A stretch of DNA of 64,000 nt from contig NZ_CP061281.1 in assembly GCF_014621695.1 (NCBI RefSeq), positions 2,480,001 to 2,544,000 on the forward strand. The letters are read 5' to 3'. Within the stretch, counting starts at the first letter, position 1. The number at the start of each line of letters is the position of its first letter. The stretch is from Streptomyces xanthii (GTDB lineage: Bacteria; Actinomycetota; Actinomycetes; Streptomycetales; Streptomycetaceae). This document shows positions 1 through 64,000 of this stretch, in pieces. The notes beneath the pieces were generated by a model. That model was not told where the DNA came from. It worked only from the letters and a program-made list of their open reading frames with translations, and ran no database searches. A program made the position numbers and the translations under genes.

Positions 1-124
1 CCTCGAGGCCGGTGCCGCGGCGCCGCCGGGAGGCGGGCGCGGCAGAGGCGTCCGCAGAGGACGCGGCGGGCGCGGCAGCGGAGCTGTCGGCAGTCACGCC
101 CATCAGATCGGTGGTGTCGCTCAC
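1..124 (-). CDS. rho: Transcription termination factor Rho, N-terminal fragment (cut by window edge)
   Basis: The first 41 codons lie in the window; the gene runs off the left edge. From a GTG the protein begins MSDTTDLMGVTADSS and continues into an Ala/Ser-rich stretch and a basic RRRRG segment. This matches the N-terminus I remember for Streptomyces Rho, whose long low-complexity insertion precedes the RNA-binding domain. Rho is the hexameric RNA helicase that ends transcription. A GGAAGGA ribosome-binding site lies 6-7 nt before the GTG. Position after thrB on the same strand is the usual actinomycete order. The helicase domains are outside the window, so identity rests on the N-terminus and synteny. 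Confidence 0.85.
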   Translation of the reverse strand, partial: MSDTTDLMGVTADSSAAAPAASSADASAAPASRRRRGTGLE

Positions 125-528
125 GAAGGGTCCTTCCCTGGAGCGGACGTCGGCCTGTCTGGCTCGGCGACCGGTTGTGCTGTCCGGCGGTGGTCCTGCC
201 TGTACGGACCGTGCCGGGGCGGTTGTCCGCCTGAATGGCGGAAGAATTCATTGGTGACAGCGATTCCGGATTCCGCGGGTGCACTGAATTTCTGTGTCAC
301 GCGGCTCGGTCACGCCGGTTCCGGAGCATGCTCTACAGCCGTCAGTGCCACGTCCCGACGTACGAGGACACTGCACGGAACTGCTGGAAAGGCTCCCGGA
401 AGAATGGTCGTCCCTGACAGGGACACACAGCACCTCGCCATGGTGGGGTCGGGTGCAGACTTGAGGTTAACACTACCGGATCCAACAAATATTCCCCCTC
501 TCTCCATCCGGCAACCAAAAGCGTGCGT
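125..528 (-). other. Long rho leader / thrB-rho intergenic region
   Basis: This 404-base gap separates thrB from rho and is more AT-rich than its surroundings around 461-500. It holds a sigma-R-like promoter (listed separately). A 43-codon open frame on the minus strand (310-441, ATG start, no good ribosome-binding site) could be a leader peptide. A leader of over 300 nt would fit the autoregulation by early termination that is known for rho in other bacteria. No convincing intrinsic terminator was seen in it. Confidence 0.4.
469..495 (-). promoter_or_regulatory. Sigma-R-type promoter candidate for rho
   Basis: On the minus strand GGAAT (495-491) is followed after 19 nt by GTT (71-69 of the 400s, i.e. 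471-469). This matches the sigma-R (disulfide-stress sigma factor) consensus GGAAT-N18/19-GTT. A TAGTGT hexamer of the TAnnnT type overlaps it, so a housekeeping promoter could share the site. The start point would be near 460, giving a leader of about 335 nt. Sequence match only. Confidence 0.45.
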
Positions 529-1455
529 TCAGTCGGGGTTCGAGCCGAGCGGCAGCACGCACGCTCCGCCGGAATCCAGGGCCAGCCGGTTGGCGGCCCA
601 GCCGTCACCGGCGAGGCGGGCGACCTTGTCGGCCGTCGCGTCCTCCACCAGGGCGATGACCGTGGGTCCGGCCCCGGAGATCATCGCGGGGACGCCGTCC
701 GCGCGCAGCCGCTCCACGAGGGCCGCGCTCTCCGGCATCGCGGGGGCCCGGTACTCCTGGTGCAGCCGGTCCTCGGTGGCGGGCAGCAGCAGCTCGGGGC
801 GCCGGGTGAGGGCCTCGACGAGCAGGGCCGCACGGCCCGCGTTGGCGGCAGCGTCCACGTGCGGGACGGTGCGCGGGAGGAGACCGCGGGCGGTCTCGGT
901 GAGCAGGGGCTTGCCGGGGACGAAGACCACCGGGACGACGGTCGGCGCGGCGTCGAGCCGCACGGCCCGGCCGGTGCCGGCCTCGGTCCAGGCGATGGTG
1001 AATCCGCCGAGCAGGCAGGGCGCCACGTTGTCGGGGTGGCCCTCGATCTCGGTGGCGAGAGCGAGCAGCGCGGCGTCGTCGAGCCGTGTGTCACCGCCTA
1101 TCGTCACGGCGCGGGCGGCGACCACCGCGGCGACGATGGCCGCGGAGGAGGAGCCGAGACCGCGGCCGTGCGGGATGCGGTTGGCGCAGACGATCTCGAG
1201 GCCGCGCGGCTGTCCGCCGAGGGCGTCGAATGCGGTGCGCAGGGCCCGTACGAGCAGGTGCGACTCGTCGCGCGGCAGGGTCTCGGAGCCCTCACCCGCG
1301 ATGTCGATGTTCAGCCCGGAGTCGGCGACCCTGACGACCACGTCGTCGTAGAGCCCCAGCGCGAGGCCGAGGGAGTCGAATCCCGGACCGAGGTTGGCGC
1401 TGGTGGCGGGGACGCGCACCCTGACGGCGGCGGCGCGGAACGCGGGACCGGCCAT
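529..1455 (-). CDS. thrB: Homoserine kinase
   Basis: 308 residues. It phosphorylates homoserine with ATP to O-phosphohomoserine, the substrate of ThrC. It is a GHMP-family kinase: the N-terminal VPATSANLGPGFD motif is typical of homoserine kinases and the phosphate-binding PHGRGLGSSSAA motif lies at residues 95-106. The length is normal for the family. AAGGAG precedes the ATG. It lies downstream of thrC but a 287-nt gap with a terminator separates them, so thrB probably has its own promoter and may be read with rho beyond it. Confidence 0.97.
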   Translation of the reverse strand: MAGPAFRAAAVRVRVPATSANLGPGFDSLGLALGLYDDVVVRVADSGLNIDIAGEGSETLPRDESHLLVRALRTAFDALGGQPRGLEIVCANRIPHGRGLGSSSAAIVAAVVAARAVTIGGDTRLDDAALLALATEIEGHPDNVAPCLLGGFTIAWTEAGTGRAVRLDAAPTVVPVVFVPGKPLLTETARGLLPRTVPHVDAAANAGRAALLVEALTRRPELLLPATEDRLHQEYRAPAMPESAALVERLRADGVPAMISGAGPTVIALVEDATADKVARLAGDGWAANRLALDSGGACVLPLGSNPD

Positions 1456-1690
1456 CGTTAGATGACTCTCCTTGAGCTGCGGGACGTTCGGGAACTACCC
1501 GAGACTTCCGATGTCTGGTGAGGGAGTACGTCACAACCCGGGCCGCGTACGAGGCAACGGCGGCAGCACCACGGCACGTGCGGTGGGCGGGTTCTGTACA
1601 GCCTATCGAAGGAAGGATCTGTGGCGACATAGGGCGCACAGGAGGCGCACGATGCGTGTCGTAAGCCCCCTGTGCACCCCCTGTGCCGAT

Positions 1691-1721
1691 ACGCCCAGTT
1701 GACGTGAAGTCAGCTGGGCGT
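1691..1721 (-). terminator. Intrinsic terminator downstream of thrC
   Basis: A 13-bp stem (1691-1703 / 1709-1721) with one G-T pair and a 5-nt loop lies 22 nt past the thrC stop. There is no long U-tract, as is common in Streptomyces. It separates the hom-thrC operon from thrB; the rest of 1456-1690 holds no gene and presumably the thrB promoter. Confidence 0.8.
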
Positions 1722-1742
1722 AAAGACGTAGGACCTGCGGTG

Positions 1743-2810
1743 TCAGACGAGGCCGAGGCGCTCGGCGGCCGTGGCGGCGTCGACCGGGACGGTGACCGGC
1801 TGCGGGGCGCCGGCGACGGCCCAGTCCGGGTCCTTCAGGCCGTTGCCCGTGACGGTGCAGACGATCTTCTGGCCGGGGTCGACCAGGCCCTGCTCGGCCG
1901 CCTTCAGCAGACCGGCGACGGACGCGGCGGACGCGGGCTCGACGAAGACACCCTCCTGGGACGCCAACAGCTTGTAGGCGCGCAGGATCTCACGGTCCGT
2001 CACCTCGTCGATGAGGCCGCCGGACTCGTCGCGCGCGGCGAGCGCGTGCTGCCACGAGGCCGGGTTGCCGATGCGGATCGCGGTGGCGATCGTCGACGGG
2101 TCCTTGACGACCTCGCCGCGCACGATCGGCGCGGAGCCGGAGGCCTGGAAGCCCCACATGCGCGGGGTGTGCGTGGACACCGAGTCGGCGGCGTACTCCT
2201 TGTAGCCCTTCCAGTACGCCGTGATGTTGCCCGCGTTGCCGACCGGCAGGACGTGGATGTCGGGCGCGTCGCCGAGGGCGTCGACGATCTCGAACGAGGC
2301 GGTCTTCTGGCCCTCGATGCGGTACGGGTTGACCGAGTTGACCAGCGCCACCGGGTAGTTCTCGGACAGGGCGCGGGCCAGGTTCAGGCAGTCGTCGAAG
2401 TTGCCGTCGACCTGGAGGATCTTCGAGCCGTAGACGAGCGCCTGGCCCATCTTGCCGAGCGCGATCTTGCCCTGCGGGACGAGCACGGCGCAGACCATGC
2501 CGGCGCGCACGGCGTAGGCCGCGGCGGACGCCGACGTGTTGCCGGTGGAGGCGCAGATGACGGCCTTCGCGCCCTCCTCCTTGGCCTTGGTGATGGCCAT
2601 GGTCATGCCGCGGTCCTTGAAGGAGCCGGTCGGGTTGGCGCCCTCGACCTTCAGGTGGACCTCACATCCCGTGCGCTCGGAGAGCACCTGGGCCGGGACG
2701 AGCGGCGTGGCGCCCTCGCGCAGTGTCACGACCGGCGTGGTGTCGGTCACCGGGAGCCGGTCCCGGTACTCCTCGATGATGCCGCGCCACTGGTGGGTCA
2801 TTCCGGTCAT
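1743..2810 (-). CDS. thrC: Threonine synthase
   Basis: 355 residues. It converts O-phosphohomoserine to threonine and phosphate, the last step of the pathway. It is a fold-type II PLP enzyme: GSFKDRG carries the PLP lysine (K65) and the phosphate-binding GNAGN segment is present. The length is that of the short actinobacterial/ThrC2-like class. The gene starts 5 nt after the hom stop, so the two are translationally close. An internal ATG three codons on ([14 protein letters not shown]) is the start I remember from related annotations, so the start is uncertain by 9 nt. Confidence 0.97.
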
Positions 2811-2815
2811 CCCTG

Positions 2816-4108
2816 CTACTCCCCTTCAACACGCATGATGCTGGCGACACCGCGCACGGTGTCGAGCTGACGCAGCGCGTCCACGGTCCCGGTGAGGGCC
2901 GCGTCCGCCGCGCGATGGGTGACGACGACGAGGGAGGCCTCGCCGTCCTTCCCCGACTGGCGCACGGTGTCGATGGAGACGCCGTGCTCGGCGAAGACCG
3001 TCGCCACCTGCGCGAGAACGCCGGGCTTGTCGGCCACGTCGAGGCTGATGTGGTACCGCGTGACCACGTCGCCCATGGGCGAGACGGGCAGCTGCGTGTA
3101 CGCGGAGTCGCCGGGGCCCGTCGCACCGCCCAGGCGGTTGCGGCAGACGGCGACGAGGTCGCCGAGCACGGCCGAGGCGGTCGGCGCGCCGCCGGCTCCG
3201 GGGCCGTAGAACATCAGCTGGCCCGCGGCGTCGGACTCTACGAACACGGCGTTGTACGCGCCGCGCACGGAGGCCAGCGGGTGGTCGAGCGGGATCATCG
3301 CGGGGTGCACCCGGGCCGTGACGGACTCGCCGTCGGCGGCGCGCTCGCAGATGGCGAGCAGCTTGATGGTGCAGCCCATCTCCTTCGCCGACTTGAAGTC
3401 GGCGGCGGTGACCTCGGTCATGCCCTCGCGGTACACGTCGTCGAGGCGGACGCGGGTGTGGAAGGCGATCCCGGCGAGGATGGCGGCCTTGGCGGCGGCG
3501 TCGAAGCCCTCGACGTCGGCGGTCGGGTCGGCCTCCGCGTAGCCGAGCGCGGTGGCCTCGTCCAGGGCCTCCTGGTAGCCGGCGCCCGTGGTGTCCATCT
3601 TGTCGAGGATGAAGTTCGTGGTGCCGTTGACGATGCCGAGCACGCGGTTGACCTTGTCACCCGCGAGGGACTCGCGCAGCGGGCGGATCAGCGGGATCGC
3701 GCCGGCCACGGCGGCTTCGTAGTACAGGTCGCGGCCGTGCTCGACGGCGGCGGCGTGCAGGGCCGCGCCGTCCTGGGCGAGCAGCGCCTTGTTGGCCGAG
3801 ACGACGGAGGCGCCGTGCTCGAAGGCGGTGGTGATGAGGGTGCGGGCGGGCTCGATCCCTCCGATGACCTCGACGACCACGTCGATGTCGCCGCGTTTGA
3901 CGAGCGCGGTGGCGTCGGTGGTGACGAGGGCCGGGTCGATGCCCTCACGGACCTTGGAGGGGCGGCGCACGGCGACGCCCGCGAGCTCGACCGGGGCGCC
4001 GATCCGGGCTGTGAGGTCGTCGGCGTGCGTCGTCATGATGCGCGCCACCTCTGAGCCGACGACCCCACAGCCCAGCAGCGCCACCTTCAGCGGACGCGTA
4101 CGCATCAT
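2816..4108 (-). CDS. hom: Homoserine dehydrogenase
   Basis: 430 residues. It reduces aspartate semialdehyde to homoserine with NAD(P)H, the branch point away from lysine. An N-terminal Rossmann fold has the glycine motif GCGVVG near residues 13-18; the catalytic domain has [11 protein letters not shown] and [12 protein letters not shown]-terminal ACT domain from about residue 355 ([20 protein letters not shown]) is the usual site of threonine feedback inhibition. Two ATGs in a row follow GAGG; either could be the start. It opens the hom-thrC pair, downstream of a terminator that closes lysA. Confidence 0.97.
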
Positions 4109-4162
4109 CCGACCTCGTTTCCCTTTACTTCTCTGTACCTACGGTGGGTCCAGTCTCACGCA

Positions 4163-4191
4163 CCGGACCGGGGTTTCTGTCCCCGGTCCGG
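4163..4191 (-). terminator. Intrinsic terminator between lysA and hom
   Basis: A perfect 11-bp GC stem (4163-4173 / 4181-4191) with a 7-nt loop lies 20 nt beyond the lysA stop. It should end the nrtL-lysA transcript. The stretch from 4109 to 4162 is left for the hom promoter. Confidence 0.85.
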
Positions 4192-4211
4192 ATGATGAGA
4201 CAGGTATTTCA

Positions 4212-5603
4212 TTATCCGACGTCGAGACGCAGGAGATCTTCCTCCGTCTCGCGGCGGACGATCACCCGCGCCTCACCGTCCCGGACGGCGACGACGGGCG
4301 GGCGGAGCGCGTGGTTGTAGTTGCTGGCCATGGAGCGGCAGTACGCGCCGGTGGCCGGTACGGCGATCAGGTCGCCCGGAGCGACGTCGGCGGGCAGGAA
4401 CGCGTCCTTCACCACGATGTCACCGCTCTCGCAGTGCTTGCCGACGACACGGACCAGCGCGGGCTCGGCGTCGGAGCGGCGCGAGACGAGCGCGACCGTG
4501 TACTCGGCGTCGTACAGCGCGGTGCGGATGTTGTCGGACATGCCGCCGTCCACGGACACGTACGTGCGCAGGCCCTCCAGGGGCTTGACCGTGCCGACCG
4601 TGTAGAGCGTGAAGGCGGTGGGGCCGACGATGGCGCGGCCCGGCTCGACGCTGATGCGGGGCGTGCGCAGCGCGGCGGCCTCGCACTCACGGGTCACGAT
4701 CTCGCCCAGCGCCTTGGCGATCTCGTGCGGCTCGCGGGGGTCGTCGTCGCTGGTGTACGCGATGCCGAGGCCGCCGCCGAGGTCGATCTCGGGGAGCTCG
4801 ACGCCGTGCTCGTCGCGGATCTCGGCGAGCAGGCCGACGACCCGGCGGGCGGCGACCTCGAAGCCGGCCATGTCGAAGATCTGCGAGCCGATGTGGCTGT
4901 GGATGCCGATGAGCTCGATGCCGTCGAGCTTGAGGGCGCGGCGCACGGCCTCGGCGGCCTGGCCGCCGGCCAGCGCGATGCCGAACTTCTGGTCCTCGTG
5001 CGCGGTGGCGATGAACTCGTGGGTGTGGGCCTCGACGCCCACCGTCACGCGGATCTGCACGCGCTGCACCCTGCCGAGGCTCTCGGCGATGTGGGCGACG
5101 CGCACGATCTCCTGGAAGGAGTCGAGGACGATGCGTCCGACGCCGGCCTCGACGGCGCGGGTGATCTCCGCCTCCGACTTGTTGTTGCCGTGGAAGGCGA
5201 TGCGGTCGGCGGGCATCCCTGCCGACAGCGCGGTGGTGAGCTCGCCGCCGGAGCAGACGTCCAGGTTGAGCCCCTCCTCGTGCAGCCAGCGCACGACGGC
5301 GCGGGAGAGGAAGGCCTTGCCGGCGTAGAAGACGTCGGCGTCGGGGCCGAACGCGTCGCGCCAGGCGGCGCAGCGGGCGCGGAAGTCGGCCTCGTCGAGG
5401 AAGTAGGCCGGGGTGCCGAACTCCTCGGCGAGCCGGGCGACTTCGATCCCGCCGACACTGACGCCGCCGTCCTCGGTGCGGCGGACGGTGCGGGCCCAGA
5501 CCTTGGCGTCCAGCGCGTTCAGGTCGGCCGGCGGGGCGGTGTAGTGACCCTCGGGCAGGACGTCGGCGTGGCGGGGGCCTGCGGGGTGTGCGGAACGGCT
5601 CAT
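4212..5603 (-). CDS. lysA: Diaminopimelate decarboxylase
   Basis: 463 residues. It decarboxylates meso-diaminopimelate to L-lysine. It is a fold-type III PLP enzyme: the PLP lysine is K96 in FYAGKAFLS, followed by HIGSQ, the glycine-rich [10 protein letters not shown] phosphate site, and the CESGD active-site motif supplied across the dimer. The N-terminal 40 residues extend beyond the E. coli enzyme, as in other actinomycete LysA proteins. It starts 25 nt after the nrtL stop and is probably co-transcribed with it. Confidence 0.97.
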
Positions 5604-5628
5604 GGCTGCGGTGCGCTCACTTCTGTTC

Positions 5629-6636
5629 TTAGAGATGTGCGGGGGCGTCGATGCCGAGCAGGGTCAGGCCGCCGGCCAGCACCGTCCCGGCGGCTTCGGC
5701 GAGCGCGAGCCGGGCACGGTGGGCGGCCGAGGGTTTCTCCCCGCCGACCGGCAGCGCGGCGGGGTGCAGGTCGGTCAGGAATGCGTCGGCGACGGCGACG
5801 AGGTGCCGGGCGAGCCGGTCGGGGGCGCGGTGCCGGGCGGCGGCGAGCAGGACGCGGGGGTGGTCGGCGAGCAGTCCGGTCAGCGGGTCCTGTCCGGGTA
5901 CGTCACCGGGCTCGGCGCCGAAGCCCAGGTCCGCGGCGTTCCGCCCGAGGGCGGCGGTGCGGGCGTGGGCGTAGCGGACGCGGAAGAGGGGGTTGGACTC
6001 GCGCTGGGCCAGGTGGGCGGCGCGGTCCTCGGGGGTCGTGGTGCGGGCGTGGTCGTGCGCGGCGGGGTGCAGCAGGGCCCAGCGGCCGGCGTCGGTGCCG
6101 AGGCCGTGCGGGTCGGCGGGCACGGGGCGCAGCGTGACCTCGTCCGCGCGGGCCGCGTGCTCGACGGTCACCTCGGCGCCCTGGCTGCGGGCGATGCGGG
6201 CGACGGCGTCGGCGACGGTCTCGGCGCGGGGCTCACGCGGGATCCGCAGGACGACCCGCTCCCCGCGCAGCGCGTCGGAGTGCCCGTACGAGGATCCGCG
6301 GCGCAGCACGTCCGCGACGAGCGGGGAGCCGCCCGGACGGAGCACGACGTTGAGGAAGCCGGGGCCGGAGACGTCCACGGCCTCGATCCCCGGACTGTCC
6401 GCGAGCCGCGCGGAGAGGATCTCGGCGACCTGGCGCGGGGGCCGGCCGGCGGCGGGGGCGAGCTGCAGCGCGACGTTCGTCGCGTAGTCCCCGTGTCCGC
6501 CGGGACGCGGCCGCTCGACCACGACGCGCGCCCGCCCGGAGTCCACGCTCTCGACCGCGCCCATGCCGAGCTCACCGTCCTCGACCGCGCGGCGCACGGC
6601 GCGCAGGACGGTGTCAGTGAGCTCGATGGGGGTCAC
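5629..6636 (-). CDS. nrtL: ArgS-related anticodon-binding protein NrtL
   Basis: 335 residues, about half an arginyl-tRNA synthetase. The N-terminal region ([13 protein letters not shown]...FLNVVL) matches the Arg-tRNA synthetase N-terminal domain. The C-terminal 140 residues ([24 protein letters not shown]) match the DALR anticodon-binding domain. The catalytic Rossmann core with HIGH and KMSKS is replaced by a short linker, so it cannot be an active synthetase. The name NrtL is from memory of the family. The role is unknown; tRNA binding or regulation linked to lysA is an inference from position. The GTG start has no ribosome-binding site but sits 7 nt after a TACGCT hexamer. Confidence 0.85.
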
Positions 6637-6643
6637 GGGGTCA

Positions 6644-6649
6644 AGCGTA
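6644..6649 (-). promoter_or_regulatory. -10 hexamer of a leaderless nrtL promoter
   Basis: TACGCT (TAnnnT type) ends 7 nt before the nrtL GTG and there is no Shine-Dalgarno sequence, the layout of leaderless Streptomyces messages. No clear -35 was recognised. Confidence 0.4.
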
Positions 6650-6777
6650 GGCGAGGAGGGGGGTGGGTAGGCGACTCGGTTTAGCGGATGGTCCGCGATG
6701 CGGACGCTTCCCTGGACGTCCGCCCCGTCCCGCCGCCGCTCTCGCTCCCCTGCCCTGTCCCCTTCTCTGCCGCTTCT

Positions 6778-7215
6778 CTATCGCCCGGCTCGTTCGGTCT
6801 CCTCGGAGCCGCTGACGGGGCGCGTCCGGCGCGGTGCGCGGCCGCGCTCGGCCAACCGCCGGACGACACGCACCAGTTCGGCCGGCTCGAAGGGCTTGGA
6901 CAGGAAGGCGTCGACGCCGACCTCGAGGCCGCTCTCGACCTCGTGCTGGGTGCAGGCGCTGACCAGGACGATGGGGAGGGCGCTGGTCCGGGCGTCGGCA
7001 CGCAGCCGGGACGCGGTGCGCATGCCGTCGAGGCGGGGCATCACCACGTCGAGCGTGATGACGTCGGGCCGCACCTGCTGCACGACCTCCAGGCATTCGG
7101 CACCGTCGGCCGCGGTCACGACCTCGAAGCCCTCCAGCTCGAGATTGACCCTGATCAGCTGCCGGATCACCTTGTTGTCGTCGACGACAAGGACCCGGCC
7201 GGACGCGCCTGGCAC
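6778..7215 (-). CDS. Single-domain response regulator (receiver only)
   Basis: 145 residues, a CheY-like receiver with no output domain. The acidic pair D12-D13, phospho-acceptor D56 (PDVITLDVVMP), the SAC threonine/serine position and lysine in LSKPFE are all present. The open frame extends upstream to 7320, but the GTG at 7215 is preferred: it reads MPGASGRVLVVDDN, the N-terminus typical of the family, and lies 6 nt after a TACTCT hexamer. No kinase is adjacent, so the partner is unknown. Confidence 0.88.
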   Translation of the reverse strand: MPGASGRVLVVDDNKVIRQLIRVNLELEGFEVVTAADGAECLEVVQQVRPDVITLDVVMPRLDGMRTASRLRADARTSALPIVLVSACTQHEVESGLEVGVDAFLSKPFEPAELVRVVRRLAERGRAPRRTRPVSGSEETERAGR

Positions 7216-7221
7216 CACTCG

Positions 7222-7227
7222 AGAGTA
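7222..7227 (-). promoter_or_regulatory. -10 hexamer of a leaderless promoter for the response regulator
   Basis: TACTCT ends 6 nt before the GTG at 7215 on the minus strand, and no ribosome-binding site is visible. Confidence 0.4.
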
Positions 7228-7377
7228 GGTCGGCCCCACCCGCGGCGTCCGGGTTTTCCCCACTTCCACCCCGTACAGGCGAGCTCGACGGCACGCTCGC
7301 GCACCGAAATACCTGTTCATGAGGACCCGGTGGGAGCTGGTAGGGTTCTACCCGTCGCCCCGCACCGCGAGGCGCAC

Positions 7378-7449
7378 GCCCCCGTAGCTCAGGGGATAGA
7401 GCAACGGCCTCCGGAGCCGTGTGCGCAGGTTCGAATCCTGCCGGGGGCA
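7378..7449 (+). tRNA. tRNA-Arg (anticodon CCG)
   Basis: A 72-nt cloverleaf: acceptor GCCCCCG pairs with CGGGGGC followed by discriminator A. The D arm is GCTC/GAGC, the anticodon stem ACGGC/GCCGT with loop CTCCGGA gives anticodon CCG, and the T arm is GCAGG-TTCGAAT-CCTGC. The terminal CCA is not encoded. It should read CGG, a very common arginine codon here. The 3' half of such tRNA genes is a usual attachment site for actinomycete integrative elements; none is inserted here. Confidence 0.97.
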
Positions 7450-7470
7450 CCTTGAATTGGGTGTCTGACG

Positions 7471-7514
7471 AAGACCTCGTTCACAGCGGAAACGCTGCGG
7501 ACGGGGTCTTTTTT
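7471..7514 (+). terminator. Rho-independent terminator of tRNA-Arg
   Basis: A compound hairpin: outer arms AAGACCTCG / CGGGGTCTT (one G-T pair), an inner CAGCG-GAAA-CGCTG tetraloop hairpin, then a run of six T. It starts 21 nt after the tRNA. A long U-tract like this is rare in this high-GC genome. The following 7515-7769 (255 nt) shows only the approach to the next gene. Confidence 0.93.
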
Positions 7515-7769
7515 CATGCGGGCGGCACGCGTCGGAGCAGCGGGGCCGGCCGGCGCTCCGGGCCGAACTCGGCGGGCAGAGCGGCCTTTTCGGCGCCGGC
7601 GCCCGGGACAGTGAGGCTTGCCACGCGGAGGGGCTCCGGGTTTACGCCGGGTGCTCGGGGTGACTACGGTGCCTTGGATGTCTCGCAGCCACTTGAACCT
7701 CGCAAACCTTGGAAGATGCGCGATCGGGCGCTCAGGTTCCATCGATCGGGGTTTCATACAGGAGGGATC

Positions 7770-8912
7770 GTGAGCGAGCCGGTCGGGGTCGCAGCGGCCA
7801 GGAGCCCGCTGCCCGCACAGAGCGTCACGGCGCCGCCCTCGCCTCCCGCGAGGCCCGCGAAGGCTGCCGCCGCCGGCCGGGCCGTGCCCGGCAAGGCGCG
7901 GGACGCGTTCTTCGACAACGCCAAGTACCTGGCGATCGTGCTGGTCGCCATGGGGCACGCCTGGGAGCCGCTGCGCGGTGACAGCCGGGCCGCCGCCGCG
8001 CTGTACATCATGGTGTACACGTTCCACATGCCGGCGTTCATCGTGATCTCCGGCTACTTCTCGCGCTCGTTCGACGCGAGTCCCGGGCGGCTGAAGCGGC
8101 TGGTGACCGGAGTGGTCGTGCCGTACGTCGTCTTCGAGGTGGCGTACACGTTCTTCAAGCGGACGGCCGGGGACGACCCGGAGCAGGCGATCAGTCTGCT
8201 CGACCCCTGGTACCTGACCTGGTTCCTGGGCGCGCTGTTCGTGTGGCGGCTGTCCACGCCGCTGTGGAAGGTCATCCGCTGGCCGCTGCCGGTGGCGCTC
8301 GGCATCGCCGCGCTGGCGTCCGTCTCCCCCGACATCGGTGACGACCTCGACCTTCAGCGGGTGCTCCAGTTCCTGCCGTTCTTCGTGCTCGGGCTGTGCC
8401 TGAAGAAGGAGCACTTCGGTCTGGTGCGGCGCAAGGAGGCGCGGATCGCGGCGGTGCCGGTGTTCGCGGCGGCGCTGCTGTTCGCGTACTGGGCCGCTCC
8501 GCGGATGAACGCGGCCTGGTTCTACCGGCGCGACAGTGCGCAGGAGCTGGCGGCGCCCGGGTGGAGCGGGGCCGTGATGACGCTGGCCATGTTCGGCTGC
8601 TCGGTGGTCCTGGTGGCCTGCTTCTTCGCGTGGGTGCCGGGGCGCAGGCTCTGGTTCACGGCGCTCGGCGCGGGGACGCTGTACGGGTACCTGCTGCACG
8701 GGTTCCTCGCGAAGGGGTCCCGCTGGGGCGACTGGTACGACGTGGCGTGGGTGCACACGCCGTGGGGCGAGATCGTCGTGACGGTGTTCGCGATGGCCGT
8801 CATCACCGTGCTGTGCACGACACCGGTGCAGCGCGCGTTCCGGTTCGTGATGGAGCCGAAGATGGAGTGGGCGTTCCGCAGAGAGCCGTCGGGCGCCGCG
8901 CCCCGGAAGTGA
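7770..8912 (+). CDS. Membrane acyltransferase family 3 protein (fucose 4-O-acetylase-like)
   Basis: 380 residues from a GTG with GGAGGG three nt upstream. After a 45-residue Ala/Pro-rich cytoplasmic lead comes DAFFDNAKYLAIVLVAMGHAWEPL, the typical opening of acyltransferase-3 proteins with the conserved histidine in MGH. About ten hydrophobic segments follow (for example 73-92, 105-123, 146-163, 236-255, 285-305). Members move acetyl or other acyl groups onto sugars or lipids at the membrane; the substrate here cannot be told. It converges on ku with a 21-nt gap. Confidence 0.88.
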   Translation: MSEPVGVAAARSPLPAQSVTAPPSPPARPAKAAAAGRAVPGKARDAFFDNAKYLAIVLVAMGHAWEPLRGDSRAAAALYIMVYTFHMPAFIVISGYFSRSFDASPGRLKRLVTGVVVPYVVFEVAYTFFKRTAGDDPEQAISLLDPWYLTWFLGALFVWRLSTPLWKVIRWPLPVALGIAALASVSPDIGDDLDLQRVLQFLPFFVLGLCLKKEHFGLVRRKEARIAAVPVFAAALLFAYWAAPRMNAAWFYRRDSAQELAAPGWSGAVMTLAMFGCSVVLVACFFAWVPGRRLWFTALGAGTLYGYLLHGFLAKGSRWGDWYDVAWVHTPWGEIVVTVFAMAVITVLCTTPVQRAFRFVMEPKMEWAFRREPSGAAPRK

Positions 8913-8933
8913 GCGGCGCCGTCCCGCCGCGCG

Positions 8934-10004
8934 TCACGCCGAGGCGCGTTTGCGCGGGGCGGCCTTCTTCGCCGTCGTCTTCTTCGTCGTCGCCGTGCTC
9001 GTCGACTTCTTGGCGGAGGCGGCCTGCTTCTTCGGGGAGCTCGCCGTCTTCTTCGCCGTCGTGGACTTCTTCGCCCCGGTCGACTTCTTCGCGGGCTCGC
9101 TCTTCTTCGCCGTCGCGGTCTTCTTCGCGGTGGTCTGCTTCTTCGGCGTGCGCGAGCGGCTCGCGAGGTGGGTCACCTCGGCCACGTCCTCGTCCGAGGC
9201 GTCGGAGGCACCCGAGGCGCCCCGCGCCTCCTTGGCCGCGCGCACACTGCTCTCCAGGGCCGCCATCAGGTCGATGACCTTGCCGCCGCCCTCCGCCGCG
9301 GGGGCGGACGGGGCCTCCTCGGCGCCGCCGCCGGAGACCTTCGCCGCGATCATCTCCTCGACCGCCTCGCGGTAGTCGTCGTGCAGGGAGTCGAGGTCGA
9401 CCTCGCCGAGGGTGTCCATCAGGGCGTCCGCGAGGTCGAGTTCGGCGTCGCGGACCGTGACCTGGGTGTCCGGGGCCACGTCCTCGGGGGCCCGGATCTC
9501 GTCCGGCCAGAGCAGTCCGTGCATGGCGATGACGTCGTCGACGACCCGCAGCATGCCGAGCCGCTCGCGGCCGCGCAGGGCGAACTTGGCGATGGCGACC
9601 TTCTGGCTGCGCTTCAGGGCCTCGCGGAGCAGGGTGTACGGCTTGGCGGCGGGCACGCCGTTCGCCGAGAGGTAGTACGCCGTGTCCATCTGGAGCGGGT
9701 CGATCCGGTCGGCCGGCACGAAGGCGACGATCTCGATCGTGCGGGCGGTGGGGATCGGCAGCTGGGAGAGGTCGTCCTCGGTGATCGGGATGATCGACCC
9801 GTCGGCCTCCTCGTACCCCTTGCCGATCTCGGTGCCCGGGACCTCCTTCTCCTCCAGCTCGCACACCTTGCGATAGCGAATGCGGCCGCCGTCCTCCAGA
9901 TGGATCTGACGGAAGGAGATGGAGTGGTTCTCGGTGGCGTTGACCAGCTTGATGGGGATGCTGACCAGGCCGAACGAGATGGCGCCGTTCCAGATGGAGC
10001 GCAC
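8934..10004 (-). CDS. ku: Ku protein of non-homologous end joining
   Basis: 356 residues. The homodimeric Ku ring binds double-strand ends and recruits LigD. It starts MRSIWNGAISFGLVSIPIKL, the signature of bacterial Ku, and keeps the beta-barrel core to about residue 260. The last 70 residues are a lysine-rich tail of TAKK/PAKKS-like repeats; such tails are known to aid DNA binding in some actinobacterial Ku proteins. GGGAGG precedes the GTG. It is divergent from the LigD polymerase gene with 81 nt between starts, a shared control region. Confidence 0.96.
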   Translation of the reverse strand: MRSIWNGAISFGLVSIPIKLVNATENHSISFRQIHLEDGGRIRYRKVCELEEKEVPGTEIGKGYEEADGSIIPITEDDLSQLPIPTARTIEIVAFVPADRIDPLQMDTAYYLSANGVPAAKPYTLLREALKRSQKVAIAKFALRGRERLGMLRVVDDVIAMHGLLWPDEIRAPEDVAPDTQVTVRDAELDLADALMDTLGEVDLDSLHDDYREAVEEMIAAKVSGGGAEEAPSAPAAEGGGKVIDLMAALESSVRAAKEARGASGASDASDEDVAEVTHLASRSRTPKKQTTAKKTATAKKSEPAKKSTGAKKSTTAKKTASSPKKQAASAKKSTSTATTKKTTAKKAAPRKRASA

Positions 10005-10085
10005 GGTTTACCTCCCGGTTCGCGCCGCCGTTTGCGAGGTTTGCCGGATAGTTGCTGATTGGCCGGATTGCCAGAGTATTACGGT

Positions 10086-10967
10086 ATGGCGCCCATCACA
10101 GAAGTGGAGGGGCGGCGGCTGACGCTCAGCAATCTGGACAAGGTCATCTATCCCGCGTCCGGGTTCACCAAGGGCGAGCTGCTGCACTACTACGCGACCA
10201 CGGCAGGCCCGCTGCTCGCGCACCTGTACAACCGGCCGGTGTCGTTCCTGCGCTATCCGGACGGGCCGGACGGGCAGCGGTTCTTCGCGAAGAACGTGCC
10301 GCCGGGGACACCCACCTGGGTGAAGACGGCGCAGGTGCCGCACTCCCAGGGGCCCGCGCGGCAGATCCTCGTCCAGGACCTGGCCTCGCTGATGTGGGCG
10401 GCGAACCTGGTCACGGAGTTCCACACGCCGCAGTGGCAGGCGGACGCGCCGGGGCGGGCGGACCGGCTGGTGTTCGACCTCGATCCGGGGGCTCCGGCGG
10501 ATGTCGTGCAGTGCTGCGAGGTGGCCGTGTGGCTGCGGGAGCGGCTGGCGGCGGACGGGCTGCACGCGTACGCGAAGACCTCCGGTTCGAAGGGGCTGCA
10601 TCTGCTGACGCCGCTGGAGCCGACGCCGTCCGAACAGGTCAGCGCCTACGCGAAGGCGCTCGCGCAGGAGGCGGAGGCGGACCTTCCGGGGCTCGTGGTG
10701 CACCGGATGGCGCGCAAGCTGCGGCCCGGGAAGGTGTTCGTCGACCACAGCCAGAACGCGGCCGCGAAGACGACCGCCACCCCGTACACGCTGCGGGCCC
10801 GGCCCGAGCCGACCGTGTCCGCGCCCGTGACCTGGGCGGAGGTCGAGTCCTGCACGGACGCGCGGGAGCTGGTCTTCCTGGCCGACGCCATCGCGCCCCG
10901 CCTCGAACGGTACGGGGATCTGCTCGGCCCGCTCATCAACCTCAACCGCGCGGGGCGGATCCCGTGA
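10086..10967 (+). CDS. ligD: LigD-type DNA repair polymerase (PolDom)
   Basis: 293 residues from an ATG reading MAPITEVEGRRLTLSNLDK. It matches the stand-alone polymerase/primase domain of LigD, which fills gaps with dNTPs or rNTPs during end joining. The metal-binding DLD triad element is at residues 131-133 (VFDLDPG) and SGSKGLHL holds the catalytic histidine. The ligase and phosphoesterase domains are absent; the ligase is the next gene, overlapping by 4 nt. The open frame allows nine more codons upstream. No strong ribosome-binding site is seen, and the start may be leaderless. Confidence 0.93.
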   Translation: MAPITEVEGRRLTLSNLDKVIYPASGFTKGELLHYYATTAGPLLAHLYNRPVSFLRYPDGPDGQRFFAKNVPPGTPTWVKTAQVPHSQGPARQILVQDLASLMWAANLVTEFHTPQWQADAPGRADRLVFDLDPGAPADVVQCCEVAVWLRERLAADGLHAYAKTSGSKGLHLLTPLEPTPSEQVSAYAKALAQEAEADLPGLVVHRMARKLRPGKVFVDHSQNAAAKTTATPYTLRARPEPTVSAPVTWAEVESCTDARELVFLADAIAPRLERYGDLLGPLINLNRAGRIP

Positions 10968-11854
10968 CAGCGCGGGTCGAGGTCGCGCTCGCGCGGTCGG
11001 TGGACGCGCTGCCGGCCGGCACCGACTGGGCCTTCGAGCCGAAGTTCGACGGGCACCGGATGGTGGTGATCCGGGAGGACGGGGACGTGGTCCTCCAGGC
11101 CCGCTCGGGGCGGCTGGTGGCGCGGGCGTTCCCGGACCTCGTCTCGGCGGCGCTCGCGCTGCCCGCCGGGACCGTGCTCGACGGGGAGGTCGTCGTCTGG
11201 CACGACGGACGCACCGACTTCGCGGCGGTGCAGCGGCGGGCGGCGGCCGCGTCGGGGGCGCGGGCCCGGGCGCTGGCGCGGGAGCTGCCGGCGTCGTACG
11301 CGGCGTTCGATCTGCTGGCGGACGGGGGCGGGGACCTGCGGCGGCGGCCGTACGCGGAGCGGCGGGCGCGGCTGGTCGGGATGCTCGGGCCGCTCGGGCC
11401 GCCGTTGCAGGCGGTGCCGTCGACGACCGACCGGGAGACGGCGCTGACCTGGTACGAGACGCTGCCGGAGCGCGGGATCGAGGGGCTGGTCGCCAAGCGG
11501 GTCGGCGATCCGTACCCGGGTGGGCGGCGGGGGTGGCTGAAGCTGCGGCACAGCGATACGCGGGACGCGGTCGTGGTCGGGTACACGGGGTCCTCGCGCG
11601 GGCCGCGCGCGCTGGTCGTCGTGCTGCCCGGGGACGGCACGCCGGTGCTGACGACGCCGCTGCCCACGGGGCTTCGGGGGGAGGCGGGGCGGGTGCTGCC
11701 CCGGGGGGACGGCGGGGAGGCCGTCGTCACCGCGGTGGGGGTGGGTGAGGTGGCGTACCGGGTCCTGCCGGAGGAAGGGCGGCCGGTGCTGGAGGTTCGG
11801 CAGCGGTCCACCCGGCACGGGGCGTTCTCGGCGGAGGCGGTGCGGTTCCGGTGA
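10964..11854 (+). CDS. ATP-dependent DNA ligase (LigD ligase domain as a separate gene)
   Basis: 296 residues. The GTG overlaps the stop of the polymerase gene (GTGA), so the two are coupled. The nucleotidyltransferase motif I is EPKFDGHR with the adenylated lysine K27. LDGEVVVW (motif III) and IEGLVAKR (motif IV) follow, then a small OB-fold domain ending at residue 296. It seals nicks in end joining together with Ku and the polymerase. Many LigD proteins carry these domains in one chain; here they are split between adjacent genes. Confidence 0.92.
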   Translation: MTARVEVALARSVDALPAGTDWAFEPKFDGHRMVVIREDGDVVLQARSGRLVARAFPDLVSAALALPAGTVLDGEVVVWHDGRTDFAAVQRRAAAASGARARALARELPASYAAFDLLADGGGDLRRRPYAERRARLVGMLGPLGPPLQAVPSTTDRETALTWYETLPERGIEGLVAKRVGDPYPGGRRGWLKLRHSDTRDAVVVGYTGSSRGPRALVVVLPGDGTPVLTTPLPTGLRGEAGRVLPRGDGGEAVVTAVGVGEVAYRVLPEEGRPVLEVRQRSTRHGAFSAEAVRFR

Positions 11855-11887
11855 GCGGGCGGTTCGGTTGTTCGCCGGGTGCGGGCC

Positions 11888-12019
11888 GGTGGGGGCTGGT
11901 CGCGCAGTTCCCCGCGCCCCTGAAGGCGAACGGCTTCGCCGTTCAGCCTTCATCGGGGAAATGCCGCCCGAAGGGCGTGCATTTCAGGGGCGCGGGGAAC
12001 TGCGCGGCCCGCCCCCACC
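11888..12019. repeat. Intergenic inverted-repeat element
   Basis: Two 37-nt arms (11888-11924 and 11983-12019) are near-perfect inverted copies built around GCGCAGTTCCCCGCGCCCCT. Between them are two smaller hairpins, one with arms GAACGGC/GCCGTTC and one with GCCC/GGGC. I recall this core from many Streptomyces intergenic regions, so it is probably one copy of a dispersed repeat. It lies between two converging genes and could fold into a large cruciform that also ends transcription from both sides. Confidence 0.8.
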
Positions 12020-12070
12020 GGGGCCGCAGTCGCGGGACGGACCGGCGGACAGGGGACGGGGCGGGGCGGG

Positions 12071-12886
12071 TCAGAGGCGGAGCCAGGTGTGGCGGTCTCG
12101 GGCCATGGCGTGGAGTGCCTCGACGTCCGCCGGCTTCAGGAGTCCGCCCGTGCGGGACAGCGCCGGAAGCTCCGAGTCGGTCAGGAGGCGGACGTCCCGG
12201 GGCGGGGCCGGAGTCTCGACCGCCGCGGGGTCGACCAGGACCAGCGCCGGGCGGACCTCGGCCGTCAGGGCGAACGTGGCGCGGGACGCGTCCGACCTGA
12301 CCCGGCGCAGCAGCGGCCGCGGCTCGCCGCGGCCCGCCCCGACCAGCGGGTCGTCGATCCGTACGCGGCGCCTGCGGGCCGGCAGGACGTGCAGGGCGAA
12401 CAGGCCGCCGGGCCCGATGAGCAGGTGGTGGATGCGGGCGGCGCCGGGCAGCGGCACGGAGTGCAGGACCCGCCAGCCCGCGCCGTCGAACCGGTCGAGC
12501 AGCTCCCCCACCCGCTGCTGCGCGGCCAGCGCGTGCCGGCGCGGATCCGTGCGCAGGCGGCCGTGCGCCGGCGGGTCGCGGTCGAGGTCGACGAGGAGCG
12601 CCTCGCCTGGCCGGTTCGGCGCGAGGTCGTCGTCGGGGTGGAGGCCGAGCCGGGCCAGCTCGGCGGGGGTCGGCACGGGCGGCGGGCCGACCGTGACCTG
12701 GCCGGTGAGGAACGGGCCGAGTGTGGCGAGCACCGCCTCGCGGACCGTCTCGTCGGGCCCCAGCAGCGTGACCCGGGCCGCCTCCCTGTCGTACCAGGCG
12801 ACGTGGCGCCCGTCCTCCCCGATGACGTGGAGCCGCTCCTGGCCGTGCCGCCAGGTCGGTACGACGCGCATTCCGCTCATACCCAT
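12071..12886 (-). CDS. NERD-domain (nuclease-related) protein
   Basis: 271 residues from an ATG 8 nt after AGGGGG (MGMSGMRVVPTWRHGQERL). Residues about 105-215 fit the NERD domain, a restriction-endonuclease-like fold: QQRVGELLDRF, then GAARIHHLLIGPGGLFALHVLPAR with the conserved D/H-hhIGPgGlFal pattern. Here a histidine replaces the usual aspartate, so nuclease activity is doubtful. No secretion signal. Three other in-frame starts lie within 15 nt upstream and the open frame continues to 13282. Role unknown. Confidence 0.75.
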   Translation of the reverse strand: MGMSGMRVVPTWRHGQERLHVIGEDGRHVAWYDREAARVTLLGPDETVREAVLATLGPFLTGQVTVGPPPVPTPAELARLGLHPDDDLAPNRPGEALLVDLDRDPPAHGRLRTDPRRHALAAQQRVGELLDRFDGAGWRVLHSVPLPGAARIHHLLIGPGGLFALHVLPARRRRVRIDDPLVGAGRGEPRPLLRRVRSDASRATFALTAEVRPALVLVDPAAVETPAPPRDVRLLTDSELPALSRTGGLLKPADVEALHAMARDRHTWLRL

Positions 12887-13082
12887 ACCCATCACCCCCT
12901 GACCATGGGAGCAGCAAGCCCCGCGCACTGCAAGAAGGCGACGGGCCGCCTTCATCGCATCGGGCGGAGAGCGTGAGCCCGCTGTTACACAGCCGCCGAG
13001 CCGTCGTGACGGTCTGGTTCTACGGTTTGGGCGTTCGCTCAATTTGCGAGGAAATGACCCGCCGGACTTACGGAGTTCCCTG

Positions 13083-13346
13083 ATGCGTCCCGCCCTGTTG
13101 CGCCGTGCCGCCCTCACCGTGGTCACCGGTGGTCTGCTGCTCGCGCCCGCAGGCGTGGCCGTCGCGCAGACGCCGGCGACAGCGACGGCGACAGCGACAG
13201 CGACGGCGCACGAGGAGCGGGCCGCCGCCGACCGGCCCGCCGAGGGGCCCAACCGGTACTTCCTGCTCGCGGGCGGTGCCATGACGGCGGCCGGGGCCGG
13301 CGGGCTCGTGTACGCGTCGGTGCGGCGCGGGCGCAGTGACCAGTGA
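13083..13346 (+). CDS. Small secreted or membrane-anchored protein
   Basis: 87 residues. The N-terminus is a signal peptide (LLRRAALTVVTGGLLLAPAGVAVAQ) with likely cleavage after AVA. Then comes a TATATATATA stretch coded by a hexanucleotide repeat, and a C-terminal hydrophobic segment (YFLLAGGAMTAAGAGGLVYASV) ending in RRGR, like a membrane stop. This resembles short sortase-less actinomycete surface peptides, but there is no LPXTG motif. The start was chosen at the ATG after GGAG. No known family. Confidence 0.6.
   Translation: MRPALLRRAALTVVTGGLLLAPAGVAVAQTPATATATATATAHEERAAADRPAEGPNRYFLLAGGAMTAAGAGGLVYASVRRGRSDQ
13176..13209 (+). repeat. Hexanucleotide repeat GCGAC(A/G) inside the small secreted protein
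   Basis: About five and a half tandem GCGACA/GCGACG units encode the Thr-Ala run. Such a tract could change copy number by slippage and alter the length of the linker without breaking the frame. Confidence 0.7.
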
Positions 13347-13466
13347 CCGGGCCCGCCCCGAGGTGCGGAGCCTCCTTCGGGTGAATAGAAAGGACTTCCG
13401 CCCCCTTAGGATCCGAAGCGGCCCGAAGGAGGGGCCGGCCATCGAGAGGACACAGGCAGGAGTGCA

Positions 13467-14216
13467 GTGACGTCCAGGCGCCCCGGCAGCGCTGCCCGCA
13501 CCGTGCCCGCGGCCGTGCTGCTCCTGATCGGCGCGGCCGCCCTGACCGGCTGCGGGGACGCGGGCGGTCTGGAGAGCGCGGGGGCGACCCCGACGGCGGT
13601 GGGCCCGCGGACGCTGTGGCCGAAGCTGCCGCCCGCCACCCGCCCCGCCGACGACTACGGCGCGGGCGAGACGGCGGTGGTCAAGGGGGTCGACGTGCCC
13701 GGCGGCGACCTGCGCAAGGTCGACCCGCTGGCCGTCGTGCGCGCCCGCATGCACGCGGACCGCAAGGACTACGACGACGTCGTGGACCGGCTCGACGCGT
13801 GCGGACCGGTCGGCCCGGGCGGATCCGGCGCGTCCGGCTGCCCGGTGCTCCGGGCGTACTACCCGGACCTGACGGGTGACGGGAAGCCGGATCTGCTGGT
13901 CGCGGTGCGGGCCCCGAAGCGCCAGCTCTACACGCAGGTCTACGTGTACCGCGGGGGCCGGCTGACGCAGATCATGGACGACAAGGACGCGGTCATCAAC
14001 GTGCAGCTGGCCGGGCGCATCCTCGTCGTCCGGGCCGCCGCCGACCTGCCGGGGTACGAGTACCGCACCTCCTGGTCGTACGACAGCCATCAGGAGGCGA
14101 TGCTGCCGACCCGGGACGAGATCATCCGCACGGGTCCGCCCGGGACGCCGACGGCCTCGCCCTCGGGTACGTCCTCGGCCGTACCGTCCCCGTCTCCGTA
14201 CCCGAGCCGCTCATGA
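13467..14216 (+). CDS. Secreted lipoprotein
   Basis: 249 residues from a GTG after GGCAGGAG. The signal peptide ends in a lipobox, AALTGC, with the modified cysteine C29. The mature part has YYPDLTGDGKPDLLVAV, a FG-GAP/calcium-loop-like segment, and ends in a Pro/Ser/Thr-rich tail. The stop overlaps the start of the sensor kinase by 4 nt (ATGA), so the lipoprotein may act as an accessory of that kinase, as in the CseA-CseB-CseC system of Streptomyces; this is inferred from gene order only. Confidence 0.75.
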   Translation: MTSRRPGSAARTVPAAVLLLIGAAALTGCGDAGGLESAGATPTAVGPRTLWPKLPPATRPADDYGAGETAVVKGVDVPGGDLRKVDPLAVVRARMHADRKDYDDVVDRLDACGPVGPGGSGASGCPVLRAYYPDLTGDGKPDLLVAVRAPKRQLYTQVYVYRGGRLTQIMDDKDAVINVQLAGRILVVRAAADLPGYEYRTSWSYDSHQEAMLPTRDEIIRTGPPGTPTASPSGTSSAVPSPSPYPSRS

Positions 14217-15484
14217 CGCGCCGCCGGCTGCGGCCGCCCGCCTGGACCGCCTCGCTGACCTGGAAGGCGGCGGCGTTCATCACCGTGATGTGCTGCGCGC
14301 TGGCCGCGCTGCTCGGCGTCCTCGTGCACGTCTCCGTGACGGACCAGACGGTGGGCCAGGCCCGCGACCGCGCCCTGTCGCTCCTGGACGACGCGGCGCG
14401 GCGCTACGAGTCGGGCAGCCGGCTGCCGCCCGGCGCGGGCGTGGACCCGCCGCAGCTGCCCACAGCGCTGCACGAGCTGGCCGCGCGGGGTGAGCGCGGC
14501 ACGATGATCGGCGACCACGACGCGTCCCCGACGATGTGGGCGGCGGGACCGGCCTCCGGCGGGCGGGCCCTCGCGGTGCGGATCGACTACGCGCAGGGCG
14601 CCCGCACCATCGACGGCCTCGACAACGCGATCCTGGGCTCGTCGGTGCTGGCGATCGGTGCGACGCTGCTGGTCGGCGCGTTCGCGGTGACCCGGGTGAC
14701 GAGGCGGCTGCACACGACGGCCCGGGTGGCCCGCAAGATCAGCGCCGGGGACCTGGACGCACGGGTCGGCGACCCGCGCACGAAGGATCCGGCACGGCAT
14801 CAGGACGAGGTCGCCGCCGTCGCGGCCGCGCTCGACAGCATGGCCGCCTCGCTCCAGGGCCGGATCCTCACCGAGCAGCGGTTCACGGCGGACGTGGCGC
14901 ACGAGCTGCGGACGCCGCTGACCGGGCTGCACGCGGCGGCGGAGCTGCTGCCGCCGGGCCGGCCGACCGAGCTGGTGCGCGACCGGGTGGCGGCGCTGCG
15001 CACGCTCACCGAGGACCTGCTGGAGATCTCCCGGCTGGACGCGCGCAGCGAGCGTGTGGACCTGGACGAGACCTGGCTGGAGCCGGTGGTCGAGCGGGTG
15101 GTGCGGTTCGCGGGCGCGGAGACGGCGGTGACTGTCGTCTCCGACGTGTGCGTGGTGACGGACCGGCGCCGCCTGGAGCGGGTGCTCGGCAACCTGGTGG
15201 CGAACGCGCACCGGCACGGCGGCCCGCCGGTGGAGCTCACGGTGGACGGGCCGGTGATCATGGTCCGGGACCACGGCGCGGGTTATCCGGACTATCTGGT
15301 GGAGCACGGCCCGCAGCGGTTCCGCACCGAGGGCGGGGCGCGCGGCCATGGTCTGGGTCTGACGATCGCCCTCGGGCAGGCCGAAGTCCTGGGCGCCCGC
15401 CTGCGGTTCACGAACGCGCGGGACGGCGGGGCGGTGGCCACGCTGACCCTGCCGTACGAGGAGCCGGCGGTGTGGCCCGGCTAG
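14213..15484 (+). CDS. Sensor histidine kinase without adjacent response regulator
   Basis: 423 residues. An N-terminal transmembrane helix (about 17-40), a short extracytoplasmic part of some 110 residues, and a second helix (about 140-160) lead to a HAMP segment. The dimerisation H-box is DVAHELRTPLTGL, the N-box LGNLVANAHRHG, and the G-boxes DHGAGY and GHGLGLTI. All catalytic motifs look intact. It overlaps the lipoprotein gene. No response regulator follows, so the partner lies elsewhere. Confidence 0.9.
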   Translation: MTRRRLRPPAWTASLTWKAAAFITVMCCALAALLGVLVHVSVTDQTVGQARDRALSLLDDAARRYESGSRLPPGAGVDPPQLPTALHELAARGERGTMIGDHDASPTMWAAGPASGGRALAVRIDYAQGARTIDGLDNAILGSSVLAIGATLLVGAFAVTRVTRRLHTTARVARKISAGDLDARVGDPRTKDPARHQDEVAAVAAALDSMAASLQGRILTEQRFTADVAHELRTPLTGLHAAAELLPPGRPTELVRDRVAALRTLTEDLLEISRLDARSERVDLDETWLEPVVERVVRFAGAETAVTVVSDVCVVTDRRRLERVLGNLVANAHRHGGPPVELTVDGPVIMVRDHGAGYPDYLVEHGPQRFRTEGGARGHGLGLTIALGQAEVLGARLRFTNARDGGAVATLTLPYEEPAVWPG

Positions 15485-15611
15485 GAAATCGGCCGTCCGG
15501 GTGGTCACCCCGAAGGCGGCGGCCACCGTGCGCCCGGGAGGCGGTGGGGCTTGGGTGGGCGGTGGGGAGCTGTTCCGGCTCCGCTTCACGCCCGTCCCAG
15601 GAGGAGACCTC

Positions 15612-16004
15612 ATGGCTCGCATGTCCGTACGGACCGTCAGCACCCGCATCGGCATAGCCGTCGCAGCCGCCGCGACGCTCGCCGCGACCGCGTCGCCCGC
15701 CATGGCGGACGGCGACTGGGGCGGTGGCGGTGGCGGCGACTGGGGTGGTGGCGGTGGCCACCACGCACCGGTCTACAAGGGCCGGGTCACGGCCAAGTCC
15801 GGGCTCCTGCTGCGCGACGCCCCCACCCGGGGCAGCCGCGTGGTCCGCGTGGAGCCGTACAACGCGATCGTCCCCATCTTCTGCAAGACGAGCGGTCAGA
15901 ACGTCGAGGGCAACCACCTCTGGTACCTGCTGACCGACGGCACGTGGGCATGGGGCTCGGCGAAGTACATCGACAACATCGGGCGGGCGCCCCGCTGGTG
16001 CTGA
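15612..16004 (+). CDS. Secreted SH3-like protein with glycine-rich linker
   Basis: 130 residues. AGGAGACCTC precedes the ATG. The signal peptide ends near AMA-DGD (residue 32), followed by a Gly/Trp-rich linker (residues about 34-52). The C-terminal 75 residues (GLLLRDAPTRGSRVV...NHLWYLLTDGTWAWGSAKYI) match bacterial SH3-type domains that bind cell-wall peptides. No catalytic domain. Two cysteines (in FCKTS and at the C-terminus) may pair. Function unknown. Confidence 0.78.
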   Translation: MARMSVRTVSTRIGIAVAAAATLAATASPAMADGDWGGGGGGDWGGGGGHHAPVYKGRVTAKSGLLLRDAPTRGSRVVRVEPYNAIVPIFCKTSGQNVEGNHLWYLLTDGTWAWGSAKYIDNIGRAPRWC

Positions 16005-16032
16005 CATAACCGGATATCCGGCACTTGCTTGC

Positions 16033-16038
16033 TACGTT
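16033..16038 (+). promoter_or_regulatory. -10 hexamer of a leaderless FtsW-gene promoter
   Basis: TACGTT ends exactly 6 nt before the ATG at 16045, and no Shine-Dalgarno sequence lies between. This is the clearest leaderless arrangement in the window. Confidence 0.5.
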
Positions 16039-16044
16039 CCCGGT

Positions 16045-17427
16045 ATGACCGCACCCACGGGTACACCGGGCTCACCGGGAACGAAGGCTCCCCCCTCGGT
16101 GCCCGCCGTGCGCGTCCCCGGACGCCGGGGCACCGAACTCGCCCTGCTGGTCCTGGCGGTGCTGCTCAGCGTCTACGGCTACTGCGCCGTGGGCCTCGCC
16201 AGGAGCGACGCGGTCCCGCCCGGCGCCGCCGGTTACGGCGCCGGGCTCGGCGTGCTCGCGCTCCTCGCGCACGTCGCGGTCCGGCTGCGCGCCCCCTACG
16301 CCGATCCGCTGCTGCTGCCGATCGGGGTGCTCCTCAACGGGCTGGGCCTCGTGCTGATCTACCGCCTCGACCTGGAGACCCCGCACGACGAGGCCGCCCC
16401 CACCCAGCTGGTGTGGTCGACGATCGGCGTGGCCCTCTTCATCGTCTTCGTGATGCTGCTGCGCGACCACCGGGTGCTCCAGCGGTACGCGTACCTGTCG
16501 GTGGCGGCGGCGCTCGCCCTGATGATCCTGCCGGGCTTCTTCCCCGCGGTGAACGGCGCCCGCATCTGGATCCGGATCGGCGAATTCTCCATCCAGCCCG
16601 GCGAGTTCGCGAAGGTGCTTCTCGCGATCTTCTTCGCCAGCTATCTCGCGGCGAACGGCCACGCGCTCACGTACACGGGCCGCCGGATCTGGGGGCTCCA
16701 GCTGCCCACGATGCGGGTGTTCGCGCCGATCCTCGCGATCTGGCTGCTCAGCGTCGGCGTCCTGATCCTGGAGACCGACCTCGGTACGTCGCTGCTCTTC
16801 TTCGGCCTGTTCGTCGTGATGCTCTACGTGGCGACCGGCCGGGCCAGCTGGATCGCGATCGGGCTGCTGCTCGCCGCGGCGGGCGCGTTCGTCGTCGCCT
16901 CCTTCGAGCCGCACGTGCACGGCCGCGTCGAGATCTGGCTGCATCCGTTCGCCTCGATCGCCGCGGGTGACGGGCCGGGTCAGCTCGCGCAGTCGCTGTT
17001 CGCGTTCGCGGCGGGAGGCATGCTCGGGACCGGGCTCGGGATGGGGCACTCGATCCTGATCGGCTTCGCCGCGAAGTCCGACTTCATCCTGGCGACGGCC
17101 GGCGAGGAGCTGGGCCTGGTCGGGCTGACGGCGATCTATCTGCTGTACGCGCTGCTGGTGGAGCGGGGCCTGCGGGGCGGGCTGGAACTGCGCGAGCCGT
17201 TCGGCCGGCTGCTCGCGACGGGGCTCGCCTCGATCGTCGCGCTGCAGGTCTTCGTGATCGCGGGCGGGGTGACGGGCCTGATCCCGCTGACGGGCATGGC
17301 GATGCCGTTCCTCGCGCAGGGCGGTTCGTCCGTCGTCACGAACTGGGTCATCGTCGCGATCCTGGTCCGGATCAGTGATTCGGCCCGCAGAGCGCTGCCC
17401 GCCGCCGGGCCGGGGGCGGGGCGATGA
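16045..17427 (+). CDS. FtsW/RodA/SpoVE-family peptidoglycan glycosyltransferase
   Basis: 460 residues, a SEDS protein that polymerises lipid II at the membrane. About ten to twelve transmembrane segments are visible. Family motifs include NGARIWIRIGEFSIQPGEFAKV and, near the end, LIPLTGMAMPFLAQGGSS. The gene overlaps the following PBP by 4 nt. SEDS proteins work as pairs with a class B PBP, and this pair has that layout. It is separate from the division cluster, so a role in growth or sporulation septa is possible but not shown. Confidence 0.94.
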   Translation: MTAPTGTPGSPGTKAPPSVPAVRVPGRRGTELALLVLAVLLSVYGYCAVGLARSDAVPPGAAGYGAGLGVLALLAHVAVRLRAPYADPLLLPIGVLLNGLGLVLIYRLDLETPHDEAAPTQLVWSTIGVALFIVFVMLLRDHRVLQRYAYLSVAAALALMILPGFFPAVNGARIWIRIGEFSIQPGEFAKVLLAIFFASYLAANGHALTYTGRRIWGLQLPTMRVFAPILAIWLLSVGVLILETDLGTSLLFFGLFVVMLYVATGRASWIAIGLLLAAAGAFVVASFEPHVHGRVEIWLHPFASIAAGDGPGQLAQSLFAFAAGGMLGTGLGMGHSILIGFAAKSDFILATAGEELGLVGLTAIYLLYALLVERGLRGGLELREPFGRLLATGLASIVALQVFVIAGGVTGLIPLTGMAMPFLAQGGSSVVTNWVIVAILVRISDSARRALPAAGPGAGR

Positions 17428-18896
17428 CCCGGTACATCCGCCGCGCCGCGGTCTTCTGCCTGATCCTGCTGGTCGCGCTGCTGGTCAACTCCACCCGCGT
17501 CCAGGTCTTCCAGTCCGGCTCCCTCGACGCGAACCCGGCCAACCGGCGCGGCAGCATCGCGCAGTACGGGCAGCCGCGCGGCGACATCCTCGTGCAGGGC
17601 GGGCCGGTCACCGGCGCCAGGGACAGCGGTCAGGCGCTGCGGTACGAGCGCACGTACAAGAACGGGCCGCTGTACTCCCCCGTCACCGGGTACGCCTCGC
17701 AGACGTACGGCTCCTCGTTCGTGGAGGGCGCGGAGGACGGCATCCTGTCGGGGACGAGCCCGCTGCTCGCCCCGTTCCCGTTCTGGCCCGAGCTGTCCCG
17801 GTCCCGGGAGCCGGGCGGTGACGTGGCGACGACGCTGAACGCGGGAGCGCAGGAGGCGGCGTACGCGGGGCTCGGCGGGAAGAAGGGGGCGGTCGCGGCG
17901 ATCGAACCGGCGACGGGGCGGATCCTCGCACTGGTCACGGCGCCCTCGTACGATCCCGGGGACTTCGCGGGGACGGGGGCGGCGGCGGAGCGGGCATGGC
18001 GGCGGCTGAACGCGGATCCGGAGCGGCCGATGCTCAACCGGGCGATCCGGGAGACGTATCCGCCGGGTTCGACGTTCAAGGTCGTCACGGCGGCGGCGGC
18101 GCTGGAGCACGAGGTGGTGGACGGGATCGGTACGCCGACCCGGACGCCGGTGCCGTACACGCTGCCCGGGACCACGACCCGGCTCGGCAACGAGTCGGCG
18201 TCCGCCGCGTGCGAGGACGCGACGCTCGAGGACGCGCTGCGCATCTCCTGCAACACGGTGTTCGCGAAGCTCGGGGTCGCCGTGGGCCTGGACGACATGG
18301 TGGAGACGGCCCGCGCCTTCGGCTTCAACGACCCCGGCGTGCACGTCCCGATGATCGTGTCCCGGTCCAACTTCGACACCGACATGAACCAGTCGCAGCT
18401 GGCGCTGTCCTCGATCGGGCAGTTCAACACGCGGGCGACGCCGTTGCAGATGGCGATGGTGGCGGCGGCGGTCGCCAACGGGGGGACGGTGATGGCCCCG
18501 CACCTCGTGGACCGTACGACGACGAGCGGCGGCACGGCGATCTCCACGACGGGCAGCCGTACGTACCGGCAGGCCATGTCCCCCTACACCGCGTCCCAGC
18601 TCCAGAAGATGATGGTCGACGTCGTCGAGGACGGCACCGGTACGAACGCCCGCATCCCCGGGGCGACGGTGGGCGGCAAGACGGGCACGGCCCAGAACGG
18701 CGTCAACAACGAGGGCACGCCGTACGCGTGGTTCATCTCCTACGCCCAGTCCGCGCAGTCCGCCCAGCCGGAGGTGGCGGTCGCGGTGGTCGTCGAGGAC
18801 GCGGCGGCGAACCGGGCGGACGTGAGCGGCGGCGGCAGCGCGGCGCCCATCGCCCGCGCGGTCATGGAGGCGGTTCTCCGCACGGCGAAGGGCTGA
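17424..18896 (+). CDS. Class B penicillin-binding protein (transpeptidase)
   Basis: 490 residues. An N-terminal anchor (residues about 8-24) precedes the periplasmic-side part. The transpeptidase motifs are complete: STFK with active serine S216 and K219, SCN at 275-277, and KTG at 419-421. The N-terminal PBP dimer domain is short, as in the PbpA type of actinomycetes. ATGA overlap with the FtsW-like gene indicates translational coupling. It crosslinks peptidoglycan made by its SEDS partner. Confidence 0.94.
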   Translation: MTRYIRRAAVFCLILLVALLVNSTRVQVFQSGSLDANPANRRGSIAQYGQPRGDILVQGGPVTGARDSGQALRYERTYKNGPLYSPVTGYASQTYGSSFVEGAEDGILSGTSPLLAPFPFWPELSRSREPGGDVATTLNAGAQEAAYAGLGGKKGAVAAIEPATGRILALVTAPSYDPGDFAGTGAAAERAWRRLNADPERPMLNRAIRETYPPGSTFKVVTAAAALEHEVVDGIGTPTRTPVPYTLPGTTTRLGNESASAACEDATLEDALRISCNTVFAKLGVAVGLDDMVETARAFGFNDPGVHVPMIVSRSNFDTDMNQSQLALSSIGQFNTRATPLQMAMVAAAVANGGTVMAPHLVDRTTTSGGTAISTTGSRTYRQAMSPYTASQLQKMMVDVVEDGTGTNARIPGATVGGKTGTAQNGVNNEGTPYAWFISYAQSAQSAQPEVAVAVVVEDAAANRADVSGGGSAAPIARAVMEAVLRTAKG

Positions 18897-18920
18897 CGGT
18901 CCCGGGGTCGTTCCCCCAGG

Positions 18921-19742
18921 TCAGAGCGGCTGACGGAGCTCGGCCCGGACCTTCGCCGCGGTCTCGGCGACAGCGGCCAGGTCCACGTCCTCGGGATCCT
19001 TCGACATCGACTCCGTGTCGACCTCGCCGATGGACGCGCCGGTGTTGCCGTCCACCCACCCGCACATCGGCATCGTCAGCCGCCCGGCCCCGCCGGACTG
19101 GGTCAGCACCTCGCAGGTGATGGTGACGTCGCTGCCGGCGGGGTGGAAGTCCCGGGGGGCGACGGCGACCTCGGCGTTCTCCGCCTCGCCGCCGCCTTTC
19201 ATCATGTTGTCGCGCGCCTCGTCGGTGTTCTTGAACCGCCCGTACATGCCGGACACGACGAGCACTCCCTTGGACGCGTCGCCGCCGAGCGTGTACTGGC
19301 CGACCACGGCCTTGGTGTCGCGGGCGTCCCAGGAGTCGTCGGCCTCCTGCTCCAGCGCCTGGCCCTTCTCCTCGGACATGTCCTGCGCGAGTTCGTACTT
19401 CCCGCCGAGGACGGTCTTCGGGAGCGTCAGCTTGTACTCGGCCTCGGGGAAGTCGCCCGCGACCCGGGATCCGATGTACGCGAGCGTGCCCACGCCGATG
19501 ATGCCGAGGGCCACGACGCCGGCGACGATGCCGATGATCAGACCCGTCCGCTTCTTCGGGGGCGGCGGGGCGCCGAAGGAGGCGGGGTAGGGGGTTCCCG
19601 GCTGCTGCGGGAACCCCGGGTACGCCGGCGGCTGCCCGTACGGCTGCTGACCGTAAGGCTGTTGCTGCCCGTACGGCTGCTGCGGCTGCGGCGGGCCGTA
19701 CGGGTTCGGCTGCTGGGGCTGGGGCGGAGGTGGCGTGGACAC
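18921..19742 (-). CDS. Membrane protein with Pro/Gln/Tyr-rich N-terminus
   Basis: 273 residues from a GTG (MSTPPPPQPQQPNP). Residues 1-63 are a PYGQQ-type repeat region. One transmembrane helix follows (TGLIIGIVAGVVALGIIGVGTLAYIG, about 67-92), then an extracytoplasmic domain of 180 residues containing two cysteines. The topology suits a surface or cell-envelope protein with a disordered cytoplasmic tail. No ribosome-binding site; a TAGCGT hexamer is 7 nt upstream. No family recognised beyond similar Streptomyces hypotheticals. It converges on the PBP gene. Confidence 0.7.
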   Translation of the reverse strand: MSTPPPPQPQQPNPYGPPQPQQPYGQQQPYGQQPYGQPPAYPGFPQQPGTPYPASFGAPPPPKKRTGLIIGIVAGVVALGIIGVGTLAYIGSRVAGDFPEAEYKLTLPKTVLGGKYELAQDMSEEKGQALEQEADDSWDARDTKAVVGQYTLGGDASKGVLVVSGMYGRFKNTDEARDNMMKGGGEAENAEVAVAPRDFHPAGSDVTITCEVLTQSGGAGRLTMPMCGWVDGNTGASIGEVDTESMSKDPEDVDLAAVAETAAKVRAELRQPL

Positions 19743-19749
19743 GATCGAG

Positions 19750-19755
19750 ACGCTA
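19750..19755 (-). promoter_or_regulatory. -10 hexamer of a leaderless promoter
   Basis: TAGCGT ends 7 nt before the GTG at 19742 on the minus strand, with no Shine-Dalgarno sequence in between. Confidence 0.35.
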
Positions 19756-19805
19756 CTGCATCCCGCCGGCACCCCGTGCCGCCCGACCGGCCCCGCCCCC
19801 GGACC

Positions 19806-20909
19806 TCAGCCCTCGCCGGCCCGGATCGCCGCCTCGACCTCCTCCACCCGTCCCCGTTCCTCCTCCGCGAACCGCTCCGCGTCCAGCTTCTCCGCGACCT
19901 CCTCGTCCTGGGCCATGAGCTGGTCCAGGTTCGAGTCGCCGAGTTCGAAGACGCCGAGGTCCACGTAGGCCTCCTGGAGCCGTTTGCCCCACAGGCCGAT
20001 GTCCTTGACGCAGGGCACGATCCGGGAGAAGAGCAGCTGCCGGAACAGGGCCAGGAACTCGGACTGCTCGGTGTACTCCTCGGCCTGCGCCCGGGGGATG
20101 CCGAAGTCCTCCAGGACCTCGACGCCGCGCAGCCGGTCCCGCATGAGGTAGCAGCCCTCGATGACGAAGTCCTCGCGTTCGCGCAGTTCGGCGTCGGTCA
20201 GCTGCTTGTAGTAGTCCCGCAGTGCCATCCGCCCGAACGCGACATGGCGGGCCTCGTCCTGCATCACGTAGGCGAGGATCTGCTTCGGCAGCGGCTTGTC
20301 CGTGGTGTCGCGGATCATGCCGAACGCGGCGAGCGCGAGGCCCTCGATGAGCACCTGCATGCCGAGGTAGGGCATGTCCCAGCGGGAGTCGCGGAGCGTG
20401 TCACCGAGCAGGGACTGCAGGTTGTCGTCGATCGGGTAGAGCATCCCGATCTTCTCGTGGAGGAAGCGTCCGTATATCTCCGCGTGCCGCGCCTCGTCCA
20501 TGGTCTGGGTCGCGGAGTAGAACTTGGCGTCGAGGTCGGGCACGGACTCGACGATGCGCGCCGCGCACACCATCGCGCCCTGCTCGCCGTGCAGGAACTG
20601 GCTGAACTGCCAGGACGCGTAGTGCTTGCGCAGCTCCCCCCGGTCCCGCTCGGTCATCTTCGCCCAGTGGGGCGTGCCGTACAGGGACATCGCCTCGTCC
20701 GGGGTGCCGAGGGGGTCGCAGGGGTCGACCTCCAGGTCCCAGTCGATGCGTTTGGCGCCGTCCCACTGCTTGTCCTTGCCCTTCTGGTACAGGGCGAGCA
20801 GTCGGTCGCGTCCGTCGTCGTATTCCCAGCTGAAGCGGGCCGAACTGGCCGACGGTACTTGCCAGTTGAGGTCGCTCGGGGCCCTGGTGTAGAGCTCGTG
20901 CGTCGACAT
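19806..20909 (-). CDS. Ferritin-like diiron protein (R2-like)
   Basis: 367 residues from MSTHELYTRAPSDLNWQ. A four-helix ferritin-like core carries two carboxylate/histidine sets: an E in HGEQGAMV with DEARHAEIYG, then E in LIEGLALAAFG with DEARHVAFG. This E...ExxH repeated twice is the diiron pattern of ribonucleotide reductase R2 and related oxidases. It lacks clear R2 radical-transfer features. It is divergent from a second diiron gene with a 119-nt shared region. The substrate is unknown; the pair may act together. Confidence 0.82.
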   Translation of the reverse strand: MSTHELYTRAPSDLNWQVPSASSARFSWEYDDGRDRLLALYQKGKDKQWDGAKRIDWDLEVDPCDPLGTPDEAMSLYGTPHWAKMTERDRGELRKHYASWQFSQFLHGEQGAMVCAARIVESVPDLDAKFYSATQTMDEARHAEIYGRFLHEKIGMLYPIDDNLQSLLGDTLRDSRWDMPYLGMQVLIEGLALAAFGMIRDTTDKPLPKQILAYVMQDEARHVAFGRMALRDYYKQLTDAELREREDFVIEGCYLMRDRLRGVEVLEDFGIPRAQAEEYTEQSEFLALFRQLLFSRIVPCVKDIGLWGKRLQEAYVDLGVFELGDSNLDQLMAQDEEVAEKLDAERFAEEERGRVEEVEAAIRAGEG

Positions 20910-20969
20910 ACCGGCAGGTTCACACGCTGTTGGACGCGGGGTCAACAAGTCGTGCGCAAACCATTGACG

Positions 20970-20985
20970 GCCTTGCTGACAAGGC
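20970..20985. promoter_or_regulatory. Palindromic operator candidate between the two diiron genes
   Basis: GCCTTG-CTGA-CAAGGC is a perfect 6-bp inverted repeat with a 4-nt centre. It overlaps a TTGACG -35-like element (20965-20970) of the rightward gene. Its size suits a TetR-type dimer, and a TetR gene lies just beyond the rightward gene. Binding is inferred. Confidence 0.45.
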
Positions 20986-21028
20986 ATCTCATAAGAGTGA
21001 ACTCGCCCACAGGGATGCGGAGTCAGCG

Positions 21029-21973
21029 ATGACGACCACGACACCGGCCGACGACGCGGCGCTGGAAGGACTGCGGGACGCGCTCGGCCTGCTCAAAGGG
21101 CGCGAGCAGGTGGCCGAGCGACTGCTCGACTCCTCCGCGAAGCACTCGTTCGACCCCGACAAGGAGCTGGACTGGGACGCGCCCTTCGAGGAGGGCAAGT
21201 GGTTCTGGCCGCCCGAGCTCGTGTCGCTGTACGGCACCCCGCTGTGGAAGCGGATGAGCGAGGAGCAGCGGATCGCGCTGTCCCGGCACGAGGCCGCGGC
21301 GCTCGCCTCGCTCGGCATCTGGTTCGAGCTGATCCTGATGCAGCTGCTGGTCCGGCACGTCTACGACAAGGCGGCGACGAGCGCGCACGTGCGGTACGCG
21401 CTGACCGAGATCGAGGACGAGTGCCGGCACTCGAAGATGTTCGCCCGGCTCATCACGCGCGGCGGCACCCCGCACTACCCGGTGGCGCGCGTCCACCACC
21501 ACCTGGGCAGGCTGTTCAAGACGGTGTCGACCACGCCCGGCTCCTTCACGGCGACGCTGCTCGGCGAGGAGATCCTCGACTGGATGCAGCGGCTGACCTT
21601 CCCCGACGACCGGGTGCAGACCCTGATCCGGGGCGTCACGCGCATCCACGTCGTCGAGGAGGCCCGGCACGTCCGGTACGCGCGTGAGGAGCTGCGGCGC
21701 CAGATGGTGACGGCGCCGCGCTGGTCGCAGGAGTTCACGCGGCTCACCTCGGGCGAGTTCGCCCGGGTCTTCTCCGTCGCCTTCATCAACCCCGAGGTCT
21801 ACACGAACGTGGGCCTGGACCGGCGGCGGGCCATGGCCGAGGTCAAGGCCAGCGGGCACCGCCGCGAGGTCATGCAGACGGGCGCGAAGCGGCTCACGGA
21901 CTTCCTCGACGACATCGGCGTGCTGCGCGGCGCCGGGCGTCAACTGTGGCGGTCCTCGGGGCTGCTGGCCTGA
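21029..21973 (+). CDS. AurF-like diiron oxygenase
   Basis: 314 residues from MTTTTPADDAALEGL. Sequence blocks fit the p-aminobenzoate N-oxygenase (AurF) family: E in WFELILMQLL, EIEDECRHSKMFARL, LLGEEILDWMQR and HVVEEARHVRYA supply the carboxylate and histidine ligands of a diiron site. AurF oxidises aryl amines to nitro groups, but family members have diverse substrates. It is followed after 35 nt by TetR and is divergent from another diiron protein. The frame is open further upstream; this ATG follows GCGGAGTC. Confidence 0.85.
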   Translation: MTTTTPADDAALEGLRDALGLLKGREQVAERLLDSSAKHSFDPDKELDWDAPFEEGKWFWPPELVSLYGTPLWKRMSEEQRIALSRHEAAALASLGIWFELILMQLLVRHVYDKAATSAHVRYALTEIEDECRHSKMFARLITRGGTPHYPVARVHHHLGRLFKTVSTTPGSFTATLLGEEILDWMQRLTFPDDRVQTLIRGVTRIHVVEEARHVRYAREELRRQMVTAPRWSQEFTRLTSGEFARVFSVAFINPEVYTNVGLDRRRAMAEVKASGHRREVMQTGAKRLTDFLDDIGVLRGAGRQLWRSSGLLA

Positions 21974-21995
21974 GGACGGACCGGGACATGCCGGT

Positions 21996-22001
21996 TACTC
22001 T
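21996..22001 (+). promoter_or_regulatory. -10 hexamer of a leaderless TetR-gene promoter
   Basis: TACTCT ends 7 nt before the ATG at 22009. It would give the regulator its own promoter in the 35-nt gap after the AurF-like gene. Confidence 0.4.
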
Positions 22002-22008
22002 TCGCACC

Positions 22009-22734
22009 ATGACCTCGGCAACCGGCACGCCCGCCTACAGACGGCTCAGCGTCGAGGAGCGGCGCGCGCAGCTGCTGGAGGCGGCGCTGTCCCTGTTCGC
22101 GCACCGGGCCCCCGAGGAGGTCTCCCTCGACGACGTCGCGGAGGCCGCCGGGGTCTCCCGGCCGCTCGTCTACCGCTACTTCCCGGGCGGCAAGCAGCAG
22201 TTGTACGAGGCCGCCCTGCGCACGGCGGCGGACGCGCTCGAACAGTGCTTCGCCGAACCGCCCGAGGGCCCGCTCACCACACGCCTGGCCCGCGCCCTCG
22301 ACCGCTATCTGGCCTTCGTCGACGAGCACGACATGGGCTTCGCCGCGCTGCTCCAGGGCGGCAGTGTCGTCGAGACGTCCCGGACGACCGCGATCGTGGA
22401 CGGGGTGCGCCGCGCGGCCGCCGCTCACATCCTGGCCCACCTGTCCGTCGCCGAACCGGGCCCGCGTCTGCGCATGACGGTCCGCATGTGGATCACCTCC
22501 GTCGAGGCGGCCTCGCTGATCTGGCTGGACGAGGACAAACAGCCGCCCCTGGACGACCTCCGCGACGCCCTCGTCGACCAGTTCCTGGCCATCCTGACCG
22601 CGACGGCGACCCGCGACCCCGAGACCGCCGAGGCCGTACGCCGGGCCCTGGCCCTGGAGCCCCCGGACGGCCCGGTCGACGCGCTGGTGCGGCGGGTGCT
22701 GGGACTGGCGGGCGGCGCAGCACATTTGCAGTGA
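22009..22734 (+). CDS. TetR-family transcriptional regulator
   Basis: 241 residues. The N-terminal helix-turn-helix is standard: RRAQLLEAALSLF, VSLDDVAEAAGVSRPLVYRYF. The remaining 180 residues form a helical ligand-binding domain of no specific subfamily. Position suggests control of the two diiron genes, with the palindrome at 20970-20985 as a likely site. An alternative start 7 codons upstream (MPVTLRTM) is possible. Confidence 0.93.
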   Translation: MTSATGTPAYRRLSVEERRAQLLEAALSLFAHRAPEEVSLDDVAEAAGVSRPLVYRYFPGGKQQLYEAALRTAADALEQCFAEPPEGPLTTRLARALDRYLAFVDEHDMGFAALLQGGSVVETSRTTAIVDGVRRAAAAHILAHLSVAEPGPRLRMTVRMWITSVEAASLIWLDEDKQPPLDDLRDALVDQFLAILTATATRDPETAEAVRRALALEPPDGPVDALVRRVLGLAGGAAHLQ

Positions 22735-22848
22735 CGGCGGCGGACGGCGCGGGACGCCCGGGAGGGCCGGTCCTGGCACGGGTTCCGTGACAGGGGCGTG
22801 ACGTAGGCACGTTGCGGTTCGCGAAGCGGCGTGCCCATGATGGCCGGC

Positions 22849-23724
22849 ATGTCTGAGCACGGGGGTGCGGCGGACCAGCCGCAGAGGACACCGAGGTCGC
22901 GCCTCGCCGACTACGCCGAGATGAGCGGTCCGGCCACGCCTGCCGACGCGGCGCGGGAGCCCGCGGAACCGGCGCCGCCCGCGCGTGAGGAGTCCACGCC
23001 GGAGCCTCCCGGCGCTCAGGCCGCCGATCCCGGCCCCTCGCTCGACGACCCGGAAGTGGTGGCCCGGAAGCGGGAGTTCGCCCGTCTCCTGGGCGAGTTC
23101 CGGCGCACGGCGGTCCTGGTCCCGCTGGGCGACGAGCCGGGTCCGGAGGAGGAGCGCGGGCTGCTGACGGCCGACTTCAACGGCATCCGTTTCATCCTGG
23201 CCTTCTCCGACGAACAGGCTCTGGCCCGAATGGCCGGACGGGCCGCAAGGACTTCCGATCGTCAAATGACCCGCAGGCCGACGGGCTCCCGCGGAGGAAC
23301 AGAGAACAGGCACATGCGCGAAGTACAGCCACTGGGCATCCTGAGTCTGCTCGCGAGCCGGCAGGAGTATGCCCGGCACAAGGACGAAATGGCCGGGCGG
23401 ACGGGCGCGCTGCGCGAGGAGGACCGGGCGGGTGTCGCCTCGTATCTGCGTAAGGGCCATGTCGTGCTGGCGATCATGGAGTACACGACCGACATCCTCG
23501 AGGACCGGTTCGGCACCTCTGGCGGCAGCGGCATCCTCACCGACGGGACCTACTACTGGCGCGGTGACGCCGCGGACTACGTCGAGACGTACGGCGTGAG
23601 CCCCGGCGATGCGTTCATCCGTCATGTGGACGACCGGAACGGCGAGCCGCCACCGTTGACGCAGGACGACGTCATCGACATCGACGACTACTTCATGCAC
23701 CTGCGTCGCGAGCGGTTGGCGTGA
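22849..23724 (+). CDS. Chimeric ORF: N-terminal half of an SseB-family protein joined to an unrelated domain
   Basis: 291 codons without a stop. Residues 1-129 match the start of Streptomyces SseB-domain proteins (MSEHGGAADQ..., LDDPEVVARKREFARLLGEFRRTAVLVPL, GLLTADFNGIRFILAFSDEQALARM) and then the similarity ends abruptly, where the family continues. Residues 130-155 are unlike either part. From M156 (23314) comes a 136-residue acidic domain (MREVQPLGILSLLASRQEY...YYWRGDAADYVETYG...) of immunity-protein appearance. The likely history is a deletion or insertion that put immunity genes into the SseB gene; the downstream part may be translated on its own. Product function not assignable. Confidence 0.6.
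   Translation: MSEHGGAADQPQRTPRSRLADYAEMSGPATPADAAREPAEPAPPAREESTPEPPGAQAADPGPSLDDPEVVARKREFARLLGEFRRTAVLVPLGDEPGPEEERGLLTADFNGIRFILAFSDEQALARMAGRAARTSDRQMTRRPTGSRGGTENRHMREVQPLGILSLLASRQEYARHKDEMAGRTGALREEDRAGVASYLRKGHVVLAIMEYTTDILEDRFGTSGGSGILTDGTYYWRGDAADYVETYGVSPGDAFIRHVDDRNGEPPPLTQDDVIDIDDYFMHLRRERLA
23314..23724 (+). other. Possible separate immunity-like gene within the chimeric ORF
   Basis: An ATG at 23314 would give a 136-residue protein covering the non-SseB part. GGAGGA lies 15 nt upstream (rather far) and AGG 4 nt upstream. The acidic composition, and a run of similar small genes directly after it, fit a stand-alone immunity or accessory protein. Whether the fused or the short form is made cannot be decided from sequence. 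Confidence 0.45.
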
Positions 23725-23785
23725 GGCGCACCCACCGGAGTGTCGAGACAAGAGCGTGAGCCGGCGGAACACGGGGGCAGGACGC

Positions 23786-24223
23786 ATGTGGCGTGAACTC
23801 GCAGAGGAGTTCCCGGGAACCGGGCTGAAGGGGCCCGCGGTCCCCGAGGCACTGGACCGTATCGAGGAGCGCCTCGGACAGCTCGTACCGTCGGCCTTGC
23901 GGGAGTTGCTGCTGGAGACCGACGGTATCGAGGACGTTCATGGCGCCGAGTCCGTGTGGAGCACGGAGCGGATCCTCGAAGTGAACGCGTCCTTCCGGTC
24001 GCAGGCGGATCTCCGCGATCTGTACATGCCGTTCGACGCCCTGATGTTCTTCGGCGACAACGGCGGCGGCGATCAGTTCGCCTTCGTCCGCACCCCCGAG
24101 CGGGACGATGTCTTTGTCTGGGACCACGAGACCGACAGCCGTACGTGGGTCGCGCCCTCTCTGGCCCGCTATCTCCGCAGCGCGCTGGAGAGCGACGGCG
24201 AGGACTGGTACCGGAATGGTTGA
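23786..24223 (+). CDS. SMI1/KNR4 (SUKH) family protein, probable immunity protein
   Basis: 145 residues from an ATG after GGGGGCAGG. The SUKH pattern is clear: an early W in MWRELAEEFPG, IEERLGQLVPSALRELLLETDGIED, then LMFFGDNGGGDQFAF and DVFVWDHETDSRTWVAPSLARYL. SUKH proteins neutralise toxins of contact-dependent and polymorphic toxin systems by direct binding. No toxin gene is beside it; it is part of a block of small genes of similar type. Confidence 0.85.
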   Translation: MWRELAEEFPGTGLKGPAVPEALDRIEERLGQLVPSALRELLLETDGIEDVHGAESVWSTERILEVNASFRSQADLRDLYMPFDALMFFGDNGGGDQFAFVRTPERDDVFVWDHETDSRTWVAPSLARYLRSALESDGEDWYRNG

Positions 24224-24264
24224 GACGACCGGACTCGTCGCCGCGACAGAAGGGTGACGCGCAC

Positions 24265-24780
24265 GTGCCCAGCCACTACCTCTCCGTACGCAACAGCGAC
24301 CTCCTCACCCCGCTCTACGGCACCGCCCCACTCTCCCTGGCCTCCCTCCGCCTCCGCTCCGTGCACCTCGACTGGCGTGGGCCCGCCCTGACCCTGCGGC
24401 TCGATCTGCCCGCGCCTTCCCTGCCGTTGCCGGAGGAGTGGGCGGTCGCCGGGGTCGACAGCGTGCAGGGGCACTTGCAGTTTCTCGCCGTGGCGAATCT
24501 GGAGTTGGACGGGTGGGATCCGCCGGTTCTCGCGTCGTTCGCACTGACGGAGCTCGGTGGCGGCGAGCGCCGGATGCGGGTCGAGGTCTCGGCCGGCGAG
24601 GGGCCGCCCTTCCTGCGGTTCACCAGTCACACCGACGTACTGGCCGGGCACCTCAGCGGGTTCCGGGCCGGGCCCGGTGGGGTGGACAGCGGGCCGCACC
24701 TCTTCCGCGGCCCCCTCGACGCGAAGCGTCATTCCACCGTCCCCGACCCCAGCGAGAAGACCTTCTATGAACGGCTCTGA
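24265..24780 (+). CDS. Imm50-like immunity protein
   Basis: 171 residues from a GTG after AAGGGTG. The pattern LRSVHLDWRGPALTLRLDLP, PLPEEWAVAGVDSVQGHLQFLAVANLELDGW resembles the Imm50 family (beta-rich immunity proteins of polymorphic toxin systems), judged from memory of family members. The C-terminal 60 residues are less conserved. It overlaps the next gene by 14 nt and is probably in one transcript with the SUKH gene. Confidence 0.65.
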   Translation: MPSHYLSVRNSDLLTPLYGTAPLSLASLRLRSVHLDWRGPALTLRLDLPAPSLPLPEEWAVAGVDSVQGHLQFLAVANLELDGWDPPVLASFALTELGGGERRMRVEVSAGEGPPFLRFTSHTDVLAGHLSGFRAGPGGVDSGPHLFRGPLDAKRHSTVPDPSEKTFYERL

Positions 24781-25102
24781 GGACGACGGCTTCCGGGAGC
24801 TGACGGAGGGCAGCGACCTGTTCTACGTTCACCTCGACGAGCGGGAGCGTTCCGTCACCCTCGGTTTCGCCCGCGAGCGCGGGAGCGAGGGGTCCGAGTT
24901 CTTTCTGCGCTTCCCCGAGGCGCGGGACGTCCGGGTGCGCGGCTGGACCCATCCGGGCAGGAAGGACGTCCGGGTCACGCGTGGCGACCCAGGGGACGGC
25001 GTCGCGGTCGACGTGTCGTCGCAGGGCTCGTCTCTGAGTTTTCGCGCGGCGGGCATCACTGTGGCCCGTACGCGCTCCTTCCCCGTCTGGCCCGGTGCTT
25101 GA
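24767..25102 (+). CDS. Small protein of the immunity gene block, unknown family
   Basis: 111 residues starting MNGSEDDGFRELTEG, overlapping the end of the Imm50-like gene. The middle (LFYVHLDERERSVTLGFARER, FFLRFPEARDVRVRGW) predicts alternating beta strands, and FFLRF/DVRVRGW echoes the strand pattern of Imm50-type proteins. No signal peptide, no membrane segment. Function inferred only from its neighbours. Confidence 0.6.
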   Translation: MNGSEDDGFRELTEGSDLFYVHLDERERSVTLGFARERGSEGSEFFLRFPEARDVRVRGWTHPGRKDVRVTRGDPGDGVAVDVSSQGSSLSFRAAGITVARTRSFPVWPGA

Positions 25103-25114
25103 GGGAGAGAAGGC

Positions 25115-25377
25115 GTGCGTATCGAGATCACCGAGGTGTCCGGTGACGTGATCGGTTTCAACAGCCCGGTGGGTCGCGCCTGGTGCCCGTCGGGGCGCCG
25201 GTGCTGGTCTCCGGGACCGTGGACGCGCCCGCAGGGCGTGATCGCGTGGTGGCCCTCCGGTGCGGCGGGAGCGTGTTGCTCGTGGAGTTCGGAGAGGTCG
25301 GGCGAGCGCTGCCGGGGGTCGGGGAGCGGGTCGCGTTCACGGTCGGTGGGATCGAGGTCCACCCGTATCGGCTGTGA
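25115..25377 (+). pseudogene. Frameshifted small gene (immunity block)
   Basis: A GTG with GAGGGAGAGAAGG upstream starts MRIEITEVSGDVIGFNSPVG, after which this frame loses sense. The other frame (from about 25177) continues as a plausible strand-rich protein, LVPVGAPVLVSGTVD...VAFTVGGIEVHPYRL, to a stop at 25377. Loss of one base near 25172-25180 would explain both halves; the joined product would be about 87 residues. It could be a true decay event or a base-calling error in GC-rich DNA. A separate 64-residue gene from GTG 25183 is the alternative. Confidence 0.55.
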
Positions 25378-25394
25378 CGGGAGAGACTGGGCCC

Positions 25395-25667
25395 GTGAAG
25401 AGTGAAGAGATCCCCTTTGTCGGGGGGCCGCTCGATGGGCGGACGCTGGACGTGATGGTGACCGCCACCGGGAATCCGCCCAAGGTGTACAAGGTGCCGG
25501 TCCCGGGTGAGGAGGGCGGGGAGACCGTGTTCGTGTATGTGCGGGAGCCCGTGCCGAGCGGGAAGGCCGTGCAGCTCGTGACGCGGTGGCGGTACGTGTT
25601 CGCGCCCGACGGGAAGACCGGGCGGGAGATCCGGTGGCCGTGGTCCAGGAAGAAGGGCGTCGAGTAA
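25395..25667 (+). CDS. Small hypothetical protein with VGGPLDGR motif
   Basis: 90 residues from a GTG (MKSEEIPFVGGPLDGRTLDV). The VGGPxDGR opening and the RWRYVFAPDGKTG ending recur in small Streptomyces hypotheticals and phage-related proteins. Basic C-terminus (RWPWSRKK). It ends the block of small genes before the cell-wall hydrolase. Function unknown. Confidence 0.6.
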   Translation: MKSEEIPFVGGPLDGRTLDVMVTATGNPPKVYKVPVPGEEGGETVFVYVREPVPSGKAVQLVTRWRYVFAPDGKTGREIRWPWSRKKGVE

Positions 25668-25698
25668 AGGCGGCTCGCCGGGTGGGACCTGGACGGGT

Positions 25699-25735
25699 GG
25701 TGGGGTTGGGCCGGGTCGCGCAGCTCCGCGCGCCG
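25699..25735. repeat. Degenerate half of the GCGCAGTTCC intergenic repeat
   Basis: GTGGTGGGG...GGTCGCGCAGCTCCGCGCGCC resembles one arm of the element at 11888-11924 with several changes. The second arm is absent. It sits in the 136-nt gap before the NlpC/P60 gene. Confidence 0.4.
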
Positions 25736-25803
25736 GTCGTACGACGGTCTGCTGGTGTTCACGGTGCGGGGCACAGGGGCTGGCCCGCACCGGAGGTGAT
25801 GAG

Positions 25804-26955
25804 GTGTCAGGCAGGCTGGTGCGGTGGGTGTGCACGGCGGCCGTCGCGGCGGCGGTGCTCCAGCCGGTTCCCGCGGGCGCGGCGCCCGGACCGGACGACA
25901 CCGGGCAGGAGCGGCCGGTGGCCGAACTGCTGACGGATCTTCAGCGGCTGTACCGGGAGGCCGAGGAGGCCACCGAGGCGTACAACGCCACCGAGGAGAA
26001 GCTGAAGGAGCGGAAGAAGGCCGCGGAGGATCTCAGCGAGAAGCTGGCCCGGGCCCGGGGGGAGCTGAGCCGCAGCCGGGTCGCGGCCGGGCGGATGGCG
26101 CGGGACCAGTACCAGGGCAGCAGCGACATCTCCCCGTACGTACGGCTGCTGCTGGCCCGCGATCCGCAGCAGGCCCTCGATCAGGGGCACGTGCTGCGGC
26201 GCGCGGCGAGGGAGCAGCAGGCGGCGATCGCCCGGCTGGTCGGGCGGGAGAAGAAGACCGACGGGCTCGCCACGACCGCCCGGGCCGCCCTCGACCGCCA
26301 GATGCAGCTCACGGAGAAGAAGCGGAAAGAGCGGGACGCCGTGCAGGGGCGGCTCAAGGAGGTCGAGGAGCTGCTCGTCTCCCTCAGCGCCGATCAGCTC
26401 GCCGAGCTGGCGCGGCTGGAGAAGAAGGGGACCGCGGACGCGCAGCGGGAGTTCGTGGCGTCCGGGGCGCTGAGCTCCACCCCGCGCTCCCCGTCGAAGG
26501 CCGGTGACGCGGCGCTCTCGTACGCCGTCGAGCAGATCGGGAAGCCGTACGTGTGGGGCGCCGAGGGGCCGGACGCGTACGACTGCTCGGGGCTCACCTC
26601 GCAGGCCTGGGCGCACGCGGGCCGGACGATCCCGCGGACCTCGCAGGAGCAGTGGGCGCAGCTGCGCCGGGTGCCGATCGGCGAGCTGCGGCCCGGGGAC
26701 CTCGTCGTGTACTTCCCGGAGGCGACGCACGTGGCGATGTACCTCGGCGACGGGATGGTGGTGCAGGCGCCACGCCCCGGGGCGAAGGTCAAGGTGTCGC
26801 CGATCGCGGCGAACCCGGTGCTCGGGGCGGTCCGGCCGGACCCCGGCGCGGACCCGATGTCCGGCTACCGGGCGCCGGCCCTGCCGGAGGGGGCGACGGA
26901 CGGCGACGACACCGGGTACTCCGACCCGGGTGCGCCGCCGTCCCTCACCGAGTGA
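25804..26955 (+). CDS. Secreted NlpC/P60 cell-wall endopeptidase
   Basis: 383 residues from a GTG with GGAGGTGAT upstream. A signal peptide ends near AGA-AP (residue about 27). Residues about 38-220 are a long coiled coil, as in RipA-type hydrolases. The NlpC/P60 domain follows, with catalytic cysteine in AYDCSGLTSQAW and histidine in ATHVAMYLGDG. It cleaves D-glutamyl-diaminopimelate bonds in peptidoglycan. The tail after residue 355 is Pro/Asp-rich. It converges on the flavin monooxygenase gene with 7 nt between stops. Confidence 0.93.
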   Translation: MSGRLVRWVCTAAVAAAVLQPVPAGAAPGPDDTGQERPVAELLTDLQRLYREAEEATEAYNATEEKLKERKKAAEDLSEKLARARGELSRSRVAAGRMARDQYQGSSDISPYVRLLLARDPQQALDQGHVLRRAAREQQAAIARLVGREKKTDGLATTARAALDRQMQLTEKKRKERDAVQGRLKEVEELLVSLSADQLAELARLEKKGTADAQREFVASGALSSTPRSPSKAGDAALSYAVEQIGKPYVWGAEGPDAYDCSGLTSQAWAHAGRTIPRTSQEQWAQLRRVPIGELRPGDLVVYFPEATHVAMYLGDGMVVQAPRPGAKVKVSPIAANPVLGAVRPDPGADPMSGYRAPALPEGATDGDDTGYSDPGAPPSLTE

Positions 26956-26962
26956 CGACGGG

Positions 26963-28216
26963 CTACTGCGTCAGCGACGCGAGGTACGCCTCGGTCTTGG
27001 CCGGCTCGTAGAAGAAGTTCTCGAAGTCGGCCGGGTCGTTGAACCCGTTGGCGAAGCGGTCGGCGGCCGGCTGGAGCTGGCCGGCGGCGCCGAGCAGGTT
27101 GAGGACGTGCTCCGGCGGGGCCTGGAGCATCGTGTTCGTCCACTTGGTGACGTGCTGCGCGGTGTCCCAGTAGCGGTCGAACGTGGACTGCATCCACTCC
27201 TCGTCGAACGGCTTGTCACCGTGCTCGACGATGGAGGAGAGGTACGCGGCGGCGCACTTGGAGGCCGAGTTGGAGCCCTGGCCGGTGATCGGGTCGTTGG
27301 CGACGACCACGTCGGCGACGCCGAGGACCGCGCCGCCCGAGGGCAGCCGGCCGATCGGGTTGCGGACGGTCGGCGCGTAGCGGCCGGCGAGCGTGCCGTT
27401 GGCGTCGGTCAGCTCGACCTTCGTGGCGCGGGCGTACTCCCACGGCAGGAACTTCTCCATCAGCTCCAGCGTGAGCGCGAGGTGCTCGGAGGGGTCCTTG
27501 ACGCCCTTGAACGCGTCCACGGGGCCGCCGGGGACGCCCTCCCAGAACAGGATGTCGGCGCGGCCCGAGGTGGTGAGGGTCGGCATGACGAAGAGCTCGC
27601 CGACGCCCGGCACGATGTTGCAGCGGACCGCTTCGAAGTCGGGGTGCTCGGGGCGCGGGCCGAGACCGTGCACGTAGGCGACGGCGAGGGCGCGCTGCGG
27701 CTCCGTGTACGGGGAGCGGGAGGCGTCGCGGCCGAACATGGAGACGAGCTCGCCCTTGCCGGCCGAGACCAGCACCAGGTCGTAGGTGCGGGCGAAGTAG
27801 TCGAGGTCGGAGACGGCGGCGCCGTGGATGACGAGCTGGCCGCCGCGCTGGGCGAAGGTCTCCATCCAGCCGGCCATCTTCACGCGCTGGTCGACGGACT
27901 GCGCGATGCCGTCGAGCTTGCCGACCCAGTCGATGGCCCGCTGGGTGGGGCCCGGGTCGTGCGAGCCGGGCGCGGCGACGGAGACGCCGAGGCCCTCGAT
28001 CTTCGGGGCCTGGGTCTCCCAGAAGTTGAGCTGCAGGTCGCGCTCGTGCTGGAGCGAGGTGTGGAACATGCACTGCGTCGACATGACCCGGCCGGAGCGG
28101 ATCTCGTCGGCGGTGCGGTTGGACATCAGAGTGACCTCGTACCCGTGGGACTGCAGGCCCAGGGCGAGCTGGAGACCGGACTGGCCGGCTCCGACGACGA
28201 GTATCTTCCGCGACAT
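26963..28216 (-). CDS. Styrene/indole monooxygenase-like flavoprotein (StyA family)
   Basis: 417 residues. The N-terminal FAD fold has GAGQSG in ILVVGAGQSGLQLALGL. The sequence (RSGRVMSTQCMFHTSLQHERDLQLNFWE) matches StyA-type, two-component flavin monooxygenases that use reduced FAD from a reductase. No StyB reductase lies nearby. It follows the conservon GTPase after 66 nt on the same strand, where other conservons carry a P450 or other oxidase, and is likely an output of that system. GAGG precedes the ATG. Confidence 0.85.
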   Translation of the reverse strand: MSRKILVVGAGQSGLQLALGLQSHGYEVTLMSNRTADEIRSGRVMSTQCMFHTSLQHERDLQLNFWETQAPKIEGLGVSVAAPGSHDPGPTQRAIDWVGKLDGIAQSVDQRVKMAGWMETFAQRGGQLVIHGAAVSDLDYFARTYDLVLVSAGKGELVSMFGRDASRSPYTEPQRALAVAYVHGLGPRPEHPDFEAVRCNIVPGVGELFVMPTLTTSGRADILFWEGVPGGPVDAFKGVKDPSEHLALTLELMEKFLPWEYARATKVELTDANGTLAGRYAPTVRNPIGRLPSGGAVLGVADVVVANDPITGQGSNSASKCAAAYLSSIVEHGDKPFDEEWMQSTFDRYWDTAQHVTKWTNTMLQAPPEHVLNLLGAAGQLQPAADRFANGFNDPADFENFFYEPAKTEAYLASLTQ

Positions 28217-28282
28217 ATCGACTGCCTCTAACTTGCTTACGAAATAAGGGATGTGACCCGCGGGGTCTACGGAGTTTCCGGC

Positions 28283-28909
28283 CTAGGCGGGGGTCGCGTC
28301 GAGCGCGTGGCCGACCAGCGAGAGCAGCGTCTCGATCACGGATATGCGGCGGCGCGCGTCCATGACCAGGACGGGGACGTGCGGCGGCACGGTGAGCGCC
28401 TCGCGCACGTCGTCCGGCTCGAACTCCTCGGAGCCGTCGAAGTGGTTGACGGCGACGACGTAGGGCAGCCCGCAGCTCTCGAAGTAGTCGAGGGCCGGGA
28501 AGCAGTCGGACAGCCGGCGGGTGTCGGCCAGGACGACGGCGCCGATCGCGCCGCGCACCAGGTCGTCCCACATGAACCAGAACCGCTGCTGGCCCGGCGT
28601 GCCGAACAGGTACAGGACCAGGTCGTCGTCGAGCGTGATGCGGCCGAAGTCCATGGCGACGGTCGTGGTGGCCTTGTCGGGGGTCGCGGACAGATCGTCC
28701 GTGTCCTCGCTGGCCCGGGTCATCAGCGCCTCCGTCTGGAGGGGCTGGATCTCCGAGACGGCGGTCACCAGGGTGGTCTTGCCGACGCCGAACCCGCCCG
28801 CCACGACGATCTTCGTGGCGATCGGGGCCCGGGTCCTGTCGGTCTGCCAGGCCTGCAACTGCTCCTCTTCTTCGAGGAGTTCGGTGACGTCAGAGACGAC
28901 GGAGTCCAC
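28283..28909 (-). CDS. Conservon GTP-binding protein (CvnD type)
   Basis: 208 residues, a small Ras-like/MglA-like GTPase. The P-loop is GGFGVGKTTLV, G3 is LFGTPGQQRF and G4 NHFD. The start overlaps the DUF742 gene by 20 nt. In conservons this GTPase works with CvnA-CvnC in a membrane complex loosely similar to a eukaryotic G-protein receptor. Confidence 0.95.
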   Translation of the reverse strand: MDSVVSDVTELLEEEEQLQAWQTDRTRAPIATKIVVAGGFGVGKTTLVTAVSEIQPLQTEALMTRASEDTDDLSATPDKATTTVAMDFGRITLDDDLVLYLFGTPGQQRFWFMWDDLVRGAIGAVVLADTRRLSDCFPALDYFESCGLPYVVAVNHFDGSEEFEPDDVREALTVPPHVPVLVMDARRRISVIETLLSLVGHALDATPA

Positions 28910-29300
28910 TCAGCACCCTTTCGAGCAGCGCGCGGTCCGGCTGTCCCGGGCCGTGACCGGTTCCGTACACACGGATCTTTCCCTGGTCGGCGAGGTCGCT
29001 CAGGAGGACGCGGACCACACCGAGGGGCATCTTGAGGAGCGCCGCGATCTCGGCGACCGTGCGCATGCGGCGGCACAGCTCCACGATGGCCCGCATCTCC
29101 GGCATGACGCCCGCGAGCGTGCCCTTCCCTATTTCGAGGTGCTGTTCGGGCGCTTCGAGGGCGGCGACGAACGTCTCGACGAGCAGCACGTGCCCGAAGC
29201 GGGTGCGGCCGCCGGTCAGGGAGTAGGGGCGGACGCGGGCGGCCTTGCGGTCGGATCCGCGTACGGGGAGTTTGCCGGTGCTCGTACTGCCGGGTGTCAT
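28890..29300 (-). CDS. Conservon DUF742 protein (CvnC type)
   Basis: 136 residues. It begins with a basic RGSDRKAARVRPYSLTGGRTRF and carries the DUF742 core with a winged-helix-like segment (TVAEIAALLKMPLGVVRVLLSDLADQGKIRV). It overlaps CvnB by 4 nt. The family links the roadblock protein and GTPase; its helix-turn-helix form is not known to bind DNA. Confidence 0.95.
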   Translation of the reverse strand: MTPGSTSTGKLPVRGSDRKAARVRPYSLTGGRTRFGHVLLVETFVAALEAPEQHLEIGKGTLAGVMPEMRAIVELCRRMRTVAEIAALLKMPLGVVRVLLSDLADQGKIRVYGTGHGPGQPDRALLERVLSGLRRL

Positions 29301-29782
29301 CGGGTGCTCTCCATCGACTGGCGCAGTTCGCTGCGGAGTTCGGGGGTGAGGACATGCCCGGCACGGCCGACGAAGAGCGCCATGTGGTACGCGACGACGC
29401 TCATGTCGCAGTCCGGGGTGGCGTGCACGCCGAGCAGAGAACCGTCGCTGATGGACATGACGAAGAGGGAGCCCTCCTCCATGGCCACCATGGTCTGCTT
29501 GACGCCCCCGCCGTCCATCAGCTTGGCGGCGCCGATGGTGAGGCTGCCGACGCCGGACACGATCGTGGCCAGGTCGGCGCTGGAACCCTTGGGGCCGCCG
29601 CTGTGGTCAGCGGTCCTCTCGGTGTTGTGCCCCGGGTCGGAGGAGAGCAGGAGCAGCCCGTCGGACGAGACGACCGCGACGGAGAGCAGCCCTGGCACCT
29701 CCTCGACCAGATTGGTCAGCAGCCAGTGCAGATTGCGCGCTGCGCTGCTGAGTGCGCTGGATACAGGGGTGGGCGCAGTCAA
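29297..29782 (-). CDS. Conservon roadblock/LC7 protein (CvnB type)
   Basis: 161 residues. The roadblock/LC7 fold is clear (LHWLLTNLVEEVPGLLSVAVVSSDGLLLLSS, ADLATIVSGVGSLTIGAAKLMDGG). Such proteins act as GTPase-activating or scaffold partners of MglA/CvnD-type GTPases. It overlaps the kinase gene by 4 nt and DUF742 by 4 nt, so all four conservon genes are translationally coupled. Confidence 0.95.
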   Translation of the reverse strand: MTAPTPVSSALSSAARNLHWLLTNLVEEVPGLLSVAVVSSDGLLLLSSDPGHNTERTADHSGGPKGSSADLATIVSGVGSLTIGAAKLMDGGGVKQTMVAMEEGSLFVMSISDGSLLGVHATPDCDMSVVAYHMALFVGRAGHVLTPELRSELRQSMESTR

Positions 29783-32748
29783 CTGCTTGCCTCCTCGGCG
29801 GTGTCCCCCTTGGCTTCTCCGATACGTTCTTCGATCTCGGCCGCGACGTCCTTGCGGCCTTCCTGCGCCCCCCGGTGGAATCCGCCGAGCCGGCGGCGCA
29901 GCGCGTCCGCGTCCACGGAGCCGGTGCGCGGCTTCGCGGCGGGAGCCTGGGCTGCGGCCTTCGGGGTGCGCTTGGGCAGGCCCTTGTCCGTGAGGCGCTG
30001 GGGCGCCGGCTCGGACACGGGGGTGCGCTGCGCGGGCACCTCGGCGGTGGCCGGCTCGGGAGCGTGGTCGGGCTCCGGCCGGTCATGGGTCTCGTTCGCG
30101 GCCTGGGGCGCGGGAGCCGGCGCGGCTTCGGGCTCGGGGTCGGCTTCGGGCTCGGCGAGCGCCGGAGTCGCGGTCAGGACCCCGGTGGTGGTCGCGGTCT
30201 CGTCCGGGGTGCGCTCGTGCGCGTCGGACTCGCCGGTGGCCACGGGCGCGGGGGCCGGTACCGGAGCCATGAGCTCCATCGTGGTCTCGGCCGGACGCTC
30301 CACGGGCTCGGACTGCTCCGTGGGCTCGGCGGGCGCGGCGGGCTCGGTGGTCTCCGCCTTGCGCACGGCCTGCTCGGCCGCCGCGATGAGCGGATCCGCA
30401 CCCTCGGAGCCGTCGGCGCTGCGCCCGTCCAGGACGTTGGAGTTGGCCTCGGCCTCGGAGCCGGGCAGGTGCACGGCCGGGGCGCCGCCCGGCACCGGCA
30501 CGGCCGGCGGCGCAGACACGACGGGCGCGGCGGCGAGCAGCGCGGTGGGCAGCACGGCGACGGCGGCGACACCGCCCTGCTTCTGCTCGCGCAGCCGGAC
30601 CCGGATGCCGTGCCGTGCGGCGAGCCGCGCGACGACGTAGAGGCCGAGCCCGAGGCCGTCGGCGTCCGCCGGGTCGTGGGCCTGCTCCGCGGTGAAGGCG
30701 GACAGCCGCGCGTTGAGCTCCCGCATCCGGTCCTCGGCCATGCCGATGCCCTCGTCCTGGACGGAGAGCATGACCTCGCCGTTCTCCAGGAGCCAGCCGG
30801 AGACCTCGACGGTGGCGTCCGGCGGCGAGAACGAGGTCGCGTTCTCCAGGAGTTCGGCGACGAGGTGGCTGAGGTCGTCGGCGGCGAACCCGGCGACGTG
30901 CGCGTGCGGCGGCAGCGCGGCGATCCGGACCCGCTCGTACCGCTCGATCTCGGAGACGGCGGCACGGACGACGTCGACCAGCGGGACGGAGCCCGCGTGC
31001 TGCTGGCCGTGCTCGGCACCGGCGAGGACCAGGAGGTTCTCGCTGTGCCGGCGCATGACGGTGGCGAAGTGGTCGAGCTTGAACAGGGTGCCGAGGCGCT
31101 CGGGGTCCTGCTCGCGCTCCTCCAGGCCCTCGATGACGCCGAGCTGGCGCTCGACGAGGCCGAGGGTGCGCAGGGCGAGGTTGACGAAGGTGCCGTGGAT
31201 GGAGTGGCGGGCCTTGTCCAGGCGCTCGGCGGCCTCGGCGAGCTCGGTGCGCAGGGCCTCGCGGTCGGCGCGCAGCGCGTCGCGGTCGTCGGCCATCCGC
31301 TGCCGCTCGCCGATGAGGTGCTTGCGGTCGGACTCGAGGCTGCCGAGCCGCTCGTGGAGGGCGAGCGCGTGCGCGTGCAGGGCGTTGACGGAGCGGACGA
31401 CCTGGGCGAACTCGTCGTTGCGCCCGGTGAACTTCATCGGCTCCTCGGTGCCCGGCTCCGCGGCCAGGCGAGCGGAGCCGATCCGCAGCACGGCCAGCGG
31501 CCGGGTCAGCGAGCGGGCGGTGCCCATCGCGAAGCCGACGGCGGCGAGCAGGCAGAAGCCGGCCAGGGCGAAGCGGATCTCGAGCGCGGTGACGTCGTCG
31601 TCGCGCAGCTGCTCCAGGGCCTTGATCCGCTGGTCGCCGAGGGCGGCCTCGGCGCCCCGCATCTGGTCGACCCGGGCGGTGAGCGCGTCGTCGACCTTCT
31701 TGCTGCTGTACTCCAGTTCGGCGGCAGACAGCGTGGGGGCGTCGGTGAGCGCGGCGAGGTACTTGTCGGCCCGCTCGACCTCGGGCCCGGTGACCGTCGA
31801 GTCGTACGAGGTGACCGCGGCGGCCGGGGCGGACTCGCGGAAGTCGTCGAGCGCGGCCTGCGAGCGGACCTGGGCGAGCTGGGCGGCGGCGGTGAGTCCG
31901 TCCCGCTCCTCGGCGCCGCCGCCCGCCGCGTCCGAGACGACGGTCTTGGGCAGCCCGGTGACGGGGTCGAGGACCGTCGTGGTCGAGGTGGGCCGGGGCA
32001 CCGCGTACGCGGCGAGCAGGAGGCCGCGGGCGGCGGAGGCCTGCTCGACGGCACGGTCCAGGTCGGCGAAGGCGCGGACGCCCGCGCCGGCCCGGGCGGG
32101 CGTGCTGTCGGCGAGGTCCTCGGCGAGCCGGTGCAGGCCGGCGATGGCGGCGGAGTACGCGGCGTTCGCCTTGAGGGCGGTGTCCTTGCCGGTGAGGGCG
32201 GCGCGGCGGACGGCGGCGATCTCGTCGAGGGTGCGGCGCAGCGAGCCCTCGGCGTCGGCGCGCAGCTCCTCGACCTGGCGGTCGACCCGGCCGCTGCGCT
32301 CCTCGCTGAGGCCCTTGCCCTCGGGGCGTCCGGCGGCGATGAAGGCGGTGACCTCGTCGCGCTCGTCGGCCAGGGAGCGGGACAGGGCGAGGGCGCTCTG
32401 CGTGCGCTGCGCGTCGTCGACGAGGCCCTGGGACTCGCCCACCTGGGCGGACGCGGTGAGGAGCGCGGGGGCGGCGGCGCCGGCGATCGCGGCGGCGACC
32501 ACGGCGACGGCGACGATCAGCCGGTTGCGCACCCGGGCCTTGCGGCCCTTGCCGACCGGCGGGGCCGGGGGCGTCGGGGCGGGCGTCAGGGCCGGGGAGG
32601 GCACGGTGCCACCGGGCGCGGAGGACGTGCCGTGCTCCGTGACGGAGCCCGTCGCACCCACCCCGCCCACGCCAAGGGACCCGTTACCGCCGGAGGTCTT
32701 CCGCAACGTCTGGTGCTCGCATTCCTGACTCGTCCTACCCCTGGGCAC
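29779..32748 (-). CDS. Conservon sensor histidine kinase with nitrate-sensing-type domain (CvnA type)
   Basis: 989 residues. After a Gly/Pro-rich cytoplasmic lead, a helix (about 75-98) leads to a 290-residue extracytoplasmic helical sensor domain of the NIT type, then a second helix (about 395-415), HAMP and coiled coil. The kinase has LDHFATVMRRHSENLLVLAG, N-box LLENATSFSPP and G-boxes DEGIGM and GLGLGLYVV. The last 270 residues are a Pro/Glu/Ala-rich disordered tail ending in a short helical motif. The GTG start is uncertain: TTGACG lies only 11 nt upstream, so a later start is possible. Confidence 0.92.
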   Translation of the reverse strand: MPRGRTSQECEHQTLRKTSGGNGSLGVGGVGATGSVTEHGTSSAPGGTVPSPALTPAPTPPAPPVGKGRKARVRNRLIVAVAVVAAAIAGAAAPALLTASAQVGESQGLVDDAQRTQSALALSRSLADERDEVTAFIAAGRPEGKGLSEERSGRVDRQVEELRADAEGSLRRTLDEIAAVRRAALTGKDTALKANAAYSAAIAGLHRLAEDLADSTPARAGAGVRAFADLDRAVEQASAARGLLLAAYAVPRPTSTTTVLDPVTGLPKTVVSDAAGGGAEERDGLTAAAQLAQVRSQAALDDFRESAPAAAVTSYDSTVTGPEVERADKYLAALTDAPTLSAAELEYSSKKVDDALTARVDQMRGAEAALGDQRIKALEQLRDDDVTALEIRFALAGFCLLAAVGFAMGTARSLTRPLAVLRIGSARLAAEPGTEEPMKFTGRNDEFAQVVRSVNALHAHALALHERLGSLESDRKHLIGERQRMADDRDALRADREALRTELAEAAERLDKARHSIHGTFVNLALRTLGLVERQLGVIEGLEEREQDPERLGTLFKLDHFATVMRRHSENLLVLAGAEHGQQHAGSVPLVDVVRAAVSEIERYERVRIAALPPHAHVAGFAADDLSHLVAELLENATSFSPPDATVEVSGWLLENGEVMLSVQDEGIGMAEDRMRELNARLSAFTAEQAHDPADADGLGLGLYVVARLAARHGIRVRLREQKQGGVAAVAVLPTALLAAAPVVSAPPAVPVPGGAPAVHLPGSEAEANSNVLDGRSADGSEGADPLIAAAEQAVRKAETTEPAAPAEPTEQSEPVERPAETTMELMAPVPAPAPVATGESDAHERTPDETATTTGVLTATPALAEPEADPEPEAAPAPAPQAANETHDRPEPDHAPEPATAEVPAQRTPVSEPAPQRLTDKGLPKRTPKAAAQAPAAKPRTGSVDADALRRRLGGFHRGAQEGRKDVAAEIEERIGEAKGDTAEEASS

Positions 32749-33078
32749 GGGTGACGCTCCGTCAACACGCGCGCCCGTCTGGTATGGCTCCAGACCATTC
32801 CAGTGCCGGTGAGCAGGAGGCGTACATCACCTGGCCCGCCACCCGAAGGAGTGAACATCGTGCGGGAGTTGGCGAGCAAGTTCCCCGGGCCCGGCGGCGG
32901 GGCGTCCGCCGCGCGCCGGTTGGACGTCTTCGGAAGGCTTTGGCAAGATGCCCCGCCACGCCTCGGCGGAGCTGATCATTCCGCCCTAATTCCGGCGCCG
33001 CACACGCCAGACCACCTGCTCGTACCGACATCCGTCACACCTGTGAAGGCTCCGTGCAGACTCATGCAGACTGGCTGG
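32749..33078. other. Control region between conservon and phosphatase genes
   Basis: 330 nt between two divergent starts. On the plus strand GAAGGAG at 32845-32851 lies 8 nt before a GTG at 32860, opening a frame (MRELASKFPGPGGGAS...) that runs into the phosphatase frame without a stop. This may be a longer N-terminus or a relic of an upstream peptide. A TTGACG element for the leftward conservon is at about 32758-32763. Nothing else recognised. Confidence 0.4.
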
Positions 33079-33867
33079 ATGCGCATCGAACTGACGACGG
33101 AACCCGGCGACCCCGAGCGCCCGAACGAGGACTACGCATCGGTAGCGCTCCCGGCATCCGGGCAGGGTGGATCGCTCGTGGTCCTCGACGGGGTCACGCC
33201 ACCCTCCGGCGACGCCGGCTGTCTGCATTCCGTCCCCTGGTTCACGGCCCGCCTCGGCGGCGCCCTCGCGGAACTGTCCGCTTCGCGCCGGGATATGACG
33301 TTGTTTGACATCCTGGCCGCGGCGATCGAGCGGACCGCGGACGCCCATCGCGGCACGTGTGACCTTTCTCACCCCCGCACGCCGCAGGCGACCGTCGTGC
33401 TCGCGCGCTGGGACGCGGAGCGTCTTGAGCATCTCGTGCTGTCCGACTCGGCGTTGCTCGTCGAGGCGCCGGACGGCACGGTCACCGCGCTGCTCGACGA
33501 CCGGCTCGACCGGGTGCCGCGCGCCTCCCTGGTCTCCGACGCGGTGGCCGACGCGACGGTACGCAACAAGGAGGGCGGCTTCTTCACCGCCGCCGCCGAC
33601 CCGGACGTCGCCCGCCGCGCGGTGACGGGCACGCTCCCCCGCGCCGAGGTACGGGCGCTGGCCGCGCTGACCGACGGGGTGACCCGCTGGGTGGAGAAGT
33701 TCCACGAGGGCGACTGGACGGACCTGTTCACCCTGATCCGCAAGGAGGGCGCCGAGGCGGTGGTGGCCCGGGTCCGCGCCCTGGAGGACGCGGACGCGCA
33801 GGCCCGTACGTATCTGCGGCGCAGCAAGACGCACGACGACGCCTCGCTGGTGTACGCGGAGCTGTGA
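33079..33867 (+). CDS. PP2C-like protein phosphatase family protein
   Basis: 262 residues from MRIELTTEPGDPERPNEDY. The order of motifs fits a divergent PP2C phosphatase: RPNEDYASVALP, LVVLDGVTPP, LVLSDSALLVE, LAALTDGVTRW and the final KTHDDASLVY with metal-binding acidic residues. The usual DGxG is DGVT here, so activity is uncertain. An in-frame start at 32860 with a better ribosome-binding site would add 73 residues of unlike composition; the shorter form is preferred because family members I remember start here. It converges on marR. Confidence 0.75.
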   Translation: MRIELTTEPGDPERPNEDYASVALPASGQGGSLVVLDGVTPPSGDAGCLHSVPWFTARLGGALAELSASRRDMTLFDILAAAIERTADAHRGTCDLSHPRTPQATVVLARWDAERLEHLVLSDSALLVEAPDGTVTALLDDRLDRVPRASLVSDAVADATVRNKEGGFFTAAADPDVARRAVTGTLPRAEVRALAALTDGVTRWVEKFHEGDWTDLFTLIRKEGAEAVVARVRALEDADAQARTYLRRSKTHDDASLVYAEL

Positions 33868-33883
33868 GCGTGCGCGGCGGCGC

Positions 33884-34396
33884 CTACTCGGCACCCGCGT
33901 TCAGCTGGTGCAGCAGCCGGGCCAGCTCCGCGACCTCACGGCGGTCCCAGCCGGCCAGCTGGCGCACGTAGCGCGCGCGGCGGGCGTCGCGGACGCGGCG
34001 GAAGTCCTCGCGGCCGCGCTCGGTGAGCGAGACGAGCCAGGCACGGCCGTCGGCCGGATCGGGCTCGCGGCCGACGAAGCCGAGCTCCTCCAGGGCGCGC
34101 AGCTGCCGGCTCATCGTCGCCTTGCCGACGCCGATGTAGCCGGCGAGCTCGGTGGCCCGCTGGGCGCCGCACTCCTCGAGCCGGGCGAGCAGTCCGTACG
34201 CGGAGGGTTCGAGATCGGGGTGCACCTCCCGGGCCATCTCGCCGGAGTTGGCCCGGGCGCGGCGCAGGAAGTAGGTCAACTCCCGCTCCAGGGCGAGGAA
34301 CTCGTGGTCCACACCCTGCGGCGCGGATCCGGCGGACGCGTCCCGTTCCGCGTCCCGTCGCCCGCCGTTCCCGTCTTCGTGCACGTCAGCAGCCAT
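33884..34396 (-). CDS. MarR-family transcriptional regulator
   Basis: 170 residues. The winged helix is typical: LEPSAYGLLARLEECGAQRATELAGYIGVGKATMSRQLRALEELGFVGREPDPADGRAWLVSLTERG, with the DxR wing motif. The N-terminal 28 residues are charged and disordered. Target unknown; no clear palindrome was seen before its own start, and the neighbours suggest none in particular. Confidence 0.94.
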   Translation of the reverse strand: MAADVHEDGNGGRRDAERDASAGSAPQGVDHEFLALERELTYFLRRARANSGEMAREVHPDLEPSAYGLLARLEECGAQRATELAGYIGVGKATMSRQLRALEELGFVGREPDPADGRAWLVSLTERGREDFRRVRDARRARYVRQLAGWDRREVAELARLLHQLNAGAE

Positions 34397-34703
34397 GGAC
34401 TGAGGTTCCCCGAGTTTCCCTGTCTGAAAGTTCTCGCCGCCGCGCGTTATCGCCGCAGCTCCGTCAGTATTTCGCAGGAGTAGACCAACGGCACCCTCCA
34501 GGCCCTCTTCCCTCGCTCGGGTCTACGTGCGTAGCGTGATGCATGGCATGTCCACACCATCGTCATGGAACGGACACACCGCCAGGCCGGCAGGCGAACC
34601 CCCACCCGCGGCACCCGACGGCACAGCGCGACCGCACGGAACGGCACAGGTCCCTGATCAGCTCACCCACCTGATCCCCCACGAGGCCTACGGAGGCACC
34701 CAC
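34397..34703. other. Gene-free region between marR and the lysozyme gene
   Basis: 307 nt between divergent genes. The lysozyme frame is open back to 34527 but the sequence before 34704 lacks codon bias and a signal peptide, so it is read as non-coding leader. A TCC-rich inverted motif around 34545-34575 is weak. No operator could be supported. Confidence 0.35.
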
Positions 34704-35531
34704 ATGCCCGTGCACAGACCCGGAACGACGCTCCGCCGGACCCGCCTCGGCGTGGTCGGCGCCCTTCTCGCAGCCCTCTCCCTCCTCGTCGCCCTGCCGG
34801 GCGCGGCGCAGGCGGGCGACGTCCCCCAGCGCGGTGAGGCCTACATGGGCATGGGCGTCGCCGCCCACGACGGCGACACCGGCGAACCGCCCATGACCCG
34901 CGCCACCCAGACCGAGGGCGTCGACGTCAGCGGCCACCAGGGCAACGTGGCCTGGTCGACGCTCTGGAACAGCGGCGTGCGCTGGGCCTACGTCAAGGGC
35001 ACCGAGGGCACGTACTACACGAACCCGTACTTCGCGCAGCAGTACAACGGCTCGTACAACGTCGGAATGATCCGCGGCTCGTACCACTTCGCGACGCCGG
35101 ACACGACGAGCGGCGCCACCCAGGCCAACTACTTCGTGGACCACGGCGGCGGCTGGTCCCGCGACGGCAAGACGCTGCCGGGCGCCCTCGACATCGAGTG
35201 GAACCCCTACGGCGCCGCCTGCTACGGCAAGACGCAGAGCGGGATGGTCACCTGGATCCGTGACTTCCTGAACCAGTACAAGGCCCGCACGGGCCGTGAC
35301 GCCGTGATCTACACGGCGACCAGCTGGTGGACCCAGTGCACCGGCAACTACGGCGGCTTCGCGGCCTACAACCCGCTGTGGATCGCCCGCTACTCCTCCA
35401 CCGTGGGCACGCTCCCGGCGGGCTGGGGCTACTACACGATGTGGCAGTACACGTCGTCCGGCCCGACGGTCGGCGACCACGACAAGTTCAACGGCGCCCT
35501 GGACCGCGTGGTCGCCCTCGCGAACGGCTGA
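34704..35531 (+). CDS. Secreted GH25 lysozyme (N,O-diacetylmuramidase)
   Basis: 275 residues from an ATG after GGAGG. A twin-arginine-like RRTRLGVVGALLAALSLLVALPGAAQA signal peptide ends before GDVP. The GH25 barrel has EGVDVSGHQGNVAW and, later, ALDIEWNP, supplying the catalytic acidic residues. It cleaves the muramic-glucosamine bond of peptidoglycan, like the Streptomyces lysozymes cellosyl and mutanolysin. No extra binding domain. A strong terminator follows. Confidence 0.93.
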   Translation: MPVHRPGTTLRRTRLGVVGALLAALSLLVALPGAAQAGDVPQRGEAYMGMGVAAHDGDTGEPPMTRATQTEGVDVSGHQGNVAWSTLWNSGVRWAYVKGTEGTYYTNPYFAQQYNGSYNVGMIRGSYHFATPDTTSGATQANYFVDHGGGWSRDGKTLPGALDIEWNPYGAACYGKTQSGMVTWIRDFLNQYKARTGRDAVIYTATSWWTQCTGNYGGFAAYNPLWIARYSSTVGTLPAGWGYYTMWQYTSSGPTVGDHDKFNGALDRVVALANG

Positions 35532-35548
35532 CCCGCGCACGCAAGAAC

Positions 35549-35583
35549 GAGGGCCCGGACGCGCGGTGCGCGTCCGGGCCCTC
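35549..35583. terminator. Bidirectional terminator between lysozyme and M4 protease genes
   Basis: A perfect 16-bp GC-rich stem (35549-35564 / 35568-35583) with a 3-nt loop lies 17 nt after the lysozyme stop and 104 nt after the protease stop on the other strand. No U-tract. Confidence 0.9.
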
Positions 35584-35687
35584 CTGCTGTCCGCCGCCCG
35601 GAGCGGCGGCCGGGCTCCCCCCACCGGAAGTCCGGCCACCCCCGTCCGGTCGGCGGACGGCTCAGTGGCCCGGCCCAGTGGCCCGGC

Positions 35688-38540
35688 TCAGCACTTGCCG
35701 ACCGGCTTGTCCCGCTTCACGAGGTCGGTGGAACCGGTGGTGCCGTCGAGCCACAGAACGCGCTGGCCGGTGTCGGCGGCCGCGTAGGCCTGGTCACCGC
35801 GGTTGCAGGACACGCGCTTCGGGCCGCCCTCGCCGTCGGGAGCGACCTGGTACAGCTTCGGCAGCGTCTCATTGGCCCAGCTCGTGGCCGGGAGCAACTG
35901 GGTCACGGTGACCGCGTCGTCCGAGGCGGTGAGCGTGTAGGCGTACAGCGAGCCGCTGCCGGACTCGGGAACGACGGTGACGGGGTTCGTGCCGTCGAGG
36001 CCGGCGCGGCGCACCATCGCCTTGCCGCCGTCGGTCAGGTCCGTGTCCTCGATCCAGAAGACGCCGTCGTCGGTGATGGCGGTCTGGCCGACGCTCTGCA
36101 CGCTGTCGCTGACGGGCATCGCCGTGGTGGTGCCGGCCGCCGCGTCGAAGACGTTGATGCCGAGCACGGCGTTGCCGTTCGCGTCGGGCGTCACCGCCGC
36201 GAAGGCGATCTTGCCACCCTTGACGGAGGGCAGGCCCGAGATGCGGCCCGGACGGCCGCCGTCGACCAGGCCGACCTCGCCGGTCTTCATGTTGACGTAC
36301 CGGACGTTCGTCACGCCGTACTGCGGGTTGACCGCGGTGTACGCGACGTAGTCGCCCTCCACGACGAGCCCGGAGACGTCGCTGCCGATGGCATCGACCT
36401 GCTTGGTGAGGCCTCCGTCGACCGGGCGCGCCATGATCTTGACGCCGTTGCTGCTGTAGTCGGCCCACACCACGGTCTTGCCGTCGGTGCTCGCGTAGAC
36501 GTTGTAGTCACCGTTGTTGGGACTCACCTGCCGGGGCGCGCCCTTGCCGGAGGTGTCACCCAGCCACACCGAGTACGGCTCGCTGCCGTCCTCGTTGCTG
36601 CGCGAGACGGCGTACTTGCCGCCGCCCGCGCCAACGTTGGTGGCGTAGGTGTTGACGCCGGTCAGCAACGTGTCCGTGTCGGTGCCGAGCTTGGTCTCCC
36701 AGCCGGGCACGATGCCGTGGCGGGCGAAGGCGTCCTCTACGGACCGCACCTGGGCCTTGCCGGCGCCCAGCTCCTGCGCAGCCGCGACGACCGCGGCGCG
36801 GCCCTCCGTGAAGCCGTCCAGCGGCGTCATGTAGGAAGTCAGCGCGCGGTAGACGATCTGGTCGGACAGGTCGCCGCCGAGGGCCTTGCGGATGTCCCAC
36901 AACGCACCCGAGAAGATCGGGGAGTTGAGGTGCACGCCACCGCTGTCACCGCGGGCGGTGACACCGATGAAGTCCTTCTGCGTGGTCATGTCGTTGTTCA
37001 GGTCACGCAGGGCGCACTCGCGCGGGCTGAGCGTGGTGCACAGGTCCTCGCCGAGCAGACCAGAGTCCGGGTCGTCCATCGACTGGCCGTTCGCCTCCAG
37101 GTCGATGGCGTTGCCGAAGTAGTCCGAGATCGCCTCGTTGATCGCACCGGACTGGCCCACATACACCAGGTTCGCGGTGTACTGGGTGACGCCGTGCGTC
37201 ATCTCGTGCCCGACGACGTCGGTGTCCGCCGAGAAGGTGCGGTAGTCACCGCCGCCCTGGCCGTACACCATCTTGGTGCCGTCCCAGAAAGCGTTGTTGT
37301 ACGGGCCGCCGTTGGCCGTGACGCCGACAAGCGAGTTGATGTACTCGTCCTTGTCGTCGAGCCCCTTACGGCCGAAGTGATTCTTGTAGTACGCGTACAC
37401 CTTGTTGGCGGCCCAATGGGCGTCCACCGCACCGGCGTTGGTGGCGTCCACGCCGAACTCGGGGGTCGCCGAGGAGAAGACCTTGACGCCGCTGGGCCAG
37501 ACGCCGGACGCGTACGCGGCGTCGACGCCGCGGGCGTCGTAGGTCTTCAGCATGGGACCGTTGAACGGGTCCTCCGCGGTGCGCAAGCCGTAGTCGATCA
37601 TCTGGTAGGTGCCGTCGGCGCCCTTGTAGAGGTTGAGCTCGGCCTTCTGGCCGTTGTAGCGGGTGCCGGAGCCCTTGACGACGTACGACGGGACGGCATC
37701 GGTGGCGGCGTCGTCCGTGGTCTCGGTCCGCGCCGCGTCGTCCGTGTCACCGGCGGCCGTGTGCGCGGTACCGAAGGTCTGGATGCCGCTGTACTGCAGC
37801 AGCGGGAAGCCGGAGTGCGCGTCGACGTACACCTCCTGCTGCACCGGCGAACCGTCGGAAGCAGTGCCCGTGACGGTGATGTGCCGGGCCAGCACGCCCT
37901 CGCCCTGCGGGAGGACGACGACGCCGTTCGCCTTGCCGCTGAGCGGGTTCTCGCCGGCCTTCTTCCCCTTGGCCGGGGCGTGCAGCGGGGCACTGCCGAG
38001 CTGGGGGGTGGCGGCGGCGATCGCGCGTTGCACCGCGACCTTCTCGGAGACCTTCGGGGTGACCGAGGGGAGCTTCAGCTGCGTGAAGTAGCTGCCGGAG
38101 GTGCCCGTGACGGTCCGCTTGCCGTCCTTCTTCGTCATCCGGACGACGTACTGGCCGCCGAGCACGTCGACGCCCCGGTACTTCTGCTGGAAGCGGACCG
38201 TCTGCCGGCCGCCGCGGTCGGTCGTGGTGCCGAGCGAGGCGAGGTCCTGCGACGAAGTGTCCTCGATGCGGTACCGGGACTTCTTGGCCTTGAGGTGGCC
38301 GCGCGCCGCGTCCGCCGCGGTGCCGGTCGCCGGGACCTCCTCGTGCAGGCCGGTCACCAGTGCCGGGGTGTCGGTCCCGGGCTTCGCGGTGGCGGCAGCG
38401 GCGGGTGCCGCGGTGTCCGCATGGGCGGCCGCCATGCCGGTCGTCAGGAGACCGGCGGTGGCGAGCAGCGTCGCCACCGCCTGGCCGACGGCTATGCCGC
38501 CCGGCCGGTCCCCTCTGTCTCTGCGCACTGAAGTCCGCAC
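35688..38540 (-). CDS. Secreted M4 (thermolysin-like) metalloprotease with C-terminal propeller-like domain
   Basis: 950 residues from a GTG after AAGGG. Signal peptide to AAAHA (about residue 38), then the FTP and PepSY propeptide regions (about 90-290). The M4 catalytic domain has HEMTH at 445-449 and the third zinc ligand E469 in NEAISDYFG. The last 330 residues (about 610-950) contain repeated WADYSSNG / FWIEDTDLTDGG type segments, like a TolB/WD beta-propeller, and end in a two-cysteine cap. A propeller added to thermolysin is unusual; it may bind substrate. The LuxR-type gene divergent from it is the probable regulator. Confidence 0.9.
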   Translation of the reverse strand: MRTSVRRDRGDRPGGIAVGQAVATLLATAGLLTTGMAAAHADTAAPAAAATAKPGTDTPALVTGLHEEVPATGTAADAARGHLKAKKSRYRIEDTSSQDLASLGTTTDRGGRQTVRFQQKYRGVDVLGGQYVVRMTKKDGKRTVTGTSGSYFTQLKLPSVTPKVSEKVAVQRAIAAATPQLGSAPLHAPAKGKKAGENPLSGKANGVVVLPQGEGVLARHITVTGTASDGSPVQQEVYVDAHSGFPLLQYSGIQTFGTAHTAAGDTDDAARTETTDDAATDAVPSYVVKGSGTRYNGQKAELNLYKGADGTYQMIDYGLRTAEDPFNGPMLKTYDARGVDAAYASGVWPSGVKVFSSATPEFGVDATNAGAVDAHWAANKVYAYYKNHFGRKGLDDKDEYINSLVGVTANGGPYNNAFWDGTKMVYGQGGGDYRTFSADTDVVGHEMTHGVTQYTANLVYVGQSGAINEAISDYFGNAIDLEANGQSMDDPDSGLLGEDLCTTLSPRECALRDLNNDMTTQKDFIGVTARGDSGGVHLNSPIFSGALWDIRKALGGDLSDQIVYRALTSYMTPLDGFTEGRAAVVAAAQELGAGKAQVRSVEDAFARHGIVPGWETKLGTDTDTLLTGVNTYATNVGAGGGKYAVSRSNEDGSEPYSVWLGDTSGKGAPRQVSPNNGDYNVYASTDGKTVVWADYSSNGVKIMARPVDGGLTKQVDAIGSDVSGLVVEGDYVAYTAVNPQYGVTNVRYVNMKTGEVGLVDGGRPGRISGLPSVKGGKIAFAAVTPDANGNAVLGINVFDAAAGTTTAMPVSDSVQSVGQTAITDDGVFWIEDTDLTDGGKAMVRRAGLDGTNPVTVVPESGSGSLYAYTLTASDDAVTVTQLLPATSWANETLPKLYQVAPDGEGGPKRVSCNRGDQAYAAADTGQRVLWLDGTTGSTDLVKRDKPVGKC

Positions 38541-38639
38541 GTCTGATCCCTTCGCTGCCCTTGGCGGTTGAACGGAAACCGAACGCGGACATGCAAAGGC
38601 CGGGACACGGCTGTGGACAATGAGTCGTCGCTGGTCACT

Positions 38640-38655
38640 AGTGTGCGTACACACT
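38640..38655. promoter_or_regulatory. Palindromic operator candidate in the protease-regulator region
   Basis: AGTGTG-CGTA-CACACT is a perfect 6-bp inverted repeat with a 4-nt centre, followed by a second partial TGTGT. It lies between the divergent starts at 38540 and 38691, close to the regulator. Probably bound by that regulator; inferred. Confidence 0.45.
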
Positions 38656-38690
38656 TGTGTGGCCTACACGGACCGGATGAGAATCGGGCC

Positions 38691-39701
38691 GTGAGACAGA
38701 CCGAGCTGGACGCGCAGTGGGAGGCTCTCGGACTCGACGCCGACGGACTCCAGGTTTACGAAGCCCTGCTCAACCGGCCGGAGCAGCCGTCCCGTGCCGC
38801 GCTCGCCCAGTCCCTCGGTCTGCCGGTCCGGCGAGTCGCGGCGGCCCTGGAGCAGCTCGCCGCTCACGACTTCACCCGGCCCGCGGCAGGATCGGCGCTG
38901 CCCCAGCCGGTCGCCCCGGCATCTGCCCTGCGCGCTCTGCTCCACCGGCACCAGGCGCGACTGCTGCGCCGCTCGGCCGAGTTGGAGGAGCTGACCGGGG
39001 CCGTCGACCGGATCTCGGCGCAGCTCATGAGCACGGCGCAGGATCCGCGGGAGATCGGCATCGAGACCGTGCGGGGCGGTCCCGCGATCGCCGAGCGGGT
39101 GGCCGCGCTGCTGCTGTCGGCGCGCGAGGAGGTGGCACTGATCGACCGGCCGCCGTACGCCTCCAGCCAGCCGGACGGCATGCCGACACCGCTGGACATG
39201 GGGGCGCCGGTGCGGCGCGGGGCGCGGGTGCGGGCCATCGTCGACCGGGAGGGGCTGAGCTTCCACGGCCGGGCCCGTGGTCTGAACGAGCTGGCGGAGC
39301 AGGGGGTGCAGATCCGGCTGGGCGCGGACCTGCCCACCAAGATGTTCACCGTCGACCGGCGGATCACGCTGCTGCCGCCGACCGACGCGGCGGACCCGAC
39401 GGCCTCGGCGCTGGTGGTGAGCGACGCCCTGCTGGGCAACGCACTGGTGCCGCTGTTCGACGCGCTGTGGGAGCGGGCGGTGCCGATCGGGGCCGCCGGT
39501 CCTGAGCGGATCTCGGACGTGGACAGGGAGTTGCTGACGATGCTGTCCTCGGGCCTGAAGGACGAGGCGATCGCGCGCCGCCTGGACATCCATGTGCACA
39601 CGGTGCGCCGCCGGATCACCCGGCTGATGCATGAGCTGAACGCGCAGACCCGCTTCCAGGCGGGCGTGCAGGCGGCAATCCGGGGCTGGCTCCTGCCCTG
39701 A
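38691..39701 (+). CDS. LuxR-type regulator with TrmB-like N-terminal region
   Basis: 336 residues from a GTG (MRQTELDAQWEALGLDADGLQVYEALL). The N-terminal winged helix (PSRAALAQSLGLPVRRVAAALEQLAAHDF) is TrmB-like; the middle domain (VALIDRPPYASS, ARVRAIVDREGLSF) resembles phospholipase-D-like sensor domains. The C-terminus is a LuxR helix-turn-helix, LTMLSSGLKDEAIARRLDIHVHTVRRRI. Streptomyces often pairs such regulators with secreted protease genes. The frame stays open upstream to 38568. A strong terminator follows. Confidence 0.88.
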   Translation: MRQTELDAQWEALGLDADGLQVYEALLNRPEQPSRAALAQSLGLPVRRVAAALEQLAAHDFTRPAAGSALPQPVAPASALRALLHRHQARLLRRSAELEELTGAVDRISAQLMSTAQDPREIGIETVRGGPAIAERVAALLLSAREEVALIDRPPYASSQPDGMPTPLDMGAPVRRGARVRAIVDREGLSFHGRARGLNELAEQGVQIRLGADLPTKMFTVDRRITLLPPTDAADPTASALVVSDALLGNALVPLFDALWERAVPIGAAGPERISDVDRELLTMLSSGLKDEAIARRLDIHVHTVRRRITRLMHELNAQTRFQAGVQAAIRGWLLP

Positions 39702-39722
39702 GTGCGGTCCGGGCCGGGCAGG

Positions 39723-39759
39723 CCGCAGGCCCGGCCCCACGAGGGGGCCGGGCCTGCGG
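39723..39759. terminator. Bidirectional terminator between the LuxR-type gene and lon
   Basis: A perfect 16-bp stem (39723-39738 / 39744-39759) with a 5-nt loop lies 21 nt past one stop and 10 nt past the lon stop. Confidence 0.9.
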
Positions 39760-39769
39760 TGTGCGGGTG

Positions 39770-42181
<2,412 letters not shown>

Positions 42182-42203
42182 GATCTCCCCTTCGGCAGTC
42201 AAG

Positions 42204-42222
42204 TTGAGCTATGTCGACTCAA
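42204..42222. promoter_or_regulatory. HAIR element (HspR operator) upstream of lon
   Basis: On the minus strand TTGAGT-N7-GCTCAA matches the HAIR consensus CTTGAGT-N7-ACTCAAG with one mismatch in the inner hexamers. It lies 23-41 nt before the lon ATG, over the expected promoter. HspR repression of lon through such a site is established in S. lividans/S. coelicolor; binding here is inferred. Confidence 0.85.
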
Positions 42223-42360
42223 TGCATGGGGGGCGCCGAATGTTCCCCGGACCCTGTTCGCTGTGAGCGATCACATCTGGCCCGGCTCGACGCGGGCTCC
42301 GTAGGCTGCTCCACGTAAGGCATGCACCAAGGCATGGCCTATTACATCGGGGGTGGCGGC

Positions 42361-43020
42361 ATGACGGCCGACGCGCGGGTACGGGACTGGGTCGACGGCT
42401 GGGTGCTCTCGCGCGGGGCCGCTCCCCCGTCCGCCGAGCCCTGGGGGTTCACGGTCCACGTCGGCCTGGAGTCGCACGTGAGCCGGCACGTCCTGGGGGC
42501 GGTGAACGACGGCGTGCGCGAGGGCGACGTGCGCGAGGCCGCCCGGTCCGTGCGCGCGACGGGCGCCCAGCTCAAGGTCTTCGCCGACCCGGAGCGCGTG
42601 CTGCCGTGGCTCGGGCCCGGGTGGGAGCCCTACGACCTCGGCGACGTCCTGATGACGGCCGAGCTGACCGGCGCCGAGCCGCCCGCGCCCCCGGCCGGGT
42701 ACCGGGTGCGCACCTGGACCCGTGACGGCGTGACCCGCGTCCTGGTCACCGACGCCGAGGGCACGTTCGCCGCCCGGGGCCAGACCGCCACGACCGGGGC
42801 GAGCACGGTGGTGGACATGATCGAGACCTCCGAGGACCACCGGCGCCGGGGCCTGGGCAGGGTCGTCATGGGCACCCTCCAGGCGGCGGCCCGCGCCGGG
42901 GGCGCCCGGCGCGGCGTCCTCGCGGGAACCCCGGCGGGCCAGTTCCTCTACCGCTCCCTGGGCTGGCGCACCGTGGCCCCGCTGACCAACGCCCGGCGCC
43001 GGCCCGCGACGGCGGCCTGA
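42361..43020 (+). CDS. GNAT-family N-acetyltransferase
   Basis: 219 residues from the ATG reading MTADARVRDWVDGWVLSRGA, after GGGGTGG. The C-terminal GNAT fold is visible: TVVDMIETSEDHRRRGLGRVVMGTLQAAARAGG with the acetyl-CoA-binding RRRGLG motif, then GQFLYRSLGW. The N-terminal 100 residues form an extra domain common to Streptomyces members. Substrate unknown. The frame is open back to 42322. Confidence 0.85.
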   Translation: MTADARVRDWVDGWVLSRGAAPPSAEPWGFTVHVGLESHVSRHVLGAVNDGVREGDVREAARSVRATGAQLKVFADPERVLPWLGPGWEPYDLGDVLMTAELTGAEPPAPPAGYRVRTWTRDGVTRVLVTDAEGTFAARGQTATTGASTVVDMIETSEDHRRRGLGRVVMGTLQAAARAGGARRGVLAGTPAGQFLYRSLGWRTVAPLTNARRRPATAA

Positions 43021-43072
43021 CCCGGCACAAACTCGCTTGCCCGGACGGCACCGCGGCCCGAAGAATCCGGGC

Positions 43073-44167
43073 ATGAGCGCACCCGTGACCCCGCTGACCC
43101 GTGCCCAGGACGCCGCCCTGCGAGCCCTGCGAGCGACCGCCCTGGCCGGCCGCGAGGACGCGCTCGCCCGGCTGGCCCGGTGCGGGGTGGACGAGGACGC
43201 GGCCGAGGGGCTGATCGCCCTGGTGCGCCGGCACGCGCGCGTGACCCTGAACTTCCACCCGGACCGGCTGCTCGCCGACGGACGGACCACGGTCGCGGCC
43301 GGGCTCGCCGCGGACGGGCGCTACCGGGGCCAGTACGAGACGGGACTCTCGAACGGGAGCCGGACCGCGCACCCGGGCGGACTGCGCGACGACTGGGAGC
43401 ACGCCCTGTTCGGCGGGGCGTACGCGGGCGCGACGGCCGCGGAGCGGCCCAAGTACGGGGCGCTGAACGTGATGCGGCACCCGGACGGTGCCGCGCCCCG
43501 CTTCGGTTCCTGCCATGTGCGGCTGCGCCCGGAGGCGACCGAGCGGGCCACCTTCTGCTTCGGCGACAGCCACGTCGGCCCCGCGGACATGGGCACGGCC
43601 GACGCCCTGCACTCCGTGCTCGCCGCGCTGCTCACCGACGCCGTGGAGAGCGGGCAGTCACTCGGGCTCGCGGGGGCGGACCCCGCGGCGGAGATCCGCG
43701 CCCTGGGCACCCCGGCCGCACCGCGCGGCCCCGGCCGCTCGCTCGACTTCTACGTGGAGGCGCAGGTGCACGGAGACGTGGACCTGCGCACGGACGCGGA
43801 GGCGCTGGTGCTCGACCCGTCGTTCCGGGGCACCGAGACCGGCGAGCTGCTGGCGGGTCTCGGGCTGCCCGTCGAGTGGCACGGCGGGTTCGTGCTCGGC
43901 CCGGAGGTGCCGGACGAGGAGATCGCCGCGTTCCGGGGGCCGGGGGTGGTGCCGGTCGTGGGGCGGGTGCGGGCGGAGTTCTCGGACGGCGGGCGGATCG
44001 ACGCGGCCTGTGTCGGGCGCGCGGCGGCCTCGGCGGCCCGGGAGCCCGAGGGCTGGTCGGCGTACGGGGCGCCGGACGAGGTGCTGCAGTACGTCAAGCA
44101 GCTGTGGCACTGCCTGGTGCGGTTCGGGAGGAGCGGTACCGGCGGCGTACCAGCGGCCAGATCGTGA
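43073..44167 (+). CDS. DUF3626 family protein
   Basis: 364 residues from MSAPVTPLTRAQDAAL. It shows the DUF3626 blocks: TLNFHPDRL, YRGQYETGLSNGSRTAHPGGLRDDWEHALFGGAY, RPKYGALNVMRHPDGAAPRFGSCHVRL and TFCFGDSH. The conserved His, Glu and Asp residues suggest an enzyme, possibly related to ADP-ribosyltransferase-like toxins, but no activity is known to me. The 3' end overlaps the converging rhomboid-like gene by 74 nt. Confidence 0.85.
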   Translation: MSAPVTPLTRAQDAALRALRATALAGREDALARLARCGVDEDAAEGLIALVRRHARVTLNFHPDRLLADGRTTVAAGLAADGRYRGQYETGLSNGSRTAHPGGLRDDWEHALFGGAYAGATAAERPKYGALNVMRHPDGAAPRFGSCHVRLRPEATERATFCFGDSHVGPADMGTADALHSVLAALLTDAVESGQSLGLAGADPAAEIRALGTPAAPRGPGRSLDFYVEAQVHGDVDLRTDAEALVLDPSFRGTETGELLAGLGLPVEWHGGFVLGPEVPDEEIAAFRGPGVVPVVGRVRAEFSDGGRIDAACVGRAAASAAREPEGWSAYGAPDEVLQYVKQLWHCLVRFGRSGTGGVPAARS

Positions 44168-44852
44168 CGCCGATCGCGAGGGCCAGGAGGTGCCCCCAGC
44201 CGGTCATCGGGTCCTCGAAGGTGAGCAGGTCCTGCACCAGCGTCGCCGCGAAGGCGGCGAGCACCAGCCGGCGGGGCCACCGCGGGAGCAGACCGGCGAG
44301 GGCGCCGATGCTGGCGGCGACACCGAAGCTGATGCCGTAGTCGAGCCGGTGCAGGGAGCTGTGCGGCAGGTGTCCCGCCATGACGGACAGGCCCACCGGG
44401 ATCTCCGTGGCCAGCGTCGCGAGAACGTGGCCGAGCAGGAAGACACCGGCCGCGCGCAGCCCGCCGATGCGGCGCTCCAGCGCGGTCAGCACGACGACGA
44501 AGGCGATCACGAAGGGTGACGTGAGGCCGCCTGCGATCCACAGGGCGCTGGCGAGCAGGACGCGTACGGGATGTTCGGCCAGATGGGCGACGTCGGTGCT
44601 GGATCCGCGCAGCGCGGCGGCGACCGTGTCCGGGTCGCCGAACTCCATGAACAGCGACGTGCCGAGCAGCAGGCAGGCGTAGCCGAAGGTGAAGGGCGTC
44701 CCGGTGGGCGTGGGCAGCAGCCGCCAGGGCCGCAGCCGCCGCCGGGCGGCCGGCATCCGCTCCCGGTCGGGGGCGCCGGGCTGGGCGGGGATGCCGTCGA
44801 GCGGGGCGCGGGCGGGGGCCCGGCGGGTCTCGGTGTGCACGTGTGCCTTCAC
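44094..44852 (-). CDS. Rhomboid-like membrane protein
   Basis: 252 residues from a GTG 8 nt after AGGAAAGGGG. Six or so transmembrane helices follow a basic 50-residue cytoplasmic lead. The topology and motifs (SLHRLDYGISFGVAASIGALAGLLP) match the rhomboid-like family; the GxSG catalytic serine of true rhomboid proteases is replaced (FGVAAS), so it may be inactive. Antisense overlap with DUF3626 at the 3' ends. Confidence 0.75.
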   Translation of the reverse strand: MKAHVHTETRRAPARAPLDGIPAQPGAPDRERMPAARRRLRPWRLLPTPTGTPFTFGYACLLLGTSLFMEFGDPDTVAAALRGSSTDVAHLAEHPVRVLLASALWIAGGLTSPFVIAFVVVLTALERRIGGLRAAGVFLLGHVLATLATEIPVGLSVMAGHLPHSSLHRLDYGISFGVAASIGALAGLLPRWPRRLVLAAFAATLVQDLLTFEDPMTGWGHLLALAIGVTIWPLVRRRYRSSRTAPGSATAA

Positions 44853-45226
44853 GTGGGACACCCCTTTCCTGCCGATCAACCCCCCACACTCACCCCGTGG
44901 GGCGCCCCCTGCCGGTGGCGGGGGCGACGCGGGCACGGGGCCCAGGCGCACCGACACCCTAGGCCCTGTCCGCGAGGTCCCGCCCGCCGGGAAAGCGCGC
45001 GGCGGGCCCCTCCGCCCGGCGCGAAGGGCGCGGCGGCGCCCCGGCGTGCGCGCCGGGCGTGCGGCCCCGCGCGTCCGGTACGAGGGTCCGGTACGAGGGA
45101 TCGCGCCCGCCGGGCGAACGGCGGGACTGACCGGTCACGGCCCGGGTGCTCCCTGCCCCGGCTCGCGACCGGCGAGGTCCGCCGATCGCCCCCGGCGGAG
45201 CGGGGTGATCCGGAAGAATGGGCCGC
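44853..45226. other. Gene-free region upstream of the rhomboid-like and SpeE-like genes
   Basis: 374 nt, very GC-rich. On the minus strand TAGGGT at 44956-44961 is a -10 candidate for the rhomboid-like gene, giving a leader of about 95 nt. A perfect tandem pair of 13-nt repeats (GTCCGGTACGAGG, 45073-45085 and 45086-45098) is present. Open frames crossing the region lack family similarity. Confidence 0.4.
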
Positions 45227-45922
45227 ATGACGACCACGACGAGCCCGTTCCCGTCCGATCCACCCGTCGTCCTGGACCGCCGCGAAGGCCCTTTCGGCGA
45301 GGTCGTGCTGCGCCGCCACGGCGACCTGCTCCAGATCATCGCGAACGGCACCTTCCTCATGGACACCTCCGACGGCCGCTCGGAGCGGCTGCTGGTCGAC
45401 GCGGCGCGGGACGCGCTCGGCGCGGAATGTGAGGGTCCCCACGTCCTGATCGGCGGTCTCGGCGTCGGCTTCTCCCTGGCGCACGCCGCGGCCGACCCGT
45501 TCTGGGGCCGGATCACCGTCGTCGAGCGCGAGCCGGCGATCATCCGCTGGCACCGCGAGGGACCGCTGCGCGAGCTGTCCGCGCGGGCTCTGGCCGACCC
45601 CCGTACGGAGATCGTCGAGGCCGACCTCGTGCGGCATGTACACACCGCCGCGGAGCGCTACGACGCCCTCTGCCTGGACATCGACAACGGTCCGGACTGG
45701 ACCGTCACCGAGGACAACGGGAGCCTCTACTCACCGGCCGGTCTGTCCGCCTGCAAATCCCTGCTGAACCCCGGAGGGGTGCTCGCGGTGTGGTCCGCGC
45801 AGCCCTCCGGGGATTTCGAAGAAACCTTGTGGAATGCCGGATTCCGGGGGGTCCGCACCGAAGAGATCCCCGTTGTCCGAGGCGTACCCGACGTGGTGCA
45901 CCTCGCAGTACGGGCCGCGTAG
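45227..45922 (+). CDS. Spermidine synthase-like methyltransferase-fold protein
   Basis: 231 residues. The SAM-type Rossmann fold is seen in HVLIGGLGVGFSLAHAAAD, with acidic VVEREPAIIRWH and DALCLDIDNGPDW. The pattern is that of SpeE-like proteins (SAM or decarboxylated-SAM binding aminopropyltransferase fold), but the N-terminal domain of real SpeE is short. The substrate is unknown. An alternative ATG three codons upstream exists. Confidence 0.8.
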   Translation: MTTTTSPFPSDPPVVLDRREGPFGEVVLRRHGDLLQIIANGTFLMDTSDGRSERLLVDAARDALGAECEGPHVLIGGLGVGFSLAHAAADPFWGRITVVEREPAIIRWHREGPLRELSARALADPRTEIVEADLVRHVHTAAERYDALCLDIDNGPDWTVTEDNGSLYSPAGLSACKSLLNPGGVLAVWSAQPSGDFEETLWNAGFRGVRTEEIPVVRGVPDVVHLAVRAA

Positions 45923-46016
45923 CCGACCGGCGGTAACTCCCCGTAGGCTGGCGCCCGAAACCCAGATCATTCAAGCGTCAAGCGCGTCACGACGGCGTGC
46001 ATTCAGGGGCGGGGCG

Positions 46017-46754
46017 ATGGAGCAGACACACACCTCCCACAACGGCAGCACGGCGACCCCGGGTGCCCAGCGACGGGTCCTCGTGGTGGAGGACGATCCC
46101 ACGATCGTGGACGCCATCGCCGCCCGGCTGCGGGCCGAGGGATTCCTCGTGCAAACCGCACAGGACGGTCCGGCGGCGGTCGACACGGCGGAGGCCTGGC
46201 AGCCCGACCTGCTGATCCTCGACATCATGCTGCCCGGCTTCGACGGGCTCGAGGTCTGCCGCCGCGTGCAGGCACAGCGACCGGTACCGGTCCTGATGCT
46301 GACCGCGCGCGACGACGAGACGGACATGCTCGTCGGGCTCGGCGTGGGCGCCGACGACTACATGACCAAGCCGTTCTCCATGCGGGAGCTCGCGGCGCGC
46401 GTGCACGTGCTGCTGCGCCGGATGGAGCGGGCCGCGCTCGCCGCCGCCACCCCGCGCAGCGGCATCCTCCGGCTCGGTGAGCTGGAGATCGACCACGCGC
46501 AGCGCCGCGTGCGCGTGCGCAGCGAGGACGTGCACCTCACGCCCACCGAGTTCGACCTGCTGGTCTGCCTGGCGAACACGCCGCGCGCGGTCCTCTCCCG
46601 CGAGCAGCTGCTCGCCGAGGTGTGGGACTGGGCGGACGCCTCGGGCACCCGCACCGTCGACAGCCACATCAAGGCGCTGCGCCGGAAGATCGGCGCGGAG
46701 CGCATCCGCACCGTGCACGGTGTCGGGTACGCCCTGGAGACGCCGACGCCATGA
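46017..46754 (+). CDS. OmpR/PhoB-type response regulator
   Basis: 245 residues. Receiver domain with E25-D26-D27, phospho-acceptor D69 (DLLILDIMLPG) and lysine in MTKPFS; the C-terminal winged helix ends in RTVDSHIKALRRKIGAERIRTVHGVGYAL. GGGGCGGGG precedes the ATG. It overlaps the kinase gene by 4 nt. The pair lies just upstream of the 2-oxoglutarate dehydrogenase gene, an arrangement I recall in S. coelicolor; the signal is not known to me. Confidence 0.96.
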   Translation: MEQTHTSHNGSTATPGAQRRVLVVEDDPTIVDAIAARLRAEGFLVQTAQDGPAAVDTAEAWQPDLLILDIMLPGFDGLEVCRRVQAQRPVPVLMLTARDDETDMLVGLGVGADDYMTKPFSMRELAARVHVLLRRMERAALAAATPRSGILRLGELEIDHAQRRVRVRSEDVHLTPTEFDLLVCLANTPRAVLSREQLLAEVWDWADASGTRTVDSHIKALRRKIGAERIRTVHGVGYALETPTP

Positions 46755-47884
46755 GCTCAGGCGACCGGCCGCCGCACACGCGGGGCCACCGGCCGCCGCT
46801 CAATCCGGGCTGGGCGTCCGGCGGCCTGCGGCCGTTCTCGATCAAGGCGAAGCTCGGCACCCTGGTCGTCGTCTCCGTCTTCATCACCACGGGCCTGCTC
46901 ATGGTGGCGATGTACACGGCGACGGAGCTGCGCTTCATCACCGTGTTCTCGATCATCGCGACGCTGCTGATCACGCAGTTCGTGGCGCACTCGCTGACCG
47001 CGCCGCTCGACGAGATGAACACGGTCGCCCGGTCGATCTCCAACGGCGACTACACCCGCCGGGTGCGGGGCGCCGACCGCCGTGACGAGCTGGGCGACCT
47101 CGCGGTGACGATCAACCGCATGGCCGACGAGCTGGCCGCGCAGGACCAGCACCGCAAGGAACTCGTGGCGAACGTCTCGCACGAGCTGCGCACCCCCATC
47201 GCGGGCCTGCGCGCGGTCCTGGAGAACGTGGTGGACGGCGTCATGGCCGCCGACCCCGAGACGATGCGCACGGCGCTCAAACAGACGGAGCGGCTCGGCC
47301 GGCTCGTCGAGACGCTGCTCGACCTGTCCCGGCTCGACAACGGTGTGGTCCCGCTGAAGGCCCGCCGCTTCGAGGTCTGGCCGTATCTGTCCGGTGTGCT
47401 CAAGGAAGCGAACATGGCCGTGTCGCAGCGCGCGGGCATCGCCTCCGGCTCCGGCACCCACACCCGTACGGACGTCCATCTGCACCTGGACGTGACGCCG
47501 CCGGAGCTGACCGCGTACGCGGACCCGGAGCGCATCCACCAGGTCGTGGCGAACCTCATCGACAACGCGGTGAAGCACTCCCCGCCGCACGGCCGCGTCA
47601 CCGTACGGGCCCGGCGCGGGCCCTATCCGCAGTCCCTGGACCTGGAGGTCCTCGACGAGGGACCCGGCATCCCGGAGTCCGAGTGGCACCGGGTCTTCGA
47701 GCGCTTCAACCGGGGCGACGCGAGCGACAACACCAAGGGCAAGGGGGACGGCGGCACCGGTCTCGGCCTCGCCATCGCGCGCTGGGCCGTGGAGCTGCAC
47801 GGCGGCCGGATCGGCGTGGCCGAATCGACGCGCGGCTGCCGCATCAAGGTCACTCTTCCGGGAGAGCCCCGCCCGCAAAGTTGA
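46751..47884 (+). CDS. Sensor histidine kinase (partner of the OmpR-type regulator)
   Basis: 377 residues. A single hydrophobic hairpin (about 35-80) with almost no extracytoplasmic loop, then HAMP (FVAHSLTAPLDEMNTVARSI), H-box NVSHELRTPIAGL, N-box NLIDNAVKHSPP, and G-boxes DEGPGI and GTGLGLAIA. The short sensor part suggests it senses the membrane or a partner protein. ATGA overlap with the regulator gene. Confidence 0.95.
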   Translation: MSSGDRPPHTRGHRPPLNPGWASGGLRPFSIKAKLGTLVVVSVFITTGLLMVAMYTATELRFITVFSIIATLLITQFVAHSLTAPLDEMNTVARSISNGDYTRRVRGADRRDELGDLAVTINRMADELAAQDQHRKELVANVSHELRTPIAGLRAVLENVVDGVMAADPETMRTALKQTERLGRLVETLLDLSRLDNGVVPLKARRFEVWPYLSGVLKEANMAVSQRAGIASGSGTHTRTDVHLHLDVTPPELTAYADPERIHQVVANLIDNAVKHSPPHGRVTVRARRGPYPQSLDLEVLDEGPGIPESEWHRVFERFNRGDASDNTKGKGDGGTGLGLAIARWAVELHGGRIGVAESTRGCRIKVTLPGEPRPQS

Positions 47885-48124
47885 CGTAGGGTTTCGGTCA
47901 GGCGGAGGTCAAGCCGCGCCGAGGCGTACCCGAACGCGCCGGGCGCGGGTCCGAGCGTACGCAAACCCCGGTTGTTTCCCGCCATTTCCCGGCCCGAAAC
48001 ACAAGTTCCGGTGTGACTTACGCGACGGATGCCCTGCCCGGTCTGCACTCTCCCGGGTTGGAGGCGTAGCCTTTATTCCCGCTGTCCATCACCTTGTGAG
48101 AAGCGGAAGAGGGCGGTTCACGCC

Positions 48125-51100
48125 GTGTCGCCACAGTCCCCCAGTAACTCGAGCATCTCCACCGAGACCGACCAAGGCGGGCAGGGCAAGGACCCTGCCT
48201 CGGCCTTCGGCCCCAACGAGTGGCTCGTCGACGAGATCTATCAGCAGTACCTCCAGGACCCGAATTCGGTTGACCGAGCCTGGTGGGACTTCTTCGCCGA
48301 CTACAAGCCCGGTGCCGCAGCCGCGGGGGCTGCGCCGACCGAGCCGGCCGCGAAGCCCGCCCCGGCCGCCCCCGTGCCTGCCCCGCAGGCGGCCGCCACT
48401 CCGGCCCCGGCTCCCGCGCAGTCCGCCGCCGCAGCTCCCGCACAGGCTGCCGCCGCGCCCGCCGCGAAGCCCGCGCCCGCCGCCGCGAAGCCGGCCGCCG
48501 CCGCACCTGCCACTCCTGCACCGAAGAAGGCTGAACCCGTGACGACCGAGGCCCCCGCCGGCCCCGAGTTCGTGACGCTGCGCGGTCCCGCCGCCGCCGT
48601 CGCGAAGAACATGAACGCGTCCATCGAGGTCCCCACGGCCACGTCCGTGCGTGCCGTCCCGGTGAAGCTGCTGTTCGACAACCGCATCGTCATCAACAAC
48701 CACCTCAAGCGCGCCCGCGGCGGGAAGATCTCCTTCACGCACCTCATCGGGTACGCGATGGTGCAGGCCATCAAGGCCATGCCGTCGATGAACTACTCCT
48801 TCCAGGAGAAGGACGGCAAGCCGACCCTGGTCAAGCCGGACCACGTGAACTTCGGTCTGGCCATCGACCTGGTGAAGCCGAACGGCGACCGCCAGCTCGT
48901 CGTCGCCGGCATCAAGAAGGCCGAGACGCTGAACTTCTTCGAGTTCTGGCAGGCCTACGAGGACATCGTCCGCCGCGCCCGCGACGGCAAGCTGACGATG
49001 GACGACTTCTCCGGTGTCACGGTCTCCCTGACCAACCCGGGCGGCCTCGGCACCGTCCACTCCGTGCCGCGCCTGATGCCCGGACAGTCGGTCATCATGG
49101 GCGTCGGCTCGATGGACTACCCGGCCGAGTTCCAGGGCACCTCCCAGGACACGCTGAACAAGCTCGGCATCTCGAAGGTCATGACGCTCACGTCGACCTA
49201 CGACCACCGGGTCATCCAGGGCGCCGCCTCCGGCGAGTTCCTGCGCATCGTCGCCAACCTCCTCCTCGGGGAGAGCGGCTTCTACGACGAGATCTTCAAG
49301 GCCCTGCGCATCCCCTACGAGCCGGTCCGCTGGCTCAAGGACATCGACGCCTCGCACGACGACGACGTCACCAAGGCGGCGCGCGTCTTCGAGCTGATCC
49401 ACTCCTACCGGGTCCGCGGCCACGTCATGGCCGACACCGACCCGCTGGAGTACCGCCAGCGCAAGCACCCCGACCTGGACATCAACGAGCACGGGCTCAC
49501 CCTGTGGGACCTGGAGCGCGAGTTCGCCGTCGGCGGCTTCGCCGGCAAGTCGATGATGAAGCTGCGCGACATCCTCGGTGTGCTGCGCGACTCGTACGTC
49601 CGCACCGTCGGCATCGAGTTCATGCACATCCAGGACCCGAAGCAGCGCAAGTGGATCCAGGACCGTGTCGAGCGCCCGCACGCCAAGCCGGAGCGCGAGG
49701 AGCAGCTGCGCATCCTGCGCCGGCTGAACTCGGCGGAGGCCTTCGAGACCTTCCTGCAGACGAAGTACGTCGGCCAGAAGCGCTTCTCGCTGGAGGGCGG
49801 CGAGTCCGTCATCCCGCTGCTCGACGCCGTACTGGACTCGGCCGCCGAGGCCCGCCTCGACGAGGTCGTCATCGGCATGGCCCACCGCGGCCGGCTGAAC
49901 GTCCTCGCCAACATCGTGGGCAAGTCGTACGCGCAGATCTTCCGCGAGTTCGAGGGCAACCTCGACCCGAAGTCGATGCACGGCTCCGGCGACGTGAAGT
50001 ACCACCTGGGCGCCCAGGGCACCTTCACCGGCCTGGACGGCGAGCAGATCAAGGTCTCGCTGGCCGCGAACCCGTCCCACCTGGAGACGGTCGACCCGGT
50101 CATCGAGGGCATCGTCCGCGCCAAGCAGGACATCATCAACAAGGGCGGCACGGACTTCACGGTCCTGCCGGTCGCCCTGCACGGTGACGCGGCCTTCGCG
50201 GGCCAGGGCGTCGTGGCCGAGACGCTGAACATGTCGCAGCTGCGCGGCTACCGCACGGGCGGCACGGTCCACATCGTCATCAACAACCAGGTCGGCTTCA
50301 CCGCCGCCCCGGAGTCCTCGCGCTCCTCCATGTACGCCACCGACGTGGCCCGCATGATCGAGGCGCCGATCTTCCACGTGAACGGCGACGACCCCGAGGC
50401 CGTCGTCCGCGTTGCCCGACTGGCCTTCGAGTTCCGCCAGGCGTTCAACAAGGACGTCGTCATCGACCTCATCTGCTACCGCCGCCGCGGTCACAACGAG
50501 TCGGACAACCCGGCGTTCACGCAGCCGCTGATGTACGACCTGATCGACAAGAAGCGCTCGGTGCGCAAGCTCTACACCGAGTCCCTCATCGGTCGCGGCG
50601 ACATCACGCTGGAAGAGGCCGAGCAGGCGCTGCAGGACTTCCAGGGCCAGCTGGAGAAGGTCTTCACCGAGGTCCGCGAGGCCGTGTCGGCTCCGGTCGA
50701 GGCGCACGTCCCGGACGCGCAGGCCGAGTTCCCGGTGGCCGTGACAACCGCGATCTCCCAGGAGGTCGTCAAGCGCATCGCCGAGTCCCAGGTCAACATC
50801 CCCGACAACGTCACGGTGCACCCGCGTCTGCTGCCGCAGCTGCAGCGCCGTGCCTCGATGATCGAGGACGGGACGATCGACTGGGGCATGGGCGAGACCC
50901 TCGCCATCGGCTCCCTCCTCCTGGAGGGCACCCCGGTCCGCCTGTCCGGCCAGGACTCGCGCCGCGGCACCTTCGGCCAGCGCCACGCGGTGCTGATCGA
51001 CCGTGAGACGGGCGAGGACTACACCCCGCTGCTGTACCTCTCCCCCGACCAGGCCCGCTACAACGTCTACGACTCGCTGCTCTCCGAGTACGCGGTCATG

Positions 51101-51925
51101 GGCTTCGAGTACGGCTACTCGCTGGCCCGTCCCGAGTCCCTCGTGATGTGGGAAGCCCAGTTCGGTGACTTCGTCAACGGCGCGCAGTCGGTCGTCGACG
51201 AGTACATCTCGGCCGCCGAGCAGAAGTGGGGCCAGACGTCCGGCGTCACCCTGCTCCTCCCGCACGGCTACGAGGGCCAGGGCCCGGACCACTCCTCGGC
51301 CCGCGTCGAGCGCTTCCTGCAGCTCTGCGCGCAGAACAACATGACGGTCGCGATGCCGACCCTCCCGTCGAACTACTTCCACCTCCTGCGGTGGCAGGTG
51401 CACAACCCGCACCACAAGCCGCTGGTCGTCTTCACCCCGAAGTCGATGCTGCGCCTCAAGGCCGCCGCGTCGAAGGTGGAGGAGTTCACCTCGGGCGGCT
51501 TCCGTCCGGTCATCGGCGACGAGTCCGTCGACCCGAACGCGGTGCGCAAGGTCGTCTTCGTGGCGGGCAAGCTGTACTACGACCTGGAGGCCTCGCGGGT
51601 CAAGAACGGTGTCACCGACACCGCGATCATCCGCGTCGAGCGTCTCTACCCGCTGCCGGGTGCCGAACTCCAGGCGGAGATCGCCAAGTTCCCGAACGCG
51701 GAGAAGTACATCTGGGCCCAGGAGGAGCCGGCGAACCAGGGTGCCTGGCCGTTCATCGCGCTCAACCTGATCGACCACCTGGACCTGGCGGTCGGCGCCG
51801 ACGTCCCGCACGGTGAGCGCCTGCGCCGCATCTCGCGGCCGCACAGCTCGTCCCCCGCGGTCGGCTCGGCCAAGCGCCACCAGGCGGAGCAGGAGCAGCT
51901 GGTCCGCGAGGTCTTCGAGGCGTAA
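48125..51925 (+). CDS. kgd: Multifunctional 2-oxoglutarate decarboxylase/dehydrogenase (Kgd/OdhA)
   Basis: 1266 residues from a GTG after GAAGAGGG. Order: a short N-terminal segment with [27 protein letters not shown] typical of E1o, an Ala/Pro linker of about 80 residues, an E2-type succinyltransferase domain ending in [16 protein letters not shown] with the catalytic histidine, then the TPP-dependent E1 domain ([23 protein letters not shown]) and C-terminal domain. It lacks a lipoyl domain, as actinobacterial OdhA/Kgd does, and works with the E2p of pyruvate dehydrogenase in the TCA cycle. A strong terminator follows. Confidence 0.96.
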
Positions 51926-51949
51926 CCCTCCCCCTCTCGGCAACCAGTC

Positions 51950-51979
51950 GGGCCCGGCACCCTCAGGGGTGCCGGGCCC
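51950..51979. terminator. Bidirectional terminator between kgd and the FxsT-like gene
   Basis: A perfect 13-bp stem (51950-51962 / 51967-51979) with a 4-nt loop lies 25 nt past the kgd stop. It also lies 29 nt past the stop of the converging gene. Confidence 0.9.
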
Positions 51980-52008
51980 TTCCGCGTTCCCGCGCCGCGC
52001 CGCCGCCG

Positions 52009-54966
52009 CTAGACCGGCTGGGGTTCGAAGTCCCAGTACGGGCGCTGGCGGCGGCGGACGCTGACGGTGTGGGGGTGCTGGTCGCCCAGTGTCTCGGCGA
52101 GCACCCGGATCACTTCCTGCTCCTTCTCCCCCGCTTCCTTTCCGCGCCGCAGCAGGCGCAGGTCGGTGGCGTGGGCCGCCCAGGCGGAGAGGGTCAGGGG
52201 GTGCCGGGACCCCAGCACCGCCTCGGCACCGGTGGCGGCCTCCAGACTCAGCTCGGCGGCACCGTCGACGTCACCGGCCAGGGCGCGGGCGCCGGAGGTG
52301 TTGAGCGCCGAGCCCACCGTCCACGGGTGCCGCTCCCCCATGGCGACCCGCATCCGGGACAGGGCTCGCTCGGACAGATGCAGCGACTCGTCCCGCTCGC
52401 CGAACTCGGCCAGTACGAGGGCCAGGTTGCCGGAGACTCCGGCGGAGAACGGGTGCCCGTCGCCGAGCAGGGTGGTGTGGCCGGCCGCGGCGCGCTCGGC
52501 GAGTTCCCTGGCTCGGCCCGGGTCTCCGTGCGAGCGCTGGAGAGTGGCGTAGTCGGCGAGAACGGCGAGCGTGTCCGGGTGTTCGGGGCCGTGGACCTGT
52601 TCGGAGCGGACAAGGACGGTCTGCATCAGGGAATCGGCCTGCTGGTACTCGCCTGAGCGGCGCAGACAGAGCGCGAGGTTGTGCTCGGCACGGAGGGTCT
52701 GGGGGTGGTGCAGATCCATGATCTGGTGATGCAGACCCACAGTTTTCTTCTGACGGTCCAACGCCTCTGCGTAGCGTCCCAGCCAGCGCATCAGGCTGGC
52801 GCAGATGGTGCCGCTCTCCAGCGTCGCCGGGTGGCGAAGCTTGAGAACGCGCTCGCGGGCCTGCAACACGGCAAGGTCCAGCTCCAGGGAGTCCTTGTAG
52901 TGCCCCAACTGGGCCAGGACCGCAGAGTAGTTGTGCTGCTGATCGAGAGTGTGCGGGTGCTGCTCGCCGAGGATGTCGCGATAGGCGTCCCACACCTCCT
53001 TGAAGAGGTCGCGCGCCTCTCCGTACGCGGCGAGCGCCCACAAGGATCCACCCAATCCCTGCTTGGCGAGGAGGAGTTCACTGCTGTCGGGTGCGTGCTC
53101 CTGCAAGAGCGCCACGGAGTTGCGTCCCGCGGCCTCTGCCTCGCGGTAGCGGCCGACCCTGCGCAGCATGATCGCGTGGTAGTAGTCGAGCAGCAGCAGG
53201 CTTCGGTCGGTCCGTTGGAAGCGCTGCTGCCAGCGCGGCAGGGCCTTCTGGATCAGCTCGAGCCCGGCCGAGTACTCACCGCGTACGCGCAGGTAGTTGA
53301 TGCAGTCCAGGATCAGAGACTGGACGTCGCGGTCGCCGCTGTCGAAGACTCCGGCGTGGTCGAGGTGCGGGATGATCTGGGCGTACCGCTCCCACAGGCG
53401 GGTGTCGTTGGGGTTGCGCGGTGATGCGCTGACCAGGACCCGGCAGGCTGCGGAGGCGGCCTGTTCCCGCTCGGACTCGGGCATACCGGTGCGCAGGTAG
53501 CTGTGGTACAGGTGGTGCATCTGGACGCTCTCGACGCCCTGATCGACCCGCGTCTCCGAGGCTGGGTAGTCCATGCGCATGACCGCGGTCGCCTCGTTGA
53601 GCCGGCGCAGGTTGGTGTGCCAGCCGATGGGGTCGGCGGTGAGGGTTTCCAGGTGCGCGGGCAGGTCGCCGGGGCGGGCTGACTGGATCAGACCGACCGG
53701 GATGGCGTCCGGGGAGAAGAAGCCGAAGATCTTGAGGAGTTCGGCCGCGTCGGGGTGCTTCTCGCGCAGCATGTTCTGGGTGAGGGACCAGCTGGTCCAG
53801 ACGCTCTTCTGATAGTCGTCGTCGACGAAGCTGAGCCCGAACTCGTTGGGCCGACCGCTGAGGATGCTGTCGATGTACGGCTCGACGGGCATCGTCTCGT
53901 TGATGGCGAGCCAGGACGCCGTCTGGTTGACGAGGAGCGGAAGGTCCTGCACCGCGGCGGCCAGGGAGTCGGCCTGCTCCGTGGTCAGGCGTGGCGCACG
54001 GCGGCAGGCGAAGGCGACGCTCTCCCGCCGGGTGAAGGGGTGTACCTCGATCTCCTGGGTGCGGCTGAAGGCCGACCAGTCCCGGGTGAGCGTGGTGATG
54101 AGGACGTGTCCCGGTCCGTCGGGAAGCAGGTTCTCGATGCCGTCCACGTTGTCGGCGCCATCGAAAATGAGCAGCCAGTTCCGGTACGGGGTGCCGCTGC
54201 GCAGGGCGCTCTGGACCGCGCGGATCCGGTCACCGGTCTCACGGCCTGCGGGAAGCTTGAGCCGGGTGGCGAGTTCGGCGAGCTGCTCACGCGCGGTGCC
54301 CGGGTAGCCGGAGTTGACCTGCCAGACGATGTCGTACTCGTTGCGGAAGCGGTACGCGTACTCGCGGCCGATCTGGGTCTTGCCGACCCCTGAGATGCCG
54401 CGCAGAACGCAGCGCTCGCCCTCGCTGTCAAGGAAGACCGAGTGGATGCGTTCGAGGATCTCGTCGCGGCCGGTGAAGCGCTCGTTGCGGGGCGGGACGT
54501 TCCACTGGGCCTGGTCGTCGTTGGGGAAGCGGGGGCCGCCGTCCGACTCCTCGGTTGCGCGCGGCCGGTCGATGCCGACCCTGCGCATCAGGCGGCGGCC
54601 GGCCTCCCGGGCGCTGAGGCCGAGCAGGCTGACGGGGGCGAGGGCCGCGGTGGCGGCGGGCAGGGCGCCGTTGGCGATGTTGACGGCGATGAAGCGGTCG
54701 GAGTGCGCCGTGACCACTTCACGCAGGGCCTCCGTCCACTCCCCCGCTGGTCGCGGTCCGAGCCCGAAGTACCAGTCGTCGAGTACGAGCAGAACCCTGC
54801 CCGGCGCCTCGAGCAGACCGGTGAGTGCATCGACCAGAGACGTCTCCAGCTCGGGATCCCAGCGCAGCATCGCAGTCCCGATGCCTTCCCGCTCGAGCTG
54901 ATGCGCGATCCAGGCCGCCCAGGGACGGCTGGATCCGGCGTGACTGATGGTGATGAACTCGGCCAT
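52009..54966 (-). CDS. fxsT: TIR-NB-TPR protein of the FxSxx/cyclophane RiPP system (FxsT-like)
   Basis: 985 residues from MAEFITISHAGSSRPWAAW, GGGAG 8 nt upstream. The N-terminal 125 residues are a TIR-like domain; a linker with NVPPRNERFTGRDEIL leads to an NB-ARC/STAND ATPase with P-loop GISGVGKT (190-197) and LLIFDGADN. From about residue 560 to the end are tetratricopeptide repeats with the HPxTL pattern (GEQHPHTLDQQHN). The C-terminus RPYWDFEPQPV is characteristic of this group. FxsT proteins accompany FxSxx precursor and FxsB maturase genes; whether it senses, guides or is an effector is not known. It is last in the transcription order, 139 nt after the radical SAM gene. Confidence 0.88.
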   Translation of the reverse strand: MAEFITISHAGSSRPWAAWIAHQLEREGIGTAMLRWDPELETSLVDALTGLLEAPGRVLLVLDDWYFGLGPRPAGEWTEALREVVTAHSDRFIAVNIANGALPAATAALAPVSLLGLSAREAGRRLMRRVGIDRPRATEESDGGPRFPNDDQAQWNVPPRNERFTGRDEILERIHSVFLDSEGERCVLRGISGVGKTQIGREYAYRFRNEYDIVWQVNSGYPGTAREQLAELATRLKLPAGRETGDRIRAVQSALRSGTPYRNWLLIFDGADNVDGIENLLPDGPGHVLITTLTRDWSAFSRTQEIEVHPFTRRESVAFACRRAPRLTTEQADSLAAAVQDLPLLVNQTASWLAINETMPVEPYIDSILSGRPNEFGLSFVDDDYQKSVWTSWSLTQNMLREKHPDAAELLKIFGFFSPDAIPVGLIQSARPGDLPAHLETLTADPIGWHTNLRRLNEATAVMRMDYPASETRVDQGVESVQMHHLYHSYLRTGMPESEREQAASAACRVLVSASPRNPNDTRLWERYAQIIPHLDHAGVFDSGDRDVQSLILDCINYLRVRGEYSAGLELIQKALPRWQQRFQRTDRSLLLLDYYHAIMLRRVGRYREAEAAGRNSVALLQEHAPDSSELLLAKQGLGGSLWALAAYGEARDLFKEVWDAYRDILGEQHPHTLDQQHNYSAVLAQLGHYKDSLELDLAVLQARERVLKLRHPATLESGTICASLMRWLGRYAEALDRQKKTVGLHHQIMDLHHPQTLRAEHNLALCLRRSGEYQQADSLMQTVLVRSEQVHGPEHPDTLAVLADYATLQRSHGDPGRARELAERAAAGHTTLLGDGHPFSAGVSGNLALVLAEFGERDESLHLSERALSRMRVAMGERHPWTVGSALNTSGARALAGDVDGAAELSLEAATGAEAVLGSRHPLTLSAWAAHATDLRLLRRGKEAGEKEQEVIRVLAETLGDQHPHTVSVRRRQRPYWDFEPQPV

Positions 54967-55091
54967 GCGACCGTCTCCCTGTCCCGCTGGCGGTACTGCG
55001 AACGATGGGCGTGCGTGGTGGATCGGGGGCTGCTGGCACCGTAATTCATCAGGACACAGCAGTTCTGACGAACCGTCGTCCATCGGCCATT

Positions 55092-55108
55092 TAGGCCGGA
55101 AAGGCCTA
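55092..55108 (-). promoter_or_regulatory. Stem-loop at the stop of the radical SAM gene
   Basis: TAGGCC-GGAAA-GGCCTA is a perfect 6-bp hairpin that includes the TAG stop. Too short for a confident terminator; it may slow transcription or protect the message end. The remaining 125 nt before the FxsT-like gene could hold a promoter (GAATTA as a -10), which is not certain. Confidence 0.35.
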
Positions 55109-56359
55109 GGGCGACGTACCGATCTCGGCCAGCAGTCGGGTCGAGATGTGGCGTATGAGGCGGGCCATGTCGGCGCAGTAGACCGTGGGATGACGGAATC
55201 CGCTGTGGGCGAGGTAGCGATGGGCGTAGTTGCCACCGCCGCAGACATCCACCAGCGGGCAGGAGCGACACTCACCGCTCAGGGCGTCACGGCCCAGATG
55301 GCGGGCTGCGACCCCCGGGTGCTCCAGCGCCTCGTCGAAGCTGTTGCGGTGGACGTCCAAGCCCGTGACAGGGGCTCCCTCGTACGTGGTCTTGAGGGAG
55401 TCGACCTGTTCGATCGCCCCGTCTGTGTCCACGACGACCGCGGCGACCGGTGAGAGGCCCACCACCTCGGTGGCGCTGGGCTGTCCGAGCAGCAACGCGA
55501 TGATCTCGGCGAACAGCCGGACCCGCACGGTCGGACCCCGGTGCTCCCACCACAGATCGAAGGTCCGGGAGAGCCAGTCCCCGTACGGGGTGGGTCTGCG
55601 GTGGGGGAAGCGCAGCGTTCCGGGGTCGGCCGGCGCGACACCCGTCGGCGGGGTGGTCCAGTTGTTGTGGGGCAGCAACAGGTCGAGGCCGGGCGGGTCC
55701 ATCGCCAGGAGCGAGCTCAGCACGTCTTCCGGATCGTTGCCCAGATCGATCGTGCACAGGATCCCGGCGAAGACGTCGGGGTGGTCCGCCAGCAGTCTGG
55801 CCGCGCGAAGGGCCGCGGGCCAGGAGGCTCGGCCTCCTTTAAAGGCACGAAGCCGATTGTGTTGCGCGGTGCCGCCGTCGAGGCTCAGGCCTACGCGGAT
55901 GCCCGCCGCGCCCAGCTCGGCTAGGACGGCTCGGGTCAGGAGTGTTCCGTTGGTCTGGACTCCGGCCTCGACACGGCACCCCGGGGGCGCCAGTTCACGC
56001 ACGGCGTCCACATAGCGCACCAGCGGTGCGGCGCCCCCGAGCAGCGGCTCGCCGCCGTGCAGGTCGACTCGGACTAAGGGCAGTCGATGGGTGCGGGCGT
56101 GCTCGGCGATCCGCTCAGCCGTGCGCTTCATGATCGCGTCCGAAACGCGTGTGGGGCGGTCCCGCCAACTGCTGTCCGCGCCCTCGTAGATGTAGCAGTA
56201 CGAGCAGGCGAGGTTGCAGCGGCTGTGCACCTTCAGGACGAACTGGCGGAACGGCACGGGCGCGATGCCGGCGCGACGTAGGGCCGGAACATCCAGGTCC
56301 CGAAGCGGCCAAGGGGCCGGCAAATCTGTCCGCGGCCCGTGCAGATCACCGGTGCTCAC
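55106..56359 (-). CDS. FxsB-family radical SAM/SPASM cyclophane-forming peptide maturase
   Basis: 417 residues from a GTG that overlaps the precursor stop by 14 nt. The radical SAM cluster motif is CNLACSYC with C48, C52 and C55, preceded by FVLKVHSRC, the typical opening of the FxsB group, and followed by VDLHGGEPLL. The C-terminus has a reduced SPASM region, CRSCPLVDVCGGGNYAHRY, for a second 4Fe-4S cluster. Members link an aromatic side chain to a residue two positions on, making a three-residue cyclophane. A TTA leucine codon at 56075-56077 makes translation dependent on bldA tRNA. An alternative start at 56395 exists. Confidence 0.88.
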   Translation of the reverse strand: MSTGDLHGPRTDLPAPWPLRDLDVPALRRAGIAPVPFRQFVLKVHSRCNLACSYCYIYEGADSSWRDRPTRVSDAIMKRTAERIAEHARTHRLPLVRVDLHGGEPLLGGAAPLVRYVDAVRELAPPGCRVEAGVQTNGTLLTRAVLAELGAAGIRVGLSLDGGTAQHNRLRAFKGGRASWPAALRAARLLADHPDVFAGILCTIDLGNDPEDVLSSLLAMDPPGLDLLLPHNNWTTPPTGVAPADPGTLRFPHRRPTPYGDWLSRTFDLWWEHRGPTVRVRLFAEIIALLLGQPSATEVVGLSPVAAVVVDTDGAIEQVDSLKTTYEGAPVTGLDVHRNSFDEALEHPGVAARHLGRDALSGECRSCPLVDVCGGGNYAHRYLAHSGFRHPTVYCADMARLIRHISTRLLAEIGTSP

Positions 56360-56726
56360 GCCGAGTCCCGACCGCCGACGGCGGAGAAGGAGCACTGTCC
56401 CCGTACACCGCGACCGTCCGCTCCACGCTTCTCGGCCGCGCGATCAGCCCGTCGAGCACAGTCGCCAGGACGGGGTGATCGCTGCGCCGCCGCAGGTCAG
56501 CCAGACCGAGGCCCGTGAAGTCCGGGAGGGTCTCGCCCGTAGCGGGGTCGTCCGCGGCGTCCATGTAGACCGCGACGGTCTGCTCCGCGACCCTGGGCCG
56601 CGCGATCAGCCCTTCGATCACCGCCCCCAGCACCGGATGATCGCTCCGCCCCCGCAGCTCCGCCAGGTCCAGCCCCGCGTAATCCGGCAGGGACCCACTG
56701 GGCTCGCTCGCGGCCGGGCTCAGCAC
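56346..56726 (-). CDS. RiPP precursor candidate with two tandem YxD cores
   Basis: 126 residues from a GTG 4 nt after GAGGAGG. Two homologous units with a 54-residue period run from L13 and L67: LPDYAGLDLAELRGRSDHPVL... then RPRVAEQTVAVYMDA, and LPDFTGLGLADLRRRSDHPVL... then RPRSVERTVAVYGDS. In FxSxx precursors the PDL-helix leader is followed by VAxFxSS at the C-terminus; here the corresponding place is AVYMD (Y54-D56) and AVYGD (Y108-D110). The two YxD triads are the likely cyclophane sites. The tail after residue 113 is Pro/Ser/Arg-rich. Role and modification are inferred. Confidence 0.75.
   Translation of the reverse strand: MLSPAASEPSGSLPDYAGLDLAELRGRSDHPVLGAVIEGLIARPRVAEQTVAVYMDAADDPATGETLPDFTGLGLADLRRRSDHPVLATVLDGLIARPRSVERTVAVYGDSAPSPPSAVGTRREHR
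56385..56528 (-). repeat. Second 54-residue unit of the precursor
   Basis: Encodes residues 67-114, homologous to the unit at 56547-56690, with core YGD at residues 108-110. Confidence 0.85.
56547..56690 (-). repeat. First 54-residue unit of the precursor
   Basis: Encodes residues 13-60, with core YMD at residues 54-56. The two units differ at about a third of positions, so the duplication is not recent. Confidence 0.85.
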
Positions 56727-56769
56727 ATCGCCTCCTCGTGACAATCGGCTAAGCGGGCATGCCCCGGGG

Positions 56770-56790
56770 CCCGGTGAGGAAAACACCGGG
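56770..56790 (-). promoter_or_regulatory. Hairpin upstream of the precursor gene
   Basis: A 7-bp stem (56770-56776 / 56784-56790) with a 7-nt loop lies just past the stop of the SAV_2336-type gene. It could be a processing or attenuation site that separates the level of the precursor from the genes before it. Weak. Confidence 0.3.
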
Positions 56791-56793
56791 GGG

Positions 56794-59700
56794 TCACTGC
56801 GTGCCGTCCAGCCGCCGGATCCGGTCATCCGTGCGACGCACCTCGGTCGGGTCGGCCCCCGGGGTGCGGGCCCAGCGTTCGCGGGCCGCGCGGTAGAGGG
56901 CCAGGGCGCGGGTGGGGCCGGCGAGGAACTCCAGGACCTCGGCGCGGCCGTGCAGGGCCCGCGCCGCGGTGCGGGGATCGCGGGCTGCCTCGGCCTCCTG
57001 GGCGGCGCGCGCGTACGCCTCGTCGGCCCGGACCCACTCCTCGCGCTCCCGGGTGTGCCGGGCCAGGAGCCCGTGCAGGCCTCCGAGTTCGAGCCAGGCG
57101 GCGGCGCGCAGGGCCGGCACCTCGGTGTCCCTCAGTGCCTGGTCGAGGGTCCAGCAGGCCTCGTACAGGTCGGCGATCATGGATTCCGCGCCGTAGCGCC
57201 GGCGCAGGGCGGCCGCCAGCAGGAGGCGGCGTTCCACGGCCGAGGGATGGCTCGGCGCGGTGTCGGCCACGGCCTCGCGCAGGCTGTTGACCGCTTCGGA
57301 GACCCGGTTGGGGTCCTCGGACTCGTCGTGGGCGCGCTGGGACTCCAGCAGCATCTGCCCGTACGAGACGAGCAGCTCGGCTCGCTGGGGGTCGCCCGGT
57401 CGTAACAGACTCAGTGCCCGCTTCATCTCCGCCTCGGCCGCGTCGGTGTCCGCCTGGTCGCTGTCACTGTCTCTGTCGCTGTTCCACATCAGCAGTGCGA
57501 GTCGTCCGCGCGCCGCGGCCTCGAGCGGGGTGTCGCTCTCGGTCCGTGCCGCGTCGGCGGCTCGCTTCAAGACTGCCCTCTCTGACTCCGATGCGAACGG
57601 AGCATCGCTCAGCGCATGTGAGGTCGCCAGGTCGAGGAGGACCCGGGCGAGGGGATTTGCCGCGCCGTCCGCGCCCCCGACGCGCTCCACTCCCGCGGTG
57701 AGCGCCGCCGCCGCCCGCATCGCGAGACGGCGCCGTTCCGCGGAGTCGGGGAGGGCGTGCAGGGCGCATCGGAGCAGGGCGCGGCCGAGGGCGAACCAGA
57801 GTTCGGCGGGTGGGCTGCCGTCCGGCCAGCGCTCGGTGAGGCGGCTCAGGACGCGGACGGAACGGTCGAGGTGGGTGAGGTCGTCGTCGGGCGAGCGGTC
57901 GAGGCGGCTGTCGACGACGGCGGTGTGGAGCACGGCGCAGGACAGGCGGGTGGCGGCGGTCAGGCCCGGAAGGTAGAGGGCGAGTTCGAGCTGGGCCAGG
58001 GCCTCGTCGACGAGGTGCTCCCCGTGCTCCCGCAGCTCGGTGGACTCGGGCGGGCGGCGGCGTGCGGCCTCCGCGATCCGTTCCTCGCCCCGGGTCCGCA
58101 GCACGCGGGCGAGCGCGATGCGGGCCGCGCCGAGGGCCTCGGGGTCGGGTTCGGTCCGGGCGACGAGGGTGTCGACCTCGCGGCGGGCGACGTCCTCGGC
58201 CTCGGCGAGGCGGCGCGGGTCGCGCCATTGCTGCCAGGCGTGCAGCAGGGCGCGGGCGTAGAGGCGGCCGCCGTCGGGGTGGCCGGTGGCGCGGGGGGTG
58301 CGCAGCAGGCGCAGGGCTTCGAGGAGGTCGTCGGCGCCGCCGTCGCTCTCGTAGCGGCGCAGGCGCTGTTCGGCGGCGCGCAGCGGGTGGCCGGGCAGTT
58401 CGAGGGCGCCGGGGAGTTCGGCGAGGCCGCGTTCGAAGTGGCGCAGGACGAGGTCGGAGACGGTGGCGAAGGGTTCGGGGACGCTGCCGGTGCCGCCGGT
58501 GGGGCGGCGTCCGGTGCCTTCGAGGTAGGCGACGACGGCGGCCGGGTAGTTGCGGGCGGCGCGGCCGAAGGTGCGTTCGATGTAGAGGGCGCAGTGTTTG
58601 AGGACGAGGGCGGCCTCGCCGGCGCTGAGCCGCTTCAGGAGCAGGGCGCGGACGCGGGGCTTGAAGTCGAACCAGGGGCCGGTGCGGGCCTCCTGCTCGC
58701 GGCCGGGCCCGTCGCCGGGCGGGCGCTGGGTGACGAGGCCGCCGAGGAGCACCTCGGCGAGTTCGGCGGGGCCGGTGCCGGGCTGCATGGTGCGCTGGAC
58801 CAGCCGCATGACGGGCAGGGCGAGGGGGGCGGCGGCGAGGTGGACGGCGAGGTCGCGGGCGGTGGGCGAGGCGGTCTCGTCGAACTCCACGAGCAGCCGC
58901 TCGGCCTCGTCCTCCTCGTGACCGCCGGCGTCCGTGTCCGGTACGGGGATCCGGGCGGCGCCGTCGAGCGGTGCGGCGGCGCCGCGCAGTCGCAGTCCGC
59001 TCTCGGCCGCGACGAGCCGCGACCAGGTGCCGAGTGCGGCGGGCGTGGGCGTCAGGACGGGGACGTAGGGTCCGGCCACCGTCCTCGCGCCTCGCCTCAG
59101 CTCCCTGAACTCCAGCTGGCTGTACGGGCCTTGGCGGCGGGTGAGGGTTCCGGTGCGGGCGGGCAGGGCGGTGCGCTGCCAGAAGCGCTGGGGCAGGGGC
59201 TGGAGCACGGCGAGCGGAGCGCCGGTGACCCAGCCGCGCAGCAGACGCTGGAAGGTGCCGTCGCGCCACAGTGGCCCGGTGCAGTCGCTGAGCAGCAGGT
59301 GGACGCGCTGCCCCGAGGGGTCGGTGACCTCCTGGGCGGGGCGCAGGACGTGGCCGAGTCCCGGGCGGGCGGTGACGCCGAGGCCGGCGCCGAGCGGGTG
59401 CAGGTACTGCACGACGACGTCGCGGAAGGCGCCGACCTGGACGCAGGCGCGGCGCAGGTCGGCGAGGAGTCCGTCCCAGACGGCCATGGCGGGGGCGCCG
59501 TCCATGAGCAGGACGAGGTCGGCGGTGCGGCGTCGTACGGGCCTGCGGACGGGGCTCAACAGGCCGACGGTAGCGGTGAGTTCGGCGGTGGCGGTCTCGT
59601 CGAGCTCGCTGGGCGCGAAGAGGCCGGGCGGCCGGTAGGCGCGCAGGGGGCGCAGGGCGCGGCGCAGCGCGGGCAGGGCGGGGAGCCCGGACACGGCGGC

Positions 59701-60378
59701 GGCGCGGGGTGCGGCGCCGGCGGGGGCCGGGTCGGGTGCGGCCGGGCGCAGTTCGGCGAGGGTGACGGGGGCGGGCCGCGGGGCGGTCGCGGGCGGGTCC
59801 GCGGATTTGGCCGGATCCGACCGGTGCGGAGGGGGTGCCTCCGGCCGGGCGGGGGGTTCGGCGTCCGGTTCGGGGCCGCTCGGGGCGGGGGCGGAGGGCC
59901 GGGGTCCGGTGCGGGACCGGGCCGTGCCGGCGGTCCACCGGGCGAGCCAGAGGGCGTCGGCGAGCTCCCGGGTGTCGAGCGGGGTGCCGGCCTCGGCGAG
60001 GGCGCGGACGAGGCGGGTCACGGGGTCGGGGGCGTGCACGCCCGGGGTCCCCCGGCCAGGGGTCGCCGGGGCGGGAGCCGGCGAGCCGGGCGTCGCCGCC
60101 CGGCCAGGGGCCGCCCGGCCAGGGGTCGCCCGATCAGAGACCTCCCGATCCCGATCAGAGACCTCCCGATCCGGATCAGAGACCTCCCGGTCGGAGACCT
60201 CCTGATCAGGAGCCCGCGAGCCGGAGACCTCCCGACCCAAGCCCTCCGGATCAGGCACTGGCGAGCCTGAGCCCTCCCGGCCCGGACCCTCCGGATCAGG
60301 CACTGGCGGGGCCGGGGCCTCGCGGTCCGGAGTCCCCGGGTCGGGAACGTGCGGGTCGGGAAGCTCGGGAGCGGGCAC
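56794..60378 (-). CDS. SAV_2336-type vWA protein of a ternary conflict system
   Basis: 1194 residues from a GTG 4 nt after the AAA gene. Residues 1-105 are a Pro/Asp/Arg low-complexity region with DREVSD repeats. Residues about 119-150 (TRLVRALAEAGTPLDTRELADALWLARW) are the SAV_2336 N-terminal motif. A vWA-like domain starts near 285 (RRRTADLVLLMDGAPAMAVWDGLL); its metal site is DGAPA, lacking the usual DxSxS. The second half is helical, TPR-like. In vWA-MoxR systems the vWA protein connects ATPase and effector. A TTA codon at 57403-57405 is in frame (codon 992). Confidence 0.8.
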   Translation of the reverse strand: MPAPELPDPHVPDPGTPDREAPAPPVPDPEGPGREGSGSPVPDPEGLGREVSGSRAPDQEVSDREVSDPDREVSDRDREVSDRATPGRAAPGRAATPGSPAPAPATPGRGTPGVHAPDPVTRLVRALAEAGTPLDTRELADALWLARWTAGTARSRTGPRPSAPAPSGPEPDAEPPARPEAPPPHRSDPAKSADPPATAPRPAPVTLAELRPAAPDPAPAGAAPRAAAVSGLPALPALRRALRPLRAYRPPGLFAPSELDETATAELTATVGLLSPVRRPVRRRTADLVLLMDGAPAMAVWDGLLADLRRACVQVGAFRDVVVQYLHPLGAGLGVTARPGLGHVLRPAQEVTDPSGQRVHLLLSDCTGPLWRDGTFQRLLRGWVTGAPLAVLQPLPQRFWQRTALPARTGTLTRRQGPYSQLEFRELRRGARTVAGPYVPVLTPTPAALGTWSRLVAAESGLRLRGAAAPLDGAARIPVPDTDAGGHEEDEAERLLVEFDETASPTARDLAVHLAAAPLALPVMRLVQRTMQPGTGPAELAEVLLGGLVTQRPPGDGPGREQEARTGPWFDFKPRVRALLLKRLSAGEAALVLKHCALYIERTFGRAARNYPAAVVAYLEGTGRRPTGGTGSVPEPFATVSDLVLRHFERGLAELPGALELPGHPLRAAEQRLRRYESDGGADDLLEALRLLRTPRATGHPDGGRLYARALLHAWQQWRDPRRLAEAEDVARREVDTLVARTEPDPEALGAARIALARVLRTRGEERIAEAARRRPPESTELREHGEHLVDEALAQLELALYLPGLTAATRLSCAVLHTAVVDSRLDRSPDDDLTHLDRSVRVLSRLTERWPDGSPPAELWFALGRALLRCALHALPDSAERRRLAMRAAAALTAGVERVGGADGAANPLARVLLDLATSHALSDAPFASESERAVLKRAADAARTESDTPLEAAARGRLALLMWNSDRDSDSDQADTDAAEAEMKRALSLLRPGDPQRAELLVSYGQMLLESQRAHDESEDPNRVSEAVNSLREAVADTAPSHPSAVERRLLLAAALRRRYGAESMIADLYEACWTLDQALRDTEVPALRAAAWLELGGLHGLLARHTREREEWVRADEAYARAAQEAEAARDPRTAARALHGRAEVLEFLAGPTRALALYRAARERWARTPGADPTEVRRTDDRIRRLDGTQ
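60132..60194 (-). repeat. Three tandem 21-nt units in the N-terminal part of the SAV_2336 gene
   Basis: Units at 60132-60152, 60153-60173 and 60174-60194 share GATCAGAGACCTCCCG. They encode the DREVSD repeats. Unit length is divisible by three, so copy number changes keep the frame. Confidence 0.9.
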
Positions 60379-60382
60379 CCGG

Positions 60383-61399
60383 TCACCGCGTCCGGTCGAG
60401 GGGCCGCATCAGTTCGCCCGACAGGCGGGCGCGCGCGGCGCTGTCCGTGTCCCAGCCCGTCTGGCGCACCAGGTGGATGGCGTTGAGCAGCTGGTCGACG
60501 GCGAGCACGTCACCGGGGTCGCGGTCGAGGAACTGGTCGATGAGCGCGGCGTGTTCGTCGTCGGCGCCCTCTCCGAAGTGGGCGCGGACCATGCCCGCGA
60601 GCCGTTCGGCGTCGGGCGGGGTCATCTCCAGCTGGATGCAGCGGCGGCGCAGCGGAGCGGGGAAGTCGCGTTCCCCGTTGCTCGTCAGGACGATGAACGG
60701 GAAGGCCCGGCAGCGCACCCGGCCGTGATGGACCGTCACCTTGGCGCCGTCGTGGGTGAGGACCTCGACGTCCGGGGCGACGTCCGCGATCCGCTCCAGC
60801 TCGGGGATGGTGAACTCGCCCTCCTCCAGCACGTTGAGCAGGTCGTTCGGCAGGTCGATGTCGCTCTTGTCGAGCTCGTCGACGAGCAGGACGCGCGGGC
60901 GGTCGTAGGCGAGCAGCGCGGTGCCGAGCGGGCCGAGCCGGATGTAGCGTCCGACGTCCGCGATACCGGCGGCGCTGTCCTCGCCGAGCGCGGTGCGGAT
61001 CTGCAGGTCCTGGAGGCGGCCGATGGCGTCGTACTGGTAGAGCCCCTCGCGCAGGATGCTGCGGCTGACGACCGGCCAGGTGAGGACCCGGCCGAGCTTC
61101 AGCTCGTACGCGACGGAGTGCGCGATGGTCGATTTGCCGCTGCCGGGCTGCCCGGTGACGAGGAGCGGTCTGCGCAGGTAGAGCGCGGCGTTGACCAGTT
61201 CGCGCTCCTCCGCGCCCGGCCGGTGCATCTGCGCCTGGCGGCTGCGCACCCCGAGCCGGCGGACCGAGGCGCTGTCCAGCTCGCCGGGCGAGGCGAGCGC
61301 GGGGGCGCCGTCGAAATCGCGCCAGGGCGGCGGTGGGGGCAGCCGCTCGATGTCGTCGTGCGGGGCTCCGGCGCCCCGGTAGATCAGCCACTCGCTCAT
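60383..61399 (-). CDS. MoxR-like AAA ATPase of the conflict system
   Basis: 338 residues. Walker A is GQPGSGKS (83-90), Walker B VLLVDELDKSD, sensor 1 VLTSNGERDFP, arginine finger region LRRRCIQLEMTPPD. The layout is MoxR-like: it is followed by a vWA protein, its usual partner. In the vWA-MoxR-VMAP ternary systems the ATPase is thought to remodel or license the effector. Start MSEWLIYRGAGAPH; the 85 nt before it contain no gene. Confidence 0.92.
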   Translation of the reverse strand: MSEWLIYRGAGAPHDDIERLPPPPPWRDFDGAPALASPGELDSASVRRLGVRSRQAQMHRPGAEERELVNAALYLRRPLLVTGQPGSGKSTIAHSVAYELKLGRVLTWPVVSRSILREGLYQYDAIGRLQDLQIRTALGEDSAAGIADVGRYIRLGPLGTALLAYDRPRVLLVDELDKSDIDLPNDLLNVLEEGEFTIPELERIADVAPDVEVLTHDGAKVTVHHGRVRCRAFPFIVLTSNGERDFPAPLRRRCIQLEMTPPDAERLAGMVRAHFGEGADDEHAALIDQFLDRDPGDVLAVDQLLNAIHLVRQTGWDTDSAARARLSGELMRPLDRTR

Positions 61400-61484
61400 G
61401 AAGGCCCCCTCCGCGACAGGCTGCCACGAAAATACCGGGCCCGCCGGGCCCTCCCATCGGATTCAAGTCGGCGTGAAGGCATCG

Positions 61485-63605
61485 CTACGGAGGCGGTTCG
61501 AAGGGCCGGGCCGAGGCGGTGGGCAGGGGGTGGTCCGGGCTGTCGTAGAAGAGGATCAGGCCGCGCAGCCAGTCCGTGCCGGACGCGCCGCTGCGGAGTT
61601 TCCACAGGCGGCCGGGCAGGGTGCGGACGGATTCGCCGGGGCGGTCGAGGAGGGTGGTGACGCCCTCGTGGAAGCCGTCGCAGGCGTCGCCGCAGCCGTC
61701 CTCGTCCCCGTGTCCGTCGGCCCGCCACAGGGCGACCGGGTAGCCCAGGCCGACCGCGCGCTGGACCGCGACGTGGCCGGAGCCCGCCGTCACGCGCTGG
61801 CACAGCACCGGGACCGAGTCGTGCGGGGCGCTCTTCAGCTGGGCGCGCCGCAGCGGGGCCGGCGGGCCCGCGGGGCGCAGCAGCCGCAGCCGCTCGGCCC
61901 GGTGCAGTCCGCGCCAGCGGGCGCGCCACTGTTCGGCGACGTCGGCGGCGTCGACCAGCTGGGCGCGGCGCTCGATGTCGCGCAGCATCACGGGCCGGTC
62001 GATGCCCATGGGGCTGTGCGGCGCGCTGGGCCGGGCGTCCTCCCGTATCTCCCACTCGGCGACGGCGGCGGCGAACTCGGTGCCGGGCAGGGCCACTTCG
62101 AGGGGTACGGGATCGTCGTCGGCCCGGGTCGCGTCGGCGGCCTCCAGGACGCCGACGAGTGCGTCGAGCGCGCTCTCGCGGGCCTGCGCGAAGGGCTGTC
62201 CGTCGGTGGGCGGCGTCCGGGCGAGCTCCCAGCGGCCGTCCTCGTAGCCCTTGTAGAGGGACCAGACGTACTGCTGCACCTCCTCCTCGCCCTCGTCGAA
62301 GTACGGGGTGGAGGGGGCGTGGTCGAACTCCAGGAGGACGGCGCGCGGGCGCGGGCGCAGGGTGCCGAGCTGTCCGCGCTGCTTGGCGTCCAGGGCGTGG
62401 CCGCGCTTCATGACGGACTCGTAGAGCTCACGCGCGCGTGCCGCCGCCTCCGGTTCGGCGGAGTGCTTGGAGATCCACTTCGCCACGAGGACGAGGTAGC
62501 TGAGGTGGACGGCGAGGTCGCCCTCGCCGCCGAAGCCGTGCAGCATGCCGAGTCCGTCGCGCCAGCCGACGGGGGCGACGGAGTGGGCCACGGTCCGGTC
62601 CAGGGCCTCGGCCGCGAGTTCGCGCACGGTCGCGGAGGTGCTGGGCGGGGGCATCGCGCCGAGCTGGTGCAGGGCCTCCAGGCGGTCGAGCACGCCCCAG
62701 GAGCCGCGCCGCCTGGGCAGGGCGCGCTGGGCGTCGACCCAGGTGGGTTCGCCGTTGCCGTGCTCGGGGTGCTGGCGGTGCCAGTGCCAGTCGTCGTGGC
62801 GCCGCATCAGCTCCTCGTACGGGTCGGGGCCGAGGTCGGGGGCGCCGTCGAGGTGCGCGGCGGCGGTCAGCGCGCGCAGGCCGCTCACGGCGACGGCGAT
62901 CCCGGAGCCGCCTTCGCGGAAGCGCGCCTTGACGACACCGACGATCTCGCCGCGCTCCAGGTCGACGAGCGGCCCGCCGGAGGTGCCGGGGCGCATGTCG
63001 GCCCGCAGCTCGAACTTGATCCGGGTGCCGGTCGTGCCGCCGTAGCCGCAGGAGAGGCTCTCGGGTTCGCTGTGGCCGGGCACGCCGGAGGGGTGCGCGA
63101 AGCGGCCGACGATGCCGCCGCTGCCGAACTCGCCCGGCGGCCGGTCGGTGAGCCACGCGCAGCGCTCCCGGTCCATCGGGTCGAGCAGGGCGACCAGCGC
63201 CAGGTCCGGGCCGCTCCTGTCGGTGGCCGGGGCCGCCATGTCGGCCTCGGACACGAGGAGGTCGGTGGCGCTGTCGGGGCCGTGCGGGCCGGAGCGGGCG
63301 GCCCGGGGCAGCGGCATGGAGTACGCGACCCGGCCGCGCAGCACCCGTCCGTCCACGTAGACGCCGACGTCGGTGCCGTCGGGGCGCACGGCGCGGCGGG
63401 CCCGCCGCCCCGGCCCGTCGACCAGCACGTGCGCGCAGGTCAGCACCCAGCCGGGGGCCACGAGGAAGCCGCTGCCCCACAGGGCGCGCGAGCCGCGCTG
63501 GGCGACGATCGGCAATCCGTCGTCGGAGGGTGGCGGAGCCCCGAGCCCTACGGTCGCCTCCTCGGTCAGCTGCCACAGCTCTCCGCGGTCCGGAGGGGTC
63601 GCCAT
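61485..63605 (-). CDS. Trypsin-like serine protease, VMAP type
   Basis: 706 residues from an ATG overlapping the stop of the gene before it (ATGA). The N-terminal chymotrypsin-fold protease has the triad H59 (GWVLTCAHV), D134 (PDLALVAL) and S209 (RPGTSGGPLVD); no signal peptide, so it acts in the cytoplasm. The last 450 residues fit the VMAP middle and C-terminal regions (SYLVLVAKWISKHSAEPEAAARARELY, LLEFDHAPS). In the vWA-MoxR-VMAP systems such a protease is the presumed effector, released on signal. Confidence 0.85.
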   Translation of the reverse strand: MATPPDRGELWQLTEEATVGLGAPPPSDDGLPIVAQRGSRALWGSGFLVAPGWVLTCAHVLVDGPGRRARRAVRPDGTDVGVYVDGRVLRGRVAYSMPLPRAARSGPHGPDSATDLLVSEADMAAPATDRSGPDLALVALLDPMDRERCAWLTDRPPGEFGSGGIVGRFAHPSGVPGHSEPESLSCGYGGTTGTRIKFELRADMRPGTSGGPLVDLERGEIVGVVKARFREGGSGIAVAVSGLRALTAAAHLDGAPDLGPDPYEELMRRHDDWHWHRQHPEHGNGEPTWVDAQRALPRRRGSWGVLDRLEALHQLGAMPPPSTSATVRELAAEALDRTVAHSVAPVGWRDGLGMLHGFGGEGDLAVHLSYLVLVAKWISKHSAEPEAAARARELYESVMKRGHALDAKQRGQLGTLRPRPRAVLLEFDHAPSTPYFDEGEEEVQQYVWSLYKGYEDGRWELARTPPTDGQPFAQARESALDALVGVLEAADATRADDDPVPLEVALPGTEFAAAVAEWEIREDARPSAPHSPMGIDRPVMLRDIERRAQLVDAADVAEQWRARWRGLHRAERLRLLRPAGPPAPLRRAQLKSAPHDSVPVLCQRVTAGSGHVAVQRAVGLGYPVALWRADGHGDEDGCGDACDGFHEGVTTLLDRPGESVRTLPGRLWKLRSGASGTDWLRGLILFYDSPDHPLPTASARPFEPPP

Positions 63606-64000
63606 CAGGCCCCGGCCCGGCTGTCGCCTTCCTCGGCACCGTCGCCCGGGGCGGGGCCCGGCACGGGTGCCGGGCCCGCGTCGGTGTCGGCGGCGGCGCG
63701 GCGGGCGGCCCGGCGGTCGGCGTGGTGCCAGGTCAGGGTGATCGACAGATTGGCCTTCGCCTCGCCGTCGGCGAGCACCGCGACGGCCTTGCCCGGCTTG
63801 GCGCTGACCTCGATGCCGAACGTCACCGCGGTCTCGTCCGGCGCGACCGCGGCCGTGGCCGTACGGACCGAGCGGGCGACGCCCTCGACGGTCTCCTTGA
63901 GGCCCTCGACGCGGGTGACCACGTTCTCCCACAGGCCGACGTCCTCGTAGAGGTCGTCGTAGTCGTCCTGCCCGCCGAGGCGCGGCAGGTTCGAGGCCCG
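63605..64000 (-). CDS. CU044_2847-family protein, C-terminal part (cut by window edge)
   Basis: 131 codons lie in the window and the frame is open to the right edge. The sequence ETAVTFGIEVSAKPGKAVAVLADGEAKANLSITLTWHH is the C-terminal strand pattern of CU044_2847 proteins, which occur next to VMAP-type proteases. The upstream part here (DDYDDLYEDVGLWENVVTRVEGLKETVEGVARSV) differs from the shorter family members. The tail after that is Pro/Ala/Gly-rich. It overlaps the protease gene (ATGA). Confidence 0.75.
   Translation of the reverse strand, partial: RASNLPRLGGQDDYDDLYEDVGLWENVVTRVEGLKETVEGVARSVRTATAAVAPDETAVTFGIEVSAKPGKAVAVLADGEAKANLSITLTWHHADRRAARRAAADTDAGPAPVPGPAPGDGAEEGDSRAGA

Follow-up and report, generated by a model that had tools for sequence, protein, structure and literature searches.

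Introduction

The link formed by YxdB, according to the review PMC11002830, joins C3 of Tyr to Cbeta of Asp. A family of 'YxD-tail cyclophane-containing RiPP peptides' is described by the NCBIfam model NF041709. The FxSxx-COOH peptides (TIGR04268) and their FxsB maturases (TIGR04269) are also known. For the VMAP/FxSxx operons, section 24 of PMC7159879 predicts that the peptide is likely a toxin or a signal amplifying the conflict system; the same source treats a metallopeptidase-like gene of these operons as a protease, and we assume that the gene meant there is the HExxH-type one covered by TIGR04267. Among the works cited by PMC12636437 is one whose title describes ChlB as a 'multiple cyclophane synthase'.

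Here, a locus from Streptomyces xanthii is described in which a precursor assigned to the YxD-tail family carries its entire leader and core twice. The stretch of DNA analyzed, hereafter the window, comprises 64,000 nucleotides (NZ_CP061281.1, positions 2,480,001 to 2,544,000), and coordinates are given as positions within it unless stated otherwise.

Precursor Gene and Its Family

The precursor gene (56346..56726, minus strand) encodes a protein of 126 aa; it starts with a GTG at 56726, with the sequence GAGGAG located five bases 5' of it, and its stop lies at 56346. As proposed in the first-pass annotation, which was made from the letters alone, the protein contains two homologous units with a period of 54 residues; they start at residues 13 and 67. 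Unit 1 (residues 13–59; 56550..56690, minus strand) and unit 2 (residues 67–113; 56388..56528, minus strand) are each composed of a predicted leader hairpin followed by a core, which is TVAVYMD in the former and TVAVYGD in the latter, so that the YxD motifs are YMD at residues 54–56 and YGD at residues 108–110. The units are identical at 32/47 amino acid and 104/141 nucleotide positions, and the nucleotide differences are distributed over codon positions 1, 2 and 3 as 8, 9 and 20, respectively. The C-terminus of the protein is REHR, with FxS absent; the Asp of unit 2 is found 16 residues before the end (compared to 19 residues after the Asp in the precursor of locus L034, the nearest relative by maturase), while unit 1 is internal. 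An AlphaFold2 model of the precursor, of moderate quality by mean pLDDT (72) and of low quality by pTM (0.32), shows two helices per unit (residues 21–27/31–42 and 75–81/85–96) and leaves the cores outside helix or strand. The fold search with this precursor yielded nothing useful (one match, E-value 8).

The NF041709 model matches the precursor in two stretches with a score of 102.1 bits against a cut-off of 55. Since a whole-genome search with NF041709 also recovers each unit by itself (56.4 bits, E-value 2.7e-14, and 53.4 bits, E-value 2.4e-13), the two-unit structure is not due to chance; both matches in the genome of origin lie at this locus, and no other was present among the best 150 of 215 candidates. 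An origin of the duplication as an assembly artefact or a recent copy was considered and rejected, given that the units are 68% identical at the protein level and that the layout is shared by P0004, a two-unit homolog from another Streptomyces. Membership in the FxSxx-COOH family was likewise rejected (TIGR04268, 20.7 bits against a cut-off of 28, with the C-terminal FxS missing).

Judged by these sequence comparisons, the precursor belongs to the YxD-tail family already described and is not a deviant FxSxx precursor. The first-pass annotation had presented it as a new departure from FxSxx in which Phe and Ser give way to Tyr and Asp; FxSxx was not the right family for this comparison, given that one with YxD had been defined before, and the Tyr-Asp chemistry proposed for the precursor is already known, as the review reports the YxdB link (PMC11002830). 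The sequence data do support the two leader–core units of that annotation and its placing of the probable crosslink at Tyr-x-Asp. A different FxS precursor elsewhere in the genome, named in that annotation as evidence that would speak against it, was looked for, and no FxSxx match at an E-value ≤ 1e-6 was obtained among the best 23 of 448 candidates.

Maturase

The maturase gene adjoining the precursor (55106..56395, minus strand) overlaps it by 50 bp if translation starts at 56395, and by 14 bp if it starts at the alternative GTG at 56359, which is judged the likelier of the two; the overlap, the coordinates of the locus and the FxsB type of the enzyme had been given correctly in the first-pass annotation. 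The product scores 432.2 bits against the FxsB model (TIGR04269; cut-off, 370), while those of YhhB (NF041707; 326.4 bits vs. 445) and AmcB (NF041718; 76.2 bits vs. 425) remain below their cut-offs. Cysteines C60, C64 and C67 (CxxxCxxC), as well as C376, C379, C385 and C407, are kept in 59/59 rows of the alignment. The genome of origin contains one FxsB above the family cut-off, the second match (29 bits) being far below it. The closest solved sequence is the radical SAM domain of ChlB (258 bits), and the closest solved fold to the maturase model is that of ChlB bound to the leader of its precursor, with 36% identity and a TM score, taken by target length, of 0.92. PADLOC analysis gave partial matches only, the strongest of which, pVip with 42 bits, falls on the radical SAM core of the maturase, and none was taken as a system.

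In a rapidly built phylogeny of 59 maturases with SH-aLRT as the sole support measure, 48 sequences, including that from the window, form a starred clade. Relatives of the maturase had been suggested as a check on its partner, and 47 of the 48 clade members are found beside a [YHF]xD precursor, not an FxS one; L039 is the sole member for which no [YHF]xD unit was detected. The nearest relative, L034, shares 79–80% identity with the maturase studied here, and its precursor has one unit with the core AYGD. Of the 11 maturases outside this clade, only those of L070 and L074 were seen, on visual inspection, to be accompanied by small FxS/WxS ORFs. Based on the family model, the cysteines, the clade and the fold, the enzyme is assigned to the FxsB-family radical SAM/SPASM maturases, YxdB-like clade.

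Operon and Gene Order

All of the operon genes in the window, from that for the Trypco1 domain protein through that for the TIR/AAA/TPR protein, are found on the minus strand. The TIR/AAA (AP-ATPase/STAND-like)/TPR protein (52009..54966) is of the FxSxx-system TPR type (NF040586, 769 bits vs. 300), with TIR_2, AAA_22 and TPR_12 above their cut-offs; its start at 54966 was judged by eye from the sequence, within an ORF that reaches 55275. On the other side of the precursor lie genes for a SAV_2336 N-terminal domain-related protein (56794..60378, ORF as listed; NF041121, 406 bits vs. 200), a MoxR-like AAA+ ATPase (60383..61399; AAA_5, 33.4 bits vs. 22), a trypsin-like peptidase fused to VMAP-C (61485..63605; PF20028, 102.5 bits vs. 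27; PF13365, 47.7 bits vs. 27.6), in which the triad of His, Asp and Ser is present by eye, and a Trypco1 domain protein (PF19493, 66.6 bits vs. 24.6), which runs from 63605 to 64000 and past the window end (L097:5606-6055). By comparison with PMC7159879, the SAV_2336-type protein would be a vWA/TPR partner; its vWA domain is presumptive, since Pfam gives no match. Upstream of the Trypco1 gene there is an ORF of 284 residues without a Pfam or NCBIfam match (L097:6602-7456, minus strand), which may be either a further operon part or a chance ORF. An HExxH-type gene was searched for with TIGR04267 in the genome of origin and none was found (0/1). Apart from this gene, the VMAP/MoxR/TIR-STAND operon is, in gene content and arrangement, of the FxSxx type published in PMC7159879.

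Gene order was compared in 39 precursor loci, consisting of 35 out of 49 related loci, L093, L095 and L096, and the window. In 39/39 loci, the precursor gene is followed on the same strand by the maturase gene and then by the TIR/STAND/TPR gene, and the SAV_2336 protein is encoded upstream in at least 38/39. The MoxR gene is located inside the examined stretch in at least 31/39 loci and a trypsin-VMAP relative is visible in at least 29/39, these counts being lower bounds because the flanks were limited to ~7 kb. In 8/39 loci (L040, L041, L044, L047, L055, L056, L093 and L095), a second precursor–maturase pair is found 3' of the TIR gene. In L047, L055, L056 and L093, one of the two precursors is of the HxD and the other of the YxD kind.

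Conservation of Cores and Leaders

In total, 81 distinct YxD-type units were drawn from the loci and from the protein search described below. Among the 43 distinct single-copy units, the Asp of the core is present in 43/43, a count that is partly circular because the profile used to find them was itself made from units of this kind, and position i is occupied by Y in 34, H in 7 and F in 2. In P0013 (Streptomyces sp. NPDC048483), the core reads YYEA, and the otherwise constant Asp is lost.

The two units of the window precursor differ from each other at 1/14 family-conserved vs. 14/33 variable columns (Fisher test with columns treated as independent, p 0.02), and both of them therefore look constrained. 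The same comparison is not significant for P0004 (p 0.24) and L093 (p 1.0).

Several features common in the family are missing from the window precursor, and an internal core like that of unit 1 is rare among its members; both points weigh against the reading that each unit is a substrate. An aromatic residue at D-3, observed in 63/81 distinct units, is missing from both window cores, which are also without the usual acid at D-1; Pro at D+2, found in 38/43 single-copy units, is missing from both units, and the leader Asp at column 9 (32/38) from unit 2. Across the units, Glu or Asp at D-1 occurs in 62/63 of those with the D-3 aromatic vs. 10/18 of those without it (Fisher p 1e-5, relatedness not controlled). 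With both residues in place, typical cores contain two overlapping aromatic–acid i,i+2 pairs, whereas the window cores contain one; judged by the motif, the two pairs of typical cores could allow a second or an alternative ring.

Distribution and Origin of the Doubling

Precursors with two units are rare. Of the precursors in related loci, 2/48 are of this kind, namely those of the window and L093, and 46/48 have one unit. In a survey of the genus, matches at an E-value ≤ 1e-8 were obtained in 31/392 genomes, and two same-frame matches within 200 bases in 2/392, the genome of origin and G068, which carries L093 (best ~17 candidates per genome in both counts). An earlier draw of 295 genus genomes had given the same two doubled cases. 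At the level of the phylum, 3/396 genomes matched, all three from the same genus. When the whole precursor was compared with 100 relatives, 14 matched, and the only full-length match was that of the window itself. Plasmids gave no match. No tandem FxSxx precursors were seen by eye among the matches listed for 97/295 genomes (best ~23 candidates per genome), and no tandem YxD precursor was noticed in the literature at the level of titles and abstract openings, a depth that does not establish absence from print.

A protein search with alignment identified 63 proteins among the best 7999 candidates, 15 of which were read as FxSxx type. Within the remaining 48, two leader–core units are present in P0003, the window's own precursor, and in P0004, and one leader followed by two cores in P0006 (FDD and YDD; TVAMFDD..TVAMYDD) and P0033 (YDD twice; TVAYYDD..TVARYDD), again among the best 7999 candidates. 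The repeats in P0006 and P0033 suggest, by their sequence, that the smallest core spans some seven residues. PF27839 of Pfam is listed for P0003–P0006 in the protein database; the Pfam scan of the window precursor was without such a match.

The doublings of the window and L093 are placed in different starred parts of the tree, each beside single-unit relatives, so that they represent separate events. P0004, on the other hand, probably shares the duplication event of the window, to judge from a unit comparison of 50 columns with mostly weak support. P0005 has one unit and a doubled-type N-terminus, its unit being most like the second of P0004; on sequence, it may represent either a contracted tandem or the state preceding the tandem.

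Proposed Mechanism and Alternatives

Based on the gene anatomy, the family membership, the motifs retained and the conserved operon, it is probable that the gene encodes a doubled YxD-tail triceptide precursor, that one maturase closes a ring in each unit, and that the chain or its peptides serve the conflict operon. The leader–core unit would have been duplicated within a YxD-tail precursor gene, and the adjacent YxdB-like maturase would bind each leader hairpin and, in the core that comes after it, link Tyr(i) with Asp(i+2). The predicted product is a single chain with two three-residue cyclophanes (Y54–D56 and Y108–D110), each formed with a loss of ~2 Da. The modified chain, or peptides cut from it, may act as a signal or an effector for the VMAP/MoxR/TIR-STAND operon, and the trypsin-VMAP protein of the operon is the candidate protease for any cleavage. 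Both units carry YxD or HxD in the two lineages with a doubling, i.e., the window with P0004, and L093/G068.

The same rings but another product would result if each unit were modified and then excised, releasing two separate cyclophane peptides in the manner of multicore microviridin precursors. We regard this as a serious possibility, though one that falls somewhat short of even likelihood. A trypsin-like VMAP protein is present within the operon, multicore RiPP precursors are known (PMC5934393), and the second precursor–maturase pair in 8/39 loci, one of which, L093, also has a doubled precursor, suggests that two products may be wanted; however, no obvious cleavage site is common to both units (TVA is preceded by Q in the first and by R in the second), the genome of origin gives no TIGR04267 match, and the protease role of the trypsin-VMAP protein is suggested by its position only.

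It is unlikely that the C-terminal unit is the only true substrate, with unit 1 a relic or an extra leader. The cores of single-unit relatives are situated near the C-terminus, and P0005, with its doubled-type N-terminus, indicates that one unit can suffice. Nevertheless, unit 1 retains the leader positions and YxD, and at the one conserved column where the window units differ, it is unit 2, not unit 1, that deviates from the family; moreover, unit 1 of P0004 retains YDD, and L093 retains HED in both units. The formation of some other bond, either an ether or a link between another residue pair, with the cores being minimal, is improbable: radical SAM maturases make varied links (according to the review PMC11002830) and the window cores contain neither the aromatic at D-3 nor the acid at D-1 that are common in the family, but in the absence of the former Tyr(i)–Asp(i+2) is the sole aromatic–acid i,i+2 pair of each window core, and the Asp is kept in all of the single-copy units.

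Within the preferred reading of two rings on one chain, a more speculative variant, which we rate as a long shot, is that the uncut doubled chain is an intracellular bivalent ligand, a tunable trigger of the conflict system and not a secreted product, which might, for example, bring together a pair of TIR/STAND/TPR receptors or of vWA partners. If this were true, the doubling of units, the doubling of cores (P0006, P0033) and the second pairs (8/39) would be different routes to two rings in one chain or one cell. L093, which combines a doubled precursor with a second pair, runs counter to a simple choice of one route or another.

The locus offers two matched substrates of one maturase on one chain, in which the order of modification, leader dependence and processing are testable together, and the repeated doubling of cores provides a natural comparison in which the same operon can be studied with one ring or with two. 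In the literature examined (PMC7159879, in its section on these operons), the role of the VMAP/FxSxx operon peptides is a matter of prediction.

Comparison with Known Systems

Like the YxD-tail peptides with YxdB (NF041709), the window precursor combines leader and YxD core and has an FxsB-family maturase next to it; unlike most of them, it has the whole unit twice, with one core internal. With the FxSxx-COOH/VMAP-ternary systems (TIGR04268/TIGR04269, NF040586; PMC7159879), the locus shares the FxsB-family maturase and a separate TIR/STAND/TPR gene, and with the VMAP-ternary systems as outlined in PMC7159879 also the trypsin-VMAP-C, MoxR, Trypco and SAV_2336 proteins in one operon, whereas its peptide is of the YxD type and its genome yielded no HExxH-type gene with TIGR04267. 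ChlB (PDB 9gm3, 9gmc) is the closest solved enzyme in both sequence and fold, but the identity to the maturase is 36%, and PDB sequence searches with YxD precursors returned no ChlA-like chain among chains of at least 20 residues. The microviridin pair AMdnA/AMdnC, as described in PMC5934393, resembles the present one, as proposed here, in that a single enzyme serves several cores per precursor, although AMdnC is an ATP-grasp enzyme that makes another linkage. Multi-ring chains are already known in the wider group, to judge from the title on ChlB, and precursors with several cores are known from other RiPPs (PMC5934393). The family, the proposed chemistry and the operon type are also known, and what is unusual in the window is the tandem layout of leader and core.
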